A DNA stretch of 64,000 nucleotides from the NCBI GenBank assembly GCA_017798125.1, contig CP059070.1:620001-684000 (forward strand), written 5' to 3'. The DNA comes from Cryomorphaceae bacterium (GTDB lineage Bacteria; Bacteroidota; Bacteroidia; Flavobacteriales; ECT2AJA-044). Of this stretch, positions 1-64,000 are shown in pieces. The translations under genes were made by a program, and so were the position numbers. The number at the start of each line of letters is the position of its first letter. The stretch's first letter is position 1. Under the pieces are notes generated by a model. It saw nothing but the letters and a program-made list of their open reading frames with translations. It ran no database searches and was not told the origin of the DNA.

Positions 1-456
1 CTCGCGGCCGCTTTAGAAATGGGAGCACTGATTGCGGGTGCTTCCGCGGAGGATGCTGAGCACCTCTACCAATTTGGTCGCAACATCGGCATTGCCTTTC
101 AACTTCAAGACGACTTTTTGGACGTCTATGGCGATCAGGCAAAAGTGGGCAAGCAAGTGGCCGGAGACATCCTCTGCGACAAAAAAACCTACCTCTGGCT
201 CACGGCTGAAGCCCAAGCCAGCGAGGAGCAACGCGCTCTATTGCACTCCTACATTGGGGTGAATGATCGGGATGAGGAAAAAATCTCAGCCGTTCGGGGC
301 CTTTACGACACCCTGGAGATTCCTGCTCAAGTTCGTGCGAAAATGGATGAGTTTTACGAACTTGGTATGAAACACCTCGAGGAGGTCCGTGTACCATCGA
401 GCCGTAAGGCTCCGCTTATTGGGCTCGCGGAAAGCCTCATGCAACGCGAACACTAA
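1..456 (+). CDS. Polyprenyl (farnesyl/geranylgeranyl) diphosphate synthase, C-terminal part
   Basis: C-terminal ~150 residues of a trans-isoprenyl diphosphate synthase; the gene enters the window already open (the first codon in frame is base 1) so the true start lies upstream. The second aspartate-rich motif, DDFLD, which binds Mg-diphosphate of isopentenyl diphosphate, is seen in the context LQDDFLDVYGD. The enzyme condenses C5 units to make the prenyl chain for quinones and undecaprenyl carrier; the chain length cannot be judged from this fragment. The stop overlaps the next start (TAATG), indicating translational coupling. Bases 396-412, coding SSRKAP near the C-terminus, match the dispersed hairpin family described in the findings. 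Confidence 0.9.
   Translation, partial: LAAALEMGALIAGASAEDAEHLYQFGRNIGIAFQLQDDFLDVYGDQAKVGKQVAGDILCDKKTYLWLTAEAQASEEQRALLHSYIGVNDRDEEKISAVRGLYDTLEIPAQVRAKMDEFYELGMKHLEEVRVPSSRKAPLIGLAESLMQREH
396..412 (-). repeat. Dispersed mini-hairpin, copy GAGCC-TTAC-GGCTC-GAT
   Basis: Perfect 5-bp stem and four-base loop TTAC on the minus strand, followed by GATGG. It is antisense to the prenyl synthase gene and is read there as SSRKAP. Confidence 0.5.
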
Positions 457-848
457 TGTCACTTCCACTTGAGTACGAAAAGTACCGCCGGCAGATCTCC
501 TTTCTGCGCCGGACGGTAGAACAGATTCAGAAGGATTTCCAGATTTTCGACTTCGATATTCGGTTTAGCGGAGACAGCGAAGCCGCATACGATGAGCTAT
601 TTGCGCAAATCCGGCCCATCGTTGACGATCTCCTAAACAATGATCCAGAGCGTTTTATGAGTCTGCTGTACCGCATCGACCTCGATGAAAAGGAAATGCG
701 GAGAGCGGCCAGCGAACACGCTGATTTCCTAGAATTCATCTGCCACAAGATCCTGGAGCGCGAGCTTCAAAAGGTTGTTTTACGGGAGCATTTCAAAAAT
801 GCTCAAAACAGTGAGGGCTCCTTTGATAGCCGAATATCTGATGGCTGA
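456..848 (+). CDS. Conserved small protein of unknown function downstream of the prenyl synthase
   Basis: A 130-residue soluble, charged, predominantly helical protein with no signal peptide or membrane segment. It starts in the TAATG overlap with the prenyl synthase, so the two are probably co-translated. The N-terminal half (MSLPLEYEKYRRQ) is rich in basic and aromatic residues and the middle is acidic. I recognise no catalytic motif and assign no function. The last ~20 residues are Ser/Asn/Asp rich and probably disordered. Confidence 0.75.
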   Translation: MSLPLEYEKYRRQISFLRRTVEQIQKDFQIFDFDIRFSGDSEAAYDELFAQIRPIVDDLLNNDPERFMSLLYRIDLDEKEMRRAASEHADFLEFICHKILERELQKVVLREHFKNAQNSEGSFDSRISDG

Positions 849-913
849 AGCACGGCGAACCTTGGTCCCTGATATTTGTTCTTTTCGGAAACGAGCTCAT
901 TCTGTAGATTTCG

Positions 914-921
914 TACTTTTG
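914..921 (+). promoter_or_regulatory. Candidate -7 promoter element for sucAB
   Basis: TACTTTTG is an exact match to the Bacteroidota -7 consensus TAnnTTTG, lying 26 bases before the chosen sucA start. No TTG sits at the usual 17-23 base distance upstream, so support is limited to the -7 match. Confidence 0.4.
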
Positions 922-947
922 AACACTCAATCCGACAGGTAGGACAC

Positions 948-3701
948 ATGGACCGATATTCCTTTTTAGGAGCTGCCCACACCCAATTCATCGATCATCT
1001 TTACGAGCAATATTTGGAATCGCCGGACTCGGTAGAGCCCAGTTGGCGTGCCTTTTTCCAGGGCTACGATTTTGCTCAAGAAAGCTATAACGGTTCCGCA
1101 GGCGATTACGCAGCGGATCAAGTTACTTCTGGCGTCGCCGCACAGCACGTCGAAAGGGAATTTCGCGTACTCAAGCTGATTGAAGGCTATCGTACACGCG
1201 GGCACTTGTTCACCAAGACCAACCCCGTTCGTGAACGACGCAAGTACGTCCCTACTCTTGAGCTGAAGAACTTCGACCTTTCGGATTCAGATCTTGACAG
1301 CGTTTTTCAAGCAGGAAGTGAAATTGGGCTGGGAGCCACGACCTTGAAGGATATTGTAAACCACCTAGAGCAGGTCTACTGCCAATCCATCGGGGTGGAG
1401 TACATGTACATCCGCGACCCTGAAGAACGTCGCTGGATACAGAACTGGCTTCAAAAAGACTACAACACGCCAAAATTTTCCAAGAAGCAGAAGATGGAGA
1501 TCCTCACCAAGCTGACCGAAGCGGTAGCTTTTGAAGGTTTCTTGCACCGGAAATTTGTCGGTCAGAAGCGCTTTAGCTTGGAAGGAGCAGAAGCATTGAT
1601 TCCCGCCCTAGACGCCGCCATTGAGCGCGGTGCGCACCTTGGAGTGGAGGAATTTGTGGTCGGGATGGCCCACCGTGGCCGTCTAAATGTATTGGCCAAT
1701 GTGTTTGGCAAGACCTACACCCAAATTTTTAGTGAATTTGAGAGCAAGGATTTCGAAGATGAGCTCTTTGACGGTGACGTAAAATACCACTTAGGCTATA
1801 CCTCGAATCATCAAACTGAAATGGGTAAAGAGGTGCTCTTGAATTTGAGCCCGAACCCCTCGCACTTGGAAGCGGTTGACCCGGTCGTTGAAGGTATGGC
1901 GCGTGCCAAGATCAACAATGACTGGAACGAAGACACGCAAAAAGTAGCACCCATCCTCATTCATGGGGATGCGGCCATCGCCGGTCAAGGCGTGGTCTAT
2001 GAGGTAATACAAATGGCTAAACTCGACGGATATAAAACCGGAGGGTCGGTCCACATTGTCGCCAACAACCAGGTGGGATTCACCACCAACTACATCGACG
2101 GTCGTTCGAGTACCTACTGTACGGATGTGGCCAAGGTTACCTTGAGTCCTGTACTACACGTGAATGGCGATGATGTAGAAGCTGTGGTTCACGCCATGAT
2201 CTTTGCCATGGACTACCGCCAGCAATTCCACAAGGATGTCTTCATCGACCTGTTGGGTTATCGGAAATACGGGCACAACGAAGGAGATGAGCCGCGTTTT
2301 ACGCAGCCCAACCTGTACAAGATCATCGCCAAGCACCCGAATCCGCGCAAGATTTACACGGATAAACTCATCGCCGAAGGAACCCTCGACCAAGCGACGC
2401 TAAAGCAAATTGACGAGGAGTTCAAGAAGCAGCTCGAAGGGGATTTTGACGAGTCCAAGAAAATCGAGAAGAACAAGATTACGCCATTTATGGAGCAGGT
2501 GTGGGAGCCCTACACCTTTGCCAACAACGTGGAGCAGATGTTCGCCGATGTAGACACTACCTACGACCTGGACAAACTGCGTGAATTGGGGCGGGCCATC
2601 AGCCAAGTCCCCGAAGGCAAAAACCTGTACAAGAAAATGGTCAAGGTCTTGGGCGATCGTCGCAAGATGATCGAAGAGACCAATAACCTCGATTGGGGAA
2701 TGGCCGAACTGTTGGCCTATTCCACACTTTTGACCGAAGGGCACAACGTCCGAATTTCCGGTCAAGACGTCGAGCGCGGAACCTTCTCGCACCGTCATGC
2801 CATCATGAAGGTGGAAGAGTCCGAAGAAGAAGTGTGTTTGCTCAATGAGTTGGGCGTGGATCAAGGACGATTCGCCATCTACAACTCATTGCTCAGCGAA
2901 TACGCAGTCATGGGATTTGACTACGGCTACTCCCTAGCTGCACCGGAAACCTTGGTTATCTGGGAAGCACAGTTTGGAGACTTCTCCAACGGTGCACAAA
3001 TCATGATCGATCAGTTCATCAGCGCAGCGGAAGACAAGTGGAAAAACCGCAGCGGTATGGTCCTCTTCTTGCCTCACGGATATGAAGGACAGGGAGCGGA
3101 ACACAGTTCTGCGCGATTGGAGCGCTACTTGCAGCTCTGCGCCGATCTGAACATGATCGTTGCCTATCCGACAACGCCTGCGAACCACTTCCACCTTCTT
3201 CGCCGCCAGATGCGCCGGAATTTCCGCAAGCCACTCGTGGTCATGACCCCGAAAAGCTTGTTGCGCCATCCACGAGCAACCAGCCATTTGGAAGAACTTT
3301 CTGAAGGGCATTTCCGCAGCGTCATTGACGACGCCACCGCGGATCCAAGCAAGGTGCGTAAAGTGGTCTTCTGTACCGGAAAGGTCTACTACGAACTCCT
3401 CGCTGAGAAAGAAGAGCGCAAAGCAGACGATGTGGCCTTGGTGCGCATCGAGCAGTTATACCCCTTGCCTAAAGACGAAATCAAGGCCCTTTTGATCAAG
3501 TACCAAAAGGCCGACAAACATATTTGGACTCAGGAAGAACCCGCCAACATGGGCGCATGGGGATTCTTGCTCCAGCATTTCCCCGAAGAAGTTCGCCTAC
3601 AACGCGTCAGCTTGAAAGCAAGCGCAGCACCGGCGACGGGATCCAGTAAACGAGCAATGGAGCGCCAGCGCGCCATCGTTCAAGAAACTTTTGAAATTTA
3701 A
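948..3701 (+). CDS. sucA: 2-oxoglutarate dehydrogenase E1 component
   Basis: Thiamine-diphosphate-dependent E1 subunit that decarboxylates 2-oxoglutarate and passes the succinyl group to the lipoyl arm of SucB in the TCA cycle. 917 residues, the usual length for the OdhA/SucA family. The N-terminal E2-binding segment (SFLGAAHTQFIDHLY), HRGRLNVL near residue 242 and the ThDP/Mg region GDAAIAGQG near residue 340 are all present; the C-terminal half has the transketolase pyrimidine-binding fold (LPHGYEGQGAEHSS). I chose ATG 948 because the protein then begins with the family N-terminus and a purine-rich AGGTAGGA precedes it; an upstream in-frame ATG at 876 would add 24 unrelated residues and would lie before the candidate promoter. 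Followed 21 bases later by sucB. Confidence 0.97.
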   Translation: MDRYSFLGAAHTQFIDHLYEQYLESPDSVEPSWRAFFQGYDFAQESYNGSAGDYAADQVTSGVAAQHVEREFRVLKLIEGYRTRGHLFTKTNPVRERRKYVPTLELKNFDLSDSDLDSVFQAGSEIGLGATTLKDIVNHLEQVYCQSIGVEYMYIRDPEERRWIQNWLQKDYNTPKFSKKQKMEILTKLTEAVAFEGFLHRKFVGQKRFSLEGAEALIPALDAAIERGAHLGVEEFVVGMAHRGRLNVLANVFGKTYTQIFSEFESKDFEDELFDGDVKYHLGYTSNHQTEMGKEVLLNLSPNPSHLEAVDPVVEGMARAKINNDWNEDTQKVAPILIHGDAAIAGQGVVYEVIQMAKLDGYKTGGSVHIVANNQVGFTTNYIDGRSSTYCTDVAKVTLSPVLHVNGDDVEAVVHAMIFAMDYRQQFHKDVFIDLLGYRKYGHNEGDEPRFTQPNLYKIIAKHPNPRKIYTDKLIAEGTLDQATLKQIDEEFKKQLEGDFDESKKIEKNKITPFMEQVWEPYTFANNVEQMFADVDTTYDLDKLRELGRAISQVPEGKNLYKKMVKVLGDRRKMIEETNNLDWGMAELLAYSTLLTEGHNVRISGQDVERGTFSHRHAIMKVEESEEEVCLLNELGVDQGRFAIYNSLLSEYAVMGFDYGYSLAAPETLVIWEAQFGDFSNGAQIMIDQFISAAEDKWKNRSGMVLFLPHGYEGQGAEHSSARLERYLQLCADLNMIVAYPTTPANHFHLLRRQMRRNFRKPLVVMTPKSLLRHPRATSHLEELSEGHFRSVIDDATADPSKVRKVVFCTGKVYYELLAEKEERKADDVALVRIEQLYPLPKDEIKALLIKYQKADKHIWTQEEPANMGAWGFLLQHFPEEVRLQRVSLKASAAPATGSSKRAMERQRAIVQETFEI

Positions 3702-3722
3702 ACGATCAAAGCATAGACGATC

Positions 3723-4949
3723 ATGATCTTAGAAATGAAAGTCCCCAGTCCGGGGGAATCCATCTCCGAAGTTGAAATCGCGACCTGGCTCGTGGAAGAC
3801 GGAGATTATGTCGAAAAAGATCAGGCCATTGCCGAGGTAGACTCGGACAAGGCAACCTTGGAACTTCCGGCTGAAGAAAGCGGAGTCATCACTTTAAAAG
3901 CCGAGGAAGGCGACACGGTTGCTGTGGGCGAAGTGGTGTGCTTGATCGATACGGATGCCGCTGCACCAGAAGGAGCTGCTGCGCCGGCCGCCAAAGAAGA
4001 GCCAAAAGCAGAAGAGAAAGCTGCCGAAGAGCCGAAGAAAGAAGAGCCCGCTCCAGCGGCCAAAGAAACTTACGCTTCGGGAACACCTTCTCCAGCGGCG
4101 AAAAAGATTATCGAAGAAAACAACCTGTCCAACGTTAAGGGTACCGGTCGCGACGGACGCGTGACCAAAGAAGACGCCCAGAAGGCGGTTGTTTCCATGG
4201 GATCACCAGGACAAGGAGCGCGCAGCAGCGAGGTCAAACGCATGTCTAAACTGCGCAGAAGCCTCTCTACCCGCTTGGTCTCTGTGAAGAACGAAACGGC
4301 CATGTTGACCACCTTCAACGAGGTGGACATGAGCCCCATTTTCGCCTTGCGCAAACAGTACAAAGAAGAATTTAAAGCGAAGCACGGCGTGGGCTTAGGC
4401 TTCATGAGCTTCTTTACCAAAGCAGTTACCCGTGCGCTTCAAGAGTTCCCTGATGTGAACTCCATGATCGACGGCGACAACCAAGTGAAGTTCGACTACT
4501 GCGATGTCTCCATCGCCGTAAGTGGCCCTAAAGGACTGATGGTTCCTGTATTGCGCAACGCCGAGAACATGAGCTTCCGCGGTGTAGAAGCCGAAATCGG
4601 TCGTTTGGCCGGAAAGGTACGCGACGGATCCATCACCTTGGATGAAATGACCGGAGGAACCTTTACTATCACCAATGGTGGAGTCTTTGGTTCCATGCTC
4701 AGTACCCCGATCATCAATCCTCCGCAAAGCGCCATTCTGGGTATGCACAACATCGTTGAGCGCCCTGTGGCTGTAGACGGAAAAGTAGAGATTCGACCCA
4801 TCATGTACGTGGCCTTAAGCTACGATCACCGAATCATCGACGGACGTGAGTCGGTTGGATTCTTGGTCGCGGTAAAAGAAGCATTGGAGAATCCTACCGA
4901 GCTATTGCTCGGCGGTGAATCCAACGTGAAAAAGGCACTAGAGCTCTAA
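3723..4949 (+). CDS. sucB: 2-oxoglutarate dehydrogenase E2, dihydrolipoyllysine succinyltransferase
   Basis: Core E2 of the 2-oxoglutarate dehydrogenase complex; transfers succinyl from lipoamide to CoA. 408 residues with one lipoyl domain (lipoylated lysine in DSDKATLE, about residue 43), an Ala/Pro/Glu/Lys-rich flexible linker (about 80-120), a peripheral subunit-binding domain (SPAAKKII to KEDAQKAV, about 122-155) and the catalytic domain with [10 protein letters not shown], whose His and Asp (about 369 and 373) are the catalytic pair. The single lipoyl domain and length fit SucB rather than pyruvate dehydrogenase E2. In an operon with sucA. Its end overlaps the convergent peptidase E gene by 12 bases. 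Confidence 0.96.
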
Positions 4950-5633
4950 AGGACCGGGGTTGTGTTCCCAGGGGTCCTGTCCGGCTTGAAAGATTCGGGC
5001 GGTCAGTGGACCTTTCAATTCAACGTGCTCATCTCGGAAGCGCAACCAGCTTCCCTCTCGTATTCCGACCACTGGAGTGGCGCTCTGCGTGTGAAACTCA
5101 TTGATGCGCGTTTCCCGCGTTTCCCCCATGTGGGTGCTGTTCGGATCGGGATCCAAATAGTGCGGATTCACATTGAAAGGCATCAAGCCGAGCGCCTGAA
5201 AAGACGGTGGATATACGATGGGCATATCGTTGGTGTTGTTGATGGTCTGGCCCGCAACATTACTTCCCGCGCTGGTGCCCATGTACGGCATGCCCTCGGC
5301 GGCTCGCTTCCGCAGCGGTTCCACCAGTCCATTCGCATACAACTCCCGCAGCAATAGAAAGGTATTCCCTCCCCCGATGAATGTGCCTGCGGCACGATGT
5401 ATTCCTTCCGCAGGATCATCAAAGGTATGTACCCCGCGAACCGCTATACCGATCTGAGCAAAGGCCTTCGCGGCCACGGCGGTATAATCATCATGTGAGA
5501 CTCCCGACGGACGAGCGTAGGGCACAAATACGATCTCCTCAACACCCGAAAAGAAGTCCTGAACCTCCTCCAAGATATACTCCAAATAGCCCTTACCGTG
5601 CACCGTGCTGGTGGAAACGATCAATAGATTCAT
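4938..5633 (-). CDS. pepE: Peptidase E, alpha-aspartyl dipeptidase (family S51)
   Basis: Cytoplasmic serine peptidase that cleaves dipeptides with N-terminal aspartate. 231 residues, the normal family length. The nucleophile sits in GTSAGS (Ser at about residue 121) and the preceding IGGGNTF is the family glycine-rich motif. Start placed at 5633 ([16 protein letters not shown]); a longer frame to 5762 would overlap the upstream neighbour and adds no family sequence. Lies 7 bases after the BNR-repeat gene on the same strand, so they are likely co-transcribed. Bases 5383-5398 inside the gene form a member of the dispersed hairpin family. Confidence 0.93.
5383..5398 (+). repeat. Dispersed mini-hairpin, copy GTGCC-TGC-GGCAC-GAT
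   Basis: Perfect 5-bp stem with loop TGC followed by GATG. It lies antisense to pepE and encodes RAAGT in that protein, just before its glycine-rich motif. Confidence 0.55.
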
Positions 5634-5640
5634 ACTGCCC

Positions 5641-6930
5641 TTATTTGTTGATGATGGCGGTCCAAATGCTGGTCTCTCGCCCTTCTTGGCGAGTCCAAAT
5701 GGGTCGAACCACTCCGTCCACGGCTGAAATGTTGTTGTAGTCTCCAAAGAACACTCCGCCAACAGGCGTAAAAGGAGACTCGCTAATGCGTTCGTTGGTC
5801 CAAGTCATTCCTCCATCCGTACTGCTGGCCAAGTAGACGTCCGTGGTATCGCCTTTGTGGTTTCGGCGATCGTAGAAGACCACGTAAATATGACCCGTCA
5901 TCGGGTCCACCGCCATCCAGGTCAAGAACTGCTGCTTGCCCGCACCGTCATCGTTGACGCGAATCGGTTCGGACCAAGTATCTCCTTCGTCGTCACTGTA
6001 CGCGAGAAAAACATCCGTATCGTCTTCGCCATTTCGCTGATCTGCCCAGTTGACGTAGATACGCCCCCGGTTTGGACCCTCGCTGACATCACAGCCGGTC
6101 ACCGGCATTCCATTGCAGCGTCCAACTCCTGAAATATCAATATCCCACCCTCCGGGCTGATCGCTGACCACGAGGTCTTGATCCAACCAGGTGGCGCCGG
6201 CATCCATGGATCGATCAAAATAAATCTGATCCGCAAAGGACCACGCGACGTAGAGCTGCCCCTCGGGGCCAACGGCCGGAACGGCGCCTTCTGTAGTGCT
6301 ATCGCTATCGATACAGTTTCCTTCCAGTTCGCTCAGAATAATGGGCTCTGACCATCCGCCTTCCCCCTTGCCGGTGTACTTCGAAAAGAGAATACGGGAA
6401 CGATCCTCGGGGAAATTCTCTGACCCGTAGTCATCAAATTCGGTCCAGCTGGCGTAAAGCGCATCGTTCCGCAGATCTACAGCCGCCCATTCCTTGTCCT
6501 GATCCTTGGGGTGACGCTGTCCCATGTACGTGCCATTGCCCCAGCTCTTGCCCGAGTTGGTGGACGTTTGACAAACGATGCGATCGAGGATTTCCTCGCT
6601 GCTCCAGTTTCGACCCGTAGGGTCACTCAAATGCAAAAAATGAAAATCGCCCTTGCTGTTCGATACAATGCAGGGGTCTCCCCACACCCCATAAGGGGAG
6701 CGCAATTTGTTTTTCGTCCAGGTGAAGCCGCCGTCGGTACTCCGGTACACGTCGTTGAGGACGGCTCCCGCGACCACGACATTTGGATCAGCTACACTGA
6801 CCGCAATGGAAGGCTCGCAGGGACCCATACCACCGTCTGCGGCGTGAATCAATACATTGTAATAATCGCTTTGCCCCGCGGCCCCTAGGGCCAGGAGGAG
6901 GGAAAAGCAAAGGGTCCAAATCTGTTTCAT
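5641..6930 (-). CDS. Secreted sialidase-fold (BNR/Asp-box) beta-propeller protein
   Basis: 429 residues. An N-terminal signal peptide (hydrophobic LCFSLLLALGAAG, then Gln) directs export. The mature part carries repeated Asp-boxes of the S-x-D-x-G-x-T-W type: STDGGFTW near the N-terminus, SMDAGATW mid-protein, SDDEGDTW, and STDGGMTW near the C-terminus. These mark the blades of a sialidase/neuraminidase-like propeller. I do not see the arginine triad of true sialidases, so enzymatic activity is not claimed; many such proteins only bind glycans or are of unknown role. No T9SS sorting domain is present. Followed at 7 bases by pepE and preceded at 1 base by the DUF6702 gene, forming a three-gene operon. 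Confidence 0.85.
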   Translation of the reverse strand: MKQIWTLCFSLLLALGAAGQSDYYNVLIHAADGGMGPCEPSIAVSVADPNVVVAGAVLNDVYRSTDGGFTWTKNKLRSPYGVWGDPCIVSNSKGDFHFLHLSDPTGRNWSSEEILDRIVCQTSTNSGKSWGNGTYMGQRHPKDQDKEWAAVDLRNDALYASWTEFDDYGSENFPEDRSRILFSKYTGKGEGGWSEPIILSELEGNCIDSDSTTEGAVPAVGPEGQLYVAWSFADQIYFDRSMDAGATWLDQDLVVSDQPGGWDIDISGVGRCNGMPVTGCDVSEGPNRGRIYVNWADQRNGEDDTDVFLAYSDDEGDTWSEPIRVNDDGAGKQQFLTWMAVDPMTGHIYVVFYDRRNHKGDTTDVYLASSTDGGMTWTNERISESPFTPVGGVFFGDYNNISAVDGVVRPIWTRQEGRETSIWTAIINK

Positions 6931-6931
6931 C

Positions 6932-7417
6932 TTACTCTTGGAATGTTACCGTGCCTCCGCGATCCTTCGCATTGAGCAACAGGCTGTGCGTAGAGGCACC
7001 TTTGGTTACGTGAATGATGTTCCGCTGGTCTTCAAATTGCTCGACCAACAGGTTCGTGTGCATTTCAACCCACTTGAATCGGGTGCTGATGGCCTCGGCC
7101 TGAAAGTGCACATAGGTTCCATCTTCTTCGTACTCGCGTCCCACGTAGACCAAGCGGCGTTTTCCTTTATCGGTAACCACCGTGAAGGTGCTCAGCACGT
7201 AGTGACCAATCAAGGAATCGGCCTGTGCGCTTTCTTCGTCACTATCCAAATTCAAAACCCCGTGTCCGCGATCCTTCAGGGCGCGCTCGAGGTCATCGGT
7301 AAAGATGCGCACACTGCATTCGAGGGTTCGCGCTTCTTTGTTGTATTTGGCTTCCGTCACACTGACGTAAAACGGATGAAGTAAGAGGGAAATGGAGAGT
7401 AGTACCGTACTGATCAT
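6932..7417 (-). CDS. DUF6702 family protein, exported
   Basis: 161 residues with a short N-terminal hydrophobic segment (MISTVLLSISLLLHPFYVS) and the family's HPFYVSVTEAKYNKEARTLE start, followed by a beta-rich region. In Bacteroidota this family is usually found next to a HupE/UreJ membrane protein and an M1 peptidase, exactly as here, where it is divergent from hupE across a 45-base gap. Function is unknown; export is inferred from the hydrophobic N-terminus. Confidence 0.85.
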   Translation of the reverse strand: MISTVLLSISLLLHPFYVSVTEAKYNKEARTLECSVRIFTDDLERALKDRGHGVLNLDSDEESAQADSLIGHYVLSTFTVVTDKGKRRLVYVGREYEEDGTYVHFQAEAISTRFKWVEMHTNLLVEQFEDQRNIIHVTKGASTHSLLLNAKDRGGTVTFQE

Positions 7418-7462
7418 GCGCTCAAGGTACGGGAAAAGACGAAATTGTTAAATTCGCCCCTC

Positions 7463-8032
7463 ATGTCGCCATTTGAGACATACATCAGGCTCGGTTTCGA
7501 GCACATCGCGGACTTCGACGGCTACGACCACATGCTCTTTTTATTGGCTTTGGTCGCCGTGTATTCGATTCGCGATTGGAAACCGCTCCTTATTCTGGTA
7601 ACGGCTTTCACCGTGGGTCATTCCGTGACCCTAGCCTTGGCGGCATTGAAGATTGTGGTGGTGGACTCGGCACTCATTGAGTTCTTAATCCCCGTCACCA
7701 TTTTGCTCACCGCTGTGGGCAATCTCTTCTCTGGCAAAGGCCGCCTGAACATTAAATATGGACTGGCGTTAGGCTTTGGGTTGATTCACGGACTCGGATT
7801 CAGCAACTACTTTCGAACCCTACTGGGGCGAGAAGCAGACATTGTACTCCCTTTGCTCGGATTCAACCTCGGCCTGGAAATTGGCCAGCTGATCATCGTT
7901 GGTTTCATCATGATGGTATACGCCCTGCTGAGCGGGCTCCTGTCGGTGAAACAACGCGATTGGACCCTAGTTACGTCGGGCATGGCGCTCGGCATTAGCT
8001 TGATATTGATCTACCAAACCAAACCCTGGTAA
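7463..8032 (+). CDS. HupE/UreJ family integral membrane protein
   Basis: 189 residues, about six predicted membrane segments. The conserved N-terminal signature HIADFDGYDHMLFLLAL, with histidine and aspartate residues suited to metal binding, marks the HupE/UreJ-2 type. Related HupE proteins take up nickel, but in Bacteroidota the substrate of this branch is not established. ATG 7463 is preferred to an upstream TTG (7445) because TAAATTCG just before it resembles a -7 promoter element and the family N-terminus begins at MSPFETYIRLG. The M1 peptidase starts 1 base after the stop. Confidence 0.88.
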   Translation: MSPFETYIRLGFEHIADFDGYDHMLFLLALVAVYSIRDWKPLLILVTAFTVGHSVTLALAALKIVVVDSALIEFLIPVTILLTAVGNLFSGKGRLNIKYGLALGFGLIHGLGFSNYFRTLLGREADIVLPLLGFNLGLEIGQLIIVGFIMMVYALLSGLLSVKQRDWTLVTSGMALGISLILIYQTKPW

Positions 8033-8033
8033 A

Positions 8034-10334
8034 ATGAAGCAACTACTTACGCTTTTATTCGTTTTCGGCCTCACGGCCGGATGGGCTCAAAACACCAACG
8101 AAAACAAATTCCGTCAACTGTACGATGAGCTCCCCACGCCCAACGTATACCGCACCGCAGCTGGAGCTCCAGGTCATGAGTACTATCAGCAGCAGGCTGA
8201 CTACGTCATGGACCTCACCCTGGATGACGAGAATCAACGCCTGTACGGAGAAGAGCGAATCACCTACCACAACGAGTCCCCGGACCGCCTAGAATACCTC
8301 TGGGTTCAGCTCGATCAGAACATGCGCGCCAAAGGCAGCGATCGCGAAATGATCAGCCAAATGGACATCGAGGATAAAATGTCCTTCGGAACACTGGCTC
8401 GTATGCACAGCGACTACGATGGTGGGTTCAAGATTGACTGGGTCAAAGACAGCAGAGGAAATGAGCTGGAATACGTGATCAACGGAACCATGATGCGCGT
8501 CAACTTGCCTCAGCCCTTGGCGGCAGGCGGGTCCTATACCTTCCAAATCAAGTGGTGGTACAACATCAATGACCGCAGCAAGGTCGGTGGACGTTCCGGA
8601 TTCGAATACTTCGAAGAAGATGGAAATTACCTTTACACCATTGCCCAGTTTTTCCCTCGCATGGCCGTGTACAACGACGTCGAAGGTTGGCAGAACAAGC
8701 AGTTCTTGGGCCGCGGTGAATTCACCCTTCCCTTTGGAGATTACAAAGTCAACTTGACTGTCCCTGCCGATCACATCGTCGGGGCTACTGGAGAACTTCA
8801 GAATGCTTCCTCTGTATTGACCTCAACCGAGCGCCGTCGCTACAGCGATTCGCGCACCGCGGATCGTCCGGTCATGATCGTGACTCAAGAAGAAGCAGAT
8901 GAAAAAATAGCCAATCCCGTAACGGATAAAACCCGCACGTGGACATTTGAAGCGGAGAACGTTCGTGACTTTGCCTTTGCCAGCTCGCGTCGATTCATTT
9001 GGGACGCCATGGGTGTGAAGTTCGGCGACCGCACGGTTATGGCCATGAGCTACTACCCAAAAGAAGGAAACCCTTTGTGGGAGAAGTATTCAACTGAAGT
9101 GGTTGCGCACACGCTCCGCATCTATTCAAAGTACACCTTTGATTACCCGTACCCGGTGGCTATTTCCGTGCACACCGACCGCATCGGTATGGAGTATCCG
9201 ATGATCTGCTTCAACGGTGGACGCCCTGAGGCCGACGGTACCTACAGCGAGCGTACCAAATACGGTATGATTGGGGTTATCATCCACGAAGTTGGTCACA
9301 ACTACTTTCCCATGATCGTCAACTCCGATGAGCGCCAGTGGACGTGGATGGACGAAGGCTTGAACACCTTTGTTCAGTACTTGACCGAACAAGAGTGGGA
9401 GCCCGATTACCCCAGTCGTCGTGGACCTGCCTACAAGATTACAGACTACATGAAGGGGGATAAGTCCTACATCAGCCCCATCATGACCAACTCCGAGAGT
9501 ATTTGGCAGTTTGGGAACAACGCCTATGGAAAGCCCGCTACGGCGTTGAACATCCTAAGAGAGACGGTCCTAGGCCGAGAGCTCTTCGATTACGCTTTCA
9601 AGACCTACAGCCAGCGCTGGATGTTCAAGCATCCCACCCCTGCCGATTTCTTCCGCACCATGGAAGATGCTTCGGGTACGGACCTCGACTGGTTCTGGAG
9701 AAGCTGGTTCTACACCACGGATCACGTCGATATGGGGCTTAAGAGCGTCCGTTGGTATCAAATCGACACCAAGGACCCCGATGTAGAAATGGCCTTGGAA
9801 AAGGGGCGCAATGCAGCTCAACCAGACTTTATTGGTGACCTCCGGAATGATACTATTCCAAAGGTGACGGATGCGCGTCCGGACTTGCTCGATTTCTACA
9901 ATGAGTACGATCCTCTAGAGCCGACTCAACTCGACCGTGAGGACTACGAAAAGTACCTCAGCAAACTCGACGAAAACGATCGTGCGCTTCTGGAAAGCGG
10001 ATTGAACTACTATCAGATTGATGTGGAAATGATCGGAGGAATCCCCATGCCCATTATTCTTCGTTTGGATTACGCTGATGGTAGTTCCGAGCGCAAGTAT
10101 ATTCCAGCTGAAATCTGGAAGATGGATGCGACTGAGGTCTCCAAAGTCTTCTTCAGTGAAAAAGAGCTGGTGGGCGTGGTTCTGGATCCGAATTTGGAAA
10201 CGGCCGATACCGATACGGGAAACAACTACTGGCCACCCCGTCAACAGCCGACCAAGTTCGAGCTGTACAAGCGCAGAAGCAGAGGCGGGGAGAACCCAAT
10301 GCAGCGCATGCAGCGCCTTGAAGAGGGTCAGTAA
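8034..10334 (+). CDS. Secreted M1 family zinc metallopeptidase
   Basis: 766 residues. Signal peptide at 1-18 (LLTLLFVFGLTAGWAQ). Zinc motif HEVGH near residue 417, with the third ligand Glu in WMDEGLNTF about 20 residues on; GMEYPM upstream corresponds to the exopeptidase substrate-binding GxMEN motif of M1 enzymes in a diverged form. The expected role is peptide degradation in the periplasm or at the cell surface. No T9SS sorting domain. Transcribed with the HupE/UreJ gene. The last 7 bases overlap the convergent TonB-like gene. The signal-peptide codons GLTAGW contain a copy of the dispersed hairpin (8066-8082). Confidence 0.93.
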   Translation: MKQLLTLLFVFGLTAGWAQNTNENKFRQLYDELPTPNVYRTAAGAPGHEYYQQQADYVMDLTLDDENQRLYGEERITYHNESPDRLEYLWVQLDQNMRAKGSDREMISQMDIEDKMSFGTLARMHSDYDGGFKIDWVKDSRGNELEYVINGTMMRVNLPQPLAAGGSYTFQIKWWYNINDRSKVGGRSGFEYFEEDGNYLYTIAQFFPRMAVYNDVEGWQNKQFLGRGEFTLPFGDYKVNLTVPADHIVGATGELQNASSVLTSTERRRYSDSRTADRPVMIVTQEEADEKIANPVTDKTRTWTFEAENVRDFAFASSRRFIWDAMGVKFGDRTVMAMSYYPKEGNPLWEKYSTEVVAHTLRIYSKYTFDYPYPVAISVHTDRIGMEYPMICFNGGRPEADGTYSERTKYGMIGVIIHEVGHNYFPMIVNSDERQWTWMDEGLNTFVQYLTEQEWEPDYPSRRGPAYKITDYMKGDKSYISPIMTNSESIWQFGNNAYGKPATALNILRETVLGRELFDYAFKTYSQRWMFKHPTPADFFRTMEDASGTDLDWFWRSWFYTTDHVDMGLKSVRWYQIDTKDPDVEMALEKGRNAAQPDFIGDLRNDTIPKVTDARPDLLDFYNEYDPLEPTQLDREDYEKYLSKLDENDRALLESGLNYYQIDVEMIGGIPMPIILRLDYADGSSERKYIPAEIWKMDATEVSKVFFSEKELVGVVLDPNLETADTDTGNNYWPPRQQPTKFELYKRRSRGGENPMQRMQRLEEGQ
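8066..8082 (+). repeat. Dispersed mini-hairpin, copy CGGCC-TCAC-GGCCG-GAT
   Basis: Perfect stem, loop TCAC, followed by GATG. It falls inside the signal-peptide coding region of the M1 peptidase (residues GLTAGW). Confidence 0.5.
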
Positions 10335-11128
10335 ATCCCCTGCTGGGCCCCGTAGACAAATTCCTTTGCGGTGCCCCCTACCCCGAGCTGGAAGAGGATG
10401 GATATTTCCTGAGTAGAGCGAACGGCCATACCGTTTCGGATGGCCGGTATCCAATCCAAAGCACGCAATACGCGCGTGACTTCTTGCGGGCAACCGCCTC
10501 CGAGGTTTTGCACGATTTCCACATTGGTAATATGTCCTGATTGTTCTACGACGTAGCGTAAACGAACTTCTCCTTGAATACTCTCGCGGACTGCATCTTC
10601 AGGGTATTTAAGCTTGCTCAAGATGTACGGGAAAGCTTCCCAGCCTTCGGGAATGAGGGGTTTGGCTACACTATCCACTTCTTCTTTCGTGTACAAAGTG
10701 GTTTCCTCAGAAACAGGGGTGACTGGGTGTGGCAATAAACGGTAGCCGCGATTTCTGCAATATCGATAGTACCGGTCTGGATAGAAATCGATCTTCATTC
10801 GGGTGACCCCTTGAATTTCCGATCCTTCATATACGCCGGGGCGCCATACCACGTGCTTGAGTATGCGCAAGGCCTCGCGATCTACTGCCGGTGATACGGA
10901 CTTGATGAATTCTATTTCTTCCAGCTGACCTGTTGAAGATATATAGCAATCAATAGAAACGGTGCCTTGCTCACCCGCTTGAATGGAAGCGTAAGGATAC
11001 TGAAGCTGCGTCTCCACTAGGTATTTCCATTCGCGTTTCCCTCCAACGATATCCGGTTCTCGTACCTCTTGAGCTAACACACCAAGAGAAAGTAAGAGAC
11101 TAAAGCAGGAAAGGACTGCCGTTCGCAT
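10328..11128 (-). CDS. TonB C-terminal-domain protein with two repeats
   Basis: 266 residues. After a signal peptide (CFSLLLSLGVLA) come two TonB-C-like units, each with the pattern YP..A...G.G.V...I...G....V....S: one at about residues 40-115 (LQYPYASIQAGEQGTV) and one at about 165-250 (LKYPEDAVRESIQGEV). There is no N-terminal membrane anchor or proline-rich spacer, so it is not a classical energy-transducing TonB; it is probably a periplasmic protein that uses the fold for binding. Monocistronic by context, with an unusual 200-base structured leader upstream. Confidence 0.8.
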   Translation of the reverse strand: MRTAVLSCFSLLLSLGVLAQEVREPDIVGGKREWKYLVETQLQYPYASIQAGEQGTVSIDCYISSTGQLEEIEFIKSVSPAVDREALRILKHVVWRPGVYEGSEIQGVTRMKIDFYPDRYYRYCRNRGYRLLPHPVTPVSEETTLYTKEEVDSVAKPLIPEGWEAFPYILSKLKYPEDAVRESIQGEVRLRYVVEQSGHITNVEIVQNLGGGCPQEVTRVLRALDWIPAIRNGMAVRSTQEISILFQLGVGGTAKEFVYGAQQGIY

Positions 11129-11170
11129 AAAACAAATCGAGTTTCAGGTTCGTTTGAAAGAAAAAGTCAA

Positions 11171-11247
11171 AGTACAACGCAGGTCTTTTTTTGAAACTTT
11201 TTTGGACCTGCGGTACTGAGCCCCTGCGTATTCCGTGGGGGCTCTTG
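11171..11247. other. Two adjacent stem-loops in the gap between nrdA and the TonB-like gene
   Basis: First stem: arms 11171-11175 plus 11178-11185 pair with 11205-11212 plus 11213-11217, 13 bp with a two-base bulge, enclosing a 19-base loop that is almost all T on the plus strand. Second stem: GAGCCCC (11218-11224) pairs with GGGGCTC (11238-11244) and extends inwards through G-U pairs; it is followed on the plus strand by TTGTTTTT, so it could terminate a plus-strand transcript. On the minus strand both stems would lie in the 5' leader of the TonB-like gene. Confidence 0.45.
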
Positions 11248-11271
11248 TTTTTACAAGGTAGGAGAAAAAAT

Positions 11272-11311
11272 AAACCCCGGACAAGTTCGCGGTGTCCGGG
11301 GTTTCCCTGCG
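11272..11311 (-). terminator. Rho-independent terminator of nrdBA
   Basis: Inverted repeat with arms ACCCCGGACA and TGTCCGGGGT around a 9-base loop; on the minus strand it is followed by TTTATTTTTTC. It lies about 25 bases after the nrdA stop codon. Confidence 0.85.
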
Positions 11312-11335
11312 TAGTTAAATAAATTGCACTCTAGA

Positions 11336-13771
11336 TCAACTTCCGCAAGCTTCGCACTCATCAGGATTATCAATGGAGCACGCAATGATGTCCGCGTTTT
11401 CCGCTGCCATCTTCTTGGCTGCTTCCTCCAGCTTACTGACGCGTTCTTCTTGAATCTTCTCGGTTTGCTCAGAAGAAACCACAGGCTCAACCTGCGCTTT
11501 GGCTTGCTTCTGAACCGTGAATTTGATCGCGTCCGCAGCTGCCTTCGTGCGGAGGTAGTACATACCGGTTTTGAGCCCTTTCTTCCACGCGTAGAAGTGC
11601 ATGGAGGTTACTTTACCCATGTTCGCATTCTCCATAAAGAGATTCATGGATTGACTCTGGTCGATAAAGGCTCCTCGATCGGCGGCCATATCGATGATGT
11701 CTTTCATGCTCAGTTCCCAAACGGTTTTGTACAGTTCTTTGATGTTGTCTGGAATCACATCGATGTGCTGGATAGATCCATTCGCACGAATGATCTCGTC
11801 CTTCATATCGCTGTCCCACAAGCCCAACTTCACCAAGTCAATGAGTAAGTGCTTGTTCACTACGATGAATTCACCACTCAATACACGACGGGTGTAGATG
11901 TTGCTCGTGTACGGCTCAAAGCACTCGTTGTTCCCCAGAATTTGTGAGGTAGAGGCCGTTGGCATTGGAGCCATTAGCAAGGAGTTGCGGACACCGTGCT
12001 CTTTGATTTCGTCACGCAAGGTGTTCCAATCCCAGTTTCCGCTCAAATCGCTTTCGTCCAAGTTCCACATGTTCCACTGGAAGATCCCTTGTGAAATGGG
12101 TGAACCCTCATAGCTTTCGTAGGTACCTTCTTCTTTGGCCATGTCCTTTGAAGAGGTCAAAGCCGCGTAGTACATGGTCTCGAAGATGTCCGAATTCAAT
12201 TTCTTCGCCTCAGCAGAAGTAAATGGATAGCGGAGCATGATGAAGGTATCAGCCAAGCCTTGTACCCCCAATCCTACAGGACGGTGACGCATGTTCGAGT
12301 TACGCGCCTCTGCCACTGGGTAGTAGTTGCGGTCAATTACCTTGTTCAAGTTATAGGTCACCTTGTAGGTGATGTCGAACAACAACTGGTGATCAAACTG
12401 GCCATCCTTCACAAATTTTGGAAGGGCAATGGAGGCCAAGTTACATACGGCGACTTCGTCTTCGGCTGTGTACTCAATGATCTCGGTACAGAGGTTCGAA
12501 GAACGAATGGTACCCAAGTTCTTTTGGTTGGATTTTCCGTTTGCTGCATCCTTGTACAACATGTACGGAGTTCCGGTCTCGATTTGTGCCTCGAGGATGG
12601 TTTCCCAAAGCTGACGCGCCTTGATGGTGCGACGCCCTTTTCCTTCAGCCTCGTACTTCAAGTAGAGCTCTTCGAACTCTTTTCCGTGTACGTCTGGCAT
12701 ACCTGGACACTCGTTTGGACACATCAAGGTCCACTCGGCGTCTTCTTCAACACGCTGCATGAACAAGTCTGGAATCCAAAGGGCGTAGAATAAATCGCGC
12801 GCACGCATTTCTTCTTTACCGTGGTTCTTTTTCAGATCCAAGAAGTCGAAAATGTCTGCATGCCATGGCTCTACGTAGATCGCAAAGCTTCCCTTACGCT
12901 TACCTCCTCCTTGGTCTACATAACGAGCGGTGTCGTTGTAGACACGGAGCATCGGTACAATTCCGTTAGACGTTCCGTTTGTTCCGCGGATATACGATCC
13001 CGTGGCGCGTACGTGGTGAATGCTCAAACCAATTCCACCTGCAGATTGAGAAATCTTAGCACACTGCTTCAGCGTGTCGTAAATGCCGTCAATGCTGTCG
13101 CCTTTCATGGTCAACAAGAAGCAGCTCGACATTTGAGGCTTAGGCGTTCCCGAGTTAAAGAGGGTCGGCGTCGCATGCGTGAAGTACTTCTTAGACATCA
13201 ACTCGTAAGTCTCGATCGCTGAATCGATGTCTTCTTTGTGAATACCAATGGCCACACGCATCAACATGTGCTGTGGGCGCTCCGCAATGTGACCGTCCAA
13301 GCGCAAGAGGTACGAACGCTCCAAGGTCTTAAACCCAAAGTAGTCATAACCGAAGTCGCGGTCATAGATCAAGGTGCTGTCCAAAACGGCCTCGTTTTCC
13401 TTGATGATCTCGTAAACGTCATCCGCGATCAACGGGCTTTTCAATCCTGTTTTAGGGTTGACGTACTCGTACAAAGAAGTCATGGTCTCTGTAAAAGACT
13501 TCTCCGTGTTCTTGTGCAAGTTGGAAACCGCAATGCGGGCAGCCAATTGCGCGTAATCCGGGTGGCGCGTGGTCATCGATGCCGATACCTCAGCAGCCAA
13601 GCTGTCGAGTTCAGAGGTGGTCACCCCTTCGTAAATTCCTTCAATCACCTTCATGGCTACTGAAGTCGGTTCAACCAAGGGGTTGAGGCCGTAACACAAT
13701 TTTTGAATTCGCGAGGTGATCTTGTCGAACTTCACCGCTTCTTTACGGCCGTCTCTTTTTACTACGTACAT
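11336..13771 (-). CDS. nrdA: Ribonucleoside-diphosphate reductase, class Ia alpha subunit
   Basis: Large subunit that reduces NDPs to dNDPs using the radical generated by NrdB. 811 residues. The N-terminal ATP-cone (about 1-95, starting [12 protein letters not shown]) predicts allosteric on/off control by ATP/dATP. The active-site cysteine in NLCTEII, the disulfide cysteine in SSCFLL and the C-terminal redox pair CEACGS are all present, as is the YLRTKAA radical-transfer tyrosine region. Downstream of nrdB with a 59-base gap and followed by a strong terminator. Confidence 0.97.
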
Positions 13772-13830
13772 ACGCCTTTATACTTTGGGAGGGTTGGGAA
13801 ATGGTTTGATGATGGTTACTCGTGAACGGA

Positions 13831-14814
13831 TTAAAAATCCGCGTCGAAGGATATCTTGTTTTCTTCAGCACTCTGGCTCATAACTCCGGCCTTCTGGTAT
13901 TCCGCCACGCGCTTCTCGAAGAAGTTCGTTTTACCTTGAAGGGAAATCATGTCCATGAAGTCAAATGGGTTTTCAGACCCATAGACTTTCTCGCAGTTCA
14001 ACTCGACCAACAAGCGGTCAGCGACAAACTCGAGGTACTGGGTCATCAGATTTGAATTCATTCCGATCAAGCTCACAGGCAGAGCTTCCGTGATGAATTC
14101 GCGCTCGATGTCTAGCGCTTCGGTAATAATTTGTTTGATGCGCTCTTTGGGCACCTGATTGACCAAGTGGTTGTTGTGCAAGTGAACCGCAAAGTCGCAG
14201 TGCAGACCTTCATCTCGGCTGATGAGCTCGTTGGAGAAGGTCAATCCCGGCATAATTCCGCGCTTCTTCAACCAGAAAATAGAACAGAAACTTCCGCTGA
14301 AGAAAATTCCTTCCACAGCAGCAAAAGCAATCAATCGCTCAGCAAAGCTGTCGCTCTCAATCCAGCGCAAAGCCCAATCTGCCTTTTTCTTGATGGCGTC
14401 AAAGGTCTCAATAGCGTGGAACAAGCGGTCGCGATCTTCCGTGTCCTTGATATAGGTATCAATCAATAGAGAATACGTCTCCGAGTGGATGTTCTCCATC
14501 ATGATTTGAAAACCGTAGAAAAACTTCGCCTCGGTATACTGTACCTCATTCACAAAGTTCTCGGCTAGGTTTTCGTTTACGATTCCATCGCTCGCTGCAA
14601 AGAAGGCCAATACGTGTTTGATGAAATGACGTTCGTCGTCATTCAACTTCGTATTCCAATCCGTCAAGTCTTGATGAAGGTCAATCTCTTCCGCCGTCCA
14701 GAAGCTGGCTTCTGCTTTTTTGTACCACTGCCAAATGTCGTGGTGCTCTATGGGGAATAAGACAAAGCGATCTTTGTTTTCTCTGAGGATCGGGTCTACC
14801 TGTGTAGCGTTCAT
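13831..14814 (-). CDS. nrdB: Ribonucleoside-diphosphate reductase, class Ia beta subunit
   Basis: 327-residue di-iron protein that generates the tyrosyl radical for NrdA. The helices carrying iron ligands are recognisable: [11 protein letters not shown] near residue 35, ENIHSETY near residue 110 and [12 protein letters not shown] near residue 200. First gene of the nrdBA operon. The 333-base region upstream has a promoter-like sequence and several repeated or palindromic elements, which fits tightly regulated expression. Confidence 0.96.
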
Positions 14815-15147
14815 GGGCCGTTCTTTATCGCGTTTTTCCTAATGTTTAGAGCCTAAAAAAGGGGGTAAAAGGTCCCTTATCCCGCCGTTTAGCGGGCGTT
14901 CATTTGAAAAACTCTAATACTAAATTCTGATTGGTGCGGAGGCTAGTTAGCCAAGGTGCAAGACAAATATTTACATTAAATATTCATCAGTCAATATGCA
15001 CTTTTCCACATTGAAACGGATTTATTAACAGCCTCTTAAACGTGAAATCCGTGAAACCCCCATGAACGTTGGAAAGTCATTTTTCCAAACAATTTTGGCG
15101 ATTTTTTTTCACGTTGAATTCACGTGTGATTAACACTCCGGGAACAT
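14815..15147 (-). promoter_or_regulatory. 333-base upstream region of nrdBA
   Basis: No credible gene. A candidate minus-strand promoter has -7 AATATTTG (14964-14971, one mismatch to TAnnTTTG) and -33 TTG (14992-14994), spacer 20. Around it are palindromes GGCTA-GT-TAGCC (14941-14952) and CCCGC-CGTTTA-GCGGG (14881-14896). Upstream lie a 7-bp inverted repeat TTGGAAA/TTTCCAA (15069-15075 with 15082-15088), two direct TTCACGT boxes starting 11 bases apart (15108 and 15119), and an inverse copy ACGTGAA at 15040. TTTTCCACA at about 15002 is close to, but not, a DnaA box. Regulator identity is unknown. Confidence 0.55.
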
Positions 15148-15717
15148 TCACTTCGACCATTCCTGAGCGACCAACTCCATTTCAGAAACCCAATCGTCGC
15201 CAAAGCGCCGGCGCAGGGCCTCTTTTGTGAATTCAAAGACAGATACCTGAAGTTCAGCACCTAAGGAGCAGGCCGCCGAACAAATGGGCCATTTGTGGTA
15301 GTTCACCGCTTCAAAGGTCGGGTACTTGGTGACGCGAACGGGATATAAATGACAGCTTACGGGTTTGCGAAAAGTCGTTGCCCCTTCTTTCCACGCTTGC
15401 TCGATTCCACACATGGCCATTCCATTCTCACTGAAGGTCGTGTAGGCACACTCTTTTCCCTTAACGAGGGGCGTGACAAAATCACCGTCGTTGTCTACGA
15501 TGTAATGCCCTTGCTCTTCGATGGCCGCGCGACCCTCTGGACGCAAAAAGTCTGCGATGCGATCGTACTCATCATCGAGAACGGCGAGTTCTTCTTCCAG
15601 AAGCGGTGCCCCGGCATCTCCTTCAACACAACATGCTCCCTTGCACGCGGTCAAATTGCACACGAACTCCTTTTCCAGAATTTCTTCACTTACCAGTGTT
15701 TCGCCAACCTTGATCAT
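15148..15717 (-). CDS. DUF3109 family cysteine-rich protein
   Basis: 189-residue cytoplasmic protein. The N-terminal cluster CNLTACKGACC followed by CAYT, CGIEQAW, CHLYPVR and CSAACS suggests bound metal (zinc or an iron-sulfur cluster), as in the related YkgJ-type cysteine cluster proteins; this is inference. The family is widespread in Bacteroidota without an established function. It stands alone on the minus strand, divergent from the subtilase gene. Confidence 0.88.
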   Translation of the reverse strand: MIKVGETLVSEEILEKEFVCNLTACKGACCVEGDAGAPLLEEELAVLDDEYDRIADFLRPEGRAAIEEQGHYIVDNDGDFVTPLVKGKECAYTTFSENGMAMCGIEQAWKEGATTFRKPVSCHLYPVRVTKYPTFEAVNYHKWPICSAACSLGAELQVSVFEFTKEALRRRFGDDWVSEMELVAQEWSK

Positions 15718-15818
15718 GACACAAAACTACAAAGCAGGACTTATTTAGTCACGGCCTTGCTAACCAAAACATGCCTTCAGACGTTATTATTGATATCTTT
15801 AGGCCTCAACTACTTACG

Positions 15819-17468
15819 ATGAAACGATTTCTACTCCTAGCCCTCGCGGTGATCTCGCTGAACTCCTTTGCTCAAGAAAGCGCGGCACCCTACCCCGGAG
15901 ATGTTCTAGTACAGCTCTTCCCCGGAGAAAATATTGATGATCTTATTAAAGAAATGAACGCGGAGCATTCGATTTTGGCCCTACGGGCCGATAAGGTCTT
16001 GAGCCAAGAGCTTCGCATGTATCACCTGAAGTTCAACCCGGTGGTTCCCGTGGATCAAACCATTCGCTGGGTCGTGTCCGATGAGCGCGTTGTGGCTGCA
16101 CAGGGCAATCGCCCCATCACGCATCGAGCCATTCCCAATGACTTAAACTACGGAAGTCAATGGCAGTACAACAATGTGAACAACCCCAATGCAGACCTCG
16201 ATGCTGAAGACGCTTGGGACATTACAACTGGTGGACTTACGGTCAACGGAGATACTATTGTAGTAGCCGTTATCGACGACGGGATTGATACCGCACACTC
16301 CGACTTCGGTGACAACCTCTGGATCAACCGAGCGGATATTCCCGGAGACGGAATCGACAACGACAGCAATGGATATGTAGATGACCACTTGGGGTGGAAC
16401 ACCTACACCAACAACGACGACATTAAAGACGGAAACTGGGGAGGCTGGCACGGTACTCCAGTTGCTGGTATCGTGGGTGCGCAAGGAAACGACAGCAATG
16501 GTGTTTCCGGAGTTAACTGGGACGTGAAAGTCATGGTCATCGTAGGTGGTGGCGGAGAATCTGATGCGCTCGCGGCCTACGGTTATGTATTGACACAGCG
16601 ACGACGCTACAACCAAAGCGAAGGAACGGAAGGAGCCTACATCGTATCGACCAACGCCTCTTGGGGGGTTGACTTCGGGCAGCCATCCAGCGCTCCACTC
16701 TGGTGTAACTTCTACGACAGTTTGGGATTGGAGGGTGTCTTGAACTGTGGTGCTACCATCAACGGCAATTACGATGTCGATGTCATCGGCGACTTGCCAA
16801 CCGCTTGCCCTTCCGACTACCTGATCTCGGTGACCAATATGAACAACCAGGACGTGAAGGTGACCGGCGCAGGATATGGAGACAGCACCATCGACATGGG
16901 CGCTTATGGCCAAGGAACCTATACCACGGACTTGGGTGATACCTATGGCGGATTTGGCGGTACTTCAGGCGCAACACCTCATGTCACGGGAACACTGGCC
17001 CTAATGTACTCGGCAGCCTGTAACCAGTTGGCGGACTTAGCGCGCTCCTATCCGGATTCCGCGGCGCTCATCATGCGCAAAATCTTATTCCGCAGTACCG
17101 TGCTGAACTTCTCTTTGAACAACATCACTACTACGGACGGTAAACTGAACATGCTCACCGCATTGGAAGAAGTAGAGGCTTACTGCGATTCCCTAAGAAC
17201 GATCGGTCTGGGTGAATTGGATGCGCCTGGACGTTGGCAAGTCTATCCGAATCCAGCAGCGACGGAAATCAACATCGTGCCGTTGGGCACTCCGGCTACC
17301 CTGGCGTATACCTTATATAATACCCTGGGTCAGCCTGTAGCCTCTGGACGGAACTACGGTCAGAGCGCTTTGATTGATGTTTCTGGTCTGGCGGCGGGTT
17401 GGTATGTACTCGAACTACAGAACCCCGATGAGGCCTACGTAGAACGACGAAAAATCGTGATCGAATAG
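15819..17468 (+). CDS. Subtilisin-like S8 serine peptidase with T9SS sorting domain
   Basis: 549 residues. Signal peptide at 1-18 (FLLLALAVISLNSFA). The catalytic triad is present: Asp in VIDDGID, His in WHGTPVAGI, Ser in GTSGATPHVTG. The last ~80 residues begin at YPNPAATEINI and end in a short basic tail (VERRKIVIE), a type A T9SS C-terminal domain, so the enzyme is probably exported across the outer membrane and either anchored or released. Start chosen at 15819, where the signal peptide begins, rather than the in-frame ATG 15771. Codons for LALRAD at 15977-15992 coincide with a perfect copy of the dispersed hairpin. Confidence 0.93.
   Translation: MKRFLLLALAVISLNSFAQESAAPYPGDVLVQLFPGENIDDLIKEMNAEHSILALRADKVLSQELRMYHLKFNPVVPVDQTIRWVVSDERVVAAQGNRPITHRAIPNDLNYGSQWQYNNVNNPNADLDAEDAWDITTGGLTVNGDTIVVAVIDDGIDTAHSDFGDNLWINRADIPGDGIDNDSNGYVDDHLGWNTYTNNDDIKDGNWGGWHGTPVAGIVGAQGNDSNGVSGVNWDVKVMVIVGGGGESDALAAYGYVLTQRRRYNQSEGTEGAYIVSTNASWGVDFGQPSSAPLWCNFYDSLGLEGVLNCGATINGNYDVDVIGDLPTACPSDYLISVTNMNNQDVKVTGAGYGDSTIDMGAYGQGTYTTDLGDTYGGFGGTSGATPHVTGTLALMYSAACNQLADLARSYPDSAALIMRKILFRSTVLNFSLNNITTTDGKLNMLTALEEVEAYCDSLRTIGLGELDAPGRWQVYPNPAATEINIVPLGTPATLAYTLYNTLGQPVASGRNYGQSALIDVSGLAAGWYVLELQNPDEAYVERRKIVIE
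15977..15992 (+). repeat. Dispersed mini-hairpin, copy GGCCC-TAC-GGGCC-GAT
   Basis: Perfect stem preceded by TT and read in frame as LALRAD in the subtilase propeptide region. The same 18 bases (TTGGCC to CGAT) recur between genes at 20695-20712. Confidence 0.65.
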
Positions 17469-17481
17469 CCGAGGGTTTTGC

Positions 17482-17489
17482 TACTTTTG
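17482..17489 (+). promoter_or_regulatory. Candidate -7 element of glyS
   Basis: TACTTTTG, an exact TAnnTTTG match ending 4 bases before the glyS ATG. If used, the mRNA would be leaderless or nearly so. No well-spaced -33 TTG. Confidence 0.35.
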
Positions 17490-17493
17490 CGGC

Positions 17494-19026
17494 ATGCAGC
17501 AAGAGGATCAACTGAAAGCGATTGTTTCGCACGCCAAAGAGTACGGATTTGTATTCCCCAGTAGTGAGGTTTATGACGGTCTGAGTGCCGTATACGATTA
17601 CGGCCCCTACGGCGCGGAACTCAAGAACAACATCAAGCAGTACTGGTGGAAGTCCATGACCCAGATGCACGAAAACATCGTGGGGATTGACACCGCCATT
17701 TTTATGCACCCAACCGTGTGGAAGGCCTCCGGTCACGTCGATGCCTTTAACGATCCCATGATCGACAACAAGGACTCGAAAAAGCGCTACCGCGCCGATG
17801 TCCTGATCGAAGACTACTGCGCCAAATTGGAAAACAAAGCTGAGAAGGAAATCACCAAAGCCCGCAAGCGCTTTGGGGATAGCTTTGACGAGGAGCAGTT
17901 TGTTTCGACCAATCCTCGCGTTCTGAAGTACCGCCAGCAGCAAGAAGAGATTATCCAGCGCATGGCCCGCTCACTCGATGCGGAAGACCTCGCGGATGTG
18001 AAGGCCTTGATCGAGGAATTGGGGATTGCTGATCCGGTATCCGGATCGAAGAATTGGACGGATGTTCGCCAGTTCAACCTCATGTTCGGAACGGAGATGG
18101 GTTCTACAGCCGATGGATCCAGCAAGGTGTACTTGCGTCCGGAGACTGCACAGGGAATTTTTGTGAATTTCTTGAACGTGCAGAAAAGTGCGCGGATGAA
18201 AATTCCATTTGGAATTGCGCAGATTGGTAAAGCCTTCCGAAACGAAATCATCGCCCGTCAATTCATCTTCCGCATGCGGGAGTTTGAGCAGATGGAGCTG
18301 CAGTTCTTCGTTCGTCCGGGGGAAGAAATGAAGTGGTACGCGTACTGGAAAGAGGCGCGCATGAAGTGGCACCACAACTTGGGCATTGAGCCCGAGCGCT
18401 ACCGTTTCCACGATCACGAGAAATTGGCGCACTACGCCAACGCCGCAGCCGATATTGAATTCCGATTCCCAATGGGCTTCAAAGAGCTCGAAGGAATCCA
18501 CAGCCGTACGGACTTTGACCTCAAGAGCCACGAGGAGCACAGCGGCCGCAAGCTGCAGTACTTCGACCCTGAATTGGGCGAGAGCTATGTGCCGTATGTT
18601 GTGGAGACTTCCATTGGACTAGACCGTATGTTCTTGGCCGTCTTGAGTCATTCGTTGAACGAAGAGACTTTGGAGGACGGATCTACCCGTACGGTGATGA
18701 ATATTCCTCCGGTTTTGGCTCCAGTGAAGGTGGCGGTGTTGCCTCTGGTCAAGAAAGACGGACTTCCGGAGAAGGCTCGTGAGATTATGGACCGCTTGAA
18801 GATGGAGTTCAATTGTCAGTACGATGAGAAGGACGCCATTGGTAAGCGCTACCGCCGTCAAGACGCCATTGGTACGCCGTACTGCGTGACCATCGACCAC
18901 GACTCATTAGAAGACAATCAAGTGACCATTCGCGAGCGCGACAGCATGAAGCAAGAGCGCGTTCCGGTCGAGCAGGTGGTGAGCACTCTGCGCGAGCAAT
19001 TGAACTGGTCTAAAGTATTGGGATAA
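17494..19026 (+). CDS. glyS: Glycyl-tRNA synthetase (eukaryotic/archaeal-type, homodimeric)
   Basis: 510-residue class II synthetase charging tRNA-Gly. Motif 2 is seen as FRNEIIARQFIFRMREFEQ and motif 3 near SIGLDRMFLAV; the C-terminal ~110 residues (PPVLAPVKVAVLPLVKK onward) form the anticodon-binding domain shared with ProRS/HisRS. This alpha2 type replaces the alpha2-beta2 GlyQS enzyme in Bacteroidota. Convergent with the processing protease, only 3 bases separating the two stops. Confidence 0.96.
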   Translation: MQQEDQLKAIVSHAKEYGFVFPSSEVYDGLSAVYDYGPYGAELKNNIKQYWWKSMTQMHENIVGIDTAIFMHPTVWKASGHVDAFNDPMIDNKDSKKRYRADVLIEDYCAKLENKAEKEITKARKRFGDSFDEEQFVSTNPRVLKYRQQQEEIIQRMARSLDAEDLADVKALIEELGIADPVSGSKNWTDVRQFNLMFGTEMGSTADGSSKVYLRPETAQGIFVNFLNVQKSARMKIPFGIAQIGKAFRNEIIARQFIFRMREFEQMELQFFVRPGEEMKWYAYWKEARMKWHHNLGIEPERYRFHDHEKLAHYANAAADIEFRFPMGFKELEGIHSRTDFDLKSHEEHSGRKLQYFDPELGESYVPYVVETSIGLDRMFLAVLSHSLNEETLEDGSTRTVMNIPPVLAPVKVAVLPLVKKDGLPEKAREIMDRLKMEFNCQYDEKDAIGKRYRRQDAIGTPYCVTIDHDSLEDNQVTIRERDSMKQERVPVEQVVSTLREQLNWSKVLG

Positions 19027-19029
19027 GTC

Positions 19030-20625
19030 TTATTGGCCCAAAGCTTCGAGGGCCGTCTGCATTCCGAGATCCGCTTGGTGAATGACCGGGTAAAAGGCCG
19101 AGGAGCCCCAAACCTGGCGACCGATCATGGCCTTGATGCGCGTGCGCACCAGGAGCTCCGAGCGATCATTGCGTCCCCATTCCACTTCTGCACCCCCTTC
19201 ACGAGCTTGGTCAAGGTATGCCTCGAAGACTTCTTCGGGCAATTCGAAATCGCGCGCAAAGTCGTTGGCTGATCCGTAGGTCGCGTTCAAGGTCTCGCGG
19301 TGAGTGTCGGCGTATTGGAAGCTGAATTTGCGGAGGTCTCCGTAGCTCAGCACTTCGTAGAACCAACGCGTGCGCCCCGCTGAATCAATGGGTGTAATGT
19401 GATCGGGTAAGATTCCTCCTCCCCCGTAGACGGTATCTCCGGCCGGTGTGGTGAAGACGAGTTCTTCCTCCACGGTGCTGGTGCTGTCTTCCCCGTAGGC
19501 TTCGTCGAATTCATACGAGTCCATATAATAGGCCTCGCGGTCGTCTGTGTAGGGCCGCTGAATGCATCGCCCCGTAGGGGTATAATAACGGGCAACCGTC
19601 AGGCGCAAGGCGGAACCGTCACTGAGTTCCCACTGCTCTTGGACCAGTCCTTTTCCGAAGCTGCGGCGACCCACGATTTCAGCGCGGTCGTTGTCCTGCA
19701 GGGCGCCGGCGATGATCTCACTGGCCGATGCACTTCCTTCGTCAATCATGACCACGAGGGGCATGTCTTCGAGTTCGCCTTTTTCGGATGCGTAGTAGTA
19801 TTTGCGTTCGCGGGAGCGGCCTTCGGTAAAGACCACGAGCTCGCCATCGGCTAAGAATTCGTCGGCAATTTTGTCTGCGATGTGAAGGTAGCCGCCGGGG
19901 TTTCCGCGCAGATCAAAGATGAGTTGCTCCATCCCTTGGTCCAGAAGTTCTTGACGGGCTAGAGCAAATTCGCGGTAGCTGGTTTCGGCAAATCGGCTTA
20001 GCTTGATGTAGCCCACGCTGTCGTTGACCATGTAGGCGACGTCGATGCTAACGAGGGGAATATCGTCCCGCTCGATGGTGAAGTCTAAGAGGTCGGAATT
20101 GCCGTTGCGGAAGATCTGAACGTCTACCGTAGAACCTTTTTTACCGCGGAGTTTGGCGATCACATCTCGGTTTTGCATGCCGATGCCCGCCACGGTGTCT
20201 CCGTTCACCGTCACAATGCGGTCCCCCGCTTCAATACCGAGTTGCTCGGATGGCCCGCCGGAAATGGGTGAGACCACCACGATGGTATCCCTTTGGAGTT
20301 CGAATTCCACACCGATGCCTTGGAAGTTCCCCTGCATGCTCTCCTCTACGGCTGCAAATTCCGATTTGTGGATGTAGGTGCTGTGGGGATCCAGTTGGCC
20401 TAGAATGTCTTCAATGGTCTTGTCGAGTAGGGAATCCGTATCGATCTCATCCACGTAATCGCGGTTGATGTAGTCGATCAGTTGGTTGATCTTTTGGTGC
20501 TGCCGATCCGGCGCCATGAGCACGTATGCGTTCTGCCCATAATCCAACTTCATCCCAATATAAATACCGAGCACCAGCGCAAATGCCAATGCCGTGGGAG
20601 CCCAAATCTGCCAACGCGTTCTCAT
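19030..20625 (-). CDS. Carboxy-terminal processing protease, S41 family
   Basis: 531 residues. A single N-terminal membrane segment (WAPTALAFALVLGIYIG) anchors it with the rest in the periplasm. PDZ domain at about 85-165 (GIGVEFELQRD onward, GDRIVTVNGD), then the S41 protease domain with the Ser-Lys dyad: Ser in DEGSASASE and Lys in RSFGKGLVQ. The conserved YYTPTGRCIQRP follows. Tail-specific proteases trim or degrade periplasmic proteins. Start at 20625 is preferred to 20655 because it gives a normal positively charged anchor start (MRTRWQIW). Confidence 0.92.
   Translation of the reverse strand: MRTRWQIWAPTALAFALVLGIYIGMKLDYGQNAYVLMAPDRQHQKINQLIDYINRDYVDEIDTDSLLDKTIEDILGQLDPHSTYIHKSEFAAVEESMQGNFQGIGVEFELQRDTIVVVSPISGGPSEQLGIEAGDRIVTVNGDTVAGIGMQNRDVIAKLRGKKGSTVDVQIFRNGNSDLLDFTIERDDIPLVSIDVAYMVNDSVGYIKLSRFAETSYREFALARQELLDQGMEQLIFDLRGNPGGYLHIADKIADEFLADGELVVFTEGRSRERKYYYASEKGELEDMPLVVMIDEGSASASEIIAGALQDNDRAEIVGRRSFGKGLVQEQWELSDGSALRLTVARYYTPTGRCIQRPYTDDREAYYMDSYEFDEAYGEDSTSTVEEELVFTTPAGDTVYGGGGILPDHITPIDSAGRTRWFYEVLSYGDLRKFSFQYADTHRETLNATYGSANDFARDFELPEEVFEAYLDQAREGGAEVEWGRNDRSELLVRTRIKAMIGRQVWGSSAFYPVIHQADLGMQTALEALGQ
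19566..19581 (-). repeat. Weak hairpin-family match ACCCC-TAC-GGGGC-GAT
   Basis: Four paired bases plus an outer A/C mismatch, followed by GATGC. It encodes the conserved TPTGR of the S41 protease, so this copy may be coincidental. Confidence 0.25.
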
Positions 20626-20696
20626 AAAATACTGCTCAAGGAGGCTAATGTACAAAGGTGTATTAAAAACGCAGAAAAGCCCTCGGTTGTTTTCTT

Positions 20697-20712
20697 GGCC
20701 CTACGGGCCGAT
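20697..20712 (+). repeat. Dispersed mini-hairpin between ctp and DUF2490 genes
   Basis: GGCCC-TAC-GGGCC-GAT, perfect stem, followed by GGG. It lies in the 100-base gap between two minus-strand genes and is identical, including the two preceding T bases, to the copy inside the subtilase gene. Confidence 0.65.
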
Positions 20713-20725
20713 GGGATTCTTTTCC

Positions 20726-21433
20726 CTAGAAGTTGATGTACTTGGCCGGGATGTGCTGGAAGTTGGTGCCCAGGTTGAAGATGGCCTGTAGAAAAGGCAT
20801 GCCTTGATAAGAGGTTAATTCACCATTGTAGGTTGCTCCGACGAAGTAGGTGAAGTTCAAGGTGTGCTTGGCGTCCACAATGTAGGTCAGGCCAACACCT
20901 GCCCGGGCAAATTGAATACCGGTATAGTCTTCGGACCATCGATAGAAGATCCCGGCTGCCGCGTTGGGAATAAGGGATTCGTTGATCTTGTGGTTGTAAA
21001 AAGCCACATAGCGCAATCCGTGTTGCACCTCATTGGGATTGATGTCCGCCTGGTAAAGGACCTGGTGAGAAATCTGAATGAGTTCAGCACTCTTGGGATA
21101 CATCTTATAGAGTGCTCCAAATCCCGGTCTGAACTCATTAAACTCCGGTTTTACGGCATAGCGCACGGGTAGTGTGAATTCCCAGTTCTTTGAAGCCAAA
21201 TAAGATCCCATCCCTTCCACAAACCACTGATCCAAGGCTCTTAGATCATCCTTCAATCGGAACTGTAGCTCACCGGTCGTCTTCCATCGTTCTTGCCCCC
21301 AACTGATCTTGTTGCCCACAAAGAGCATATTATCCCAACGGTCCTCTTGGGCTTGGGCACCTTTGGAGAATAGAATAATGGCGCACATCAGGGCAATGCG
21401 GCGTATACTTCTATGTATGATGGAAACAGACAT
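20726..21433 (-). CDS. DUF2490 family outer-membrane protein
   Basis: 235 residues. Signal peptide (IALMCAIILFSKGAQAQ), then a series of amphipathic beta strands alternating aromatic and polar residues, ending in the aromatic residue F (HIPAKYINF), as expected for an outer-membrane beta-barrel. DUF2490 proteins are common in Bacteroidota with no assigned function. An alternative start at the internal ATG (residue 16) would also give a normal signal peptide. Confidence 0.82.
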   Translation of the reverse strand: MSVSIIHRSIRRIALMCAIILFSKGAQAQEDRWDNMLFVGNKISWGQERWKTTGELQFRLKDDLRALDQWFVEGMGSYLASKNWEFTLPVRYAVKPEFNEFRPGFGALYKMYPKSAELIQISHQVLYQADINPNEVQHGLRYVAFYNHKINESLIPNAAAGIFYRWSEDYTGIQFARAGVGLTYIVDAKHTLNFTYFVGATYNGELTSYQGMPFLQAIFNLGTNFQHIPAKYINF

Positions 21434-21496
21434 TCGTCTGTAAGTTAAGTCATTCTGAGGAGGGGGCTAGAAGGAAAGAATTCGAGTCCTAGAGGA

Positions 21497-21630
21497 GCAG
21501 GAAGTTCGCCGCCTTCGCGGCGAGGATTCCAATGGGGAGGGGGTTACAAGTGCAGAAGCAAAGCCATTCTTCGAATGGAATTCGCATTCTTATGGCACTT
21601 GGAAGCGAGCTTCCAGTGCCGTCAGAATGC
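21497..21630. other. Cluster of three stem-loops beside tRNA-Leu
   Basis: In a 238-base gap without genes: (a) CGCCGC-CTTC-GCGGCG at about 21507-21522 inside an outer GGAA/TTCC pair; (b) CCATTC-TTC-GAATGG at 21564-21578; (c) a long stem at 21584-21630 whose arms pair 7+6+6 bp, with one symmetrical internal loop and one bulged T, closed by a GA loop. They precede the DUF2490 gene on the minus strand and could be its 5' leader, a small RNA, or decayed repeats. Confidence 0.5.
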
Positions 21631-21656
21631 AAAAAACCCCGCTCGATGAGCGGGGC
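21631..21656 (-). terminator. Rho-independent terminator after tRNA-Leu
   Basis: Arms CCCCGCTC (21637-21644) and GAGCGGGG (21648-21655) with loop GAT; on the minus strand the stem is followed by TTTTTT, 16 bases past the tRNA 3' end. Confidence 0.85.
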
Positions 21657-21671
21657 TTTGCTTCTTTCTTG

Positions 21672-21755
21672 TACCCGGGGCGGGAATCGAACCCGCACTC
21701 TGTTGCCAGAACTGGATTTTGAATCCAGCGCGTCTACCAATTCCGCCACCCGGGC
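21672..21755 (-). tRNA. tRNA-Leu(CAA)
   Basis: 84 bases on the minus strand. Acceptor arm GCCCGGG pairs with CCCGGGT (one G-U), discriminator A; the D-arm contains GGTAGACGC, the anticodon loop TTCAAAA in stem CTGGA/TCCAG gives anticodon CAA, a long variable arm (class II) follows, and the T-arm GCGGG-TTCGATT-CCCGC is intact. CCA is not encoded. Reads UUG codons. Confidence 0.96.
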
Positions 21756-21862
21756 AAATTGGGAAGGCAAAAGTACCACCAATTATGAAATACGCAAAGA
21801 GAGGGCGGTAAATTTTTACCTAATCGCCTGAGAAATATGGTTTAAGGTTTGAAATAGTTTCT

Positions 21863-21870
21863 TAAATTTG
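21863..21870 (+). promoter_or_regulatory. Candidate -7 element of the prs-rplY-pth operon
   Basis: TAAATTTG, an exact TAnnTTTG match 53 bases before the prs start. A TTG at 21849-21851 is too close to serve as -33. Confidence 0.45.
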
Positions 21871-21923
21871 CAGCCCTTTAAGGGAGTTGGCGCCTATTAC
21901 CTAACCAAAAGTACCGCACCATC

Positions 21924-22856
21924 ATGGCTTCGAAAGTGAAGATTTTCTCTGGTAATGCTTCTAAAGTTTTAGGGGAAAGAATTGCGGACGAGTACGGTGT
22001 AGAACTGGGTAATATCGTCACCTCGGAATTCAGCGACGGCGAGTTCCAGCCAAGTTTTGAAGAGACGGTTCGTGGAGATAAAGTGTTCCTAGTGAACAGC
22101 ACCAATCCACCTACCGAAAACTTGATGGAGTTGTTGCTGATGATCGACGCCGCAAAGCGTGCTTCTGCCAAGCAGATTATCGCGGTGATGCCTTACTTCG
22201 GTTGGGCGCGGCAAGATCGCAAGGATAAGCCTCGTGTACCCATCGGTGCCAAAATGGTGGCCAACTTGTTGACCGCCGCGGGAGCTACCCGCATTGTGAC
22301 CATGGACCTGCACGCGGATCAAATCCAAGGGTTCTTTGAAGTACCAGTAGATCACCTCTTCGCGTCGGCTATTTTCTTGCCGTACTTGGAGAGTTTGAAA
22401 TTGGATAACCTCACGATCGCCTCCCCTGATATGGGTGGGTCGAAGCGAGCAAACTCCTACGCCAAATACCTCAACGCTGAGGTGGTGATTTGCTATAAAC
22501 AACGTCTGAAGGCCAATGTCATCGAAAAGATGACGGTCATTGGAGATGTGACGGATCGCGACATTGTTTTGGTGGATGACATTATTGACACCGCCGGAAC
22601 ACTGACCAAAGCGGCCGATTTGATGATGGAGCAAGGAGCACGCAGCGTGCGCGCAGTTTGTACCCATCCAGTGCTCTCAGGCAGTGCCTACGAGCGCATT
22701 GAGAATTCGGCTTTGGAAGAGTTGATCGTCACTGATACCATCCCGTTGCGTCAGCAATCGGCAAAGATCCGCGTGGTGAGTGTGGCGCCGCTCTTTGCTA
22801 ATGTGTTCAAACGGGTCAGCAAGCATAAGTCAATTAGTTCGCACTTTATCGTATAA
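21924..22856 (+). CDS. prs: Ribose-phosphate pyrophosphokinase
   Basis: 310-residue PRPP synthase: transfers pyrophosphate from ATP to ribose 5-phosphate for nucleotide, His and Trp synthesis. The PRPP-binding loop DDIIDTAGTLTKAA and the DLHADQIQGFF motif (catalytic His and Mg region) are intact, and length fits the class I homohexamer. First gene of prs-rplY-pth; rplY begins 21 bases later. Confidence 0.97.
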   Translation: MASKVKIFSGNASKVLGERIADEYGVELGNIVTSEFSDGEFQPSFEETVRGDKVFLVNSTNPPTENLMELLLMIDAAKRASAKQIIAVMPYFGWARQDRKDKPRVPIGAKMVANLLTAAGATRIVTMDLHADQIQGFFEVPVDHLFASAIFLPYLESLKLDNLTIASPDMGGSKRANSYAKYLNAEVVICYKQRLKANVIEKMTVIGDVTDRDIVLVDDIIDTAGTLTKAADLMMEQGARSVRAVCTHPVLSGSAYERIENSALEELIVTDTIPLRQQSAKIRVVSVAPLFANVFKRVSKHKSISSHFIV

Positions 22857-22877
22857 GCACTCAAAAAGAAAAGCGAA

Positions 22878-23516
22878 ATGGAAGTAGTATCGATCAGCGG
22901 AAAACTACGTGAGGTAGTTGGAAAGAAAGACGCCAAAGGATTGCGTCGTGAAGAGTTGGTTCCTTGCGTCGTTTATGGAGGAGAGGAAAACATCCACTTC
23001 TACACCAATACCCGCAGCTTTAAAGACCTCATCTTTACAGCAGACGCTCACTTGGTTGAGCTCGATATCGACGGAAAAAAAGTTCAAGCGGTTTTGAAGG
23101 CCACTCAGTACCACCCGGTAACTGATGAGTTGATGCACGCAGACTTCATGCAAGTCTTTGATGACAAAGAGGTCATCATGCAGATTCCTGTACACTTGCA
23201 AGGTAGCGCCCTTGGGGTACGTAACGGGGGTAAATTGCGTCATGCACAGCGCCGTTTGCAAGTGAAGGCTTTGCCTAAAGATCTTCCAAGCGCCATCGAA
23301 ATCGACATTACCAACATGCGTATTGGCCACACCAAAACGGTTGCTGATATTCAAGAAGGTAAGCCTTTCGAAATTCTCAATGCATCACGCTCTGTAGTCG
23401 TAGCTGTCTTGACTGCTCGTAACGCAGTCGATGATGACGAAGAAGACGAAGACGAAGAAGGCGAAGGTGGTGAAGGCGAAGCAGCCGAAGCTCCTGCCGC
23501 TGAAGCAGCTGAATAA
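22878..23516 (+). CDS. rplY: 50S ribosomal protein L25/general stress protein Ctc
   Basis: 212 residues: an N-terminal 5S rRNA-binding L25 domain (about 1-90), the C-terminal TL5/Ctc beta domain (about 95-180) and an acidic Glu/Asp/Ala tail (DDDEEDEDEEGEG then AEAPAAEAAE). The tail is typical of Bacteroidota Ctc proteins. Between prs and pth; the pth GTG starts 2 bases after the stop. Confidence 0.95.
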   Translation: MEVVSISGKLREVVGKKDAKGLRREELVPCVVYGGEENIHFYTNTRSFKDLIFTADAHLVELDIDGKKVQAVLKATQYHPVTDELMHADFMQVFDDKEVIMQIPVHLQGSALGVRNGGKLRHAQRRLQVKALPKDLPSAIEIDITNMRIGHTKTVADIQEGKPFEILNASRSVVVAVLTARNAVDDDEEDEDEEGEGGEGEAAEAPAAEAAE

Positions 23517-23518
23517 GC

Positions 23519-24085
23519 GTGAAGAAGAGTCTCATTGTAGGCCTAGGAAATATTGGGGCGGAGTACGCGAATACCCGTCACAACATTGGATTTCAAATAC
23601 TGGATGCACTCGCAGAGTCATCCAGTATTTCTTTTTCTGCCGACCGCTATGGGGATCGGGCCGAGTTCAAATGGAAGGGGCGTCCCTTCGTGCTCATCAA
23701 GCCGAATACCTATATGAACCTCAGCGGTAAGGCGGTCAACTACTGGATGCAAAAGGAGAAAGTGCCGGCGAACCAGATCTTGGTGGTCACGGACGATTTA
23801 GCCCTGCCTTTTGGTAAGCTTCGCCTCAAGGGGAAAGGAAGCGATGGAGGTCACAACGGGCTCAAGAACATCCAACAATTGCTGGGACACCCGAACTACG
23901 CGCGTCTGCGCTTCGGCGTGGGGAATGACTTCGCCAAAGGCCGTCAAGTAGACTATGTCTTGGGGGAATGGGGCGCAGAAGAGCAGCCCGAACTGGGCGC
24001 GCGCATCGACTTGGCAATCGACATGATTAAGTCCTTTGGAACGGCTGGGCTCCAGCGTACCATGAACGATTTCAATAACCGATAA
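23519..24085 (+). CDS. pth: Peptidyl-tRNA hydrolase
   Basis: 188 residues; releases peptides from prematurely dissociated peptidyl-tRNA. Starts with GTG. Motifs GLGNIGAEYANTRHNIGF (with the catalytic His and substrate Asn), KPNTYMNLSG and GGHNGLKNI are all present. The rplY-pth pairing is common in bacteria. Convergent with glmS, separated by 27 bases that hold a dispersed hairpin. Confidence 0.97.
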   Translation: MKKSLIVGLGNIGAEYANTRHNIGFQILDALAESSSISFSADRYGDRAEFKWKGRPFVLIKPNTYMNLSGKAVNYWMQKEKVPANQILVVTDDLALPFGKLRLKGKGSDGGHNGLKNIQQLLGHPNYARLRFGVGNDFAKGRQVDYVLGEWGAEEQPELGARIDLAIDMIKSFGTAGLQRTMNDFNNR

Positions 24086-24091
24086 GGGGGC

Positions 24092-24107
24092 ATCGTGCCG
24101 TAGGCAC
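24092..24107 (-). repeat. Dispersed mini-hairpin at the pth/glmS convergent junction
   Basis: On the minus strand GTGCC-TAC-GGCAC-GAT followed by GCC; perfect stem. The only structure in the 27-base gap between two converging genes, so it may mark or protect mRNA ends; no T-run follows on either strand. Confidence 0.65.
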
Positions 24108-24112
24108 TGCTC

Positions 24113-25957
24113 TTATTCTACCGTAACCGACTTGGCTAGGTTCCGCGGCTGATCCACATTGGTTCCGCGCATCACGGCTATGTGGTAGGACAGCAGCTGC
24201 AAAGGCACCGTGGCTAAAAGCGGAGTGAAGGCCTCTTCCGTGTCCGGAATGACAATCACGTCCTCGCTCAGCTCTTCCACCTGACCGTCCTTCTGGTTTA
24301 CAATGGCCAGAATGCGGCCGGAGCGCGCGTGTACTTCCTGCATGTTGCTCAGTACCTTTTCGTAATGTCCGCGGCGCGGAGCAATAAAAACCACCGGCAT
24401 GTCGCGGTCGATCAAGGCAATGGGTCCGTGCTTCATCTCTGCGGCCGGATATCCTTCGGCGTGGATGTAGCTAATCTCTTTAAGCTTCAGCGCTCCTTCC
24501 AAGGCCACGGGGAAGTTGTATCCTCGGCCCAGGTACAAGGCGTTGTTGGCGTCTTTGTATTGCGCCGCGATGTGCTGAATGTGCGCGTCCTCCTTCAAGA
24601 GCTCTTCGATGTAATCGGGCACTCGGTCAAGCTCCCAAACCAGCTCGCGGTAGCGGCTTTCAGAGAGCACTCCTCGGCGACGGCCCAATTCCATGGCAAT
24701 CAAAGTCAATACGGTCACTTGAGCCGTAAAGGCCTTGGTCGAAGCCACTCCGATCTCGGGTCCGGCATGGGTGTAGGCTCCTGCATCGGTCTCCCGAGCG
24801 ATGGAACTTCCCACCACGTTGCACACCCCAAAAATAGTGGCCCCTCGGCTCTTGGCTAATCGAATGGCCGCCAAGGTATCGGCCGTTTCACCAGACTGTG
24901 ATATGGCAATTACCACATCGTTTTCGTTGATGACCGGGTTGCGGTAGCGGAACTCACTCGCGTACTCTACTTCGACCGGCATACGCGCCAAATCTTCGAA
25001 GAGGTACTCGGCCACCAGTCCGGCGTGCCAGCTGGTTCCACAACCTATGATGATGATGCGGTGGGCGTTCAAGAACTTGCTCTCATACTCCCGAATACCG
25101 CTCATGTTGATGATGCCTTCTTCCGGCAGTAGGCGTCCTCTCAAGGTATCGCGCACACTGCGTGGCTGCTCGTAAATCTCCTTGAGCATGAAGTGGTCAA
25201 AACCACCCTTCTCAATCATCTCCAAGCTGAGCTGAAGCTCTTGCACGTACGGCGTGATGGACTCGCTGGAATGAATCTTCGAGATCTTCATTTCCTGACC
25301 AACCTGAAGCACGGCCATTTCATCTTCCTCCAAGTAAACCGCGTTGTTCGTGAACTCCAAAAATGGCGTGGCATCTGAGGCGATGAAGTATTCCTCCTCC
25401 CCGACACCAATGACCAAGGGACTTCCCTTGCGCGCGCAGATGACCGTATCTTGGTTGTTCTTGGACATGACCACAATGGCATAGGCTCCAATCACCTGCT
25501 GAAGTGCTGTTCGCACCGCTTCTTCAAAGCTTACGCCTGCGGCGCGATAGGCATCGTCAATCAAGTTGACCAATACCTCTGTATCCGTTTCACTCTTAAA
25601 GCTGTATCCCCGCTTTTGGAGCTCCGCTTTAAGCGTGTCAAAATTCTCAATGATTCCGTTGTGGACCAAGACCATCTCTTCGTTCTCGCTGTAATGCGGA
25701 TGCGAGTTGTGGTCCGATGGCGCTCCGTGCGTTGCCCAACGGGTATGGCCAATGGCCATGGTACTGGTGGTGTCGTGGTCGCCTACTTCGGCTTCCAAGT
25801 CACTGACCTTTCCTTTCTTTTTAAAGAGATTGAAGTCGGCGTTTTGCAACAAAGCAACGCCGGCGCTGTCGTATCCTCGATACTCCAATCGCTTGAGTCC
25901 GTTGATGACGATGGGATAGGCCTCTCTATGACCCAAATACCCGACAATACCACACAT
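24113..25957 (-). CDS. glmS: Glutamine--fructose-6-phosphate aminotransferase (isomerizing)
   Basis: 614 residues, cytoplasmic; makes glucosamine 6-phosphate, the first step to UDP-GlcNAc. N-terminal glutaminase domain with catalytic Cys2 (MCGIVGYLG) and GHTRWATHG; two SIS sugar-isomerase domains follow (GCGTSWHAG, SQSGETADT, and the C-terminal AKSVTVE). Only 5 bases separate it from the DUF4270 gene, so no glmS ribozyme leader is present. Bases 25533-25548 match the dispersed hairpin (residues YRAAGV). Confidence 0.97.
   Translation of the reverse strand: MCGIVGYLGHREAYPIVINGLKRLEYRGYDSAGVALLQNADFNLFKKKGKVSDLEAEVGDHDTTSTMAIGHTRWATHGAPSDHNSHPHYSENEEMVLVHNGIIENFDTLKAELQKRGYSFKSETDTEVLVNLIDDAYRAAGVSFEEAVRTALQQVIGAYAIVVMSKNNQDTVICARKGSPLVIGVGEEEYFIASDATPFLEFTNNAVYLEEDEMAVLQVGQEMKISKIHSSESITPYVQELQLSLEMIEKGGFDHFMLKEIYEQPRSVRDTLRGRLLPEEGIINMSGIREYESKFLNAHRIIIIGCGTSWHAGLVAEYLFEDLARMPVEVEYASEFRYRNPVINENDVVIAISQSGETADTLAAIRLAKSRGATIFGVCNVVGSSIARETDAGAYTHAGPEIGVASTKAFTAQVTVLTLIAMELGRRRGVLSESRYRELVWELDRVPDYIEELLKEDAHIQHIAAQYKDANNALYLGRGYNFPVALEGALKLKEISYIHAEGYPAAEMKHGPIALIDRDMPVVFIAPRRGHYEKVLSNMQEVHARSGRILAIVNQKDGQVEELSEDVIVIPDTEEAFTPLLATVPLQLLSYHIAVMRGTNVDQPRNLAKSVTVE
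25533..25548 (+). repeat. Hairpin-family copy with 4-bp stem, (A)CGCC-TGC-GGCG(C)-GAT
   Basis: Outer pair is A/C, the four inner pairs are intact and GATA follows. Antisense within glmS, read as YRAAGV, similar to YRAVGT encoded by the gldH copy. Confidence 0.4.
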
Positions 25958-25962
25958 AGGTG

Positions 25963-27258
25963 CTACGGTTTAGTGTATGTCAAAATCAATTTCATGCGGT
26001 CTTCCCCGTATAGGTTCGGGTCGGAGCCTTTCAACACAGCGCGGTTCGCTCGAATGGCATTTCCAGACACGACCAAGACCAGGGTTTCGTTGGGTTCCCC
26101 GTCGTTGATCACCGAGTGGACGTGCCGAGCGATGTTAAAGGTATATTTATTCTCGGAAGATTGAAATCCTCCCATATAATGTTCGGTGCCTTCAGACTGG
26201 TCAATCAAGGAGCTCGTTTGTCCTTCTTCGTTCATCTTTAGGAGCACCATATTGGCCACTTCTTCCCAAACCATGTTGGACCCATCGACCAGCGGAAATT
26301 CAATGATTGCTTGATTGATGATGATGTTGCTGTCCCGCAAAGCGGTTAATCCTGGAATCCGAATAGCCGTGCGCATTCCATTCAAACCTTGTACATAGGC
26401 TTCCGGCTCTCCATAGCCCGTGGTGTCTACCGGTTTTAAGCTGAGCGATGTGGCACTGTAGTCGTGGTAGAATCGGTTCGATCGTTGAGCGTTGCTGTTA
26501 AAGACCAAGCTGTAACTCAAGCTGTCCAACTCATCATTGTGGTAGTAGATGGTCATGCGCGTAGCCGGGTCCGGCATGTCCAAATAGAACATCTCGCTCG
26601 ATACCTTGGTGGTGAAGTGCAGTCCTTTGATGTACTGACTGAAGTTCTCGTTGTTCAGCAAATCATCCGCCGATCCATCCAAGACGCGCTGACCAAAGGA
26701 TGCCGGCATTCTCAAATTCATAGTGTCGGGACCCAATTCTCCTGAACTCACGGTGTCTTCAATGGAAGGCACAAACAAGGTGTCCAAAAGCGGCGTTGGA
26801 TCAAATTCAAAGGTCTTATTGGAATAGTAGAAGGTGTCCAATACGGCTTCCATCGCCTCGGTCATCTCGTAGATGGTGATGCCGAGCATATTCGGCTGAT
26901 CCGTTGGACCGTACATCCCCGGGCTGTCAAAGCGGACCGATAACACTACCGAATCACAGACCGGATTATCCTCGAAAAGCACGTTGTTGCTCGGGAGGCG
27001 GATTTGTGTGAAGAAGTCCGCTTGGGTAAACCCAAAGACGGGATCCATCATCCGGCCCAAAGGCGAGCGGAAAAGTGTGGCCGTTCCCGTTGAATCATCT
27101 GGAAGTCGGAAGGCCGTCAAGGTCAAGGTATCCATGCGCAGAACATCGATCCGATCCTCTGGGGGCTGGATGTCCACCCCAATACTCGAAACGTCCTTCT
27201 CACAAGAAAGAAGCCCCACCAGCAAGGCGAGGCTGCACAATCTAATCCAGTGCTTCAT
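25963..27258 (-). CDS. DUF4270 family lipoprotein
   Basis: 431 residues with a lipoprotein signal peptide (LALLVGLLSC, lipid-modified Cys about residue 19). The family start DVSSIGVDIQPPEDRI and the pattern of short beta-rich segments ending GEDRMKLILTYTKP are typical for DUF4270, an exclusively Bacteroidota family usually found beside glmS and a glycogen-synthase-like gene, as here. Function is unknown; likely in the outer membrane. Confidence 0.88.
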   Translation of the reverse strand: MKHWIRLCSLALLVGLLSCEKDVSSIGVDIQPPEDRIDVLRMDTLTLTAFRLPDDSTGTATLFRSPLGRMMDPVFGFTQADFFTQIRLPSNNVLFEDNPVCDSVVLSVRFDSPGMYGPTDQPNMLGITIYEMTEAMEAVLDTFYYSNKTFEFDPTPLLDTLFVPSIEDTVSSGELGPDTMNLRMPASFGQRVLDGSADDLLNNENFSQYIKGLHFTTKVSSEMFYLDMPDPATRMTIYYHNDELDSLSYSLVFNSNAQRSNRFYHDYSATSLSLKPVDTTGYGEPEAYVQGLNGMRTAIRIPGLTALRDSNIIINQAIIEFPLVDGSNMVWEEVANMVLLKMNEEGQTSSLIDQSEGTEHYMGGFQSSENKYTFNIARHVHSVINDGEPNETLVLVVSGNAIRANRAVLKGSDPNLYGEDRMKLILTYTKP

Positions 27259-27292
27259 GTTCCAATAACTCTTGAGCGGTTGGTTTAGTGCC

Positions 27293-28111
27293 TTAGGCTA
27301 CAGATTCTTCTACCAGGATTTCTTGGTAGAACTCTTGGTACGCTTGAGAGCGCTCTTCGTCACTCACTACGTCCAACAACGGCAATCCGCGGTCTGTAGC
27401 GTGTGCCTTCAGGTCCTCAGATACGCCTTCGGTTCCAACGGTCACAGCGTCACTGTGCTCAATGGCAATCTTGTTCAAGTTCATGAAGTCCGGTGTAGAA
27501 ATGGTCTCCACACATTTCTCTCCTTCGTTCAACTTGATTTTCTTAGCCATATCCTCACTGAGGCTTCCACTGAACTCATTGTTGTACAAGGAGTACACCA
27601 ACTTGCTGTCCTCAAAAATCGGATCGTCCGCAAAGTTCTTTTTCAGGTAAATCGGCAACATGGAAGTCATCCAGCCGTGAGCGTGGATAACATCCGGTTT
27701 CCAGCCCAATTTCTTAACCGTTTCCAGTACTCCGCGACAGAAGAACAAGCTGCGTTCGTCGTTGTCCGCGAATAGGTCTCCCTTATCATCGGTCAAGGTC
27801 GCTTTGCGCTTAAAGTACTCTTCGTTATCGATGAAGTACACCTGGATGCGAGAAGTAGGAATGCTGGCCACTTTGATGATCAAAGGCTGGTCCATATCGT
27901 TGACAATGAGGTTCATTCCAGAAAGACGAATGACTTCGTGCAATTGGTGACGACGCTCATTGATGCAGCCAAAACGCGGCATAAAAATGCGCACTTCGTG
28001 GCCGGCTTCGTTCATTAAGGTTGGTAGGTCTTGGGAGAGTTTAGATATCGGTGATTCAGGTAGGTAGGGGGTTATTTCTTGCGAAACGTAGAGGATTCTC
28101 TTCTTTTCCAT
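27293..28111 (-). CDS. Glycogen/starch synthase-like protein (GT5 N-terminal domain only)
   Basis: 272 residues. The N-terminal half of a family 5 glucosyltransferase is recognisable (RILYVSQEITPYLPESPISKL, DVIHAHGWMTSMLP), but the family's C-terminal nucleotide-sugar-binding half is missing; full-length GlgA is about 480 residues. This short form is usual at this position in Bacteroidota and may lack synthase activity. Start at 28111 (MEKKR) rather than 28156, as the extra 15 residues are not family-like. Heads the operon with DUF4270 and glmS; divergent from panC. Confidence 0.85.
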   Translation of the reverse strand: MEKKRILYVSQEITPYLPESPISKLSQDLPTLMNEAGHEVRIFMPRFGCINERRHQLHEVIRLSGMNLIVNDMDQPLIIKVASIPTSRIQVYFIDNEEYFKRKATLTDDKGDLFADNDERSLFFCRGVLETVKKLGWKPDVIHAHGWMTSMLPIYLKKNFADDPIFEDSKLVYSLYNNEFSGSLSEDMAKKIKLNEGEKCVETISTPDFMNLNKIAIEHSDAVTVGTEGVSEDLKAHATDRGLPLLDVVSDEERSQAYQEFYQEILVEESVA

Positions 28112-28183
28112 AATCCGCTTTAATCTTGTCAATTGAGAAGACGCGAAATTACGCAAATTTTACCGTTTTATCAAGGATAGTGC

Positions 28184-28191
28184 TATGTTTG
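28184..28191 (+). promoter_or_regulatory. Candidate -7 element of the panC operon
   Basis: TATGTTTG, an exact TAnnTTTG match 25 bases before the panC ATG, in the 105-base divergent gap with the glycogen-synthase-like gene. No properly spaced TTG. Confidence 0.45.
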
Positions 28192-28216
28192 CTTCCTTAA
28201 CGCACCCTGTCTTCCT

Positions 28217-29065
28217 ATGGATTCTTACCGCCATGTAGCCGACCTTCGGCGGAGATTGGATGACGCCCTCGCGGGCGGATGTCGGATCGGATTTGTACCG
28301 ACCATGGGAGCCCTTCATTCGGGTCACTTGAACCTCATTGAGCGCTCTGTAGCCGAGAACTCTTTCACGGTGGTGTCCATCTACGTGAATCCTACCCAGT
28401 TCAACAATCCTAACGATCTAAGCACCTACCCCAGACAGCCTCAAAAGGACTTGGAACTCCTTCGCAGCGCGGGTTGTGATGCGGTCTTTTTCCCGTCGGA
28501 TGAAGAGATGTACCCAAAAGGTGTTCAGGCCCATCACTACGACCTGGGTCATCTGGACTCGGTTATTGAAGGCGAACACCGTCCTGGTCATTTTCAAGGA
28601 GTCGCCACGGTGGTCGATCACCTCTTCCGACTGGTTCAGCCGCATGTCGCCTACTTTGGCGAAAAGGACTTCCAGCAGGTAGCCGTCATTCGGCGCATGG
28701 TTGAAGTAACTGGACACTCCGTAGAGGTTGTGGCCTGCCCAACGGTGCGTGAGTCCGATGGACTGGCCCTGAGCTCCAGGAATTTGCGTCTGTCTCCCGA
28801 ACAACGACGCACCGCTACCATCCTCTCTAAAGCCCTTTTTTACCTCAGAGATCAAGGCATTCACGACTCCCTTCCCAATGCCTTACTCGAAGCTCGCGCC
28901 CAATTGGCCCAAGAGCCATCCATAGAACTTGAGTACCTGGAAATTGTGAACCCTGAGACCTTCGAACGGTTAATTGAATGGCCAGCGCAAACCGAGGTAC
29001 GGGCCTGCATTTCAGCACACTTAGGCGATGTCCGCTTAATTGACAATGTTGGCATTATTGCGTAA
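28217..29065 (+). CDS. panC: Pantothenate synthetase
   Basis: 282 residues; joins pantoate and beta-alanine with ATP to make pantothenate. Nucleotide-binding motif [36 protein letters not shown] and the KMSKS-like [11 protein letters not shown] are present. It heads a plus-strand operon followed by panD, which makes the beta-alanine substrate. A copy of the dispersed hairpin (28264-28280) lies in the N-terminal coding region (residues ALAGG). Confidence 0.97.
28264..28280 (+). repeat. Dispersed mini-hairpin, copy CGCCC-TCGC-GGGCG-GAT
   Basis: Perfect stem, loop TCGC, followed by GATG. It lies in panC just before the nucleotide-binding motif. A second short hairpin GCCGA-CCT-TCGGC occurs about 20 bases upstream but lacks the GAT. 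Confidence 0.5.
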
Positions 29066-29070
29066 TTTTG
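29040..29070 (+). promoter_or_regulatory. Candidate internal promoter before panD
   Basis: -33 TTG (29040-29042), spacer 20, -7 TAATTTTG (29063-29070), which fits the TTG-N17-23-TAnnTTTG consensus. It overlaps the end of panC, and panD starts 18 bases downstream. Confidence 0.45.
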
Positions 29071-29088
29071 CGCCGCAAACAGAACACT

Positions 29089-29439
29089 ATGCTCATCGAA
29101 GTCTGTAAATCCAAGATCCACCGGGTCAAAATCACCGACGCTGATCTGCACTACATCGGCAGCATCACCATCGACGAAGACCTCATGGATGCCGCGAACT
29201 TGATCGAGGGGGAAAAGGTGCAAATCGTCAACATCAACAATGGCGAGCGCTTGGAAACCTACGTGATCAAAGGAAAGCGAGGATCAGGAGAGGTTTGTAT
29301 GAATGGGCCTGCGGCCCGACGCGTGCAAGCCGGTGACATCGTCATCATCATCGGATATGCCCAAATGGACTTCGAAGAGGCCAAAACCTTTAAGCCCGCT
29401 ATTGTCTTCCCGAACGAGGAAACCAATCGTCTCAACTAA
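29089..29439 (+). CDS. panD: Aspartate 1-decarboxylase
   Basis: 116-residue pyruvoyl enzyme making beta-alanine for pantothenate. The self-cleavage site Gly24-Ser25 is seen in YIGSITID when translation starts at ATG 29089; this numbering matches the family and fixes the start (an upstream start would add 7 residues). Tyr and Asn of NGPAARR contribute to the active site. Next to panC, its pathway partner. Confidence 0.96.
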
Positions 29440-29448
29440 ATCAGACGA

Positions 29449-30480
29449 GTGAATAAGCGGTTCAGCAAGATTTTACGCACCATCTTGATCCTGGTCATTA
29501 CCGGGGTCCTTATTTTCTTTGCCTTTCAGGGCATCGAGCTTGACGAACTCATTCAAGATCTCAGCGAAGCCAACTACTGGTGGGTTCTTTGGACCGTCCT
29601 TTTGGGTTGGTTTGCCTATGTGGCACGGGGCCTTCGTTGGCTCATCCTCATCGACGCGATGGGATACAAAGCCAACACCTGGCGCAGCATTCACGCCGTC
29701 AGTATTGGCTACTTCACCAATCTTTTGGTGCCCAGAGCAGGTGAAATTGCCCGTTGCACCTCTTTGAGTCAAACTGACGACATCCCCGTGGATAAGCTCT
29801 TTGGGACGGTGATCGTTGAACGGGTGATCGACTTCATTATTCTCGGTCTCTTCATCCTCACCGCCCTCATTGTTCAATTCGACAACATTATGGGGTTCTT
29901 TACAGCCGTTGGTGAGGCGCGTTCAACAGGTAGTAGCGGAGGAGGAATTTCTACACTCCTTCTGTACCTCGCCGGGATAGGAGTTCTAGTACTTGTCCTG
30001 TTCTGGGTGTTCCGAAAGCGATTGATGGCTACCGTTCTTTTCGAAAAGGTAAGAGGGTTTATACTCGGTGTATTTGACGGAATGAAAACCGTGTATAAAA
30101 TGAAGCGCAAAGGCGCATTTATTGGGTACACCTTGATCATCTGGTTCACGTATTTCGGGATGATCTACTACAATTTCTTTTCCCTTCCCAACTTCGACGT
30201 CCTCGGCATAGGAGACGGAATAACCATGACCGTCATTGGCGGACTAGGGATGGTGGTACCGTCACAGGGAGGTATTGGGAGCTATCACCTTGCTGTCTCC
30301 TACGGGATGACTGTTCTTGGATCTTCCTATGGGCTTGAGGACATCCTCAATAAACAAAGTGGATTGACCTACGCTACCCTCGTCCATACGAGCCAAACGC
30401 TCATGTCTTTGGTGGCCGGTTCCATTGCCCTTTTTGCCCTATATTTAGCTCGTACCAGAAAGAATCGGTCTAGCGAATAA
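29449..30480 (+). CDS. UPF0104/lysylphosphatidylglycerol synthase-TM-like (flippase-like) membrane protein
   Basis: 343 residues with GTG start and about eight membrane segments. The family motif PRAGEIARC and the later [17 protein letters not shown] mark the YbhN/AglD/MprF-TM superfamily, whose characterised members flip lipid-linked substrates or aminoacyl lipids. There is no catalytic synthase domain. Located between panD and rfaE2 in the operon; the substrate is unknown. Confidence 0.87.
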
Positions 30481-30482
30481 AC

Positions 30483-30977
30483 ATGGGGCATCTCGACTAC
30501 GTCCAAGCCAAAATTCACACCTTTCAATCTTTCCCACAGCAGCGCCACTTATGGAGCTTCATGGCGGAAAAGGTGGTCTTCACCAATGGGTGTTTTGACC
30601 TCCTCCACTCTGGCCACTTGACCTATTTAGCCAAGGCCCGAGACTTGGGACAGCATTTGGTGGTAGGCTTGAACTCCGACGACTCCGTGAAGCGTCTGAA
30701 AGGGGAAAGCAGACCGGTCAAAGGCCTTGAGGACCGCGCCCTGGCCTTGGCATCCCTTAGCTTTGTCGACGCTGTTATTTCCTTTGAGGAAGACACTCCC
30801 GCAAAGCTCATTGAGCTGGTCCGCCCCGATGTACTCGTCAAAGGCGGTGACTACGCTATCGAAGAAATCGTTGGCCATGAATTGGTACAGGGTTATGGCG
30901 GATTGGTGACCACCATAGATCTTGTTCCCGGGAAAAGCACCACGGGTTTGATTGAGCGAATGAACGAGCATGGCTAA
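30483..30977 (+). CDS. rfaE2: D-glycero-beta-D-manno-heptose 1-phosphate adenylyltransferase (RfaE2/HldE-C-like)
   Basis: 164-residue nucleotidyltransferase. [16 protein letters not shown] holds the HxGH nucleotide motif; [13 protein letters not shown] and the C-terminal [11 protein letters not shown] match the ADP-heptose synthase C-domain as a stand-alone protein. It would activate heptose or a related sugar for lipopolysaccharide. Two bases follow the upstream stop; the end overlaps radA by 8 bases. Confidence 0.88.
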
Positions 30978-32337
30978 GACCAAAACCACCTATTTCTGCC
31001 AGAATTGTGGGACCGAATACGCCAAATGGATGGGTCAATGTACCTCCTGTGGCGAATGGAATACCATCGTCGAGGAACTCGTGCGCAAAGGAAAGGATAA
31101 GGCGGGTTGGCAATCCAATGGATCGTCAAAAGCTCCGACCAAACCCAAACCCATTCAAGAAATCGATCTCGGTGCAGAGCAGCGCATCAACACCGCGGGT
31201 AACGAGCTCAATCGGGTACTAGGAGGCGGTTTAGTTCCGGGCTCCGTAGTGCTCTTGGGCGGCGAGCCCGGCATCGGGAAATCGACCTTGATGCTTCAGA
31301 TCGCTCTGCGGATGAAGCGAACCAAGATTTTATACGTCAGCGGAGAGGAAAGCGAAAAACAAATACGAATGCGGGCGGAGCGCATTGGGGTAACCAATGA
31401 AGAATGCTACTTGCTTCCCGAGACCAACGCACAGCACATTTTTGCCCTGGCTGACGAGGTTGCTCCTCAAATGCTCGTTATCGACTCCATCCAAACCTTG
31501 CACAGTGATACCGTTGAGTCGGCACCGGGAAGCGTATCCCAAATTCGTCAATGTACCGCGGAGTTGATCCGCTATGCCAAGGACTCAGGAGTCCCTGTTT
31601 TCGTCATTGGTCACATCACCAAAGAAGGCAACCTAGCCGGCCCCAAAGTATTGGAGCACATGGTGGATGTTGTCCTTCAATTTGAAGGGGACCGCAACTA
31701 CAACTACCGACTGCTCCGCGCCCACAAAAATCGATTTGGAAGCACCCAAGAACTCGGTATTTACGAAATGCACGGCGGTGGACTTCGCGAAGTCGCCAAC
31801 CCTTCCGAACTCTTGATTTCGGAAAAAGAGGGCCCCACCAGCGGCACGGCTGTGGCTGCTACATTGGAAGGCATGCGCCCTATGATGATCGAAATTCAGG
31901 CGCTTGTCAGCTCTGCGGTGTACGGAAACCCACAACGCTCTGCCACGGGCTATGACCTTCGACGATTAAATATGTTACTCGCTGTTCTCGAAAAACGTTG
32001 TGGTTTTCAGCTGGGCCAGAAGGATGTCTTTCTAAACATTACGGGAGGCATTAAAGTCGCCGATCCGGCCATTGATCTGGCAGTAATGGTAGCGGTTTTG
32101 AGCTCCAATGTGGATTTGGCTTTAACGGAGAAGGTCTGTTTTGCAGCCGAAGTTGGGCTCACCGGAGAAATCCGGCCGGTTCAGCGCATTGAACAACGAA
32201 TTAAGGAGGCCGAAAAGCTGGGCTTTGACGCGATCTACATCAGCAAATTCAACAAGGTGAAGGCCGATGATTTTAGCATCCGCGTAGTTCAAGAATCCAA
32301 GATCGAACGTATCTTCCAGCATCTCTTTGCCGGATGA
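30970..32337 (+). CDS. radA: DNA repair protein RadA
   Basis: 455-residue RecA-related helicase that promotes branch migration in recombination. N-terminal C4 zinc finger (CQNCGTEY and CTSCGEWN), Walker [11 protein letters not shown], the RadA-specific KNRFGS motif and a C-terminal Lon-like domain ([12 protein letters not shown]) occur in order. Overlaps rfaE2 by 8 bases and the ABC ATPase by 4, indicating coupled translation. Confidence 0.97.
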
Positions 32338-34037
32338 AGCCCCTACTGGACATAGAAAATTTAGTTGTTGAGTTTCGCTCAGATAAACGTTATACCCCTG
32401 CAGTAAAGGGAGTGAGCTTCAGCGTTGGGCGGGGTGAGACCGTCGGTGTGGTCGGTGAGTCCGGTTCGGGTAAATCCGTGACGTCGCTGAGTGTCATGCG
32501 CCTCATTCCGGAACCCCCTGGGCGTATTTCACAAGGTCGAGTCCATTTCCACGAAGCGGATGGAAGTACGACGAATTTACTGGAGCTTCCTCCAGGGAAA
32601 ATGCGTCAGTACCGCGGGAATCGCATTGCCATGATTTTCCAAGAACCCATGACCTCCTTGAATCCCGTCTTTACCTGTGGAGACCAAGTCATGGAGGCTA
32701 TTCTGGAGCACCGAACAAAGGATAAAAAAGAAGCTAAGAAGCTCACGCTTGAGCTTTTTGAAAAGGTCAAGCTTCCCAGACCAGAAGCCATCTTCAAGAG
32801 CTATCCCCACCAGATCTCGGGCGGACAGAAACAGCGGGTCATGATTGCCATGGCCATTAGTTGTGAACCCGATCTATTGATCGCTGATGAACCCACAACG
32901 GCGCTGGATGTCACTGTTCAAAAGACCATTTTGGAGTTGATCAAAGAGCTTCAAGAAGAGCTGGGAATGGGCGTGATTTTCATTACCCATGACCTGGGTG
33001 TTGTAGCGGACATCGCCGACAAGGTGGTGGTGATGTACCGGGGAGAAATTGTAGAATCCGGACCCACCGAGGATATTTTCAAACGCCCCGAACACCCCTA
33101 CACCAAGGGGCTATTGGCGTGTCGCCCGCCGCTGGATCATCGAGTGATGAGCTTGCCTACAGTACAGGATTATTTGGACGGGGTGGAAAAAGATCGACGC
33201 GAGGATCCATCGCGCCGTGAGGCGCAGCATCTGAAACTCTACGCACAAGAGCCCATGATTCAGGTCGAAGAGCTCAAGACATGGTTCCCGGTTGAGAGCA
33301 ATTTTTGGGGTAAAGCGACTTCATACGTGAAGGCCGTTGATGGAGTGAGCTTCGAGGTCTATCCTGGGGAGACCCTAGGGCTGGTTGGTGAATCGGGCTG
33401 CGGCAAAACGACCTTAGGAAGAACCTTGCTGGGGCTTCAAGCAGCGCATTCCGGAAGTGTTCGATATGGAAAGAAAGAGCTCATCGGGCTCAGCAAGTCG
33501 GAGATGCGGCCCCTGCGCAAAGACCTGCAAATCATCTTCCAAGATCCCTTCTCGAGTTTGAATCCGCGTATGACCGTGGGCAAGGCCATTCAGGAACCCA
33601 TGGAGGTTCATCGCCTTCACGCCCGGGGTGAGCGGAAAGATCAAGTGATCGAGCTGCTGAAAAAGGTGGGACTTGGAGCAGAACATTACGGCCGTTATCC
33701 GCACGAATTTTCAGGGGGCCAGCGCCAGCGTATTGGTATCGCTAGGGCGCTCGCGGTTCAACCGAAATTCATTGTCTGCGACGAAAGTGTGAGCGCGTTG
33801 GACGTCAGTGTCCAAGCCCAGGTACTGAATTTGCTCAATGAGCTTAAAACGGAGTTTGGATTGACCTATATTTTCATTTCCCATGACCTCAGTGTGGTCA
33901 AGCATATGAGCGATCGGATGATCGTGATGAATGCCGGGAAAATCGAAGAGTACGGTGAAGCCGAAGCCGTTTATGCCAACCCAGAATCGGCCTATACGAG
34001 GTCCTTAATTGAGGCCATTCCCGGACAAAGTGCTTAG
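32334..34037 (+). CDS. Fused dipeptide/oligopeptide-type ABC transporter ATPase (DppD-DppF)
   Basis: 567 residues with two complete nucleotide-binding domains. First domain: Walker A GESGSGKS, signature SGGQKQR, Walker [13 protein letters not shown]. Second domain (from about residue 305): [27 protein letters not shown]. The tandem order and oligopeptide C-terminal region ([13 protein letters not shown]) match DppD/DppF joined in one chain, as in GsiA/YejF. No permease or binding protein lies nearby, so the partner genes are elsewhere. The inter-domain linker holds a dispersed hairpin (33209-33225). Confidence 0.93.
33209..33225 (-). repeat. Dispersed mini-hairpin, copy GCGCC-TCAC-GGCGC-GAT
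   Basis: Perfect stem, loop TCAC, followed by GATGG. It encodes SRREAQ in the linker between the two ATPase domains. Confidence 0.5.
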
Positions 34038-35488
34038 TCGATAATGGTCAAGACTTCAGGATCCTCAAGTCGGGCGTAGTTGTCGTGATTACCAGGTGCC
34101 GATAAGCGCTCAAAGGCATACACTTCCACCAGATCTTTTTTGCCGTAAAGGTGCTTGTTGGGGAAAAAGGCCTTCACCAATCGGTAATCCGGAGCTTTCA
34201 TCAAACGATCCAGCGGTATGCGCCTCTTGGTCATCCGTGAATCCCAGAGAATAAAAGCCCCTGCGTCGTTGCCTTTTACCTTGGGGAAGTACTTCTTGGG
34301 GAAAAAGCGCTGGACCTGATCTTGGCGAAAGGGGTTTTTTTCTGTGAAATACAGCACCATGGTATTGTCGCAGAACAGTCGTTTCTCGGTATAGTCACTC
34401 GAGCGGTACCAAGAGCCTACCTCTCGGCTGAACTTCGTGAAATCGTCTTCGGGTTTCGGAAATCGATAATCACTCCATACCTGCTGAACACTGAGAAGGC
34501 TGATGAGCGCAACGGCGTAAACGCCCGCTTTTTTGGGCAGTCGAAACAACAGTGACCAGGCCGACCAAGACATCAGTAGAGCCAGAGGGAATACGGAAAC
34601 GATAACGCGTATGAGCCCCATGGAGCCCGCAATTCCCTTATACCACATGTAGCTATGAGCGGCAACAAAAAGCCAAAAAGGGGCTAGGATGAGGGCTAAT
34701 CGGGCCAATCGTTGTTCCTTGCTGATCTTGAGAAATAAGGTGATGTGTCCCGCGACAAAGCCCGCAAATACTAGGGCATTGAGGTCTCGCGGCAAGTGCT
34801 TGACAAAGCGCCACAGAGAACCGGAGCCGTAGGGGGAAACCATGGGGTACGGGCTTCGCTCCAAGAACCAAAATGGGGAACCGTAAACAGGCCAGCCCAC
34901 GAGGGCGAAAAAAAACGGTCCGCCGAGGAGCCAAGGGAGGGCTCTCCATCGTTTCTGGAGGAGATAGAGTCCACCAAATCCTGCGATGAACAACCACCCT
35001 TCTGGACGTGTGAAGGGAGAAAAGGAGATCAACAAGGCTGCCGCTAGGTAATGACCCCGGAGGTACAGATTAAGCGCACCTACTACGACCAAGGCCATCG
35101 GGATCTCGGTCATGCCCGATATGCTCATTTCGAGCATGAGGGGAACCGATAGGGTCAGTACGGCCAACCAAGAGTGGTATCGGTAGCCCATCAAGCGGGC
35201 GGCGTCTGCAGTGACGAGGGCGGTGAGGCCGAAGAGTAAGGTGTTGAGGACCTTGAGGCCTTCTATCCCGCCGTAGGCGGCAAAGGAAAAGAAGAAGGTA
35301 TAGACAGGGCGCCCCCACATTCGGAGGAAAAGTTCCGGTTGGGACCAGGCGTATCGTGCCAAGAACCAGTGAGCAAAATTGTCGTTTCCCCCGAAAACGC
35401 CCATGCTTTGGGGGGCCCAGTACAAAAGCCAGGAAAGAAGGAGTGCGAAGGCCGCGAATCCGATGTTTTGGATCAGCTTTTCGCCCAT
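34034..35488 (-). CDS. Polytopic GT-C-like membrane glycosyltransferase
   Basis: 484 residues with about ten to eleven membrane segments in the first ~330 residues and a soluble C-terminal domain. The arrangement ([16 protein letters not shown] in the first periplasmic loop, FTRPEGWLF in a later helix boundary) resembles GT-C fold mannosyl/arabinosyltransferases that use polyprenyl-phosphate sugars; I cannot place it in a named family. Its start overlaps the GT2 gene by 16 bases, and that neighbour could supply the polyprenyl-linked sugar. Confidence 0.65.
35265..35280 (-). repeat. Dispersed mini-hairpin, copy CCGCC-TAC-GGCGG-GAT
   Basis: Perfect stem with loop TAC, followed by GATA; in the sense orientation of the GT-C-like gene but in a different frame from the ALRxD copies, reading AAYGGIE. 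Confidence 0.5.
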
Positions 35489-36192
35489 GTATTGTACTTC
35501 AGAATGCAGTAAATAGCGCGGAATCCATCGCGCCAGCCGATTTTCTTGCCTTCGTCGTAGGTTCTTCCATAGTAGCTGATGCCCACTTCGTAGATGCGAA
35601 TTTTTGGAATCCGCGAAAGCTTGGCCGTGACTTCCGGTTCAAATCCGAATCGCTTTTCCACTAGGTTTAGTGACTTCGCAATATCAGTGCGAATGAGCTT
35701 GTAGCACGTCTCCATATCGCTCAAGTTCAGGTTGCACATCATGTTGGACAGGGTGGTGAGGACCTGGTTTCCAATGCTGTGCCAAAAGAAGAGCATCCGG
35801 TGTGCGTAGCCTCCCATGAATCGAGATCCGTATACCACGTCCGCAAAGCCTTCGAGTGCTGGCTTCAACAATCTGCCGAATTCACGGGGGTCGTATTCCA
35901 AATCGGCGTCCTGAACAATGAGATAGTCTCCTTTGGCCAGTTCGATTCCCTTGTGAATGGCCGCGCCTTTTCCGCAGTTGACCTCCTGTTCGAAGTACTG
36001 AAAATGCTCGGGCTTGTATTCGTCTTGAAAACGCTGCACCTCTTGGGCCGTTCGGTCCTTGGACGCATCGTTGACTACAATGATCTCACGCTCCACACCA
36101 TCTGGGAGTTCGGCTTCCACTACTTTGGAAAGCAGCAGAAATAAGGTGGCCTCTTCATTGTAGGCCGGCACGATCACCGTAAGTAAGGTCAT
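35473..36192 (-). CDS. Family 2 glycosyltransferase (polyprenyl-phosphate sugar synthase-like)
   Basis: 239 residues, cytoplasmic, GT-A fold. [13 protein letters not shown] begins the nucleotide-sugar site, VVNDASKD and QDADLEYDP carry the metal-binding acidic residues. It most resembles dolichyl/undecaprenyl-phosphate mannosyl- or glucosyltransferases without a membrane domain. Co-transcribed with the GT-C-like protein, a natural user of such lipid-linked sugar. Confidence 0.88.
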
Positions 36193-36228
36193 AGGTCAGG
36201 TTTTACCGGGCCGACAAAAATAGGGGTT

Positions 36229-36885
36229 TTAGTCGAGCTGCATTTCAGGGACGTCGCCCTCGATCACCAGCGTTCCTTCGGTTGCGGCTTGAATTTCTTC
36301 GACCGAAACGCCCGGTGCCCGTTCGCGAAGAACAAATCCGCGCTCGTCAATATCCAGGACGGCTAAATTGGTTACCACGCGCTTCACGCATTGAACACCC
36401 GTGATGGGCAGCGTGCATTGGCTGAGCAGTTTACTGACGCCCGCTTTGTTGGTGTGCATCATCGCCACTACGATGTTTTCTGCACTCGCAACCAAGTCCA
36501 TAGCACCGCCCATTCCTTTGACCATTTTCCCGGGAATCTTCCAGTTGGCAATATCTCCGTTTTGGGCCACCTCCATGGCGCCCAGTACGGTCAACTGCAC
36601 ATGCTGTCCGCGGATCATGGCAAAACTCGTGGCGGAGTCGAAATAAACCGCTCCCTTCTTGGCGGTGATGGTCTGTTTACCGGCATTGATCAAATCGGGG
36701 TCTTCATCTCCCTCAAAAGGGAATGGACCCATGCCCAGGATGCCGTTCTCGGACTGAAATTCAACGTTGATGTCCTCGGCGACGTAGTTGGCCACCAAGG
36801 TGGGGATACCGATGCCTAGATTGACGTAGTAACCGTCCTCTAGTTCCTGTGCGATGCGCTTGGCAATTCCGTGTTTGTCTAACAT
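36229..36885 (-). CDS. scoB: 3-oxoacid CoA-transferase subunit B
   Basis: 218 residues; beta subunit of succinyl-CoA:3-ketoacid CoA-transferase, which activates acetoacetate with CoA from succinyl-CoA. The catalytic glutamate lies in QSENGILGMGP, and GIGIPTLVANY is the family N-terminal signature. Three bases after scoA; both are needed for the heteromeric enzyme. Confidence 0.95.
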   Translation of the reverse strand: MLDKHGIAKRIAQELEDGYYVNLGIGIPTLVANYVAEDINVEFQSENGILGMGPFPFEGDEDPDLINAGKQTITAKKGAVYFDSATSFAMIRGQHVQLTVLGAMEVAQNGDIANWKIPGKMVKGMGGAMDLVASAENIVVAMMHTNKAGVSKLLSQCTLPITGVQCVKRVVTNLAVLDIDERGFVLRERAPGVSVEEIQAATEGTLVIEGDVPEMQLD

Positions 36886-36888
36886 GGT

Positions 36889-37590
36889 TTAAGCTTTTGG
36901 GCGGACGGTTCGTTGTTCAATACGCTTCTCGTAGGAGGCTCCTTGGAAAATCCGCTGGACAAAAATTCCAGGGGTATGAATCTGATTGGGGTCGAGTTCT
37001 CCAGCAGGCACCAGTTCTTCCACCTCGGCTACGGTGATCTTTCCGGCCATGGCCATGGGTGGATTGAAGTTTCGGGCCGTGCCCTTGTAAATGAGGTTAC
37101 CCGCCTCGTCTCCTTTCCAGGCCTTGACAAAGGCAAATTCAGCGGTCAAGGCAGATTCGAGAATATGGGGTTTACCGTTGAAGATGCGCACTTCCTTGCC
37201 TTCACCCACTTCCGTTCCATATCCAGCAGGAGTAAAAAAGGCCGGAATTCCGGCGCCACCCGCGCGGCATCGTTCCGCGAGCGAACCCTGAGGGATCAAA
37301 TCCACTTCCAGTTCACCGCTGAGCATTTGCTGCTCAAAAAGTGCGTTCTCCCCTACGTAGGAGCTGATCATTTTTTTGATTTGCTTCTTCTGAAGCAAGA
37401 GACCCAGGCCAAAGTCGTCCACCCCCGCGTTGTTCGAGATGCACGTGAGGTCTGTGATTCCCGCATCGCGCAAAGCCGCAATGCAATTCTCGGGAATCCC
37501 GCAAAGGCCAAATCCACCGAGCATAAGGGTCATTCCGTCGTGAACCCCTTCGATGGCTTCCTGTGGGCCGGAGACTACTTTTCTAATCAT
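36889..37590 (-). CDS. scoA: 3-oxoacid CoA-transferase subunit A
   Basis: 233 residues; alpha subunit partner of Sco[18 protein letters not shown] is the CoA-binding glycine-rich N-terminus and [18 protein letters not shown] the second family motif. Its ATG overlaps the pbp1A stop by one base, tying this catabolic pair to a cell-wall operon. Confidence 0.95.
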
Positions 37591-39875
37591 TAAAACTCGA
37601 TTTCATCAAAGTTAACATTATTGGTCTTCTGCTGCTGGTCGTAGACATCGCAGTCCAGCTGAATCCCAACACCTGCCTCAGGAACGGGGAAGTCCTCTTT
37701 CGATACATCAAGACCCGCATCCTCATAACATTTCTTCATATACATCGCCCAAATGGGGAGGGCCATGGTCGCACCTTGCCCGTAGGCAATGCTCCGAAAG
37801 TGTGCTCCGCGGTCTTCTGCACCGACCCAAACCCCGGTCACAAGGTTAGGAACCATGCCCATAAACCAACCGTCGCTGTGGTTTTGTGTGGTCCCCGTCT
37901 TTCCCGCAATCGGGTTTTCAAAACCATAGGGGTAGCCGGTCACCACATCGTTGATATAGCTGTAATTCCCGTACTTAGTCCGCAAGCGAACCCCTGTTCC
38001 GTATTCAGTAACTCCTTGCAATAAATTCACGGAAGTGTAGGCGGTCTCAGCACTCATTACTTCACGAGTCATGGGATTAAACTCGGCCAGTACGACACCG
38101 TACTTGTCCTCAATGCGCAGGATAGCTGTGGGCTCTGTGTAAATTCCGCTGTTGGCAAAAGTTCCATAAGCACCGACCATTTCGTACAGACTCAAATCGG
38201 GTGTTCCCAAGCAGATGGCAGGTTGCTCAGGAATTTCTCCTTCAACCCCCAGGTTACGCGCCATCTCGATGACGGGCTTCGGTCCCACCTGCTTCATCAA
38301 ATAGGCGGTGACCGTATTCACGGATTCCGCCAATCCTTGCTTCAAGGAAAGTTCACCTCCGTATTCATCATCTGAATTCTTTGGTTGCCAATCCTTGAGC
38401 AAGCCCCATTCCTCTTTCTCAAAGCGCACCGGAACATTGGGCACCTTGTAGCAGGGACTGTACTTCTTCTGATCAATGGCGGTCACGTAAACGAAGGGCT
38501 TAAAGGTGGATCCCACCTGACGCTTACCCAACTTGACGTGGTCGTATTTGAAATGATCGTGATCAATCCCTCCAACCCAAGCTTTGATGAAGCCCGTTGT
38601 AGGATCCATACTCAACATCCCCATTTGGAGGAACCACTTGTAGTAGGCGATGGAGTCCATCGGCGTCATGACTGTATCGATGTTTCCCTCCCAAGAAAAC
38701 ACCCTCATTTCGCGGGGCGTATTGAACTGCAGCTCGATGCTGTCTGCGGGAAGCTCGTTCTTTCGGGCTATGCGGTACCGCTCTGAACGGCGCATCGCTT
38801 GACGCATCAAACGGTCAATATCCGCCGAGCTCAAGTCCTGGAAAGGTGCATTCGTCCTTCCTTCCCAGTGCTTATAGAACACGCGTTGGAGGTTGCTCAT
38901 GTGCGCGCGCATGGACTCCTCCGCATACTGCTGCATCCGCGAATCCAGTGTGGTGTAAATCTTTAGCCCGTCTGTGTACAGATTGTACGGCGTTCCATCG
39001 GGTTTGGGGTTTTTCTTGATCCAGTCGCGCATGAAGGCCCTCAAGTACTCTCGGAAATAGGGGGCCAATCCCGCATTGTGTCCAGCGCGTTGGTAGTCCA
39101 ACTCCAATGGAATGGCCATCAAGCTATCGGCCTCTTCACGCGACAAGAATTCATTGCGAACCATTTGGCCCAAAACCGTATTGCGCCGTTTTTCTACACG
39201 TTCAGGCCAACGTCGCGGATTGTAAAATGAGGAGTTTTGAAGCATCCCCACCAAGGTGGCCGACTCAATAACATCCAAGCTGTCTACTGAAGTGTTGAAG
39301 TAGATCTGCGCAGCCGATTCAATTCCGACGGCCAGATTGAGGAAGTCGTAGCGGTTCAAATACATGACCATGATTTCCTCCTTCGTGTACCTTCGCTCCA
39401 GCTCTACGGCGATGATCCACTCCTTAAATTTTTGAAAGACCCGCGTAAATTGACTGCTGGCTACATCCTCCGTAAAGAGCATCTTGGCCAACTGCTGTGT
39501 AATGGTACTCGCTCCTCCGGATTGACCCAACTTAGCAACAGCCCTTGCGAGCCCCCGAAAGTCAATTCCGCTGTGGCTGAGATAACGCTCATCCTCGGTG
39601 GCGATGAGTGCCTGAGGCAGATAAGGAGAAAGCTCTTCATAGCGAACATGGGTGCGGTTTTCCAAAAAGTACTTCCCAATGACCTCTCCGTCTGAAGAGA
39701 TGATTTCGCTCGCCAAGTAGTTCTTGGGGTTTTCCAACTCCTCGACCGTGGGCAATGGTCCAAACCACCCCCAACTGGTCATAAACATGATCAGGGTAAC
39801 CAAAACGATCGGCGAAATCGCCAAAATCCAGAACCATCTGAGAAGCTTGCGCCTACTCCCTTTTGACTCGGCCAT
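37590..39875 (-). CDS. Penicillin-binding protein 1A (bifunctional class A PBP)
   Basis: 761 residues. Short cytoplasmic tail, one membrane anchor ([19 protein letters not shown]), glycosyltransferase-51 domain ([15 protein letters not shown] with catalytic Glu, then [12 protein letters not shown]) and penicillin-binding transpeptidase domain with SxxK in GSTFKPF, SVN in ESVNTVTAY and KTGT in [14 protein letters not shown]. Polymerises and cross-links peptidoglycan in the periplasm. Four bases follow the gldH stop. Confidence 0.96.
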
Positions 39876-39879
39876 ACAC

Positions 39880-40359
39880 TTAGGAATCTTCGTTATGCAA
39901 AGCTAACCTAAATCCAACGTCCTCAATGCCCACCAATTGTGTATCGCGCATCCCATGAGTGAAGCGAATTTCATAATTCCCGGGGCGGGGAAGGTCATTG
40001 TCTTTGAAGACGGGTAAACGAAACTCCTTAACCGCACCGGAACCTTTCCCCAGCAGCTTCCCATTGGGCGCGGCCATTCGGAAGTTGACCGTATCGAGAC
40101 GGCTAGACCCATCATCGAAACGCTGGTCGACAAAGATGTACAGGTTTTGATAGGGATAGCTGGTGTTAACGCGCAATGCCAAGTATCCGTCGAAGGTCGC
40201 TGCCCCTTGCTCCAGTTCTAGTGGAAAGGTCATGGTACTGTCTAAATGCCAGCCTTCTGTGCCTACGGCACGATAGCTCTCATACACCCGAGACCGATCA
40301 CATGAGCTCCCCCAGATCAGCACAGCGGTCAAAAAAAGAAAAAGCCTATTTCTTGCCAT
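39880..40359 (-). CDS. gldH: Gliding motility lipoprotein GldH
   Basis: 159 residues with lipoprotein signal peptide (FLFLTAVLIWGSSC). The body matches GldH: YESYRAVGTEGWHLDSTMTF near the N-terminus, LYIFVDQRF mid-protein, PRPGNYEIRFTHGMR near the C-terminus. GldH is required for gliding and linked to T9SS in Flavobacteria. Start at 40359 gives a standard signal peptide; the longer frame to 40431 runs into ricT. The ricT-gldH-pbp1A order is typical for the group. A dispersed hairpin (40259-40274) encodes YRAVGT. Confidence 0.92.
   Translation of the reverse strand: MARNRLFLFLTAVLIWGSSCDRSRVYESYRAVGTEGWHLDSTMTFPLELEQGAATFDGYLALRVNTSYPYQNLYIFVDQRFDDGSSRLDTVNFRMAAPNGKLLGKGSGAVKEFRLPVFKDNDLPRPGNYEIRFTHGMRDTQLVGIEDVGFRLALHNEDS
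40259..40274 (+). repeat. Dispersed mini-hairpin, copy GTGCC-TAC-GGCAC-GAT
   Basis: Perfect stem, same 16 bases as the intergenic copy at 24092-24107. Antisense in gldH. Confidence 0.6.
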
Positions 40360-41509
40360 TTTCGGCCCGATTTGCGGGTTTTTTACGTCTTTTCTTGCGC
40401 TTATTACGCGATTGAGGCCCTTTTTTGTCAAAACGACTCACGTCTTCTTGACCCACCACATTCTCGAAATCGAGTCTCTTAGCTTCCTCTTTTTCTTCGC
40501 AGAAGTCTTCCAAACAGCTCGGATTCTTTCCCGACTTGTTCAAGCCGATGATGTCGTGTACCGAACGGCGGTCCAACTCAACAAAAGCGCTGAACTCTCC
40601 GGTATAACAGTACCACATTTTCCCTTTGAAAATGTCCATTTTGACAAAGCGCGCTTCCCCTTTCTCGGTCTTGAGGCGTACCCCGGTATCCGGAAAACCC
40701 TTGATTTCTTCGAGGTAGGCGTCCAGCTCGTAGTTCAAGCAGCACTTGAGTTTTCCGCACTGGCCAGCAAGCTTTTGGGGATTCAAGGCCAATTGTTGGT
40801 AGCGTGCCGCTGCGGTATTAACAGACCGGAAATCCGTCAGCCACGTGGTGCAGCACAATTCCCGTCCACAGGAGCCTATTCCACCCAATCGGGCCGCTTC
40901 TTGTCGTGCTCCAATCTGGCGCATCTCAATGCGTACGCTGAATTCGCGGGCTAAATCTTTAATGAGCTGTCGAAAATCGACGCGGCCATCGGCGGTGTAG
41001 TAAAACGTGGCCTTGGCATTATCGCCTTGAAATTCAACGTCCGATATTTTCATATCGAGCCGTAGGCTCTTGGCAATCTCCCGAGCCTTAAACATGGTGG
41101 GCACTTCGCGCTCCTGGGCGCGGCGCCATTTATCTATATCAGACTGAGCGGCCTTGCGGTAAACTTTGCGGATTTCGTGAGACTCGTGATCGATCTTGCG
41201 CTTGCGCATTTGGAGTCGGACCAACTCTCCCGTGAGAGAGACATTCCCGATATCATGGCCCGGACTGCTTTCCACCGCTATGACATCCCCCATTTGCAAG
41301 GGCAAATCATTGACGTTTCGGAAGTAGTCCTTTCGGCCGTTCTTGAAGCGCACTTCAACACAATCAAAGCGCTTTTGCTGCGCCGGCGCTTCCATATTCG
41401 CCAGCCAATCGTATACCGACAGCTTGGTGCACCCACCAGAACTGCACGTTCCGTTATTTTTACATCCCGCAGGAAGCCCACCCCCAGTCGAACAACTTCT
41501 ACATCCCAT
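40346..41509 (-). CDS. ricT: PSP1 domain protein, RicT-like
   Basis: 387 residues. PSP1 domain with CGRELCC and CGKLKCCLNYEL, cysteine motifs that bind an iron-sulfur cluster in the RicAFT complex governing mRNA maturation in Bacillus. The N-terminus is an extra Cys-rich segment (CRSCSTGGGLPAGCKNNGTC). The C-terminus is strongly basic (KKGPQSRNKRKKRRKK), suited to nucleic acid binding. Start at 41509 chosen because the Cys-rich segment begins there; the frame extends to 41611 without family residues. Overlaps gldH by 14 bases. Hairpin copy at 41054-41069 encodes SLRLD. Confidence 0.88.
   Translation of the reverse strand: MGCRSCSTGGGLPAGCKNNGTCSSGGCTKLSVYDWLANMEAPAQQKRFDCVEVRFKNGRKDYFRNVNDLPLQMGDVIAVESSPGHDIGNVSLTGELVRLQMRKRKIDHESHEIRKVYRKAAQSDIDKWRRAQEREVPTMFKAREIAKSLRLDMKISDVEFQGDNAKATFYYTADGRVDFRQLIKDLAREFSVRIEMRQIGARQEAARLGGIGSCGRELCCTTWLTDFRSVNTAAARYQQLALNPQKLAGQCGKLKCCLNYELDAYLEEIKGFPDTGVRLKTEKGEARFVKMDIFKGKMWYCYTGEFSAFVELDRRSVHDIIGLNKSGKNPSCLEDFCEEKEEAKRLDFENVVGQEDVSRFDKKGPQSRNKRKKRRKKPANRAENGKK
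41054..41069 (-). repeat. Dispersed mini-hairpin, copy GAGCC-TAC-GGCTC-GAT
   Basis: Perfect stem, sense orientation in ricT, read in frame as SLRLD. Confidence 0.55.
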
Positions 41510-41583
41510 GGTGATCTCCTTCGTTTGAAGGATAAAGCTAGCGTTTCGTCGAATCTTGACCAAACTGCTTATCTTGAGGTAGC

Positions 41584-42153
41584 ATGAAACGAATGCTCCT
41601 CCTCTCCGCAATGGCCTTGGCTTTGATGAGTTCCGCTCAAGAACTCGAAAGTGTCCGATTCGCCTATTCGGCTCCCTACGCGATCCATGTCGGAACGCGT
41701 GTTTCCACCTTACACCGTTTGCACCGCGAAATCCAGACCAATGACCAGGGGCGCAGCTTCCAACGGGACTTCTTGGTGAGTCCGCAACTCGGATACAGCT
41801 GGCAACCGCAGGTTCAGCAGGTGTTGTACCTCGGGATCGAAGCCGACTACCGCCTGGGAAAGACGGATAAGCGCAGTTATTGGATGGGAGGTCTGGGATG
41901 GAATTTTGCCACGACCTTCACCAGGGAAGGAGGCGAAGTCAATATTGGAACGGGCGAACTCGAGTATCAAACGACCAATGCCTTTTCTGCGATTCCCTAC
42001 ACCGCCATTGAATGGGGCTTTCACCCTAAAAATCGAGTGGGCTGGCACTTGCGCGGCTGGTACGGTCAACAACTCAATTTTAGCAGTCGCAATGAATCCT
42101 GGTTTGGATTGGAATTTGGATTGTCCTGGAAACTCGAAAAGAACGAAGAATGA
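41584..42153 (+). CDS. Secreted beta-rich protein, probable outer-membrane barrel, unknown function
   Basis: 189 residues. Signal peptide MKRMLLLSAMALALMSSAQ, then alternating hydrophobic/polar strands (QVLYLGIEADYRLG, YWMGGLGWNFATTF, WFGLEFGLSWKLE) as in small outer-membrane barrels. No family recognised. Overlaps the amine oxidase gene by 4 bases, so they are coupled. Divergent from ricT with a 74-base gap. Confidence 0.7.
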   Translation: MKRMLLLSAMALALMSSAQELESVRFAYSAPYAIHVGTRVSTLHRLHREIQTNDQGRSFQRDFLVSPQLGYSWQPQVQQVLYLGIEADYRLGKTDKRSYWMGGLGWNFATTFTREGGEVNIGTGELEYQTTNAFSAIPYTAIEWGFHPKNRVGWHLRGWYGQQLNFSSRNESWFGLEFGLSWKLEKNEE

Positions 42154-43352
42154 CAAGAGAAGAGTTTTTGAAGAAAATGGGGCTGATCAGCCTCGCCGCA
42201 CCGATACTTCCTTCTTGGCTGATGAGCTGCACGGGCAGTTCTTTGGAAGTATCTCCTTTCCAAACCGCCTTTAATGGGAAGGTCCTGATTGTCGGGGCCG
42301 GAGCCGCAGGGATGACCGCTGCTTATTTGCTGCAACGGGCCGGGGTGGAGTATGAGCTCATTGAGGCTTCGGGCCGATTCGGAGGCCGTTTAAAGCGAGA
42401 CACGAGCTTGGCCGATTTCCCTATTGACCTCGGCGCAGAGTGGATTCACACTTCGCCAACGGTGCTGTCTGATATTCTACAAGATGGAGATGCTGGGGGG
42501 TCCATCGAGTACATCACCTACAATCCTCAGACCATTCAGCTGTACAAAGACGGAGAAATCAAGGACCGCAATTTCGCCAGCAATTTCTACAGCGAGTGGA
42601 AATTCAAAAGAACCACCTGGTACGGGTTTTTTGAGCGCTACATGATTCCTCTGATCGAGGCCAAAACGGTGTTCAACGCCCCGGTGGCCAAAATCGATCA
42701 AAGTGGCGGTTCCGTGGTGATCACCGACGATAATGGCCAGACCTACACCGGAGACAAAGCCCTTGTGACCATTCCCATCAAAGTGCTACAAGACGCTCCA
42801 CCGACCTTTATACCCGCCATGCCCACAGCAACTCGAGATGCCATCGACAGTATTTTCATGGGCGATGGCCTCAAGGTCTTCATTGAATTCCAAGAGCGAT
42901 TTTATCCGGATTTACTCATGGTTGGAAGTGTCTGGGAAGCCCTCTCCAATGACGAAAAGGTCTATTACGACGCGGCCTTTAGAAAAAACTCCAACCGGAA
43001 TATTCTGGGTCTCTTTTCTGTCAATGAACCGGCGGGAGCCTTCACCCAGCTCGGATCGGACCAAGCCATTATTGACGCCGTGCTGGCCGAACTCGACGAG
43101 ATGTTCGACGGCCAGGCCAGTGAGCACTACCTCAACCACGTCATTCAAAACTGGTCGGCTGAGCCCTACATTCGAGGCGCGTACAGCTATGGGTACGACA
43201 ACAACTTCAACGACACCATAGACGCCCTGGCCGCGCCCATTGGCGACCACATCTACCTCGCCGGCGAAGCCGTCAACAAAGACAATTCCTCTACAGCGCA
43301 TGGTGCCGCAGAATCCGCTTATGATCAGCTCGAACGCATGCTGAACGGATAA
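42150..43352 (+). CDS. FAD-dependent amine oxidase family protein
   Basis: 400 residues. An N-terminal hydrophobic segment ending in PSWLMSC suggests a lipoprotein or exported protein; a twin-arginine motif is not seen, which is unusual for a protein needing cofactor before export. The FAD-binding Rossmann motif VGAGAAGMTAAYLL, EASGRFGGR and the C-terminal FAD motif YLAGEAV with GAAESA place it in the flavin amine oxidase/MAO superfamily. Substrate unknown. Confidence 0.88.
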   Translation: MTREEFLKKMGLISLAAPILPSWLMSCTGSSLEVSPFQTAFNGKVLIVGAGAAGMTAAYLLQRAGVEYELIEASGRFGGRLKRDTSLADFPIDLGAEWIHTSPTVLSDILQDGDAGGSIEYITYNPQTIQLYKDGEIKDRNFASNFYSEWKFKRTTWYGFFERYMIPLIEAKTVFNAPVAKIDQSGGSVVITDDNGQTYTGDKALVTIPIKVLQDAPPTFIPAMPTATRDAIDSIFMGDGLKVFIEFQERFYPDLLMVGSVWEALSNDEKVYYDAAFRKNSNRNILGLFSVNEPAGAFTQLGSDQAIIDAVLAELDEMFDGQASEHYLNHVIQNWSAEPYIRGAYSYGYDNNFNDTIDALAAPIGDHIYLAGEAVNKDNSSTAHGAAESAYDQLERMLNG

Positions 43353-43372
43353 GAAGGACTTATCTTTGGCCC

Positions 43373-43864
43373 ATGACCTGGCCCCTTCATACGGAACGAT
43401 GTCAGCTGCGCCCCATGACCCTGGCCGATCGCGAGGAAGTTTTTGCCTATCGCGGTGACCGGGAAACCAATCGCTATCAGGGGTGGATTCCCGACACATT
43501 GGAAGATGTGGATACTTGGATAGGCAAGCGCCCTCCCGAAATCAACACTCCGGGGACTTGGTTTCAGCTGGTCATTGAGCTCAACGGAGAGATCATTGGG
43601 GACATCGGCATGAACTTTCCCGAAGGCGCAGAGACGAACATCACCTTAGGCTGCACCTTAGCGAAAGCCCATCAAGGTAAAGGCCTGGCCAAAGAATGTT
43701 TGTTGCACGTCATGGCTTTTGCCCAACAGGAGCTCCAAAAATCCAGAGCCACCGCCTGGATTCTGCCGGCCAACCACCCGTCCATTCGCCTCTTCGAAGG
43801 TCTAGGATTCGAATTGGAGGAAGAAGGTGAACTCTTGAAGTATTTTCGCAAATTGCCGGTATGA
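43373..43864 (+). CDS. GNAT family N-acetyltransferase (RimJ/RimL-like)
   Basis: 163 residues, cytoplasmic. N-terminal TERCQLRPMTLADREEVF, acetyl-CoA-binding LAKAHQGKGLAKECL and C-terminal NHPSIRLFEGLGFELEEEG are typical of the RimJ/RimL branch that acetylates amino groups of proteins or small molecules. Its stop overlaps the start of the next gene by 4 bases. Confidence 0.9.
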   Translation: MTWPLHTERCQLRPMTLADREEVFAYRGDRETNRYQGWIPDTLEDVDTWIGKRPPEINTPGTWFQLVIELNGEIIGDIGMNFPEGAETNITLGCTLAKAHQGKGLAKECLLHVMAFAQQELQKSRATAWILPANHPSIRLFEGLGFELEEEGELLKYFRKLPV

Positions 43865-45300
43865 CTTCGGCCGCTCGTCCGCGTATTTTTGAGTACCTCG
43901 TGTTGACCGCTATATTGGTTCCCCTTTTCTGGTTGAACCTCAACGGAACGCACGATTGGGGTGGTGACTTTGCCCAATACATCGCGCAGAGTATGGACCT
44001 CTCAGGTGCGTCGTCCAACTACCTCTACAATCCTGACTATCCGCAATTGGCACCGCCCACCTATCCTATCGGTTTTCCCCTTTTGCTCAAACCCATTAGC
44101 TCCATCTGGGGAAACAACATGTGGGCCTACCAGTACTTCATGACCGCCCTACTGCTGGGCCTTGGGCTACTCACCTACCGGCTTCTTCGACCCCATTTCA
44201 CCTGGGCTGAATCCGGGCTAGGAGTTCTGCTTTTTCTCTACAACCCAGTAACCATTCGGTTCAAGGATGAGGTACTGTCCGATATTCCCTTTGCCTTGTT
44301 CAGCCTCACAGCCCTACTCTTATACCTCCGACTCAAGCGGGCTCTGTCCGAAGGGAATCGGCCACTTTTGGGCCTGTGGGTAAGCCTTTTCTTGGCCATC
44401 GCCGTCTTGCACCGCAACATCGGTTTTGTTTTTCTGCTGGCCATGCTCCTCGACCTGGGCCGAAATCATCTTCGCACCTCCGGATTGCTTTTAGGCGCAA
44501 CCCTGGGGTTTTATCTGCTCTTTGATCAGGTCCTTTTCCCCGCCGCAACAGAGCTGAATCAACATTTCCTAAGCCTATTCCTCTCCAGTGGATTTCGGGA
44601 GACCTTGAACACGACTTCCGAATACTACATCACCATCTACCAAGATTTCTTTACTCCCGAAGGGGTGGAACTGGACTTCTTCCCATTGATGACCCGGGCC
44701 TTCGCGATCGCCTTCTTCTTTGTTGGCCTCCTTTGGCGATTCATGGATCGTCCCGGAGTCTTGGAATGGAGCACCATTGGATATGTCCTCGTGGTCTTAC
44801 TCTTTCCAAACACGACTCAAGGCTTCCGCTACCTCTTACCAATTTTCCCGCTGGTGCTGTACTACATCTTAACCGGTTTTAGGGCCATCCGCCTGCCAAA
44901 GCCCGTGGATCCACGCCGCGCCGCATTGGTCGCCTTGCTCTTGGCTGGATTTCCCTATCAAAACTACTTGAAGCATGCCCTACGGGCCGATGAAAACCAT
45001 CTAGGACCCCAATCGACTGCCGCTCGACAGCTCTTCCGTTACGTCCGGGAAAACACCCCCGAAGACGCCGTCTTCGCCTTCTCCAAACCCCGTGTTCTGG
45101 GTCTCTACGCCAACCGGACGAGCATGGCCCAGCATCCGGAGAAAAACTGGTCCAGCGAGTTTGATTACCTAGTCCTGGCTCCAGAATTACCCGATCCCGC
45201 CAGTGAACGATACGTTCAGGCTCATCGCGAAGACTTGGTCTTGGTCTTTGAAAACGCCCGCTTTCAGGTTTACGCTTCCGATTCGGCCGCTTTGCGGTGA
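43861..45300 (+). CDS. Polytopic membrane protein, GT-C glycosyltransferase-like
   Basis: 479 residues with about ten membrane segments and a soluble C-terminal part. The first loop has GTHDWGGDFAQYIAQ, resembling the DxD-type acidic motif after the first helix in GT-C (PMT/ArnT-like) enzymes. No named family can be assigned. The 3' end overlaps the convergent holB gene by 31 bases. Codons for HALRAD carry a hairpin-family copy at 44976-44991. Confidence 0.65.
   Translation: MTSAARPRIFEYLVLTAILVPLFWLNLNGTHDWGGDFAQYIAQSMDLSGASSNYLYNPDYPQLAPPTYPIGFPLLLKPISSIWGNNMWAYQYFMTALLLGLGLLTYRLLRPHFTWAESGLGVLLFLYNPVTIRFKDEVLSDIPFALFSLTALLLYLRLKRALSEGNRPLLGLWVSLFLAIAVLHRNIGFVFLLAMLLDLGRNHLRTSGLLLGATLGFYLLFDQVLFPAATELNQHFLSLFLSSGFRETLNTTSEYYITIYQDFFTPEGVELDFFPLMTRAFAIAFFFVGLLWRFMDRPGVLEWSTIGYVLVVLLFPNTTQGFRYLLPIFPLVLYYILTGFRAIRLPKPVDPRRAALVALLLAGFPYQNYLKHALRADENHLGPQSTAARQLFRYVRENTPEDAVFAFSKPRVLGLYANRTSMAQHPEKNWSSEFDYLVLAPELPDPASERYVQAHREDLVLVFENARFQVYASDSAALR
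44976..44991 (+). repeat. Hairpin-family copy with 4-bp stem, (T)GCCC-TAC-GGGC(C)-GAT
   Basis: Outer pair mismatched, inner four intact, GATG follows. Read in frame as ALRAD, as in the subtilase copy. Confidence 0.5.
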
Positions 45301-46340
45301 AGAAGGGAGTTGAGCTTGATGCCCAAGTCGAGCAGGACAATCTTGGCGTTGGCATTGCGCTCGATGTGGTATTCCGCTTTGTTGAGCTCCTCCAAAATTT
45401 CAGCGATGTTGCCCCCGTGTACAAAGCCGGCAAATTTCTCGAGTTGAAATCCGGGTTGCTGCAGCTCCTCGCGTTGAAGTCGCGATAGATCGTAATTCAG
45501 CATAAGGGCATCGCGCAGTACACGTGAAGTGTAGCTCAAAAATTGCTTGAGACGTTCTCGGCCCCAACCGGCCATTCCATCAACCCAGAGCACAAGATCA
45601 CCGGTCTTTTGATGCGCCAAATAGGCCTTTCGGATGAAGTCGACGAATGCCGCGCCGTTTTGAGCGAGGAGTTCGTCATCGTGCCGTAAGGCACTGCGCT
45701 GTTCGGCTTCGCTGAGCAGTTTGAGGCGGACGGCTTGTGTTCGAGATCGTATGGTACCAAGCAGGGCCTCTTCATCTTCCGTCGCCATAATGAAGACGGT
45801 TTTTTGTGGAGGCTCTTCGATGACTTTGAGGAGCTTGTTTGCAGCGCTCAGATTCATGCGTTCCGGCATCCAAATCACCATGATTTTGAACTCGCTCTCA
45901 TAGGGTTTGAGTTGGAGTCGCTTCAAGATGTGTCCCGCCTCTTCGACATTGATCAGTCCTTGTTTGTTCTCAATGCCTAAACGGGATAGCCAGTCAAACA
46001 AAGAACCGTAGGGTTCTTCGCGGACAAAGCTTCGCCAATCTTCCAAGAAATCGGAAGACACGGGCTTTTTCACCTTTGCAGTGGCTGCAAAGGGAAAGGA
46101 AAAATGAAGGTCCGGATGTTCCAATCGCGCGTATTTCTTGCAGCTGGGACATTCCCCACAGCTGTCCGCAGCACCGCGATTGGTGCAGCTCAAGTATTGA
46201 GCGTAGGCAATAGCCAAGGGCAGCTTTCCGGTACCCGAAGGTCCGGTGAAGAGTTGTGCATGGGCTACACGACCGTCCTGAACGGACTTGATGAGCCTTG
46301 CTTTGATCTCTTCTTGGCCAATGACTTCTGAGAATAACAC
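45270..46340 (-). CDS. holB: DNA polymerase III subunit delta' (clamp-loader)
   Basis: 356 residues. AAA+ fold with Walker A-like GPSGTGKLPLA, a four-Cys zinc module (CTNRGAADSCGECPSC) and the sensor region GTIRSRTQ, where the clamp-loader SRC motif reads SRT. Loads the sliding clamp. The C-terminal third is diverged, as usual in Bacteroidota. Hairpin copy at 45678-45694 encodes ALRHD. Confidence 0.93.
   Translation of the reverse strand: MLFSEVIGQEEIKARLIKSVQDGRVAHAQLFTGPSGTGKLPLAIAYAQYLSCTNRGAADSCGECPSCKKYARLEHPDLHFSFPFAATAKVKKPVSSDFLEDWRSFVREEPYGSLFDWLSRLGIENKQGLINVEEAGHILKRLQLKPYESEFKIMVIWMPERMNLSAANKLLKVIEEPPQKTVFIMATEDEEALLGTIRSRTQAVRLKLLSEAEQRSALRHDDELLAQNGAAFVDFIRKAYLAHQKTGDLVLWVDGMAGWGRERLKQFLSYTSRVLRDALMLNYDLSRLQREELQQPGFQLEKFAGFVHGGNIAEILEELNKAEYHIERNANAKIVLLDLGIKLNSLLHRKAAESEA
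45678..45694 (-). repeat. Dispersed mini-hairpin, copy GTGCC-TTAC-GGCAC-GAT
   Basis: Perfect stem, four-base loop TTAC, sense orientation in holB, read as ALRHD in the variable linker after the sensor region. Confidence 0.6.
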
Positions 46341-46391
46341 GTAGCGAAATTAAGGATTACATCCACTTTACACCGGATTCCAAGAGAATCT

Positions 46392-46399
46392 TAATTTTG
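46392..46399 (+). promoter_or_regulatory. Candidate -7 element of pgk
   Basis: TAATTTTG, exact TAnnTTTG match 16 bases before the pgk start, in the divergent gap with holB. No well-spaced TTG. Confidence 0.4.
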
Positions 46400-46415
46400 A
46401 GCAAAATTTCGCCCT

Positions 46416-47609
46416 ATGCGCACCATTGACGACATCAACTTTGAAGGCCAACGCGCCTTGATCCGTGTGGACTTCAACGTCCCTTTGAACGACCAATTTC
46501 AAATCACTGATGATACGCGAATCCAGGCCGCTTTGCCGACCATTCAGAAGATCTTGAGTGATGGTGGAAGCGTGGTCCTGATGTCTCACTTGGGGCGTCC
46601 TAAAAACGGGCCAGAAGACGCCTTTAGCTTACGTCACTTGGTGGATCACTTGAGCGCCGAAATCGGCGTTGCCGTACAGTTCGCCGACGACTGCATCGGT
46701 GAAGACGCCTTGGCTCAAAGCAGCAGCCTGCAGCCGGGACAGATCTTACTTCTGGAGAACCTGCGCTTCTACAAAGAAGAAACCGCTGGGGATGTGGAGT
46801 TTGCGAAGAAGTTGAGCCAGTTGGGCGAAATCTATGTCAATGACGCCTTTGGAACGGCGCATCGAGCACACGCCAGTACGGCGGTGATTGCCCAGTTCTT
46901 TCCAGGAAAGAAATACTTCGGTTACGTCATGGCCGGAGAAATTGAAAACGTTCAGAAGGTCCTGGACAGCGACGAGCACCCGGTCGTAGCCATCCTAGGG
47001 GGTGCAAAGGTCAGCAGCAAGATTACCATCATTGAAAAGCTCCTGCCCAAGGTGGACGCCATCATCGTTGGCGGGGGATGAGGCTACACCTTTGCTAAAG
47101 CCAACGGTGGGCAAATCGGGAACTCCCTGGTGGAAGAAGAGCATTTTTCGACGGTCAAGCATATTGAAGCGGCCGCGGCTGAGCACAACGTGACCATTCA
47201 CCTGCCCGTGGACAGCGTCAATGGAGACCAGTTCAGCAATGAGGCACAGGTGGCCACGACCTCGTCTTCAGAAGTTCCAGACGGCTGGATGGGGCTGGAC
47301 ATCGGCCCGAAAACCATTGCGAACTACAGTGAAGTCATCAAAGGAGCTTCAACTATTTTGTGGAACGGTCCCATGGGCGTTTTTGAAATGGACAAATTTG
47401 CTCAAGGGACCATTGCCGTTGGTGAGGCCATTTGTCAAGCGACCGAAGCGGGGTCCTTCAGCCTTGTTGGGGGTGGAGATTCGGTAGCGGCTGCTAAGCA
47501 GTTTGGTTTTGCCGACCGCGTCAGCTACGTCAGCACCGGAGGAGGCGCTATGCTGGAATATCTGGAGGGTAAAGAGCTTCCGGGTATCGCGGCAGTCTTG
47601 AACGACTAA
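46416..47609 (+). pseudogene. pgk: Phosphoglycerate kinase gene interrupted by an in-frame TGA
   Basis: The reading frame encodes a full-length phosphoglycerate kinase (398 codons counting both stops; the family has about 395-400) but codon 222 is TGA (47079-47081). Before it are RVDFNVP, SHLGRPK and the hinge sequence VGGG; after it, GYTFAKANGG, GPMGVFE and GGGDSVAAA follow in the same frame, so nothing is missing. The family normally has Met at the interrupted position (GGGM-x-YTF). Either the base call is wrong (one lost and one gained A would restore ATG), or the codon is read through, or glycolysis lacks this enzyme here. TGA ends other genes in the window, so a changed genetic code is not supported. 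Only copy seen. Confidence 0.9.
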
Positions 47610-48163
47610 AGCTCCTCAAGAACGTCGTCCACGTCGTCTTTCACCTTATCGAACTCGCGTTCCCACCAGGAGCGCCAATCCAATTCCTCCAAGTAGGGGA
47701 AGAAGGTTGGGGCTAGGTTGGCCATGGGCTTATAAAGCAGGCTGGCTTCGCGATCGGCCCGTGAGGGCCAATTCCAACTTCCTTCTTGCACCGGACGCCA
47801 CAAAAAGAGCAGTACGCTCAAAAGAAAACTCCATTTCAAGACGCCGAAGGCCAATCCGACCAAGCGGTTAATGCCGTTGAGGGCAACGGCCTTCAACAAG
47901 GTGGTCAGAAGCTTGGCGAGGAGGTTGATGGCAATGACAATCCCCAAAAAGGTGATGGCAAAGCTGGTCATGGGCAAGTACTTGCGCTCGATGTCGATGT
48001 TCTGAACCAGGTATTCCGCTACCCAGTCCGAGAAGTGAATGGCGCCCCATATACCGAGAATCAAAGCGGCCAAGGTGCAAAGCTCAATGATGAAGCCATT
48101 GCGGAAGCCGCGATAGGCTCCCCACACCAAGGGTAAAAGAAGTATGATATCCAGCGTTTCCAC
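47606..48163 (-). CDS. CvpA family membrane protein
   Basis: 185 residues, four predicted membrane segments in the first ~150, with the family start DIILLLPLVWGAYRGFRNGF. CvpA proteins are linked to colicin V production and envelope homeostasis in Proteobacteria; the role here is unknown. The C-terminal tail is acidic (KVKDDVDDVLEEL). Its end overlaps pgk by 4 bases. Hairpin copy at 47753-47769 encodes SRAD. Confidence 0.88.
   Translation of the reverse strand: METLDIILLLPLVWGAYRGFRNGFIIELCTLAALILGIWGAIHFSDWVAEYLVQNIDIERKYLPMTSFAITFLGIVIAINLLAKLLTTLLKAVALNGINRLVGLAFGVLKWSFLLSVLLFLWRPVQEGSWNWPSRADREASLLYKPMANLAPTFFPYLEELDWRSWWEREFDKVKDDVDDVLEEL
47753..47769 (-). repeat. Dispersed mini-hairpin, copy GGCCC-TCAC-GGGCC-GAT
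   Basis: Perfect stem preceded by TT, sense orientation in cvpA, read as PSRAD. Same core as 63624-63640. Confidence 0.6.
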
Positions 48164-48209
48164 GGTCCGAAAGTAACGATTATTTGGGGCTGGATAGTAC
48201 CTTTAAGCC

Positions 48210-48560
48210 GTGGAAGAATTGAAGGAAAAATGGGACCGCTTGGTGGCGCAACTGAGCGATCGCTTTGCAGATGGAGATGAAATGGATGTGCCTGCCATTG
48301 TTTTCTTGGTGGGGGTGAATGAATTGGGGCAGGGCTACCGAAGATTTAAGAAGGACGAAAAGGTGGACTTGATGCACATTGGCTTGTGCCAGCTTTTGAG
48401 TCGATACGGGTATTACGAGTTCGAAGGTGAGGACGAGGAAGGTTGGCCCCACTGGAAGGCCACAGAAAAATTGCCCCAGCTTTCGCCAGGGCAACAAAAT
48501 ATCTTAGTTAAGGAAGCTTTGGTCCTCTACTTCGAGGAGCGCGGTGACTTTATTGGATAG
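48210..48560 (+). CDS. Conserved small acidic protein of unknown function
   Basis: 116 residues, GTG start, no signal or membrane segment, rich in Glu/Asp and aromatics (DEMDVPAIVFLVGVNELGQGYRRF). TACCTTTA just upstream is one base off the -7 consensus, so the leader would be short. No family function recognised. Overlaps the convergent lipoprotein gene by 11 bases. Confidence 0.7.
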   Translation: MEELKEKWDRLVAQLSDRFADGDEMDVPAIVFLVGVNELGQGYRRFKKDEKVDLMHIGLCQLLSRYGYYEFEGEDEEGWPHWKATEKLPQLSPGQQNILVKEALVLYFEERGDFIG

Positions 48561-48903
48561 CCACTTTTTCAGAAACGGTTTGTCCTTCTTCCAACTGGAC
48601 AAAACCTGAACCGGTGAGGTCTCCTTTCTGAACTTCAATGTTCAAAACCATCTTAGCTGGGAACTCGAACTGAGCTACGCCGTTGCCGTTGGTCAAAGCG
48701 TTGGTGTCGACCGTGCAGTCTGTACACGGAGCGTACAAGCGAACGAAGGCATTCTGAACGCGGGTTTCATTTCCGAGGGTATCTTGGATTACAACAATCA
48801 CATCGGTCTTGTAAAAGGTGTCTTTTTTACAAGAGCTGGTCATGATCATCATCCCGAAAAAGCCCACTGCGAGTAGTGCGAAGGCCGCCTTTGCGCTTTT
48901 CAT
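48550..48903 (-). CDS. Small lipoprotein of unknown function
   Basis: 117 residues starting at MKSAKAAFALLAVGFFGMM with lipobox SSC; the mature part CKKDTFYKTDVIVVIQD is followed by an Ig-like/carboxypeptidase-regulatory-type beta region (NAFVRLYAPC, GVAQFEFPAKMVLNIEVQKG), suggesting a small surface or periplasmic domain. Start chosen at 48903, which gives the signal peptide; the longer frame to 48936 overlaps the promoter region. Divergent from pheS. Confidence 0.75.
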   Translation of the reverse strand: MKSAKAAFALLAVGFFGMMIMTSSCKKDTFYKTDVIVVIQDTLGNETRVQNAFVRLYAPCTDCTVDTNALTNGNGVAQFEFPAKMVLNIEVQKGDLTGSGFVQLEEGQTVSEKVAIQ

Positions 48904-48933
48904 AGTCGCCTCGAATTTAGTAATATTGCCGTC

Positions 48934-48941
48934 CAAATATA
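48934..48941 (-). promoter_or_regulatory. Candidate -7 element of the small lipoprotein gene
   Basis: On the minus strand TATATTTG, exact TAnnTTTG match 31 bases before the start; a TTG lies 15 bases upstream (48957-48959), slightly closer than usual. Confidence 0.4.
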
Positions 48942-48961
48942 CTTATTAATAACGAACAATT

Positions 48962-49987
48962 ATGTTGAGTCGTGTGCAGGAGCTACTGGAAGAAGTACAG
49001 GCCTTTTCGGCCGGTACGGCGGAGGAACTGGAGAGCTTCCGAATTCGCTTCCTCGGAAAGAAGGGCGTGATGAACGAACTCTTCGCCGCTTTTAAGGAAG
49101 TGGCGCCTGAGCAGCGCAAGGAATTTGGGCAGCGCCTCAACGAACTGAAGACCCAGGCTCTGGACAAAATTGAGGAGCTAAAATCCGGTCTGGCCAGCGA
49201 TACATCGAGCGCCGCATCGGGTTTGGACCTCACGCGTTCGGCGGAACCAGTGGCCCTCGGGGCTCGGCATCCGGTCTCCTTGGTCAAGAACCGCATCATC
49301 GAAATCTTCTCGCGCATCGGCTTTACACTGAGCGATGGGCCGGAAATCGAAGACGACTGGCACAACTTTAGCGCCTTGAACTTCACCGAAGAACACCCTG
49401 CTCGAGACATGCAGGATACCTTCTTTGTGATGCGCAATCCAGACTACCTACTCCGCACGCACACCAGCTCTGTTCAGGTGCGCCACATGGAGAAAAACAC
49501 GCCCCCCATTCGAGTACTTTCACCGGGGCGCGTATTTCGGAACGAAGCCATTAGCGCGCGTTCGCATTGTATTTTCCACCAGATTGAAGGCCTCTACATC
49601 GATCGCGACGTGAGCTTTGCCGACCTGCGTCAGACCTTGTTGTACTTCGCTCAGGAGTTCTTCGGTGAGGAAACCAAGATTCGTCTTCGCCCCTCGTACT
49701 TCCCCTTTACCGAGCCCAGCGCGGAAGTGGATGTTTGGTGGGGTCTGGAGAACGAAGTGGACTACCGCATGACCAAGGGAACAGGGTGGCTCGAGATCAT
49801 GGGCTGCGGAATGGTGGATCCAAACGTTCTCAAAAACGTGGGCATCGACCCAGAAGTCTACACGGGATTTGCCTTTGGAATCGGAATCGAGCGCATTGCC
49901 TTGCAGCAGTTCCAAATTCCAGACATCCGATTGCTCTTCGAAAACGACGTGCGCTTCCTGGAACAGTTTACCGAAGGGGTTTACTAA
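48962..49987 (+). CDS. pheS: Phenylalanyl-tRNA synthetase alpha subunit
   Basis: 341 residues, class II catalytic subunit; N-terminal coiled coil (about 1-90) contacts tRNA, motif 2 FRNEAISARSHCIFHQIEG and motif 3 GFAFGIGIERIAL are intact. Works with PheT, which is not in this window. Convergent with the GbsR-type regulator across a 52-base gap holding two facing hairpins. Confidence 0.96.
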   Translation: MLSRVQELLEEVQAFSAGTAEELESFRIRFLGKKGVMNELFAAFKEVAPEQRKEFGQRLNELKTQALDKIEELKSGLASDTSSAASGLDLTRSAEPVALGARHPVSLVKNRIIEIFSRIGFTLSDGPEIEDDWHNFSALNFTEEHPARDMQDTFFVMRNPDYLLRTHTSSVQVRHMEKNTPPIRVLSPGRVFRNEAISARSHCIFHQIEGLYIDRDVSFADLRQTLLYFAQEFFGEETKIRLRPSYFPFTEPSAEVDVWWGLENEVDYRMTKGTGWLEIMGCGMVDPNVLKNVGIDPEVYTGFAFGIGIERIALQQFQIPDIRLLFENDVRFLEQFTEGVY

Positions 49988-49996
49988 GAAAGGGTT

Positions 49997-50034
49997 GGCC
50001 CTGGCGGGCCGATGCGACATCGCGCCGTAGGCGT
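49997..50034. repeat. Inverted pair of dispersed mini-hairpins
   Basis: Copy one (plus): GGCCC-TGGC-GGGCC-GAT at 49997-50013. Copy two (minus): ACGCC-TAC-GGCGC-GAT at 50019-50034, outer pair A/C. They face each other so their GATG ends can also pair (CGATG-CGA-CATCG), giving a three-stem structure. It lies between converging pheS and the regulator gene. No T-run follows. Confidence 0.65.
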
Positions 50035-50039
50035 TCTCT

Positions 50040-50543
50040 CTATTTCACGAGTTTCAACAAGGATCCGGTGAACCAGTTTTCATCCGCCTTGACCAACATA
50101 TCCATGAGGCGATCGGCGTTTTGACTCATCTTCTTGATTTCTTTCAGGCGCTGATCAAATTCCTCGGTCTCGTGGGCCTCGCCGCCTTCGTATTCCGACA
50201 CTTGGTCTAAGATGCGGGCCAAGGGCTCCAATTCGCGCTTCCGGCGCTCCTGCATTACCTGTTTGGTGACCTGCCAGATGTCTTTTTCGGCCACGAAGAA
50301 TTCCTTGCGCTGCCCGGGCTTGAGTTCCTTTTGAACCAATCCCCAATCGATCAAGGCCCGAACATTCATGTTGCAGTTACCGCGACTGATGTTCAACTCG
50401 TCCATGATCTCTTCGGTGGAAAGGGGTCTTGGGGATACCAACAATAGGGCGTGAATTTGACTCATGGTCCGGGGTACTCCCCAGCTGGATCCAAGAGCTC
50501 CCCAGGCCTGGAGAAACTTCTGCTTTGCCTCTTCGAAATGCAT
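50040..50543 (-). CDS. GbsR/MarR-family transcriptional regulator
   Basis: 167 residues. Winged helix-turn-helix at about 25-90 (RPLSTEEIMDELNISRGNCNMNVRALIDWGLV) followed by a helical dimerisation region. The GbsR type senses choline/betaine in Bacillus, but other members have other roles, so no target is assigned. It lies at the end of the minus-strand acpP-to-phhB gene run, separated from phhB by 53 bases... on the same strand its start precedes none of those genes; it is probably transcribed on its own or by read-through. Confidence 0.85.
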   Translation of the reverse strand: MHFEEAKQKFLQAWGALGSSWGVPRTMSQIHALLLVSPRPLSTEEIMDELNISRGNCNMNVRALIDWGLVQKELKPGQRKEFFVAEKDIWQVTKQVMQERRKRELEPLARILDQVSEYEGGEAHETEEFDQRLKEIKKMSQNADRLMDMLVKADENWFTGSLLKLVK

Positions 50544-50596
50544 CTAAATAGGTTTAGGTCTATCGAATATAAGTATTTTCAGCTCGCACTGAAACT

Positions 50597-50824
50597 TTAG
50601 AGGGCGTCAATTGCAGCGGCGAGGGCGCGGTCCTTTTCGGTTACCACGTTTCCCGCGTCGTGCGTGGAAAGTTTGAGGGTCACTCGGTTGTACACGTTGG
50701 TGATTTCGGGATGGTGGTGATGGGTCTCGGCCAGTTCTCCCACGCGGTTGATGAAGGCTAAGGCCTCTACAAAATCACCGAAGGTAAAGTGGCGAACGAG
50801 CTGATCATTTTCCTCAGACCACAT
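50597..50824 (-). CDS. phhB: Pterin-4-alpha-carbinolamine dehydratase
   Basis: 75 residues. The family signature is complete: ETHHHHPEI, then NVYNRVTLKLSTHDAG and TEKD; the histidines catalyse dehydration of 4a-hydroxytetrahydropterin, recycling the cofactor of aromatic amino acid hydroxylases. Slightly shorter than the usual ~95-105 residues at the N-terminus. ATG overlaps the M42 stop (ATGA). No hydroxylase gene is in the window. Confidence 0.9.
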   Translation of the reverse strand: MWSEENDQLVRHFTFGDFVEALAFINRVGELAETHHHHPEITNVYNRVTLKLSTHDAGNVVTEKDRALAAAIDAL

Positions 50825-51876
50825 CAGAAGGACCAGTCGTATTCGTCCAAGCCTTCAATAGCGACCTTCAATAAGCTCAATGAGTCCAATATATCCTGCT
50901 TGCTGGCCATCTCAATGACTTGATGCAGGTAACGCGTTGGAATGCTGATGGCACCGGCAATCGAACCGCCCGGAGTCATGCGCTGAACACCTGCCGTATC
51001 GGTTCCGCCAGCGGTAAGCACTTCCATTTGATGGTTGATTTCGTGCTTCTCAGCGAGTCCGCGCAAGTAATCCACCATCCGATAGTCACAAATGGTTCCG
51101 GAATCCATGACCTTCACACCGGCACCGGCACCCATCGACGTAATTCGTTCGTGAGCTCCTGCACCCGGTAAGTCATAAGCGACGGTGGTGTCGAGGTTGA
51201 TCCCAAAATCAGGCTCTACATCATGCGCGCTCACATGTGCCCCGCGAAGGCCTACTTCTTCTTGGACCGTAAATACTCCATAGAGGTCATGCGCTGGGTT
51301 CTGAACGTTTTTCATGGTCTCCAGGAGCATGTAGACGCTCACACGGTTGTCGATGGATTTGCAGCAGACATTATCTCCCAATTCCACCAAGTCGCGCTCA
51401 CGGGTAATGGTGTCTCCAATACGGACGTGCTTTTCCACTTCTTCTTTAGGTAATCCGAGGTCGATGAAGTGGTCCTTGATTTTGGTGACTTTATTGCGCT
51501 CTTCTGGACTCATGACGTGAATGGGCTTGCTGCCCATCACACCCAACAGGTCTTTGCGTCCGTGGACAATGACCCGCTGTGCCGTCAGCGTCTTGGGGTC
51601 GAACCCGCCCAAGGTGTGAAAGCGCACAAAGCCACGATCGTCAATATGGGTCACGATGAAACCAATCTCATCCATGTGAGCGGTCACCATCCACTTTTTG
51701 CTGCTATCGCGGCCCTTTCTTACGGCCACTACATTGCCCATATTGTCGATGCGCACTTCATCCGCATGTCCTTCCAATTCACGCAAGACTAAGTCCCGAA
51801 TGCGCGATTCGTATCCCGGAGCTCCAGGAGTCATGCAGACTTCTGAAAGCAAGTCGATGTTCAAAGCGTCGATCAT
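50824..51876 (-). CDS. M42 family metallopeptidase (glutamyl aminopeptidase-like)
   Basis: 350 residues, cytoplasmic di-metal aminopeptidase. TAHMDEIGF carries metal-binding His and catalytic Asp; CKSIDNRVSVYMLLE the bridging Asp; QEEVGLRGA the catalytic Glu pair; GGTDTAGVQ near the C-terminus is the last conserved block. Members form tetrahedral dodecamers that trim peptides. Overlaps pyk by 4 bases (ATGA) and phhB by one. Confidence 0.93.
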   Translation of the reverse strand: MIDALNIDLLSEVCMTPGAPGYESRIRDLVLRELEGHADEVRIDNMGNVVAVRKGRDSSKKWMVTAHMDEIGFIVTHIDDRGFVRFHTLGGFDPKTLTAQRVIVHGRKDLLGVMGSKPIHVMSPEERNKVTKIKDHFIDLGLPKEEVEKHVRIGDTITRERDLVELGDNVCCKSIDNRVSVYMLLETMKNVQNPAHDLYGVFTVQEEVGLRGAHVSAHDVEPDFGINLDTTVAYDLPGAGAHERITSMGAGAGVKVMDSGTICDYRMVDYLRGLAEKHEINHQMEVLTAGGTDTAGVQRMTPGGSIAGAISIPTRYLHQVIEMASKQDILDSLSLLKVAIEGLDEYDWSF

Positions 51877-53291
51877 ACCGTGCTAATTTTCAACATGTTG
51901 GTCATCCCTCGGTCTTCAATCGGCATACTGGCAATCTTGATGAGCATGTCTCCTTCTCTAGCGAGTCCTTTGTCGACGATGATGCCTTTAATGTCCTTAA
52001 ACGTTTCATCGGTACTGTGGTACTCATTGTAGTAGAAGCCTTGCACACCCCACAAGAGACTGAGGGTATTCAAAATACGTCTGTTCTGGGTGAAGACGTA
52101 GATATTCGTGCGCGGTCGGTGGCTCGAAATCTTGAAGGCCGTATAGCCGGAATGTGTATTGGTCAAGACGGCCTTGGCGCCAATTTGATCCGCAATTCGG
52201 CTGGCGTTGTAGCAAATACTGTCGCTGACATAGCGCTCATCGCTGTGATCAAAGGGAGGGTATTCTTCGCGAGCAATTTGGCTTGACTCTTCCACGTGAG
52301 CGATGATCTTCTTCATATTCTTGATCACGTCTACCGGGTATTTCCCCACAGACGTTTCTCCAGAAAGCATCATGGCGTCCGCTCCGTCCAGTACGGAGTT
52401 CGCAACGTCATTTACCTCAGCGCGCGTCGGCGTGAGTCCGTCGATCATGCTCTCCATCATCTGGGTGGCAATGATGACCGGCTTACTTTGAGCACGCGCC
52501 TTTTCGGTGATCATTTTTTGAATCAGAGGTACACCCTGCATGGGAATCTCTACACCCAAATCTCCACGGGCAACCATCAAGGCATCCGTTTCTTTGATGA
52601 TCCGCGTAATATCGGCAACGGCCCCTGGCTTCTCGATTTTCGAGATCACCTTAGCGTGGCTGCCGTGGTTCTCAATGATCTGCTTGAGCTCAACAACATC
52701 TTGAGCTTGGCGAACGAAGCTAATCGCCACCCATTCCACGTCGAGTTCCAAGGCGTAGTCTAGATCCTCCAAATCTTTCTCGGTAAGGCAAGGCAGGGAT
52801 ATCGCCGTGTTGGGAAGATTCACCCCTTTCTTGGACTTCAATGGTCCACCTTGAATCACCTTGACCCGAACCTCATCGATTCCATTGGTCGAAACCGTTT
52901 CAAAGACGAGCTTTCCGTCATCCAACAAGATGCGCTCGCCGGGCTTTACATCCTGGGGAAACTTCTGATAAGTCATGAATACCTTGGTCGCATCACCTTC
53001 CGTCTCCTTGGTGGTCATCACCAATTCATCGCCTGGATTAACAACCGTTCCTTCTTTGACCACTCCGACGCGAAGCTTCGGTCCCTGAAGGTCGGCCAAA
53101 ACGGCAACATTGGTTCCCATCTCCTCATTCAAAGAACGAATCTGATCCACGTTTTTCTTCGCCACTTCATGGCTGGCGTGGGAGAAATTGATGCGGAACA
53201 CGTTTACGCCCGCTAATATCATATTGCGCATGACCTCACGGTCCGATGTAGCCGGTCCCAATGTGGCAACGACCTTGCACTTTGTAATCAT
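51873..53291 (-). CDS. pyk: Pyruvate kinase
   Basis: 472 residues; converts phosphoenolpyruvate and ADP to pyruvate and ATP. KVVATLGPATSDREV at the N-terminus, ISKIEKPGAV with the catalytic Lys, MVARGDLGVEIP with metal-binding residues, and the MMSGETSVGKYP loop are all present, followed by the C-terminal regulatory domain. In the acpP-fabF-rnc-IPExxxVDY-pyk-M42-phhB run. With pgk defective as read, this is the intact glycolytic gene here. Confidence 0.97.
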   Translation of the reverse strand: MITKCKVVATLGPATSDREVMRNMILAGVNVFRINFSHASHEVAKKNVDQIRSLNEEMGTNVAVLADLQGPKLRVGVVKEGTVVNPGDELVMTTKETEGDATKVFMTYQKFPQDVKPGERILLDDGKLVFETVSTNGIDEVRVKVIQGGPLKSKKGVNLPNTAISLPCLTEKDLEDLDYALELDVEWVAISFVRQAQDVVELKQIIENHGSHAKVISKIEKPGAVADITRIIKETDALMVARGDLGVEIPMQGVPLIQKMITEKARAQSKPVIIATQMMESMIDGLTPTRAEVNDVANSVLDGADAMMLSGETSVGKYPVDVIKNMKKIIAHVEESSQIAREEYPPFDHSDERYVSDSICYNASRIADQIGAKAVLTNTHSGYTAFKISSHRPRTNIYVFTQNRRILNTLSLLWGVQGFYYNEYHSTDETFKDIKGIIVDKGLAREGDMLIKIASMPIEDRGMTNMLKISTV

Positions 53292-53361
53292 GGTTGTATC
53301 TTTTTCAAGGTGGCCAAATTAACCAATTCGACACACTCTTTCGTTAGGCGAGTATAAAGCC

Positions 53362-53856
53362 CTATTGGTCGAGAAATAATAAGCGGTCTCGATGCCTCAA
53401 ATGTTCGGGATCTACGTCCTTTTGGGCTTGAATCCCTGTGACCTCTCGGACCATTTTCTGGAGTCGCTCTTCTTGCTGATGTCCGAGCAAGCCATGGACC
53501 ACCAATAAGTAGTCAAAGGTCTTGAGTTCTGGGAGCAGAAAGTCCGTCCGGTACGTTTCATCCTGTCCCGAGAACAGGCCTTGATCTTGGGTTTGGATCA
53601 ATTGACTGCCCCGGTTCGAAACCAAGAACCAATCCCGATCCATCTCGGGTTCTTCAAATTCATAGATGGTGAACTCAATGGGAGATTCTCCTTTTCCGGC
53701 TTCCAATTCAAGGTTGTGTTCGCTTCGTTTCAGTTGGATCTCCAAGTGGCCGTTTAAGCCATAGGCCAAGCGGTAGTCACTAAGGTCGCTGCGAATGCCC
53801 AACAAATAGAAGTCAAAATCGTAGTCGAGCTCTAGGGTGAGTTTCGCCGCAGCCAT
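53362..53856 (-). CDS. IPExxxVDY family protein
   Basis: 164 residues. The N-terminal LDYDFDFYLLGI and a C-terminal degenerate form of the naming motif (VTGIQAQKDVDPEHL) identify this Bacteroidota family of unknown function. It is consistently found between rnc and pyk, as here; its ATG overlaps the rnc stop by one base, indicating translational coupling. Confidence 0.85.
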   Translation of the reverse strand: MAAAKLTLELDYDFDFYLLGIRSDLSDYRLAYGLNGHLEIQLKRSEHNLELEAGKGESPIEFTIYEFEEPEMDRDWFLVSNRGSQLIQTQDQGLFSGQDETYRTDFLLPELKTFDYLLVVHGLLGHQQEERLQKMVREVTGIQAQKDVDPEHLRHRDRLLFLDQ

Positions 53857-54578
53857 TAGACCTGTATCCCCAGTTTCTCAATGGCCTCTCTAGCGGCCTG
53901 CTCCTTGGCTGACTTTTTGCTCGAGCCCGATCCGCGACTGACCAATTTGCCGTCGATTTTAAGGATGCTCCGGTACGTTCTGTCGTGACTTGGGCCAGTG
54001 GCGTCCTCCATCTGAAAATCGAGCTCTGCGCGCGTCTTTTGCGCCCATTCATGAATCACACTTCGGTAGCTTAAGATGCTCTCGTGGAGTTCTTCTTCAT
54101 CCACAAAGCGCGCAATCATGCGCTCGCGAATAAACCGGTTCACCGTATCATAACCCTTGTCCAAGTAAATGGCGCCCAACAAGGCTTCCATGACATTGCC
54201 CAAAAGATGCCTCGAACGTTGACTTTCGTCGAGCTTCTCGAGGATCATGGGTTCTAGATGAAGCTCACGAGCAAAGTAATTCAGGCTCTTCCTGCTGACG
54301 ATCTTGGATCGGTTTTGGGTTAAGAAACCCTCGTCTTCATCGGGGTACTTGTGGTAGAGGTAATCGGATACTACGGCGTCCAAGATGGCGTCGCCCAAGT
54401 ATTCCATACGTTCATTGTGGTCCTCACTTTTCCCGCGCACATACGAGCTGTGGGAAAAGGCCTGTCGGTAAAGGGATAGGTCTTTTGGAGCGAAGCCTAG
54501 CACATTCTGGAGCTGACCAAAAAAAACCCCATCTTCTTCAAGACGGGGATTCTTTTTAAATATGTTCCAAAGCTTCAT
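53856..54578 (-). CDS. rnc: Ribonuclease III
   Basis: 240 residues; cleaves double-stranded RNA in rRNA and mRNA processing. Signature NERMEYLGDAILDAVVSDYLY with catalytic Glu/Asp, second metal Glu in NVMEALLGAIYLD, and a C-terminal double-stranded-RNA-binding domain (LVSRGSGSSKKSAKEQAA). A long N-terminal extension of ~20 residues is usual in the phylum. Given the many short hairpins in this genome, it is a plausible processor of transcripts. Confidence 0.96.
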   Translation of the reverse strand: MKLWNIFKKNPRLEEDGVFFGQLQNVLGFAPKDLSLYRQAFSHSSYVRGKSEDHNERMEYLGDAILDAVVSDYLYHKYPDEDEGFLTQNRSKIVSRKSLNYFARELHLEPMILEKLDESQRSRHLLGNVMEALLGAIYLDKGYDTVNRFIRERMIARFVDEEELHESILSYRSVIHEWAQKTRAELDFQMEDATGPSHDRTYRSILKIDGKLVSRGSGSSKKSAKEQAAREAIEKLGIQV

Positions 54579-54582
54579 GCGC

Positions 54583-55833
54583 TCAGTCTACTTTTTTGAA
54601 TAAAACAGAGGCATTGTGCCCTCCAAATCCGAAGGTATTGCTCAGTGCTGCACGAATCTCGCGGTCTTGGGCTTTGTTGAAGGTCAAATTCAACTCGCTA
54701 TCCAAATCCGGATCATCGGTGAAGTGGTTAATGGTCGGAGGCACCTTGCCGTGTTGCATTGCCATAACGGAGGCAATAGCTTCCACTGCTCCGGCAGCTC
54801 CAAGCAAATGACCGGTCATACTCTTGGTTGAAGAGATGTTCAAGGTGTACGCGTGTGGACCAAAGACTTGTTGGATGGCTTTGGTTTCAGCAATATCGCC
54901 AAGGGGCGTACTGGTTCCGTGAACGTTGACGTAGTCGACTTCTTCAGGCGTCATTCCAGCATCTTCGAGTGCAGAAAGCATCACATTTTTCGCGCCGAGC
55001 CCTTCTGGGTGCGGTGCCGTCAAGTGATGGGCATCTGCAGACATTCCCCCTCCAGCTACTTCTGCATAGATCTTGGCGCCGCGCGCTTTCGCGTGCTCGT
55101 ATTCTTCCAAGATCAAAGCGCCCGCACCTTCTCCCAACACAAAACCGTCACGATCCTTGTCAAAAGGACGTGAAGCCGTTGCGGGGTCGTCGTTGCGTGT
55201 GCTCAAGGCGTGCATGGCATTAAAACCACCGATTCCAGAATCGACCACGGCCGCTTCTGATCCTCCGGTAACCATAATGTCCGCCTTGCCCAAACGGATG
55301 TAGTTGAACGAGTCGATAATCGCGTTCGAAGAACTCGCACACGCCGAAACGGTGGCGAAATTCGGTCCGCGAAGACCGTATTTGATGGAAATTTGCCCGG
55401 CAGCGATATCAATGATCATTTTCGGGATAAAGAAAGGATTGAAACGCGGTGTTCCATCTCCTTTGAAGTAGTTTTCTGTCTCTTGGCTGAAGGTCAAGAA
55501 CCCGCCAATACCAGAACCCCAAATCACCCCGGCACGATCATGATCAATGGCATCCAAATCCAAGCCTGAATCCGCCATGGCTTCTTCAGCCGTTACCAGT
55601 GCATACTGGGTAAAGGGATCCATTTTGCGCGCCTCCTTGCGATCTAAATGCGCTAGGGGATCGAAATCCTTCACCTCACAGGCGAAGCGCGTTTTGAACT
55701 TGGAAGCGTCAAACTTGGTAATAGGTGCAGCGCCACTCTTTCCGTTGGATAACCCTTCCCAATATTCAGCAAGGGTATTTCCAATCGGTGTGAGCGCACC
55801 CATTCCGGTGACCACAACTCGCTTTAATTCCAT
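54583..55833 (-). CDS. fabF: Beta-ketoacyl-ACP synthase II
   Basis: 416 residues, fatty-acid elongation. Catalytic Cys in SACASSSNA (about residue 165), His in [11 protein letters not shown] and NHis in [11 protein letters not shown]. The adjacent acpP, 12 bases upstream, provides the substrate carrier; this acpP-fabF-rnc order is common in bacteria. Confidence 0.97.
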
Positions 55834-55845
55834 AAAAATGGAGGC

Positions 55846-56079
55846 TTATTTTGCTTCGTCGATGTACTTGATGGCCTCGCCAACAGTACCGATGTTTTCT
55901 GCTTGATCGTCTGGGATCTGGATGTCGAATTCTTTCTCGAATTCCATGATCAACTCAACTGTATCGAGTGAATCAGCACCCAAATCGTTGGTAAAGCTCG
56001 CTTCTGGAGTTACTTCATTTTCGTCAACTCCGAGTTTGTCAACGATAATCGCTTTTACGCGTGATGCAATGTCAGACAT
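55846..56079 (-). CDS. acpP: Acyl carrier protein
   Basis: 77-residue acidic protein; phosphopantetheine attaches to Ser37 in [12 protein letters not shown]. Carries growing acyl chains for FabF and others. First gene of the long minus-strand run. Confidence 0.97.
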
Positions 56080-56126
56080 GTCTTTATAGGTTTAGACTGT
56101 TAGTATGCAAATAAAGAAATATTCCG

Positions 56127-56134
56127 CAAATATA
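56127..56134 (-). promoter_or_regulatory. Candidate -7 element of the acpP operon
   Basis: On the minus strand TATATTTG, exact TAnnTTTG match about 48 bases before acpP, in the divergent gap with purN. No correctly spaced TTG. Confidence 0.45.
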
Positions 56135-56187
56135 AGCCGTCTAGATAACTTGGTCTCTCTTTCTCCAAAAAAAGCGAATTTTACACC

Positions 56188-56760
56188 ATGTCTACAGCAC
56201 TCGCCATACTCGCTAGCGGCTCCGGATCTAATGCCGAAAACATAGCGCGGTACTTTAAAAACCACACCGATATCGAGGTTCGGGTCATCCTCTCGAATAA
56301 AGCTGATGCGAAGGTTCTCGAACGAGCAGATCGCTTAGGTATCCCTGCGCACGTCTTCAATAAAGAGCAATTTCAGAATCCGGATCACATGCTCCCACTC
56401 TTGCGTCAGTACGAAGCGGATTACCTCATCTTAGCCGGTTTTTTATGGTTGGTCCCCTCGTATTTGGTCGAGAGCTACGAGGATAAGATCATCAATATTC
56501 ACCCTGCACTTCTTCCGGCCTATGGAGGCAAGGGCATGTACGGGGCTCGTGTTCACCGAGCGGTAGTGGCTGATGGCGCTTCAGAATCCGGCATTACCAT
56601 ACATTTTGTCAACGAAAAATACGATGAAGGCGCCGTGATTGCTCAATTCTCCTGCCCAGTAGAGCCCGGTGATACGGCTGATGACTTGGCCGCGCGCATT
56701 CACGAATTGGAATACGCCCACTTCCCGAGTACCATCGAAAAAGTCATCCATGAAGATTGA
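56188..56760 (+). CDS. purN: Phosphoribosylglycinamide formyltransferase
   Basis: 190 residues; transfers formyl from 10-formyl-THF to GAR in purine synthesis. LASGSGSNAENI binds phosphate, IINIHPALLPAYGGKGMYG carries the catalytic His with Asn, and HFVNEKYDEGAVIAQ the catalytic Asp region. Overlaps rnhA by 11 bases. Confidence 0.96.
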   Translation: MSTALAILASGSGSNAENIARYFKNHTDIEVRVILSNKADAKVLERADRLGIPAHVFNKEQFQNPDHMLPLLRQYEADYLILAGFLWLVPSYLVESYEDKIINIHPALLPAYGGKGMYGARVHRAVVADGASESGITIHFVNEKYDEGAVIAQFSCPVEPGDTADDLAARIHELEYAHFPSTIEKVIHED

Positions 56761-57205
56761 TCTATACACCGATGGCGCAGCGAGCGGGAATCCCGGTCCA
56801 GGAGGCTATGGCATTGTGCTTGAAGCCGGAAAGCACCGTAAAGAGATGTCGGAAGGGTTCAGACGAACCACCAACAACCGAATGGAATTGCTCGCGGTTA
56901 TCGTTGGACTTGAAACCCTGAAGATTCCGAACAGTGAAGTTACGGTGTGGAGCGATAGCAAGTACGTAGTGGATGCCGTGGAAAAAGGATGGGTGTTCAA
57001 CTGGGTCAAGAAAGACTTTAAGGGTAAGAAAAACGAAGACCTTTGGAGACGGTTTCTACGCATCTACCCCAAGCACCGAATCAAGTTCCGCTGGATTAAA
57101 GGCCACAACGACCATCCTCAAAACGAGCGCTGCGACCGATTGGCCGTTGAAGCGGGCAAGCAGCCCGTACTTCAAGTGGATCAGTGGTACGAGACGAACG
57201 GTTGA
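56750..57205 (+). CDS. rnhA: Ribonuclease HI
   Basis: 151 residues; degrades RNA in RNA-DNA hybrids. Catalytic residues appear in order: Asp in LYTDGAASGNPGPGG, Glu in NRMELLAV, Asp in VWSDSKYV, and the final Asp in ERCDRLA. ATG 56750 is the natural start (MKIDLYTDG); it lies within the end of purN, so the two are coupled. Convergent with the M1 aminopeptidase. Confidence 0.96.
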   Translation: MKIDLYTDGAASGNPGPGGYGIVLEAGKHRKEMSEGFRRTTNNRMELLAVIVGLETLKIPNSEVTVWSDSKYVVDAVEKGWVFNWVKKDFKGKKNEDLWRRFLRIYPKHRIKFRWIKGHNDHPQNERCDRLAVEAGKQPVLQVDQWYETNG

Positions 57206-57207
57206 TC

Positions 57208-57223
57208 ATCGCGCCGTAGGCGC
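57208..57223 (-). repeat. Dispersed mini-hairpin at the rnhA/M1 peptidase convergent junction
   Basis: GCGCC-TAC-GGCGC-GAT on the minus strand, perfect stem, followed by GATGA. It occupies most of the 28-base gap between the two converging genes. Confidence 0.65.
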
Positions 57224-57233
57224 AATCCCTCAC

Positions 57234-59801
57234 TTAACGTCCCCAATAGCTCTTCAAGGTTGCATTGGTTTCCGCCGCCTTGATTTCTGCCATTTCAACG
57301 CCCAAACGCTCCACCATGGAAGCGAGCCATTCTGGAGCACCTTCTTCTTCGCCGCGCTCTTTAAGTCCGTCGCGCAGTTCCTCGAGGTTGGTCATCGCGG
57401 TATATCGCAAATACCAAGGGCTCGCCGTACGCGCAGCATTGGTCAAGGTCGGATAACCGTCCGCGACCACGCCTTCCTCTTGGCGGGCTAGGTAGTCCGC
57501 GTAAAATCCGCGAAGGCTAATGGCACCGAAGCCGCTGGCCTCGGCCGCTTGCGTTTTCATAAACTCCGCATCGTTCTTATCACCGTGATCGGCAATTACG
57601 CGCATGCAGGCGCTGACCAAGTCAGTTTTGGCGTCTGGCCCCAACTTGCGGGCCTGGTTGAGGGCAGATTCGGCATCGTGCCCCGCCAAGCCTCGTAGAG
57701 AAGCCGCATTTACGCTGTATGAGTCATCGCGCAAGCGGTTCATGTAGAACGCTTCGTCCGTTTCTGCATAGAGGTTCGCCATGGTCTCCACGGCGGCTGT
57801 TCGCACGGATGATCGCTCATCGCCATAGGCCATTTCTTTAACCACCGGCTTCAATGAAGCCGCCTTGGTGGAGTCCGCGTTGCTCAATCCGCGGAGGGCT
57901 TGAATCCTCAAGTATGGATGCGCGTCATCCAGAGAGGCCAATACCGTTTCGGTGACGACCGCCGTATCTCCCGAGGCCAACAGGGCGGCCTGAGCATCGA
58001 TTCGGTCCATCAATTTATTCCCGTGTACATAGAGTGCCTGAAAATCTTCTATTGAACGGTTATCAGTTACCTGGGCCAAAAGCATGCGGTCGCCATCGAA
58101 GTTGACCAGCACTGGTTTGTTAGCGCTCTTAAATCGGAATTCTTCTTCCCCTTCATCAATGATCACGTCGTGACGGAGCATTTGATCTTCGTAGTGCAAA
58201 TCGATGGCCACCGGAAGGTAGTACAAGGGGGTCTTCTCCAAGTCCTGGGTCTGCTTCACACGAACGATTTGCTCGCCTGTAGAATCGCTGTAGGCGTACT
58301 CCACTTCAAGCTGTGGATGTCCCGAGGCCAAGAACCATTGGTTGAAGAACCAATTCAAGTCTTCTCCAGTAACCTTCTCCATGGCCAAACGCAGATCGTG
58401 GATTTCCGCTGGCTGGAAGGCGTTGTCGCGCAAATAGGTCCCAAGACCTTCGAAAAATGCCTCATCGCCCAAGTAGTTTCGGAGCATGTGCAGAATGCGC
58501 CCTCCCTTAGCATAGGAGTGGCTGTCAAACATGGCTTCCTTGTCGTTGTAGTCAAAGCGAATCATATCGACCTGCTTACCGCGTTCGAACTCACTGATGT
58601 AGCTCTTCAAATCGCCCCAGATGTGGTAGTCCGCGCTTTCAACTCCGTACGCATGCTCCCGCCACAAGTACTCTCCATAGGTCGCAAAACTTTCGTTCAA
58701 GGGAAGGTTTGACCAACTTTCACAGGTGACCAAATCGCCAAACCACTGGTGAAAGAGTTCATGTGCAATGATATCGTGCTGAGGGCGGTCGAGTACGGTG
58801 CGGTCATCTTGATACACGAAATCTCCATGAATGGTCGCCGAAGTGTTTTCCATAGCACCAGAGACGTAGTCGCGGACAATGATCTGACTGTATTTATCCC
58901 AAGGGAAATCGACACCAAGGAGCTCGCTATAGAATTCGATCATATCCGGCGTCTCACCGAATATGGTGCGCGCATAGGGTTCGTACTCTTCTTCGACGTA
59001 GTAGCTGACTTCAAGATCGCGCCACTCGTCATCCACTTTTTCAAAGGGCCCGATACCCAACATAACCAAGTACGGCGCATGGGGAATGTCCTGTTTCCAA
59101 TAGTCCAGACGCGTGCCGTCGTTGTTTTCCACGCTGTAGACCAAGAGTCCATTCGAAAGCGTACGGTATTCGCTATTGACCGTCAGGAAGATCTCCTGGG
59201 TCATTTTCTGATTAGGTTTGTCGAGCGTTGGGAACCAACAGCTGTTGGATTCTGTTTCTCCCTGCGTCCAAATTTGGCTGCGCTTTTTGGGGTCTTCATC
59301 GAGCGGGTCAATGAAGTAGAGTCCTTTAGCCCCAGCGATGGCGGCAGAGCCAATCCGGTTCAACTCATTTGGCTTAGCCACGTACTCGATGTAAATGGTC
59401 AGCGTATCCTCCCGCGTGAATTCCTTTCCGAGGTTGATGTCGATGACTAGAGAGTCATAGGTATAGCTTAAGTCAGTCAGCACGCTGTCTTCTGCCAGCT
59501 GAATCTTGTACAAGTCAAAGCCCTTGGCCTCAACTTTGAAGTGGTCCGTGGTGTAAAACCAAGGCTTCACGTCCAACCAGGCGCGCCCAATGACGTGCTG
59601 GTTTTCCCAATCGAATTTCAGGTCGAGTTTGGTGTGAATCAAGTCGAACTCCTTGGTCACCTCGGCCTGATAGACAGGGCGCTGTGCCACTAGCGGTTCT
59701 ACAACTTCAATTTCTTCGAGCATGACCGTGTCGGCCTCTTTAGGTCCGCCACAAGAGGCGAGCAACAAAGACCCCAGTGCGGGGAGGATCCAATTTTTCA
59801 T
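57234..59801 (-). CDS. M1 family aminopeptidase lipoprotein with C-terminal HEAT-like repeats
   Basis: 855 residues. Signal peptide with lipobox (LLLASCGG) anchors it in a membrane. N-terminal beta domain, then the catalytic domain with zinc motif HELFHQWFGD and third ligand Glu in LPLNESFATY, and the exopeptidase motif GAMENTSA. From about residue 560 the protein is helical with HEAT-like repeats (DAHPYLRIQALRGLSN, ERSSVRTAAVETMANLY). Cleaves N-terminal residues of peptides in the periplasm or at the surface. Start at 59801 is set by the signal peptide; the open frame extends to 60143 across the divergent carrier gene, but that is overlap only. Confidence 0.95.
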   Translation of the reverse strand: MKNWILPALGSLLLASCGGPKEADTVMLEEIEVVEPLVAQRPVYQAEVTKEFDLIHTKLDLKFDWENQHVIGRAWLDVKPWFYTTDHFKVEAKGFDLYKIQLAEDSVLTDLSYTYDSLVIDINLGKEFTREDTLTIYIEYVAKPNELNRIGSAAIAGAKGLYFIDPLDEDPKKRSQIWTQGETESNSCWFPTLDKPNQKMTQEIFLTVNSEYRTLSNGLLVYSVENNDGTRLDYWKQDIPHAPYLVMLGIGPFEKVDDEWRDLEVSYYVEEEYEPYARTIFGETPDMIEFYSELLGVDFPWDKYSQIIVRDYVSGAMENTSATIHGDFVYQDDRTVLDRPQHDIIAHELFHQWFGDLVTCESWSNLPLNESFATYGEYLWREHAYGVESADYHIWGDLKSYISEFERGKQVDMIRFDYNDKEAMFDSHSYAKGGRILHMLRNYLGDEAFFEGLGTYLRDNAFQPAEIHDLRLAMEKVTGEDLNWFFNQWFLASGHPQLEVEYAYSDSTGEQIVRVKQTQDLEKTPLYYLPVAIDLHYEDQMLRHDVIIDEGEEEFRFKSANKPVLVNFDGDRMLLAQVTDNRSIEDFQALYVHGNKLMDRIDAQAALLASGDTAVVTETVLASLDDAHPYLRIQALRGLSNADSTKAASLKPVVKEMAYGDERSSVRTAAVETMANLYAETDEAFYMNRLRDDSYSVNAASLRGLAGHDAESALNQARKLGPDAKTDLVSACMRVIADHGDKNDAEFMKTQAAEASGFGAISLRGFYADYLARQEEGVVADGYPTLTNAARTASPWYLRYTAMTNLEELRDGLKERGEEEGAPEWLASMVERLGVEMAEIKAAETNATLKSYWGR

Positions 59802-59867
59802 GTGGAAAGTGGTTAGGTCCGACAAATATAACTGACTTTTTGTAGCATCGTTTCGTACTTTAGACGC

Positions 59868-60374
59868 ATGATTAAGAGCATTGTCAACGAACGTACTTAC
59901 GAGATCGACTTTGAGCAAAACTCGACCCACAATGGTCAGTTGAATGGACAGCCCTTCGAATTGGACGAAGTTTCGGAAGGCGAAGGTCGGTATCACGTCC
60001 TTTGGGATAATCAATCCTATCGGGTCGAAGTCCTCGAAGCTGATTTCGAATCCAAGAACATGACCCTTCGCATCAATGGAAATAAGTACGAAGTAGACGT
60101 TCGCGATCAATTCGATCAATTGCTCCGCAAGCTCGGTCTGCACAATCTGGGCGCTGCCGCGGTCAATGAAATCAAGGCCCCTATGCCCGGTCTCGTTTTG
60201 CGTATTGAAGCTGAGCCCGGAACGGCCGTAGCCAAAGGCGACGCCTTACTGGTGCTCGAGGCCATGAAAATGGAAAACGTCATCAAGTCTCCTGTAGACG
60301 GCGAAGTAAAGGCCATTAAAGTCAACCAAGGAGACGCGGTAGAGAAAAATCAGGTACTCATCGAGTTCGCCTAA
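59868..60374 (+). CDS. Biotin carboxyl carrier protein of an acyl-CoA carboxylase
   Basis: 168 residues. N-terminal ~90 residues are a beta-rich extension; the C-terminal biotinyl domain has the biotinylated Lys in LEAMKMENV (about residue 134) and the Pro hinge APMPGLVLRI. The length and extension fit stand-alone carrier subunits of propionyl/methylcrotonyl-CoA-type carboxylases in Bacteroidota rather than AccB. The biotin carboxylase and carboxyltransferase are not in this window. Confidence 0.9.
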   Translation: MIKSIVNERTYEIDFEQNSTHNGQLNGQPFELDEVSEGEGRYHVLWDNQSYRVEVLEADFESKNMTLRINGNKYEVDVRDQFDQLLRKLGLHNLGAAAVNEIKAPMPGLVLRIEAEPGTAVAKGDALLVLEAMKMENVIKSPVDGEVKAIKVNQGDAVEKNQVLIEFA

Positions 60375-60395
60375 AGAATCAACGTTCCTGACGAA

Positions 60396-61550
60396 TTAAT
60401 AGGGTAGGCCCCATTGCAATACGGCGTCCTCTACATATATAGAGTCTTGCCCACCTACTCGATACAACCACCCCGTAAATTCCATATCCACGATATAGAC
60501 AAGGTCGCCGTGTTCATTGTCCTTGTAAGGAGTATGGTTGAGAATCTCCAAAGTCTGTTGAGTTCCGCCAAAAATCGGAGCACTGGTATAGCGCTCACCA
60601 TTGGGAGCATCATAAGTGAGGATGGCTTCCCGTGTCGGCGGGCCAGGGGGCAACGGTAAGGGCAATTCCCGATAGTTAAAGGCCGCGTTGCATATTAATT
60701 GCGGTCCAACGTGAATTTCGCGTTGATACACGAAAAAGTTCGCAGAATCTACGGGTAAGTACTGCACCGCCATGGAATAAATCCCCGGTGCGGAATAGGT
60801 GTAATTAAACGTCCAGTCACCCACTATTGGATTGGTCCCATCACCCATATCTACGATAAGCAGTCCTTGATTTCCCAAGACAGGGTCGATGGAAACTTGA
60901 ACCGTATTGTTTCCTCCACCCGATCCGTTTTGCTGTACATCAACTTCCAATATGTGATTGGCCCAGAGGTTGACGAAATTAATCGACGTACAAAAGCCAC
61001 TGTTCAAGACGGTACAAAAGACCGCCACAACCGAATCGGCGCTTGTCAAGTCATACGTGTGCTGAACCGACAACCCTTGTGCTGCAGAACCATCCCCAAA
61101 GTCCCATGATACCACCGGTGTGGCCGGGCCTCCCGTGGGTCCTTGATAATTGAATTCAATGGTTCTCGTATTCGGAATAATACTCGGTGGAGGATTCATA
61201 ACCACACTTCCCGCCTCAAAGGCTGAGTCTGGTATGGCTCCCATAGGATTTTCAGGACGATGGAATAAATTGACTCGAAATTCTGGCTCACAACCGGGGC
61301 AATCTGGATCGTGCATTTCGCCGCGAAGAAGAGTTCCATTCGGAGCCAATGTATCCTGTAAGCGGCTCGTGGACATTCGGTAACCATTGTCTCCAGCGGT
61401 CATCTGTACAGAGTCACCATTCACCAGGCCATTAAACGTAAATACCGGTGCAGGTGATGGATCCCCGGAGTCAAAGGGGCCAATTTCATCCGCGCACCCT
61501 ACTAAGAAAAGCAGGCATAAAGAGAATAGTATGGAACCTATATGTTTCAT
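60396..61550 (-). CDS. PKD-domain lipoprotein, last gene of the sigma-factor operon
   Basis: 384 residues. Lipoprotein signal peptide (ILFSLCLLFLVGC). Two PKD-type beta-sandwich domains are visible from VVSWDFGDGSAAQGLSVQHTYD (about 170-190) and from LLIVDMGDGTNPIVG to YTYSAPGIYSMAVQY (about 255-300). PKD domains mediate binding at the surface. Start at 61550 chosen for the signal peptide; it overlaps the upstream gene by 4 bases (ATGA), so its synthesis is coupled. No enzymatic motif. Confidence 0.8.
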   Translation of the reverse strand: MKHIGSILFSLCLLFLVGCADEIGPFDSGDPSPAPVFTFNGLVNGDSVQMTAGDNGYRMSTSRLQDTLAPNGTLLRGEMHDPDCPGCEPEFRVNLFHRPENPMGAIPDSAFEAGSVVMNPPPSIIPNTRTIEFNYQGPTGGPATPVVSWDFGDGSAAQGLSVQHTYDLTSADSVVAVFCTVLNSGFCTSINFVNLWANHILEVDVQQNGSGGGNNTVQVSIDPVLGNQGLLIVDMGDGTNPIVGDWTFNYTYSAPGIYSMAVQYLPVDSANFFVYQREIHVGPQLICNAAFNYRELPLPLPPGPPTREAILTYDAPNGERYTSAPIFGGTQQTLEILNHTPYKDNEHGDLVYIVDMEFTGWLYRVGGQDSIYVEDAVLQWGLPY

Positions 61551-62977
61551 CGGAATAAGCTGTAATGTACTCCAACGCGTACCTGCCAGGGTACAGGCGC
61601 CAGTGCTTCTGAGTCCAATAAATCTCGATCCAAGAGGTAGTAATTCACCGCGGTATTCAGAGCCAGGCGGTCGCTGATTCGCCACTGATAACCAGCGGAC
61701 CAGCTCACATTCCAGCGACGCATGCCGTGGACGTATCCATAGGTCTCATAGCTTCCCAGCGATTCTACATCATACCATTCGTGCAGCTCTTCCGATACCT
61801 GGACTTGTGTCGGGAGCATGTAGGTGACCCCAAAGCCGCAGGTCATGAAGTGACGGTTGGCGAATCGGTAGCGCACACGTACAGGCATCTCTAGTTGAAC
61901 GCTTTGGTCCGCTTTAATGTAACGCACTTGAGTAGCTGCACCCATACCGTATACCGTTCTAGCAAACGTGACCGACCCCTGCGTACCGGCGATCAAATAT
62001 CCTGTGAGTTCCGCTTCCCAACTGAATCGATCATCCAAATGATGAGCATAGCGCAACCCGAATTCAGGTGAGTAATTCGTAATGTCGAAACCGTCTGGAA
62101 CATCAGCGAGTCGCATAGAACGGCCGGCGGCGATCAAGGCCCAGTCATGCTCGCCTTCAGGACCTACGCCCTTCTTCTCAGGAGGCAAAACAAAATCACT
62201 CGGAGCCGCACCAGAACCTTGTGGACCAGCGTCCACCAACGCAACATTGAATGTGGAGGCATTCAATTTTTCTAGATCTACTTTAGTGGCCAAAGCTCGA
62301 TCATCAGACTCCGTTTCACCTTTTTCAACCGGCGCAGCGGCCATATGGGAAGCATCACTTTGAGCCTCAGCTCCCATTGATTCCGCAGCTACTGGAGGTG
62401 TCCCAGAACCATCGATAGACCCTGAGGCCATACCCTCTATCACTCTTGAATTTGAGTTCTCTTGATCTGTAACCGAACCCAGGTCAGCTGAAGTCTCCGT
62501 CACCGAGCCCTCGCTAGTTGAGGTCCCAGTCAAAGATCCGGAAGCATCGTCCAGTTCAAAAGTTGCCGGAGCTTCTTCCTGCTCCGAGTCAGTCGTCGGT
62601 GCAGTTGTTTCTTCTGCAGCTTGTTCCACAGCCGGAATAGGAGTTTCTTCCAGAGCGTCTGCAGTGTCGAACCAGTTCACCGCTCCGATGGTCAACAACG
62701 CCAGTACCCCAGCTGCTGCAGACCAATAGACCACAGCCTTGCGACGGCGGCGACGAGCCTTCAAGGCTGAATACTGCCCCATAGCCGCCTCGAAGCCAGC
62801 TGTAGTCGCTTCGCCTACCTCAAAGGAAGAAGCGGCGTTTGCAACAGCGGCGTCCACGCGTGTAGGATCGTTGCGGTCCAACATGGCCTCCGCTTCTTCC
62901 CACGAACTCATGGAAAAAAGGAAGTCCTGCTCTCCGGCAGCGTCCTCAAAGCGTTTATCGAACTCCTGATCGCTCAC
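61547..62977 (-). CDS. Membrane-anchored protein with predicted C-terminal beta-barrel, probable anti-sigma partner
   Basis: 476 residues in four parts. Residues 1-78: charged cytoplasmic-type domain (MSDQEFDKRFEDAAGEQDF). About 80-98: one hydrophobic helix (AVVYWSAAAGVLALLTIGA) preceded by basic RRRRRK, i.e. N-terminus in the cytoplasm. About 100-255: low-complexity Ser/Thr/Glu/Ala linker. About 270-476: alternating strands (FGLRYAHHLDDRFSWEAELTGYL to WQVRVGVHYSLF) ending in aromatic-Arg, like an eight-strand outer-membrane barrel. There is no signal peptide. Overlaps the ECF sigma gene by 4 bases. The position suggests an anti-sigma role; this is inference, and I recognise no named anti-sigma domain. 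Confidence 0.7.
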   Translation of the reverse strand: MSDQEFDKRFEDAAGEQDFLFSMSSWEEAEAMLDRNDPTRVDAAVANAASSFEVGEATTAGFEAAMGQYSALKARRRRRKAVVYWSAAAGVLALLTIGAVNWFDTADALEETPIPAVEQAAEETTAPTTDSEQEEAPATFELDDASGSLTGTSTSEGSVTETSADLGSVTDQENSNSRVIEGMASGSIDGSGTPPVAAESMGAEAQSDASHMAAAPVEKGETESDDRALATKVDLEKLNASTFNVALVDAGPQGSGAAPSDFVLPPEKKGVGPEGEHDWALIAAGRSMRLADVPDGFDITNYSPEFGLRYAHHLDDRFSWEAELTGYLIAGTQGSVTFARTVYGMGAATQVRYIKADQSVQLEMPVRVRYRFANRHFMTCGFGVTYMLPTQVQVSEELHEWYDVESLGSYETYGYVHGMRRWNVSWSAGYQWRISDRLALNTAVNYYLLDRDLLDSEALAPVPWQVRVGVHYSLFR

Positions 62978-63519
62978 TTAGCGGCTACTTTTTTGTATTC
63001 AACCATTCGGGCCTTCAGTAATTTTCGAGCATTGGCGACATGCCACTTGCTCGCGCTAATACTGACGCCCAACATCTCACTAATTTCTTTGTGCATATAC
63101 CCATCAATCGCATACAGGTTGAAGATTTCTCGACTCTGCTCCGGCAATTCGCGCACCATGTGCATCAACTCTTCCGCGCCGAATTGCTGATTCATCGGGT
63201 CAAAATCGTGGAATTCTTCTTCTACAACGTCTTCTGGGTAGGTCTCAATCCGTCGTGCATTTTTTCGGTATTCATCGATCGCCGTATTCACGGTAATGCG
63301 CTTCAACCATGCACCAAACGGATAGGTGGAATCGTACTTCTCTAAGCCGAAGAGCACTTTACAAAACGCCAGGTTCAATAAAGCCTCTGCATCGGCACGT
63401 TGATTCGTATACCGGAAGCAAATGCGCATCATGAAGGCAAAGCACAGCCGATATAACTCGAACTGTGCTTTGCGGTCTTCATTGAGACACCTCTGTATTA
63501 ATTCCGGTGCTACGTTCAT
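62974..63519 (-). CDS. ECF (extracytoplasmic function) RNA polymerase sigma factor
   Basis: 181 residues. Region 2 (CFRYTNQRADAEALLNLAF to FGAWLKRITVNTAIDEYRK) binds core enzyme and the -10 region; region 4 (REIFNLYAIDGYMHKEISEMLGVSISASKWHV) is the helix-turn-helix for the -35 region. Starts directly after the T9SS protein's stop codon and overlaps the next gene by 4 bases. It probably activates its own operon, but no candidate ECF promoter is visible inside the window because the operon's beginning lies beyond its end. Confidence 0.93.
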   Translation of the reverse strand: MNVAPELIQRCLNEDRKAQFELYRLCFAFMMRICFRYTNQRADAEALLNLAFCKVLFGLEKYDSTYPFGAWLKRITVNTAIDEYRKNARRIETYPEDVVEEEFHDFDPMNQQFGAEELMHMVRELPEQSREIFNLYAIDGYMHKEISEMLGVSISASKWHVANARKLLKARMVEYKKVAAK

Positions 63520-64000
63520 TTATTGTTTCACGATCCGTAGGTAATCCACACTCGAACCTTGAACGACTTGCAGGACATAACTTCCTGCCGGGAAGCCGCT
63601 GAGATCAAGGGTCTCATTGTTTTGGCCCTCACGGGCCGATGCGTTCTCATCGATGAGCACACGACCGGTCATATCGATCAATCTCAATGCTACATCTGAT
63701 GATTCTACCGAGCTGTAGGTCACATTCAAGCCTCCGCTCGTCGGGTTTGGATAAGCCTTCAATTCCTGAATACTCGACTCACCTAAAGATACGGTTTGAG
63801 GCGCAAAGCTTCCTCCGCTCCACGTCGCATTGGTCACCGTAACGGTGTCACAGAAGGTATCTGTGCAACCTGTGGCAGCGTCAGATACGGTCAAGCAGAC
63901 TGCATATGTTCCCGGTCCTGCATAGATGTGGTTTGGAAGTGGGCTTGATGAAGTATTTCCGTCACCGAAGTCCCATGCGTAGGTCAAACCAGAATCCAAT
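63520..64000 (-). CDS. T9SS-sorted PKD-domain surface protein, C-terminal part
   Basis: The gene continues beyond the window end, so only ~160 C-terminal residues are seen. A PKD domain (YAWDFGDGNTSSSPLPNHIYAGPGTYAVCLTV) is followed by a type A T9SS sorting domain: LKAYPNPTSGGLNV, LRLIDMTGRV, LDLSGFPAGSYVL, and a final IVKQ. The protein should be exported across the outer membrane and surface-attached. Directly abuts the sigma-factor gene. Hairpin copy at 63624-63640 encodes SAREG in the sorting domain. Confidence 0.9.
   Translation of the reverse strand, partial: LDSGLTYAWDFGDGNTSSSPLPNHIYAGPGTYAVCLTVSDAATGCTDTFCDTVTVTNATWSGGSFAPQTVSLGESSIQELKAYPNPTSGGLNVTYSSVESSDVALRLIDMTGRVLIDENASAREGQNNETLDLSGFPAGSYVLQVVQGSSVDYLRIVKQ
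63624..63640 (+). repeat. Dispersed mini-hairpin, copy GGCCC-TCAC-GGGCC-GAT
   Basis: Perfect stem preceded by TT and followed by GATG, antisense inside the T9SS sorting-domain coding region, read as ASAREGQ. Confidence 0.6.

Follow-up and report, generated by a model that had tools for sequence, protein, structure and literature searches.

A putative Dma/Reo-type envelope-spanning anti-sigma factor encoded in a tandem ECF sigma factor cassette of a Cryomorphaceae bacterium

The 476-aa protein encoded directly downstream of an ECF sigma factor in a Cryomorphaceae bacterium is, with a probability of about 0.8, an anti-sigma factor of the Dma/Reo type, reaching from the cytoplasm across the cell envelope to the outer membrane. 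Our best reading of the locus, held with the same confidence, is that of a surface switch of the Dma type, with genes for a surface lipoprotein and for a type IX secretion system (T9SS) adhesin in its operon. The window analyzed here comprises 64,000 nucleotides (GCA_017798125.1, contig CP059070.1, positions 620,001 to 684,000). Its sequence anatomy, the predicted fold of the 476-aa protein, the conserved linkage to sigma genes and a shared promoter motif were established directly. An earlier note on this DNA had proposed that a single chain could link the outer membrane to the sigma factor. That design is right and is supported by the predicted barrel and the sigma linkage, but it is not new: it is the Dma/Reo architecture of Bacteroides and Phocaeicola.

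Organization of the locus

All genes of the cassette lie on the minus strand (Table 1). The T9SS/PKD gene ends with its stop at 63520 and abuts sigma B, which starts at 63519. Sigma B (62974-63519) overlaps the 476-aa gene (61547-62977, GTG start) by four bases (GTGA), and this gene in turn shares four bases (ATGA) with the PKD lipoprotein gene (60396-61550, ATG at 61550). These gene coordinates bear out the order and junctions that the earlier note had described, with four genes abutting or overlapping by 4 bases; the span of 61547-64000 quoted there for the four genes is too short, as the PKD lipoprotein gene falls outside it. The window edge truncates the T9SS/PKD gene, which encodes 655 aa at full length (L009 7521-9488). 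Continuing beyond that edge, the locus forms a tandem pair of cassettes, each consisting of a sigma factor, a spanning protein (476 or 487 aa) and a PKD lipoprotein, with the gene for the T9SS/PKD surface protein preceding the second cassette. A second genome of the genus retains the entire arrangement, with 58% identity between the two versions of the 476-aa protein.

Table 1. Coordinates of the cassette features in the window
Feature	Position	Strand	Basis or remarks
T9SS-secreted PKD-repeat surface protein, 3' part	63520..64000	-	PKD x4, Por_Secre_tail; ECF-type promoter motif just before ATG
ECF sigma factor, sigma B, 181 aa	62974..63519	-	Sigma70_r2/r4_2, TIGR02937
Dma/Reo-type envelope-spanning anti-sigma factor (putative), 476 aa, GTG start	61547..62977	-	AlphaFold2, Foldseek, sigma adjacency in 74/76 loci
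Cytoplasmic two-helix module at the N-terminus, residues 3-35, putative sigma-binding unit	62873..62971	-	AlphaFold2, conserved residues, repeats
Single transmembrane helix, residues 82-100, preceded by RRRRRK	62678..62734	-	Hydropathy 1.96; helix in model
Disordered Ser/Thr/Glu-rich tether, residues 101-276	62150..62677	-	pLDDT, homologue lengths
Outer-membrane beta-barrel (predicted), residues 277-476	61550..62149	-	AlphaFold2 strands, Foldseek
PKD lipoprotein, 384 aa, constant third gene, lipobox FLVGC, Cys19	60396..61550	-	PKD_4; homologues; all-beta model

Predicted architecture of the spanning protein

In the AlphaFold2 model of the 476-aa protein, an N-terminal module of helices is followed by one membrane helix, then by a disordered tether and finally by a confident barrel. 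The module has helices at residues 3-16 and 23-35, in a region with a pLDDT of only about 60-83, and carries the invariant residues F10 and W26. Homologues contain the module 1-4 times per protein; here, a degenerate second copy lies at about residues 38-72 and has lost the signature. Positive-inside charge at the membrane helix is present in 92% of 77 homologues and takes the form of RRRRRK in this protein. A helix with this charge can serve as a signal anchor, which would send the C-terminal part of the chain out and let the barrel enter the outer membrane from the periplasmic side. The earlier note had found it unclear how a helix-anchored protein without a signal peptide could place a barrel there, and this route would be an ordinary solution. 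The pLDDT of the tether is below 50 over nearly all of residues 111-274, and across the 77 homologues the tether measures 109-279 residues (median 165, never below 109). The earlier note had described an N-terminal domain, one helix and a disordered linker, all of which the model reproduces; its linker length of about 155 residues gives way to about 172-175.

The C-terminal 200 residues, in which the earlier note saw a region resembling a barrel, are modeled as a high-confidence barrel with most strands at a pLDDT of 90-98, and Foldseek matches it to the OmpA transmembrane domain (E 3e-8), Ail and OmpX. A soluble periplasmic beta domain, the outcome that note had set against its own proposal, is not what was predicted for the 476-residue protein. 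At the sequence level, the protein has nothing above cut-off in Pfam or NCBIfam and only chance matches among solved structures. The Pfam family OMP_b-brl_2 reaches the window's barrel below threshold (E 0.021), and the barrel of the paralogous spanning protein passes the cut-off (37.4 vs 27 bits). The fold is of the generic OMP_b-brl kind, which stand-alone outer-membrane proteins also match.

Linkage to ECF sigma factors

Given such a generic barrel, the 476-aa protein might be an ordinary outer-membrane protein with an N-terminal extension unrelated to sigma, its adjacency to sigma B being operon co-location. We rejected this reading as very improbable. A search for spanning proteins beside ECF genes, suggested by the earlier note, covered the 80 closest sigma relatives; the spanning protein adjoins sigma in 74 of the 76 informative loci, often with a 4-base overlap and across several families, as would be expected of a sigma/anti-sigma pair. 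The conserved Trp-containing N-terminal module, repeated in some lineages, and the proven function of the same design in Bacteroides likewise speak against an unrelated barrel.

Sigma B itself has clear region 2 and region 4_2 domains (Sigma70 r2, E 1e-11; r4_2, E 2e-13) and is 50% identical to its upstream paralogue, sigma A. For Dma proteins, the cognate sigma belongs to ECF21. In a phylogenetic tree, the cassette sigmas fall together with NigD-linked sigmas and L006 apart from other ECF factors (97/95) and make up their own clade (100/99). It is L006, a gene distinct from the cassette sigmas, that comes nearest to the NigD-linked sigmas in this genome (E 6e-51 vs 1e-32), and the protein paired with it lacks a barrel. 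The region downstream of seven other ECF genes of this genome was read, and a barrel partner is encoded in none of these regions. The fetched loci contain no natural fusion of a sigma factor to a barrel. This distinct sigma clade, with a spanning protein adjoining sigma in nearly all informative loci, is apparently new.

Like the proposed switch, the relay of a TonB-dependent receptor and a FecR-type anti-sigma factor carries information from the surface to sigma, but it needs a separate receptor and anti-sigma factor where here there is one chain. The relay is a common ECF arrangement in Bacteroidota, and a different ECF gene of this genome, L007, is paired with a FecR-like protein (judged by eye). 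We nonetheless rejected it for the cassette, where its likelihood is close to nil: Pfam finds no FecR domain in the 476-aa protein, and no TonB-dependent receptor gene is present among the neighbors read.

The PKD lipoprotein

A homologous PKD lipoprotein is the third gene in 58/74 loci, and in most cases it lies no more than a few bases from the gene for the anti-sigma factor. Its predicted model is all-beta, and a fold search returned only generic Ig/PKD-like matches (best E 8e-4) that indicate no function. The conservation of the third gene would fit a lipoprotein that is part of the sensor, placed at the cell surface on or in the barrel and setting the switch, in which case the locus would encode a receptor of three parts and not an anti-sigma factor accompanied by an output gene. 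Barrel/lipoprotein pairs such as SusC/SusD are widespread in Bacteroidota. The family also carries a C-x-K-(D/E)2 surface-export signal (lysine at +3 in 63%, an acidic residue at +4 in 64%; consensus from PMC5080379), and a constant third gene from a PKD lipoprotein family with this signal is apparently new. However, about 15/74 loci have a barrel anti-sigma without the lipoprotein, the signal is weaker in the copy from the window (CADE), and the NigD lipoproteins of the corresponding Phocaeicola system behave as regulon output (PMC13114119). We regard a sensory role for the lipoprotein as possible but rather unlikely.

Barrel assembly might itself be the signal, with failed insertion into the outer membrane leading to a periplasmic cut in the unfolded barrel that frees sigma, no ligand being involved. 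Reo of P. vulgatus responds to envelope stress, and many of the response genes are induced by a BamA inhibitor (PMC9308784). That a lipoprotein partner is conserved points to something beyond the monitoring of assembly, and we place this reading at somewhat below even odds.

The T9SS surface protein and a shared promoter motif

The protein encoded upstream of sigma B contains PKD domains and a Por_Secre_tail domain (Pfam, 3e-13) and has a T9SS type A sorting domain (TIGR04183, 51.8 bits vs a cut-off of 23). An ECF-type motif, YAACC-N16-CGTAC, precedes both sigma A and the T9SS gene. Within 19 kb the motif occurs exactly twice (0.05 expected), and the sister species keeps it at the same two places (2 matches vs 0.04 expected). 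Genome-wide, the core form AACC-N16-CGTA is no more common than its control (82 vs 105) and the longer form is modestly more common (16 vs 6); our promoter reading rests on the conserved sites near the cassettes, as the genome-wide scan by itself gives no regulon. Two further intergenic sites, before a lipoprotein gene (L188) and before a gene for a secreted protein (L177), are leads only. The earlier note had suggested that the secreted T9SS and lipoprotein products could be the cargo or the sensed surface layer. For the T9SS gene, support for a link to the switch comes from its place in the operon and from the shared motif, and the adhesin may be tied to the switch in this way.

Proposed mechanism

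We infer the sigma binding, outer-membrane location, release step, signal and regulon of the following model. The N-terminal two-helix module would hold the upstream-encoded ECF sigma factor in the cytoplasm, while the one signal-anchor helix would export the remainder of the chain, with a tether of about 170 residues crossing the periplasm and the small barrel sitting in the outer membrane. Disturbance of the outer membrane or its load would then cause the chain to release sigma, most likely through cleavage of the chain. The freed sigma factor (sigma B or sigma A) would transcribe its own operon, probably from the YAACC-N16-CGTAC promoters, yielding the T9SS-secreted PKD protein, more sigma, more anti-sigma as feedback, and the surface lipoprotein.

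In the literature surveyed, work on Dma and Reo is confined to gut Bacteroides and Phocaeicola. The sister clade described here spans Flavobacteriales and Saprospirales and has a conserved surface lipoprotein, a candidate for the missing outer component. The promoter motif shared within the present locus defines an operon, T9SS adhesin gene included, that is open to experimental test, and the repeats of the N-terminal module are a natural way to get at the unit that would bind sigma. More speculatively, and in our view rather improbably, the spanning anti-sigma outside Bacteroides may be a three-part receptor in which a dedicated, surface-exposed PKD lipoprotein binds to the barrel and thereby governs the tethered sigma factor, with T9SS adhesins being monitored or produced. 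Lineages with 2-4 copies of the N-terminal module could hold several sigmas or paralogues per chain, allowing graded release.

Comparison with known systems

An ECF sigma factor is also linked to type IX secretion in the PorXY-SigP system of Porphyromonas gingivalis (PMC4800418). SigP acts on the secretion machinery itself and answers to a two-component system, whereas the T9SS part of the operon described here is just a substrate.

The Dma/Reo-type reading draws on closer relatives. In EcfO-Reo of B. fragilis and Phocaeicola vulgatus, Reo is reported to span from the cytoplasm to the cell surface and to end in a C-terminal barrel; it has the same four-part organization and is experimentally tied to its sigma factor (PMC9308784, PMC13114119). 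NigD-linked, Reo-like anti-sigmas align significantly with the 476-aa protein over the barrel (hhalign, 98.5%, E 4e-15). The EcfO-Reo regulon includes NigD lipoproteins (PMC9308784, PMC13114119), whereas the third gene here belongs to a different, PKD lipoprotein family. This genome has no match to NigD (PF12667, 0 matches), so the regulon known from Bacteroides does not carry over.

According to the 2026 follow-up study on the Dma family (PMC13088901; earlier work in PNAS 2024), Dma1 and Dma2 of Bacteroides thetaiotaomicron share this four-part organization and are experimentally tied to sigma factors, and their loss raises outer-membrane vesicle production. It has been shown in experiments with Dma1, Dma2 and Reo that a chain of this design controls its sigma factor (PMC13088901, PMC9308784, PMC13114119). 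The Dma family as described there has an N-terminal anti-sigma domain, one transmembrane helix, a long disordered tether and a C-terminal barrel, encoded beside an ECF sigma factor in a small operon with a further gene. In the window, the gene overlaps its ECF sigma gene, a single predicted transmembrane helix follows the cytoplasmic domain, the tether is long and disordered, and the C-terminal outer-membrane barrel is found as a predicted fold. The further gene of the Dma2 operon in that account is BT_1557 (DUF4943), in place of which we find the PKD lipoprotein. The present cassette also differs from Dma in its separate sigma clade, the T9SS gene in its operon and its tandem duplication. The N-terminal module is repeated in several of its homologues, and this repetition (1-4 times), together with the shared ECF-type promoter motif, is apparently new.

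A tandem pair of sigma factor cassettes

The four genes described in the earlier note are as tightly packed as claimed there: one pair abuts with 0 bases between, and two pairs overlap by 4 bases. Reading the sequence beyond the window edge, we found that they form the second of two tandem cassettes in this 2.84 Mb, single-contig genome. The window takes in bases 620001-684000 of the contig, and the genes mark the organism as a member of Bacteroidota, given the T9SS sorting domains and the Flavobacteriales and Saprospiraceae genomes that carry the closest relatives of its sigma. A T9SS protein of the Sortilin/Vps10-BNR type (846 aa) is encoded upstream of sigma A, the ECF sigma factor of the first cassette. 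A second genome of the genus has an identical layout, and its spanning protein B is 58% identical. Sigma A and sigma B are sisters in a quick tree of 77 sigmas (SH-aLRT 85), with sigma B evolving faster, but a careful tree of 42 rows does not resolve their fork, so that local duplication of the cassettes is likely, not certain. In many loci, including L042, L043, L050, L053, L057, L061, L062, L067, L074, L084 and the source locus L009, the upstream neighbor of the cassette is a sugar-kinase-like gene (~307 aa, MSLLVVGTVAFD...), which probably marks the ancestral cassette location.

Coordinates of the cassette genes and associated features
Feature	Length (aa)	Position	Genome coordinates
First cassette (sigma A, spanning protein A, PKD lipoprotein A), outside window		L009 9588-12715	G000:C1:685587-688714
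Gene 1, sigma A	184		
Gene 2, spanning protein A	487		
Gene 3, PKD lipoprotein A	371		
Gene 4, T9SS/PKD protein	655		
Gene 5, sigma B	181		
Gene 6, spanning protein B	476	window 61547-62977 (-)	
Gene 7, PKD lipoprotein B	384		
Hairpin and T run before sigma start		L009 12729-12755	
Sugar-kinase-like gene		L009 15548-16471	
L006 sigma and partner	238 (partner)	L006 515-1782	G000:C1 near 943566
Promoter pattern before lipoprotein (SSCQKDEE)	389	L188	G000:C1:1455724-1455749
Promoter pattern before secreted protein	498	L177	G000:C1:572190-572215

Linkage, fold and topology of the spanning protein

We consider it quite probable, at roughly four in five, that spanning protein B is an anti-sigma factor connecting the outer membrane to its sigma factor in one chain. 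A profile of the cassette sigmas recovered 80 loci from GTDB genomes, the closest relatives found, which span several families though they are not phylogenetically independent; the nearest come from Flavobacteriales and Saprospiraceae. In 74 of the 76 loci with enough sequence (L064, L083, L089 and L112 end at a contig edge), the gene after the sigma encodes a module-helix-tether-barrel protein, the exceptions being L081 and L098. No barrel partner was present in the downstream regions read for seven other ECF genes of the source genome (0/7). A profile of 17 spanning proteins matched 280 of 395 Bacteroidia genomes, a figure that exceeds the true count of proteins resembling Dma, a known envelope-spanning anti-sigma factor, because some weaker matches are short stand-alone outer-membrane proteins.

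The AlphaFold2 model of spanning protein B, built on 35 aligned sequences, has helices at residues 3-16, 23-35, 38-51 and 59-110, the last containing the membrane helix. Next come residues 111-274, nearly all of them unstructured and under 50 in pLDDT, and then a strand region (277 to 475) modeled mostly at pLDDT 90-98. Foldseek matched the strand region to the OmpA transmembrane domain (E 3e-8), Ail and OmpX, and the model thus favors a barrel over the soluble periplasmic beta domain that the earlier note named as the outcome that would refute its idea. From the secondary-structure string, we read the predicted barrel as eight long strands with both ends periplasmic, an arrangement that would suit a periplasmic tether running into strand 1. 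Across 77 homologs the tether measures 109 to 279 residues (median 165) and is rich in S, N, E and T, with C and W nearly absent; charge around the membrane helix follows the positive-inside pattern in 92%. We infer that this helix can serve as a signal anchor, making a cleavable signal peptide unnecessary, which would answer the earlier puzzle of how the barrel is placed without one.

A motif of ~37 residues, roughly xxKELDKLFxxKLxxxxFxFNxxxWxxxExxLD, lies in the cytoplasmic part. A single detectable copy occurs in 66 of the 77 proteins, two copies in five, three in three and four in one, with none detected in 2/77; by eye, L109 and L116 each have one extra degenerate copy. Both spanning proteins of the source genome have two copies, both clear in A and one of them degenerate in B. 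Two to four of these putative sigma-binding-like modules precede a single membrane helix in L050, L042, L043, L116, L109, L041 and L052, and repeat number differs between lineages. Should each copy bind one sigma, the proteins of some lineages could hold several at once.

The PKD lipoprotein partner

A homologous PKD lipoprotein is encoded directly after the spanning gene in 58/74 loci; 60 of 65 sequences, both own copies included, match own copy A at E below 1e-3. The lipid cysteine is followed by C-x-K-(D/E)-(D/E), with K at +3 in 63% and acidic residues at +4 in 64% and +5 in 49%, against an acidic background of 12%. Because this equals the surface-export signal defined for Capnocytophaga (PMC5080379), the family is probably located on the cell surface. 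Of the two own copies, A reads CQKE and B has a weaker signal, CADE. Structure prediction gives a string of Ig/PKD-type beta domains, for which a structure search returned no informative match. A minority of loci lack the lipoprotein, and it is therefore not strictly required. In lipoprotein-free cassettes (L044, L055, L056, L060, L063, L065, L038, L048) the next gene after the spanning gene is ~440-610 aa long and convergent to it, and the two overlap at their ends.

T9SS neighbors and a candidate promoter

In other loci, all ten large genes sampled directly upstream of the sigma (10/10), chosen by size and strand, carry a T9SS type A sorting domain at the C-terminus, which is only suggestive of a recurring T9SS neighbor. 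An ECF-like promoter, YAACC-N16-CGTAC, first seen by eye, precedes sigma A and the 655-aa T9SS gene, and these are its only sites in 19 kb (0.05 expected). The sister genome has it at the same two places (0.04 expected), with both boxes and their spacing kept while the spacers have diverged. A CGT box in the -10 position counts as the hallmark of ECF promoters in Flavobacterium psychrophilum (PMC9723704). AACC-N15-17-CGTA occurs in 10/76 upstream regions versus 0.44 in shuffles, three of the ten being the sequences where the motif was first noticed; a broader form, chosen after looking, gives 19 versus 1.0. In a genome-wide scan, enrichment was too low to define a regulon. The pattern also precedes a lipoprotein gene (L188) and a secreted protein gene (L177), both possible further regulon members.

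A strong hairpin and T run lie directly before the sigma start in L009, and likewise upstream in L042, L043, L046, L053, L061, L067 and L072. The hairpin may either terminate the upstream gene or form part of a leader that separates sigma A from its promoter.

Gene layout and promoter motif support the operon itself, including the T9SS adhesin and surface lipoprotein, as the predicted output. The main candidate triggers are, on the one hand, a barrel that fails to assemble and, on the other, a ligand or the state of the lipoprotein.

Comparison with Dma and Reo

The one-chain design is already published for Bacteroides; our literature search found no description of the conserved lipoprotein partner, sister sigma clade, repeated module or T9SS operon. 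Dma1 and Dma2, which adjoin ECF21 sigmas, are described as running from an N-terminal anti-sigma domain through a TM helix and a long disordered tether to a C-terminal barrel (PMC13088901). Reo is described as spanning all compartments to the surface, and EcfO as controlling NigD lipoproteins as part of a response to envelope stress (PMC9308784, PMC13114119). For comparison, four Bacteroidia genomes provided operons that pair a NigD-linked sigma with a barrel anti-sigma; their gene content suggests that these anti-sigmas are Reo/Dma1 orthologs. Profile-profile comparison matched them to the spanning proteins over the barrel (98.5%, E 4e-15). In the 42-row tree, a single clade (100/99) unites the cassette sigmas; it is nested within a larger group (97/95) that also takes in the NigD-linked sigmas and L006, another ECF locus of the source genome. 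Among the sigmas of this genome, that of L006, rather than sigma A or B, lies nearest the NigD-linked (EcfO-like) sigmas, and its partner is similar in N-terminal region and membrane helix but lacks a barrel. Spanning protein B shares its architecture with Dma and very likely works like one, whereas the cassette differs from Dma and Reo in its sigma group, third gene and operon content.
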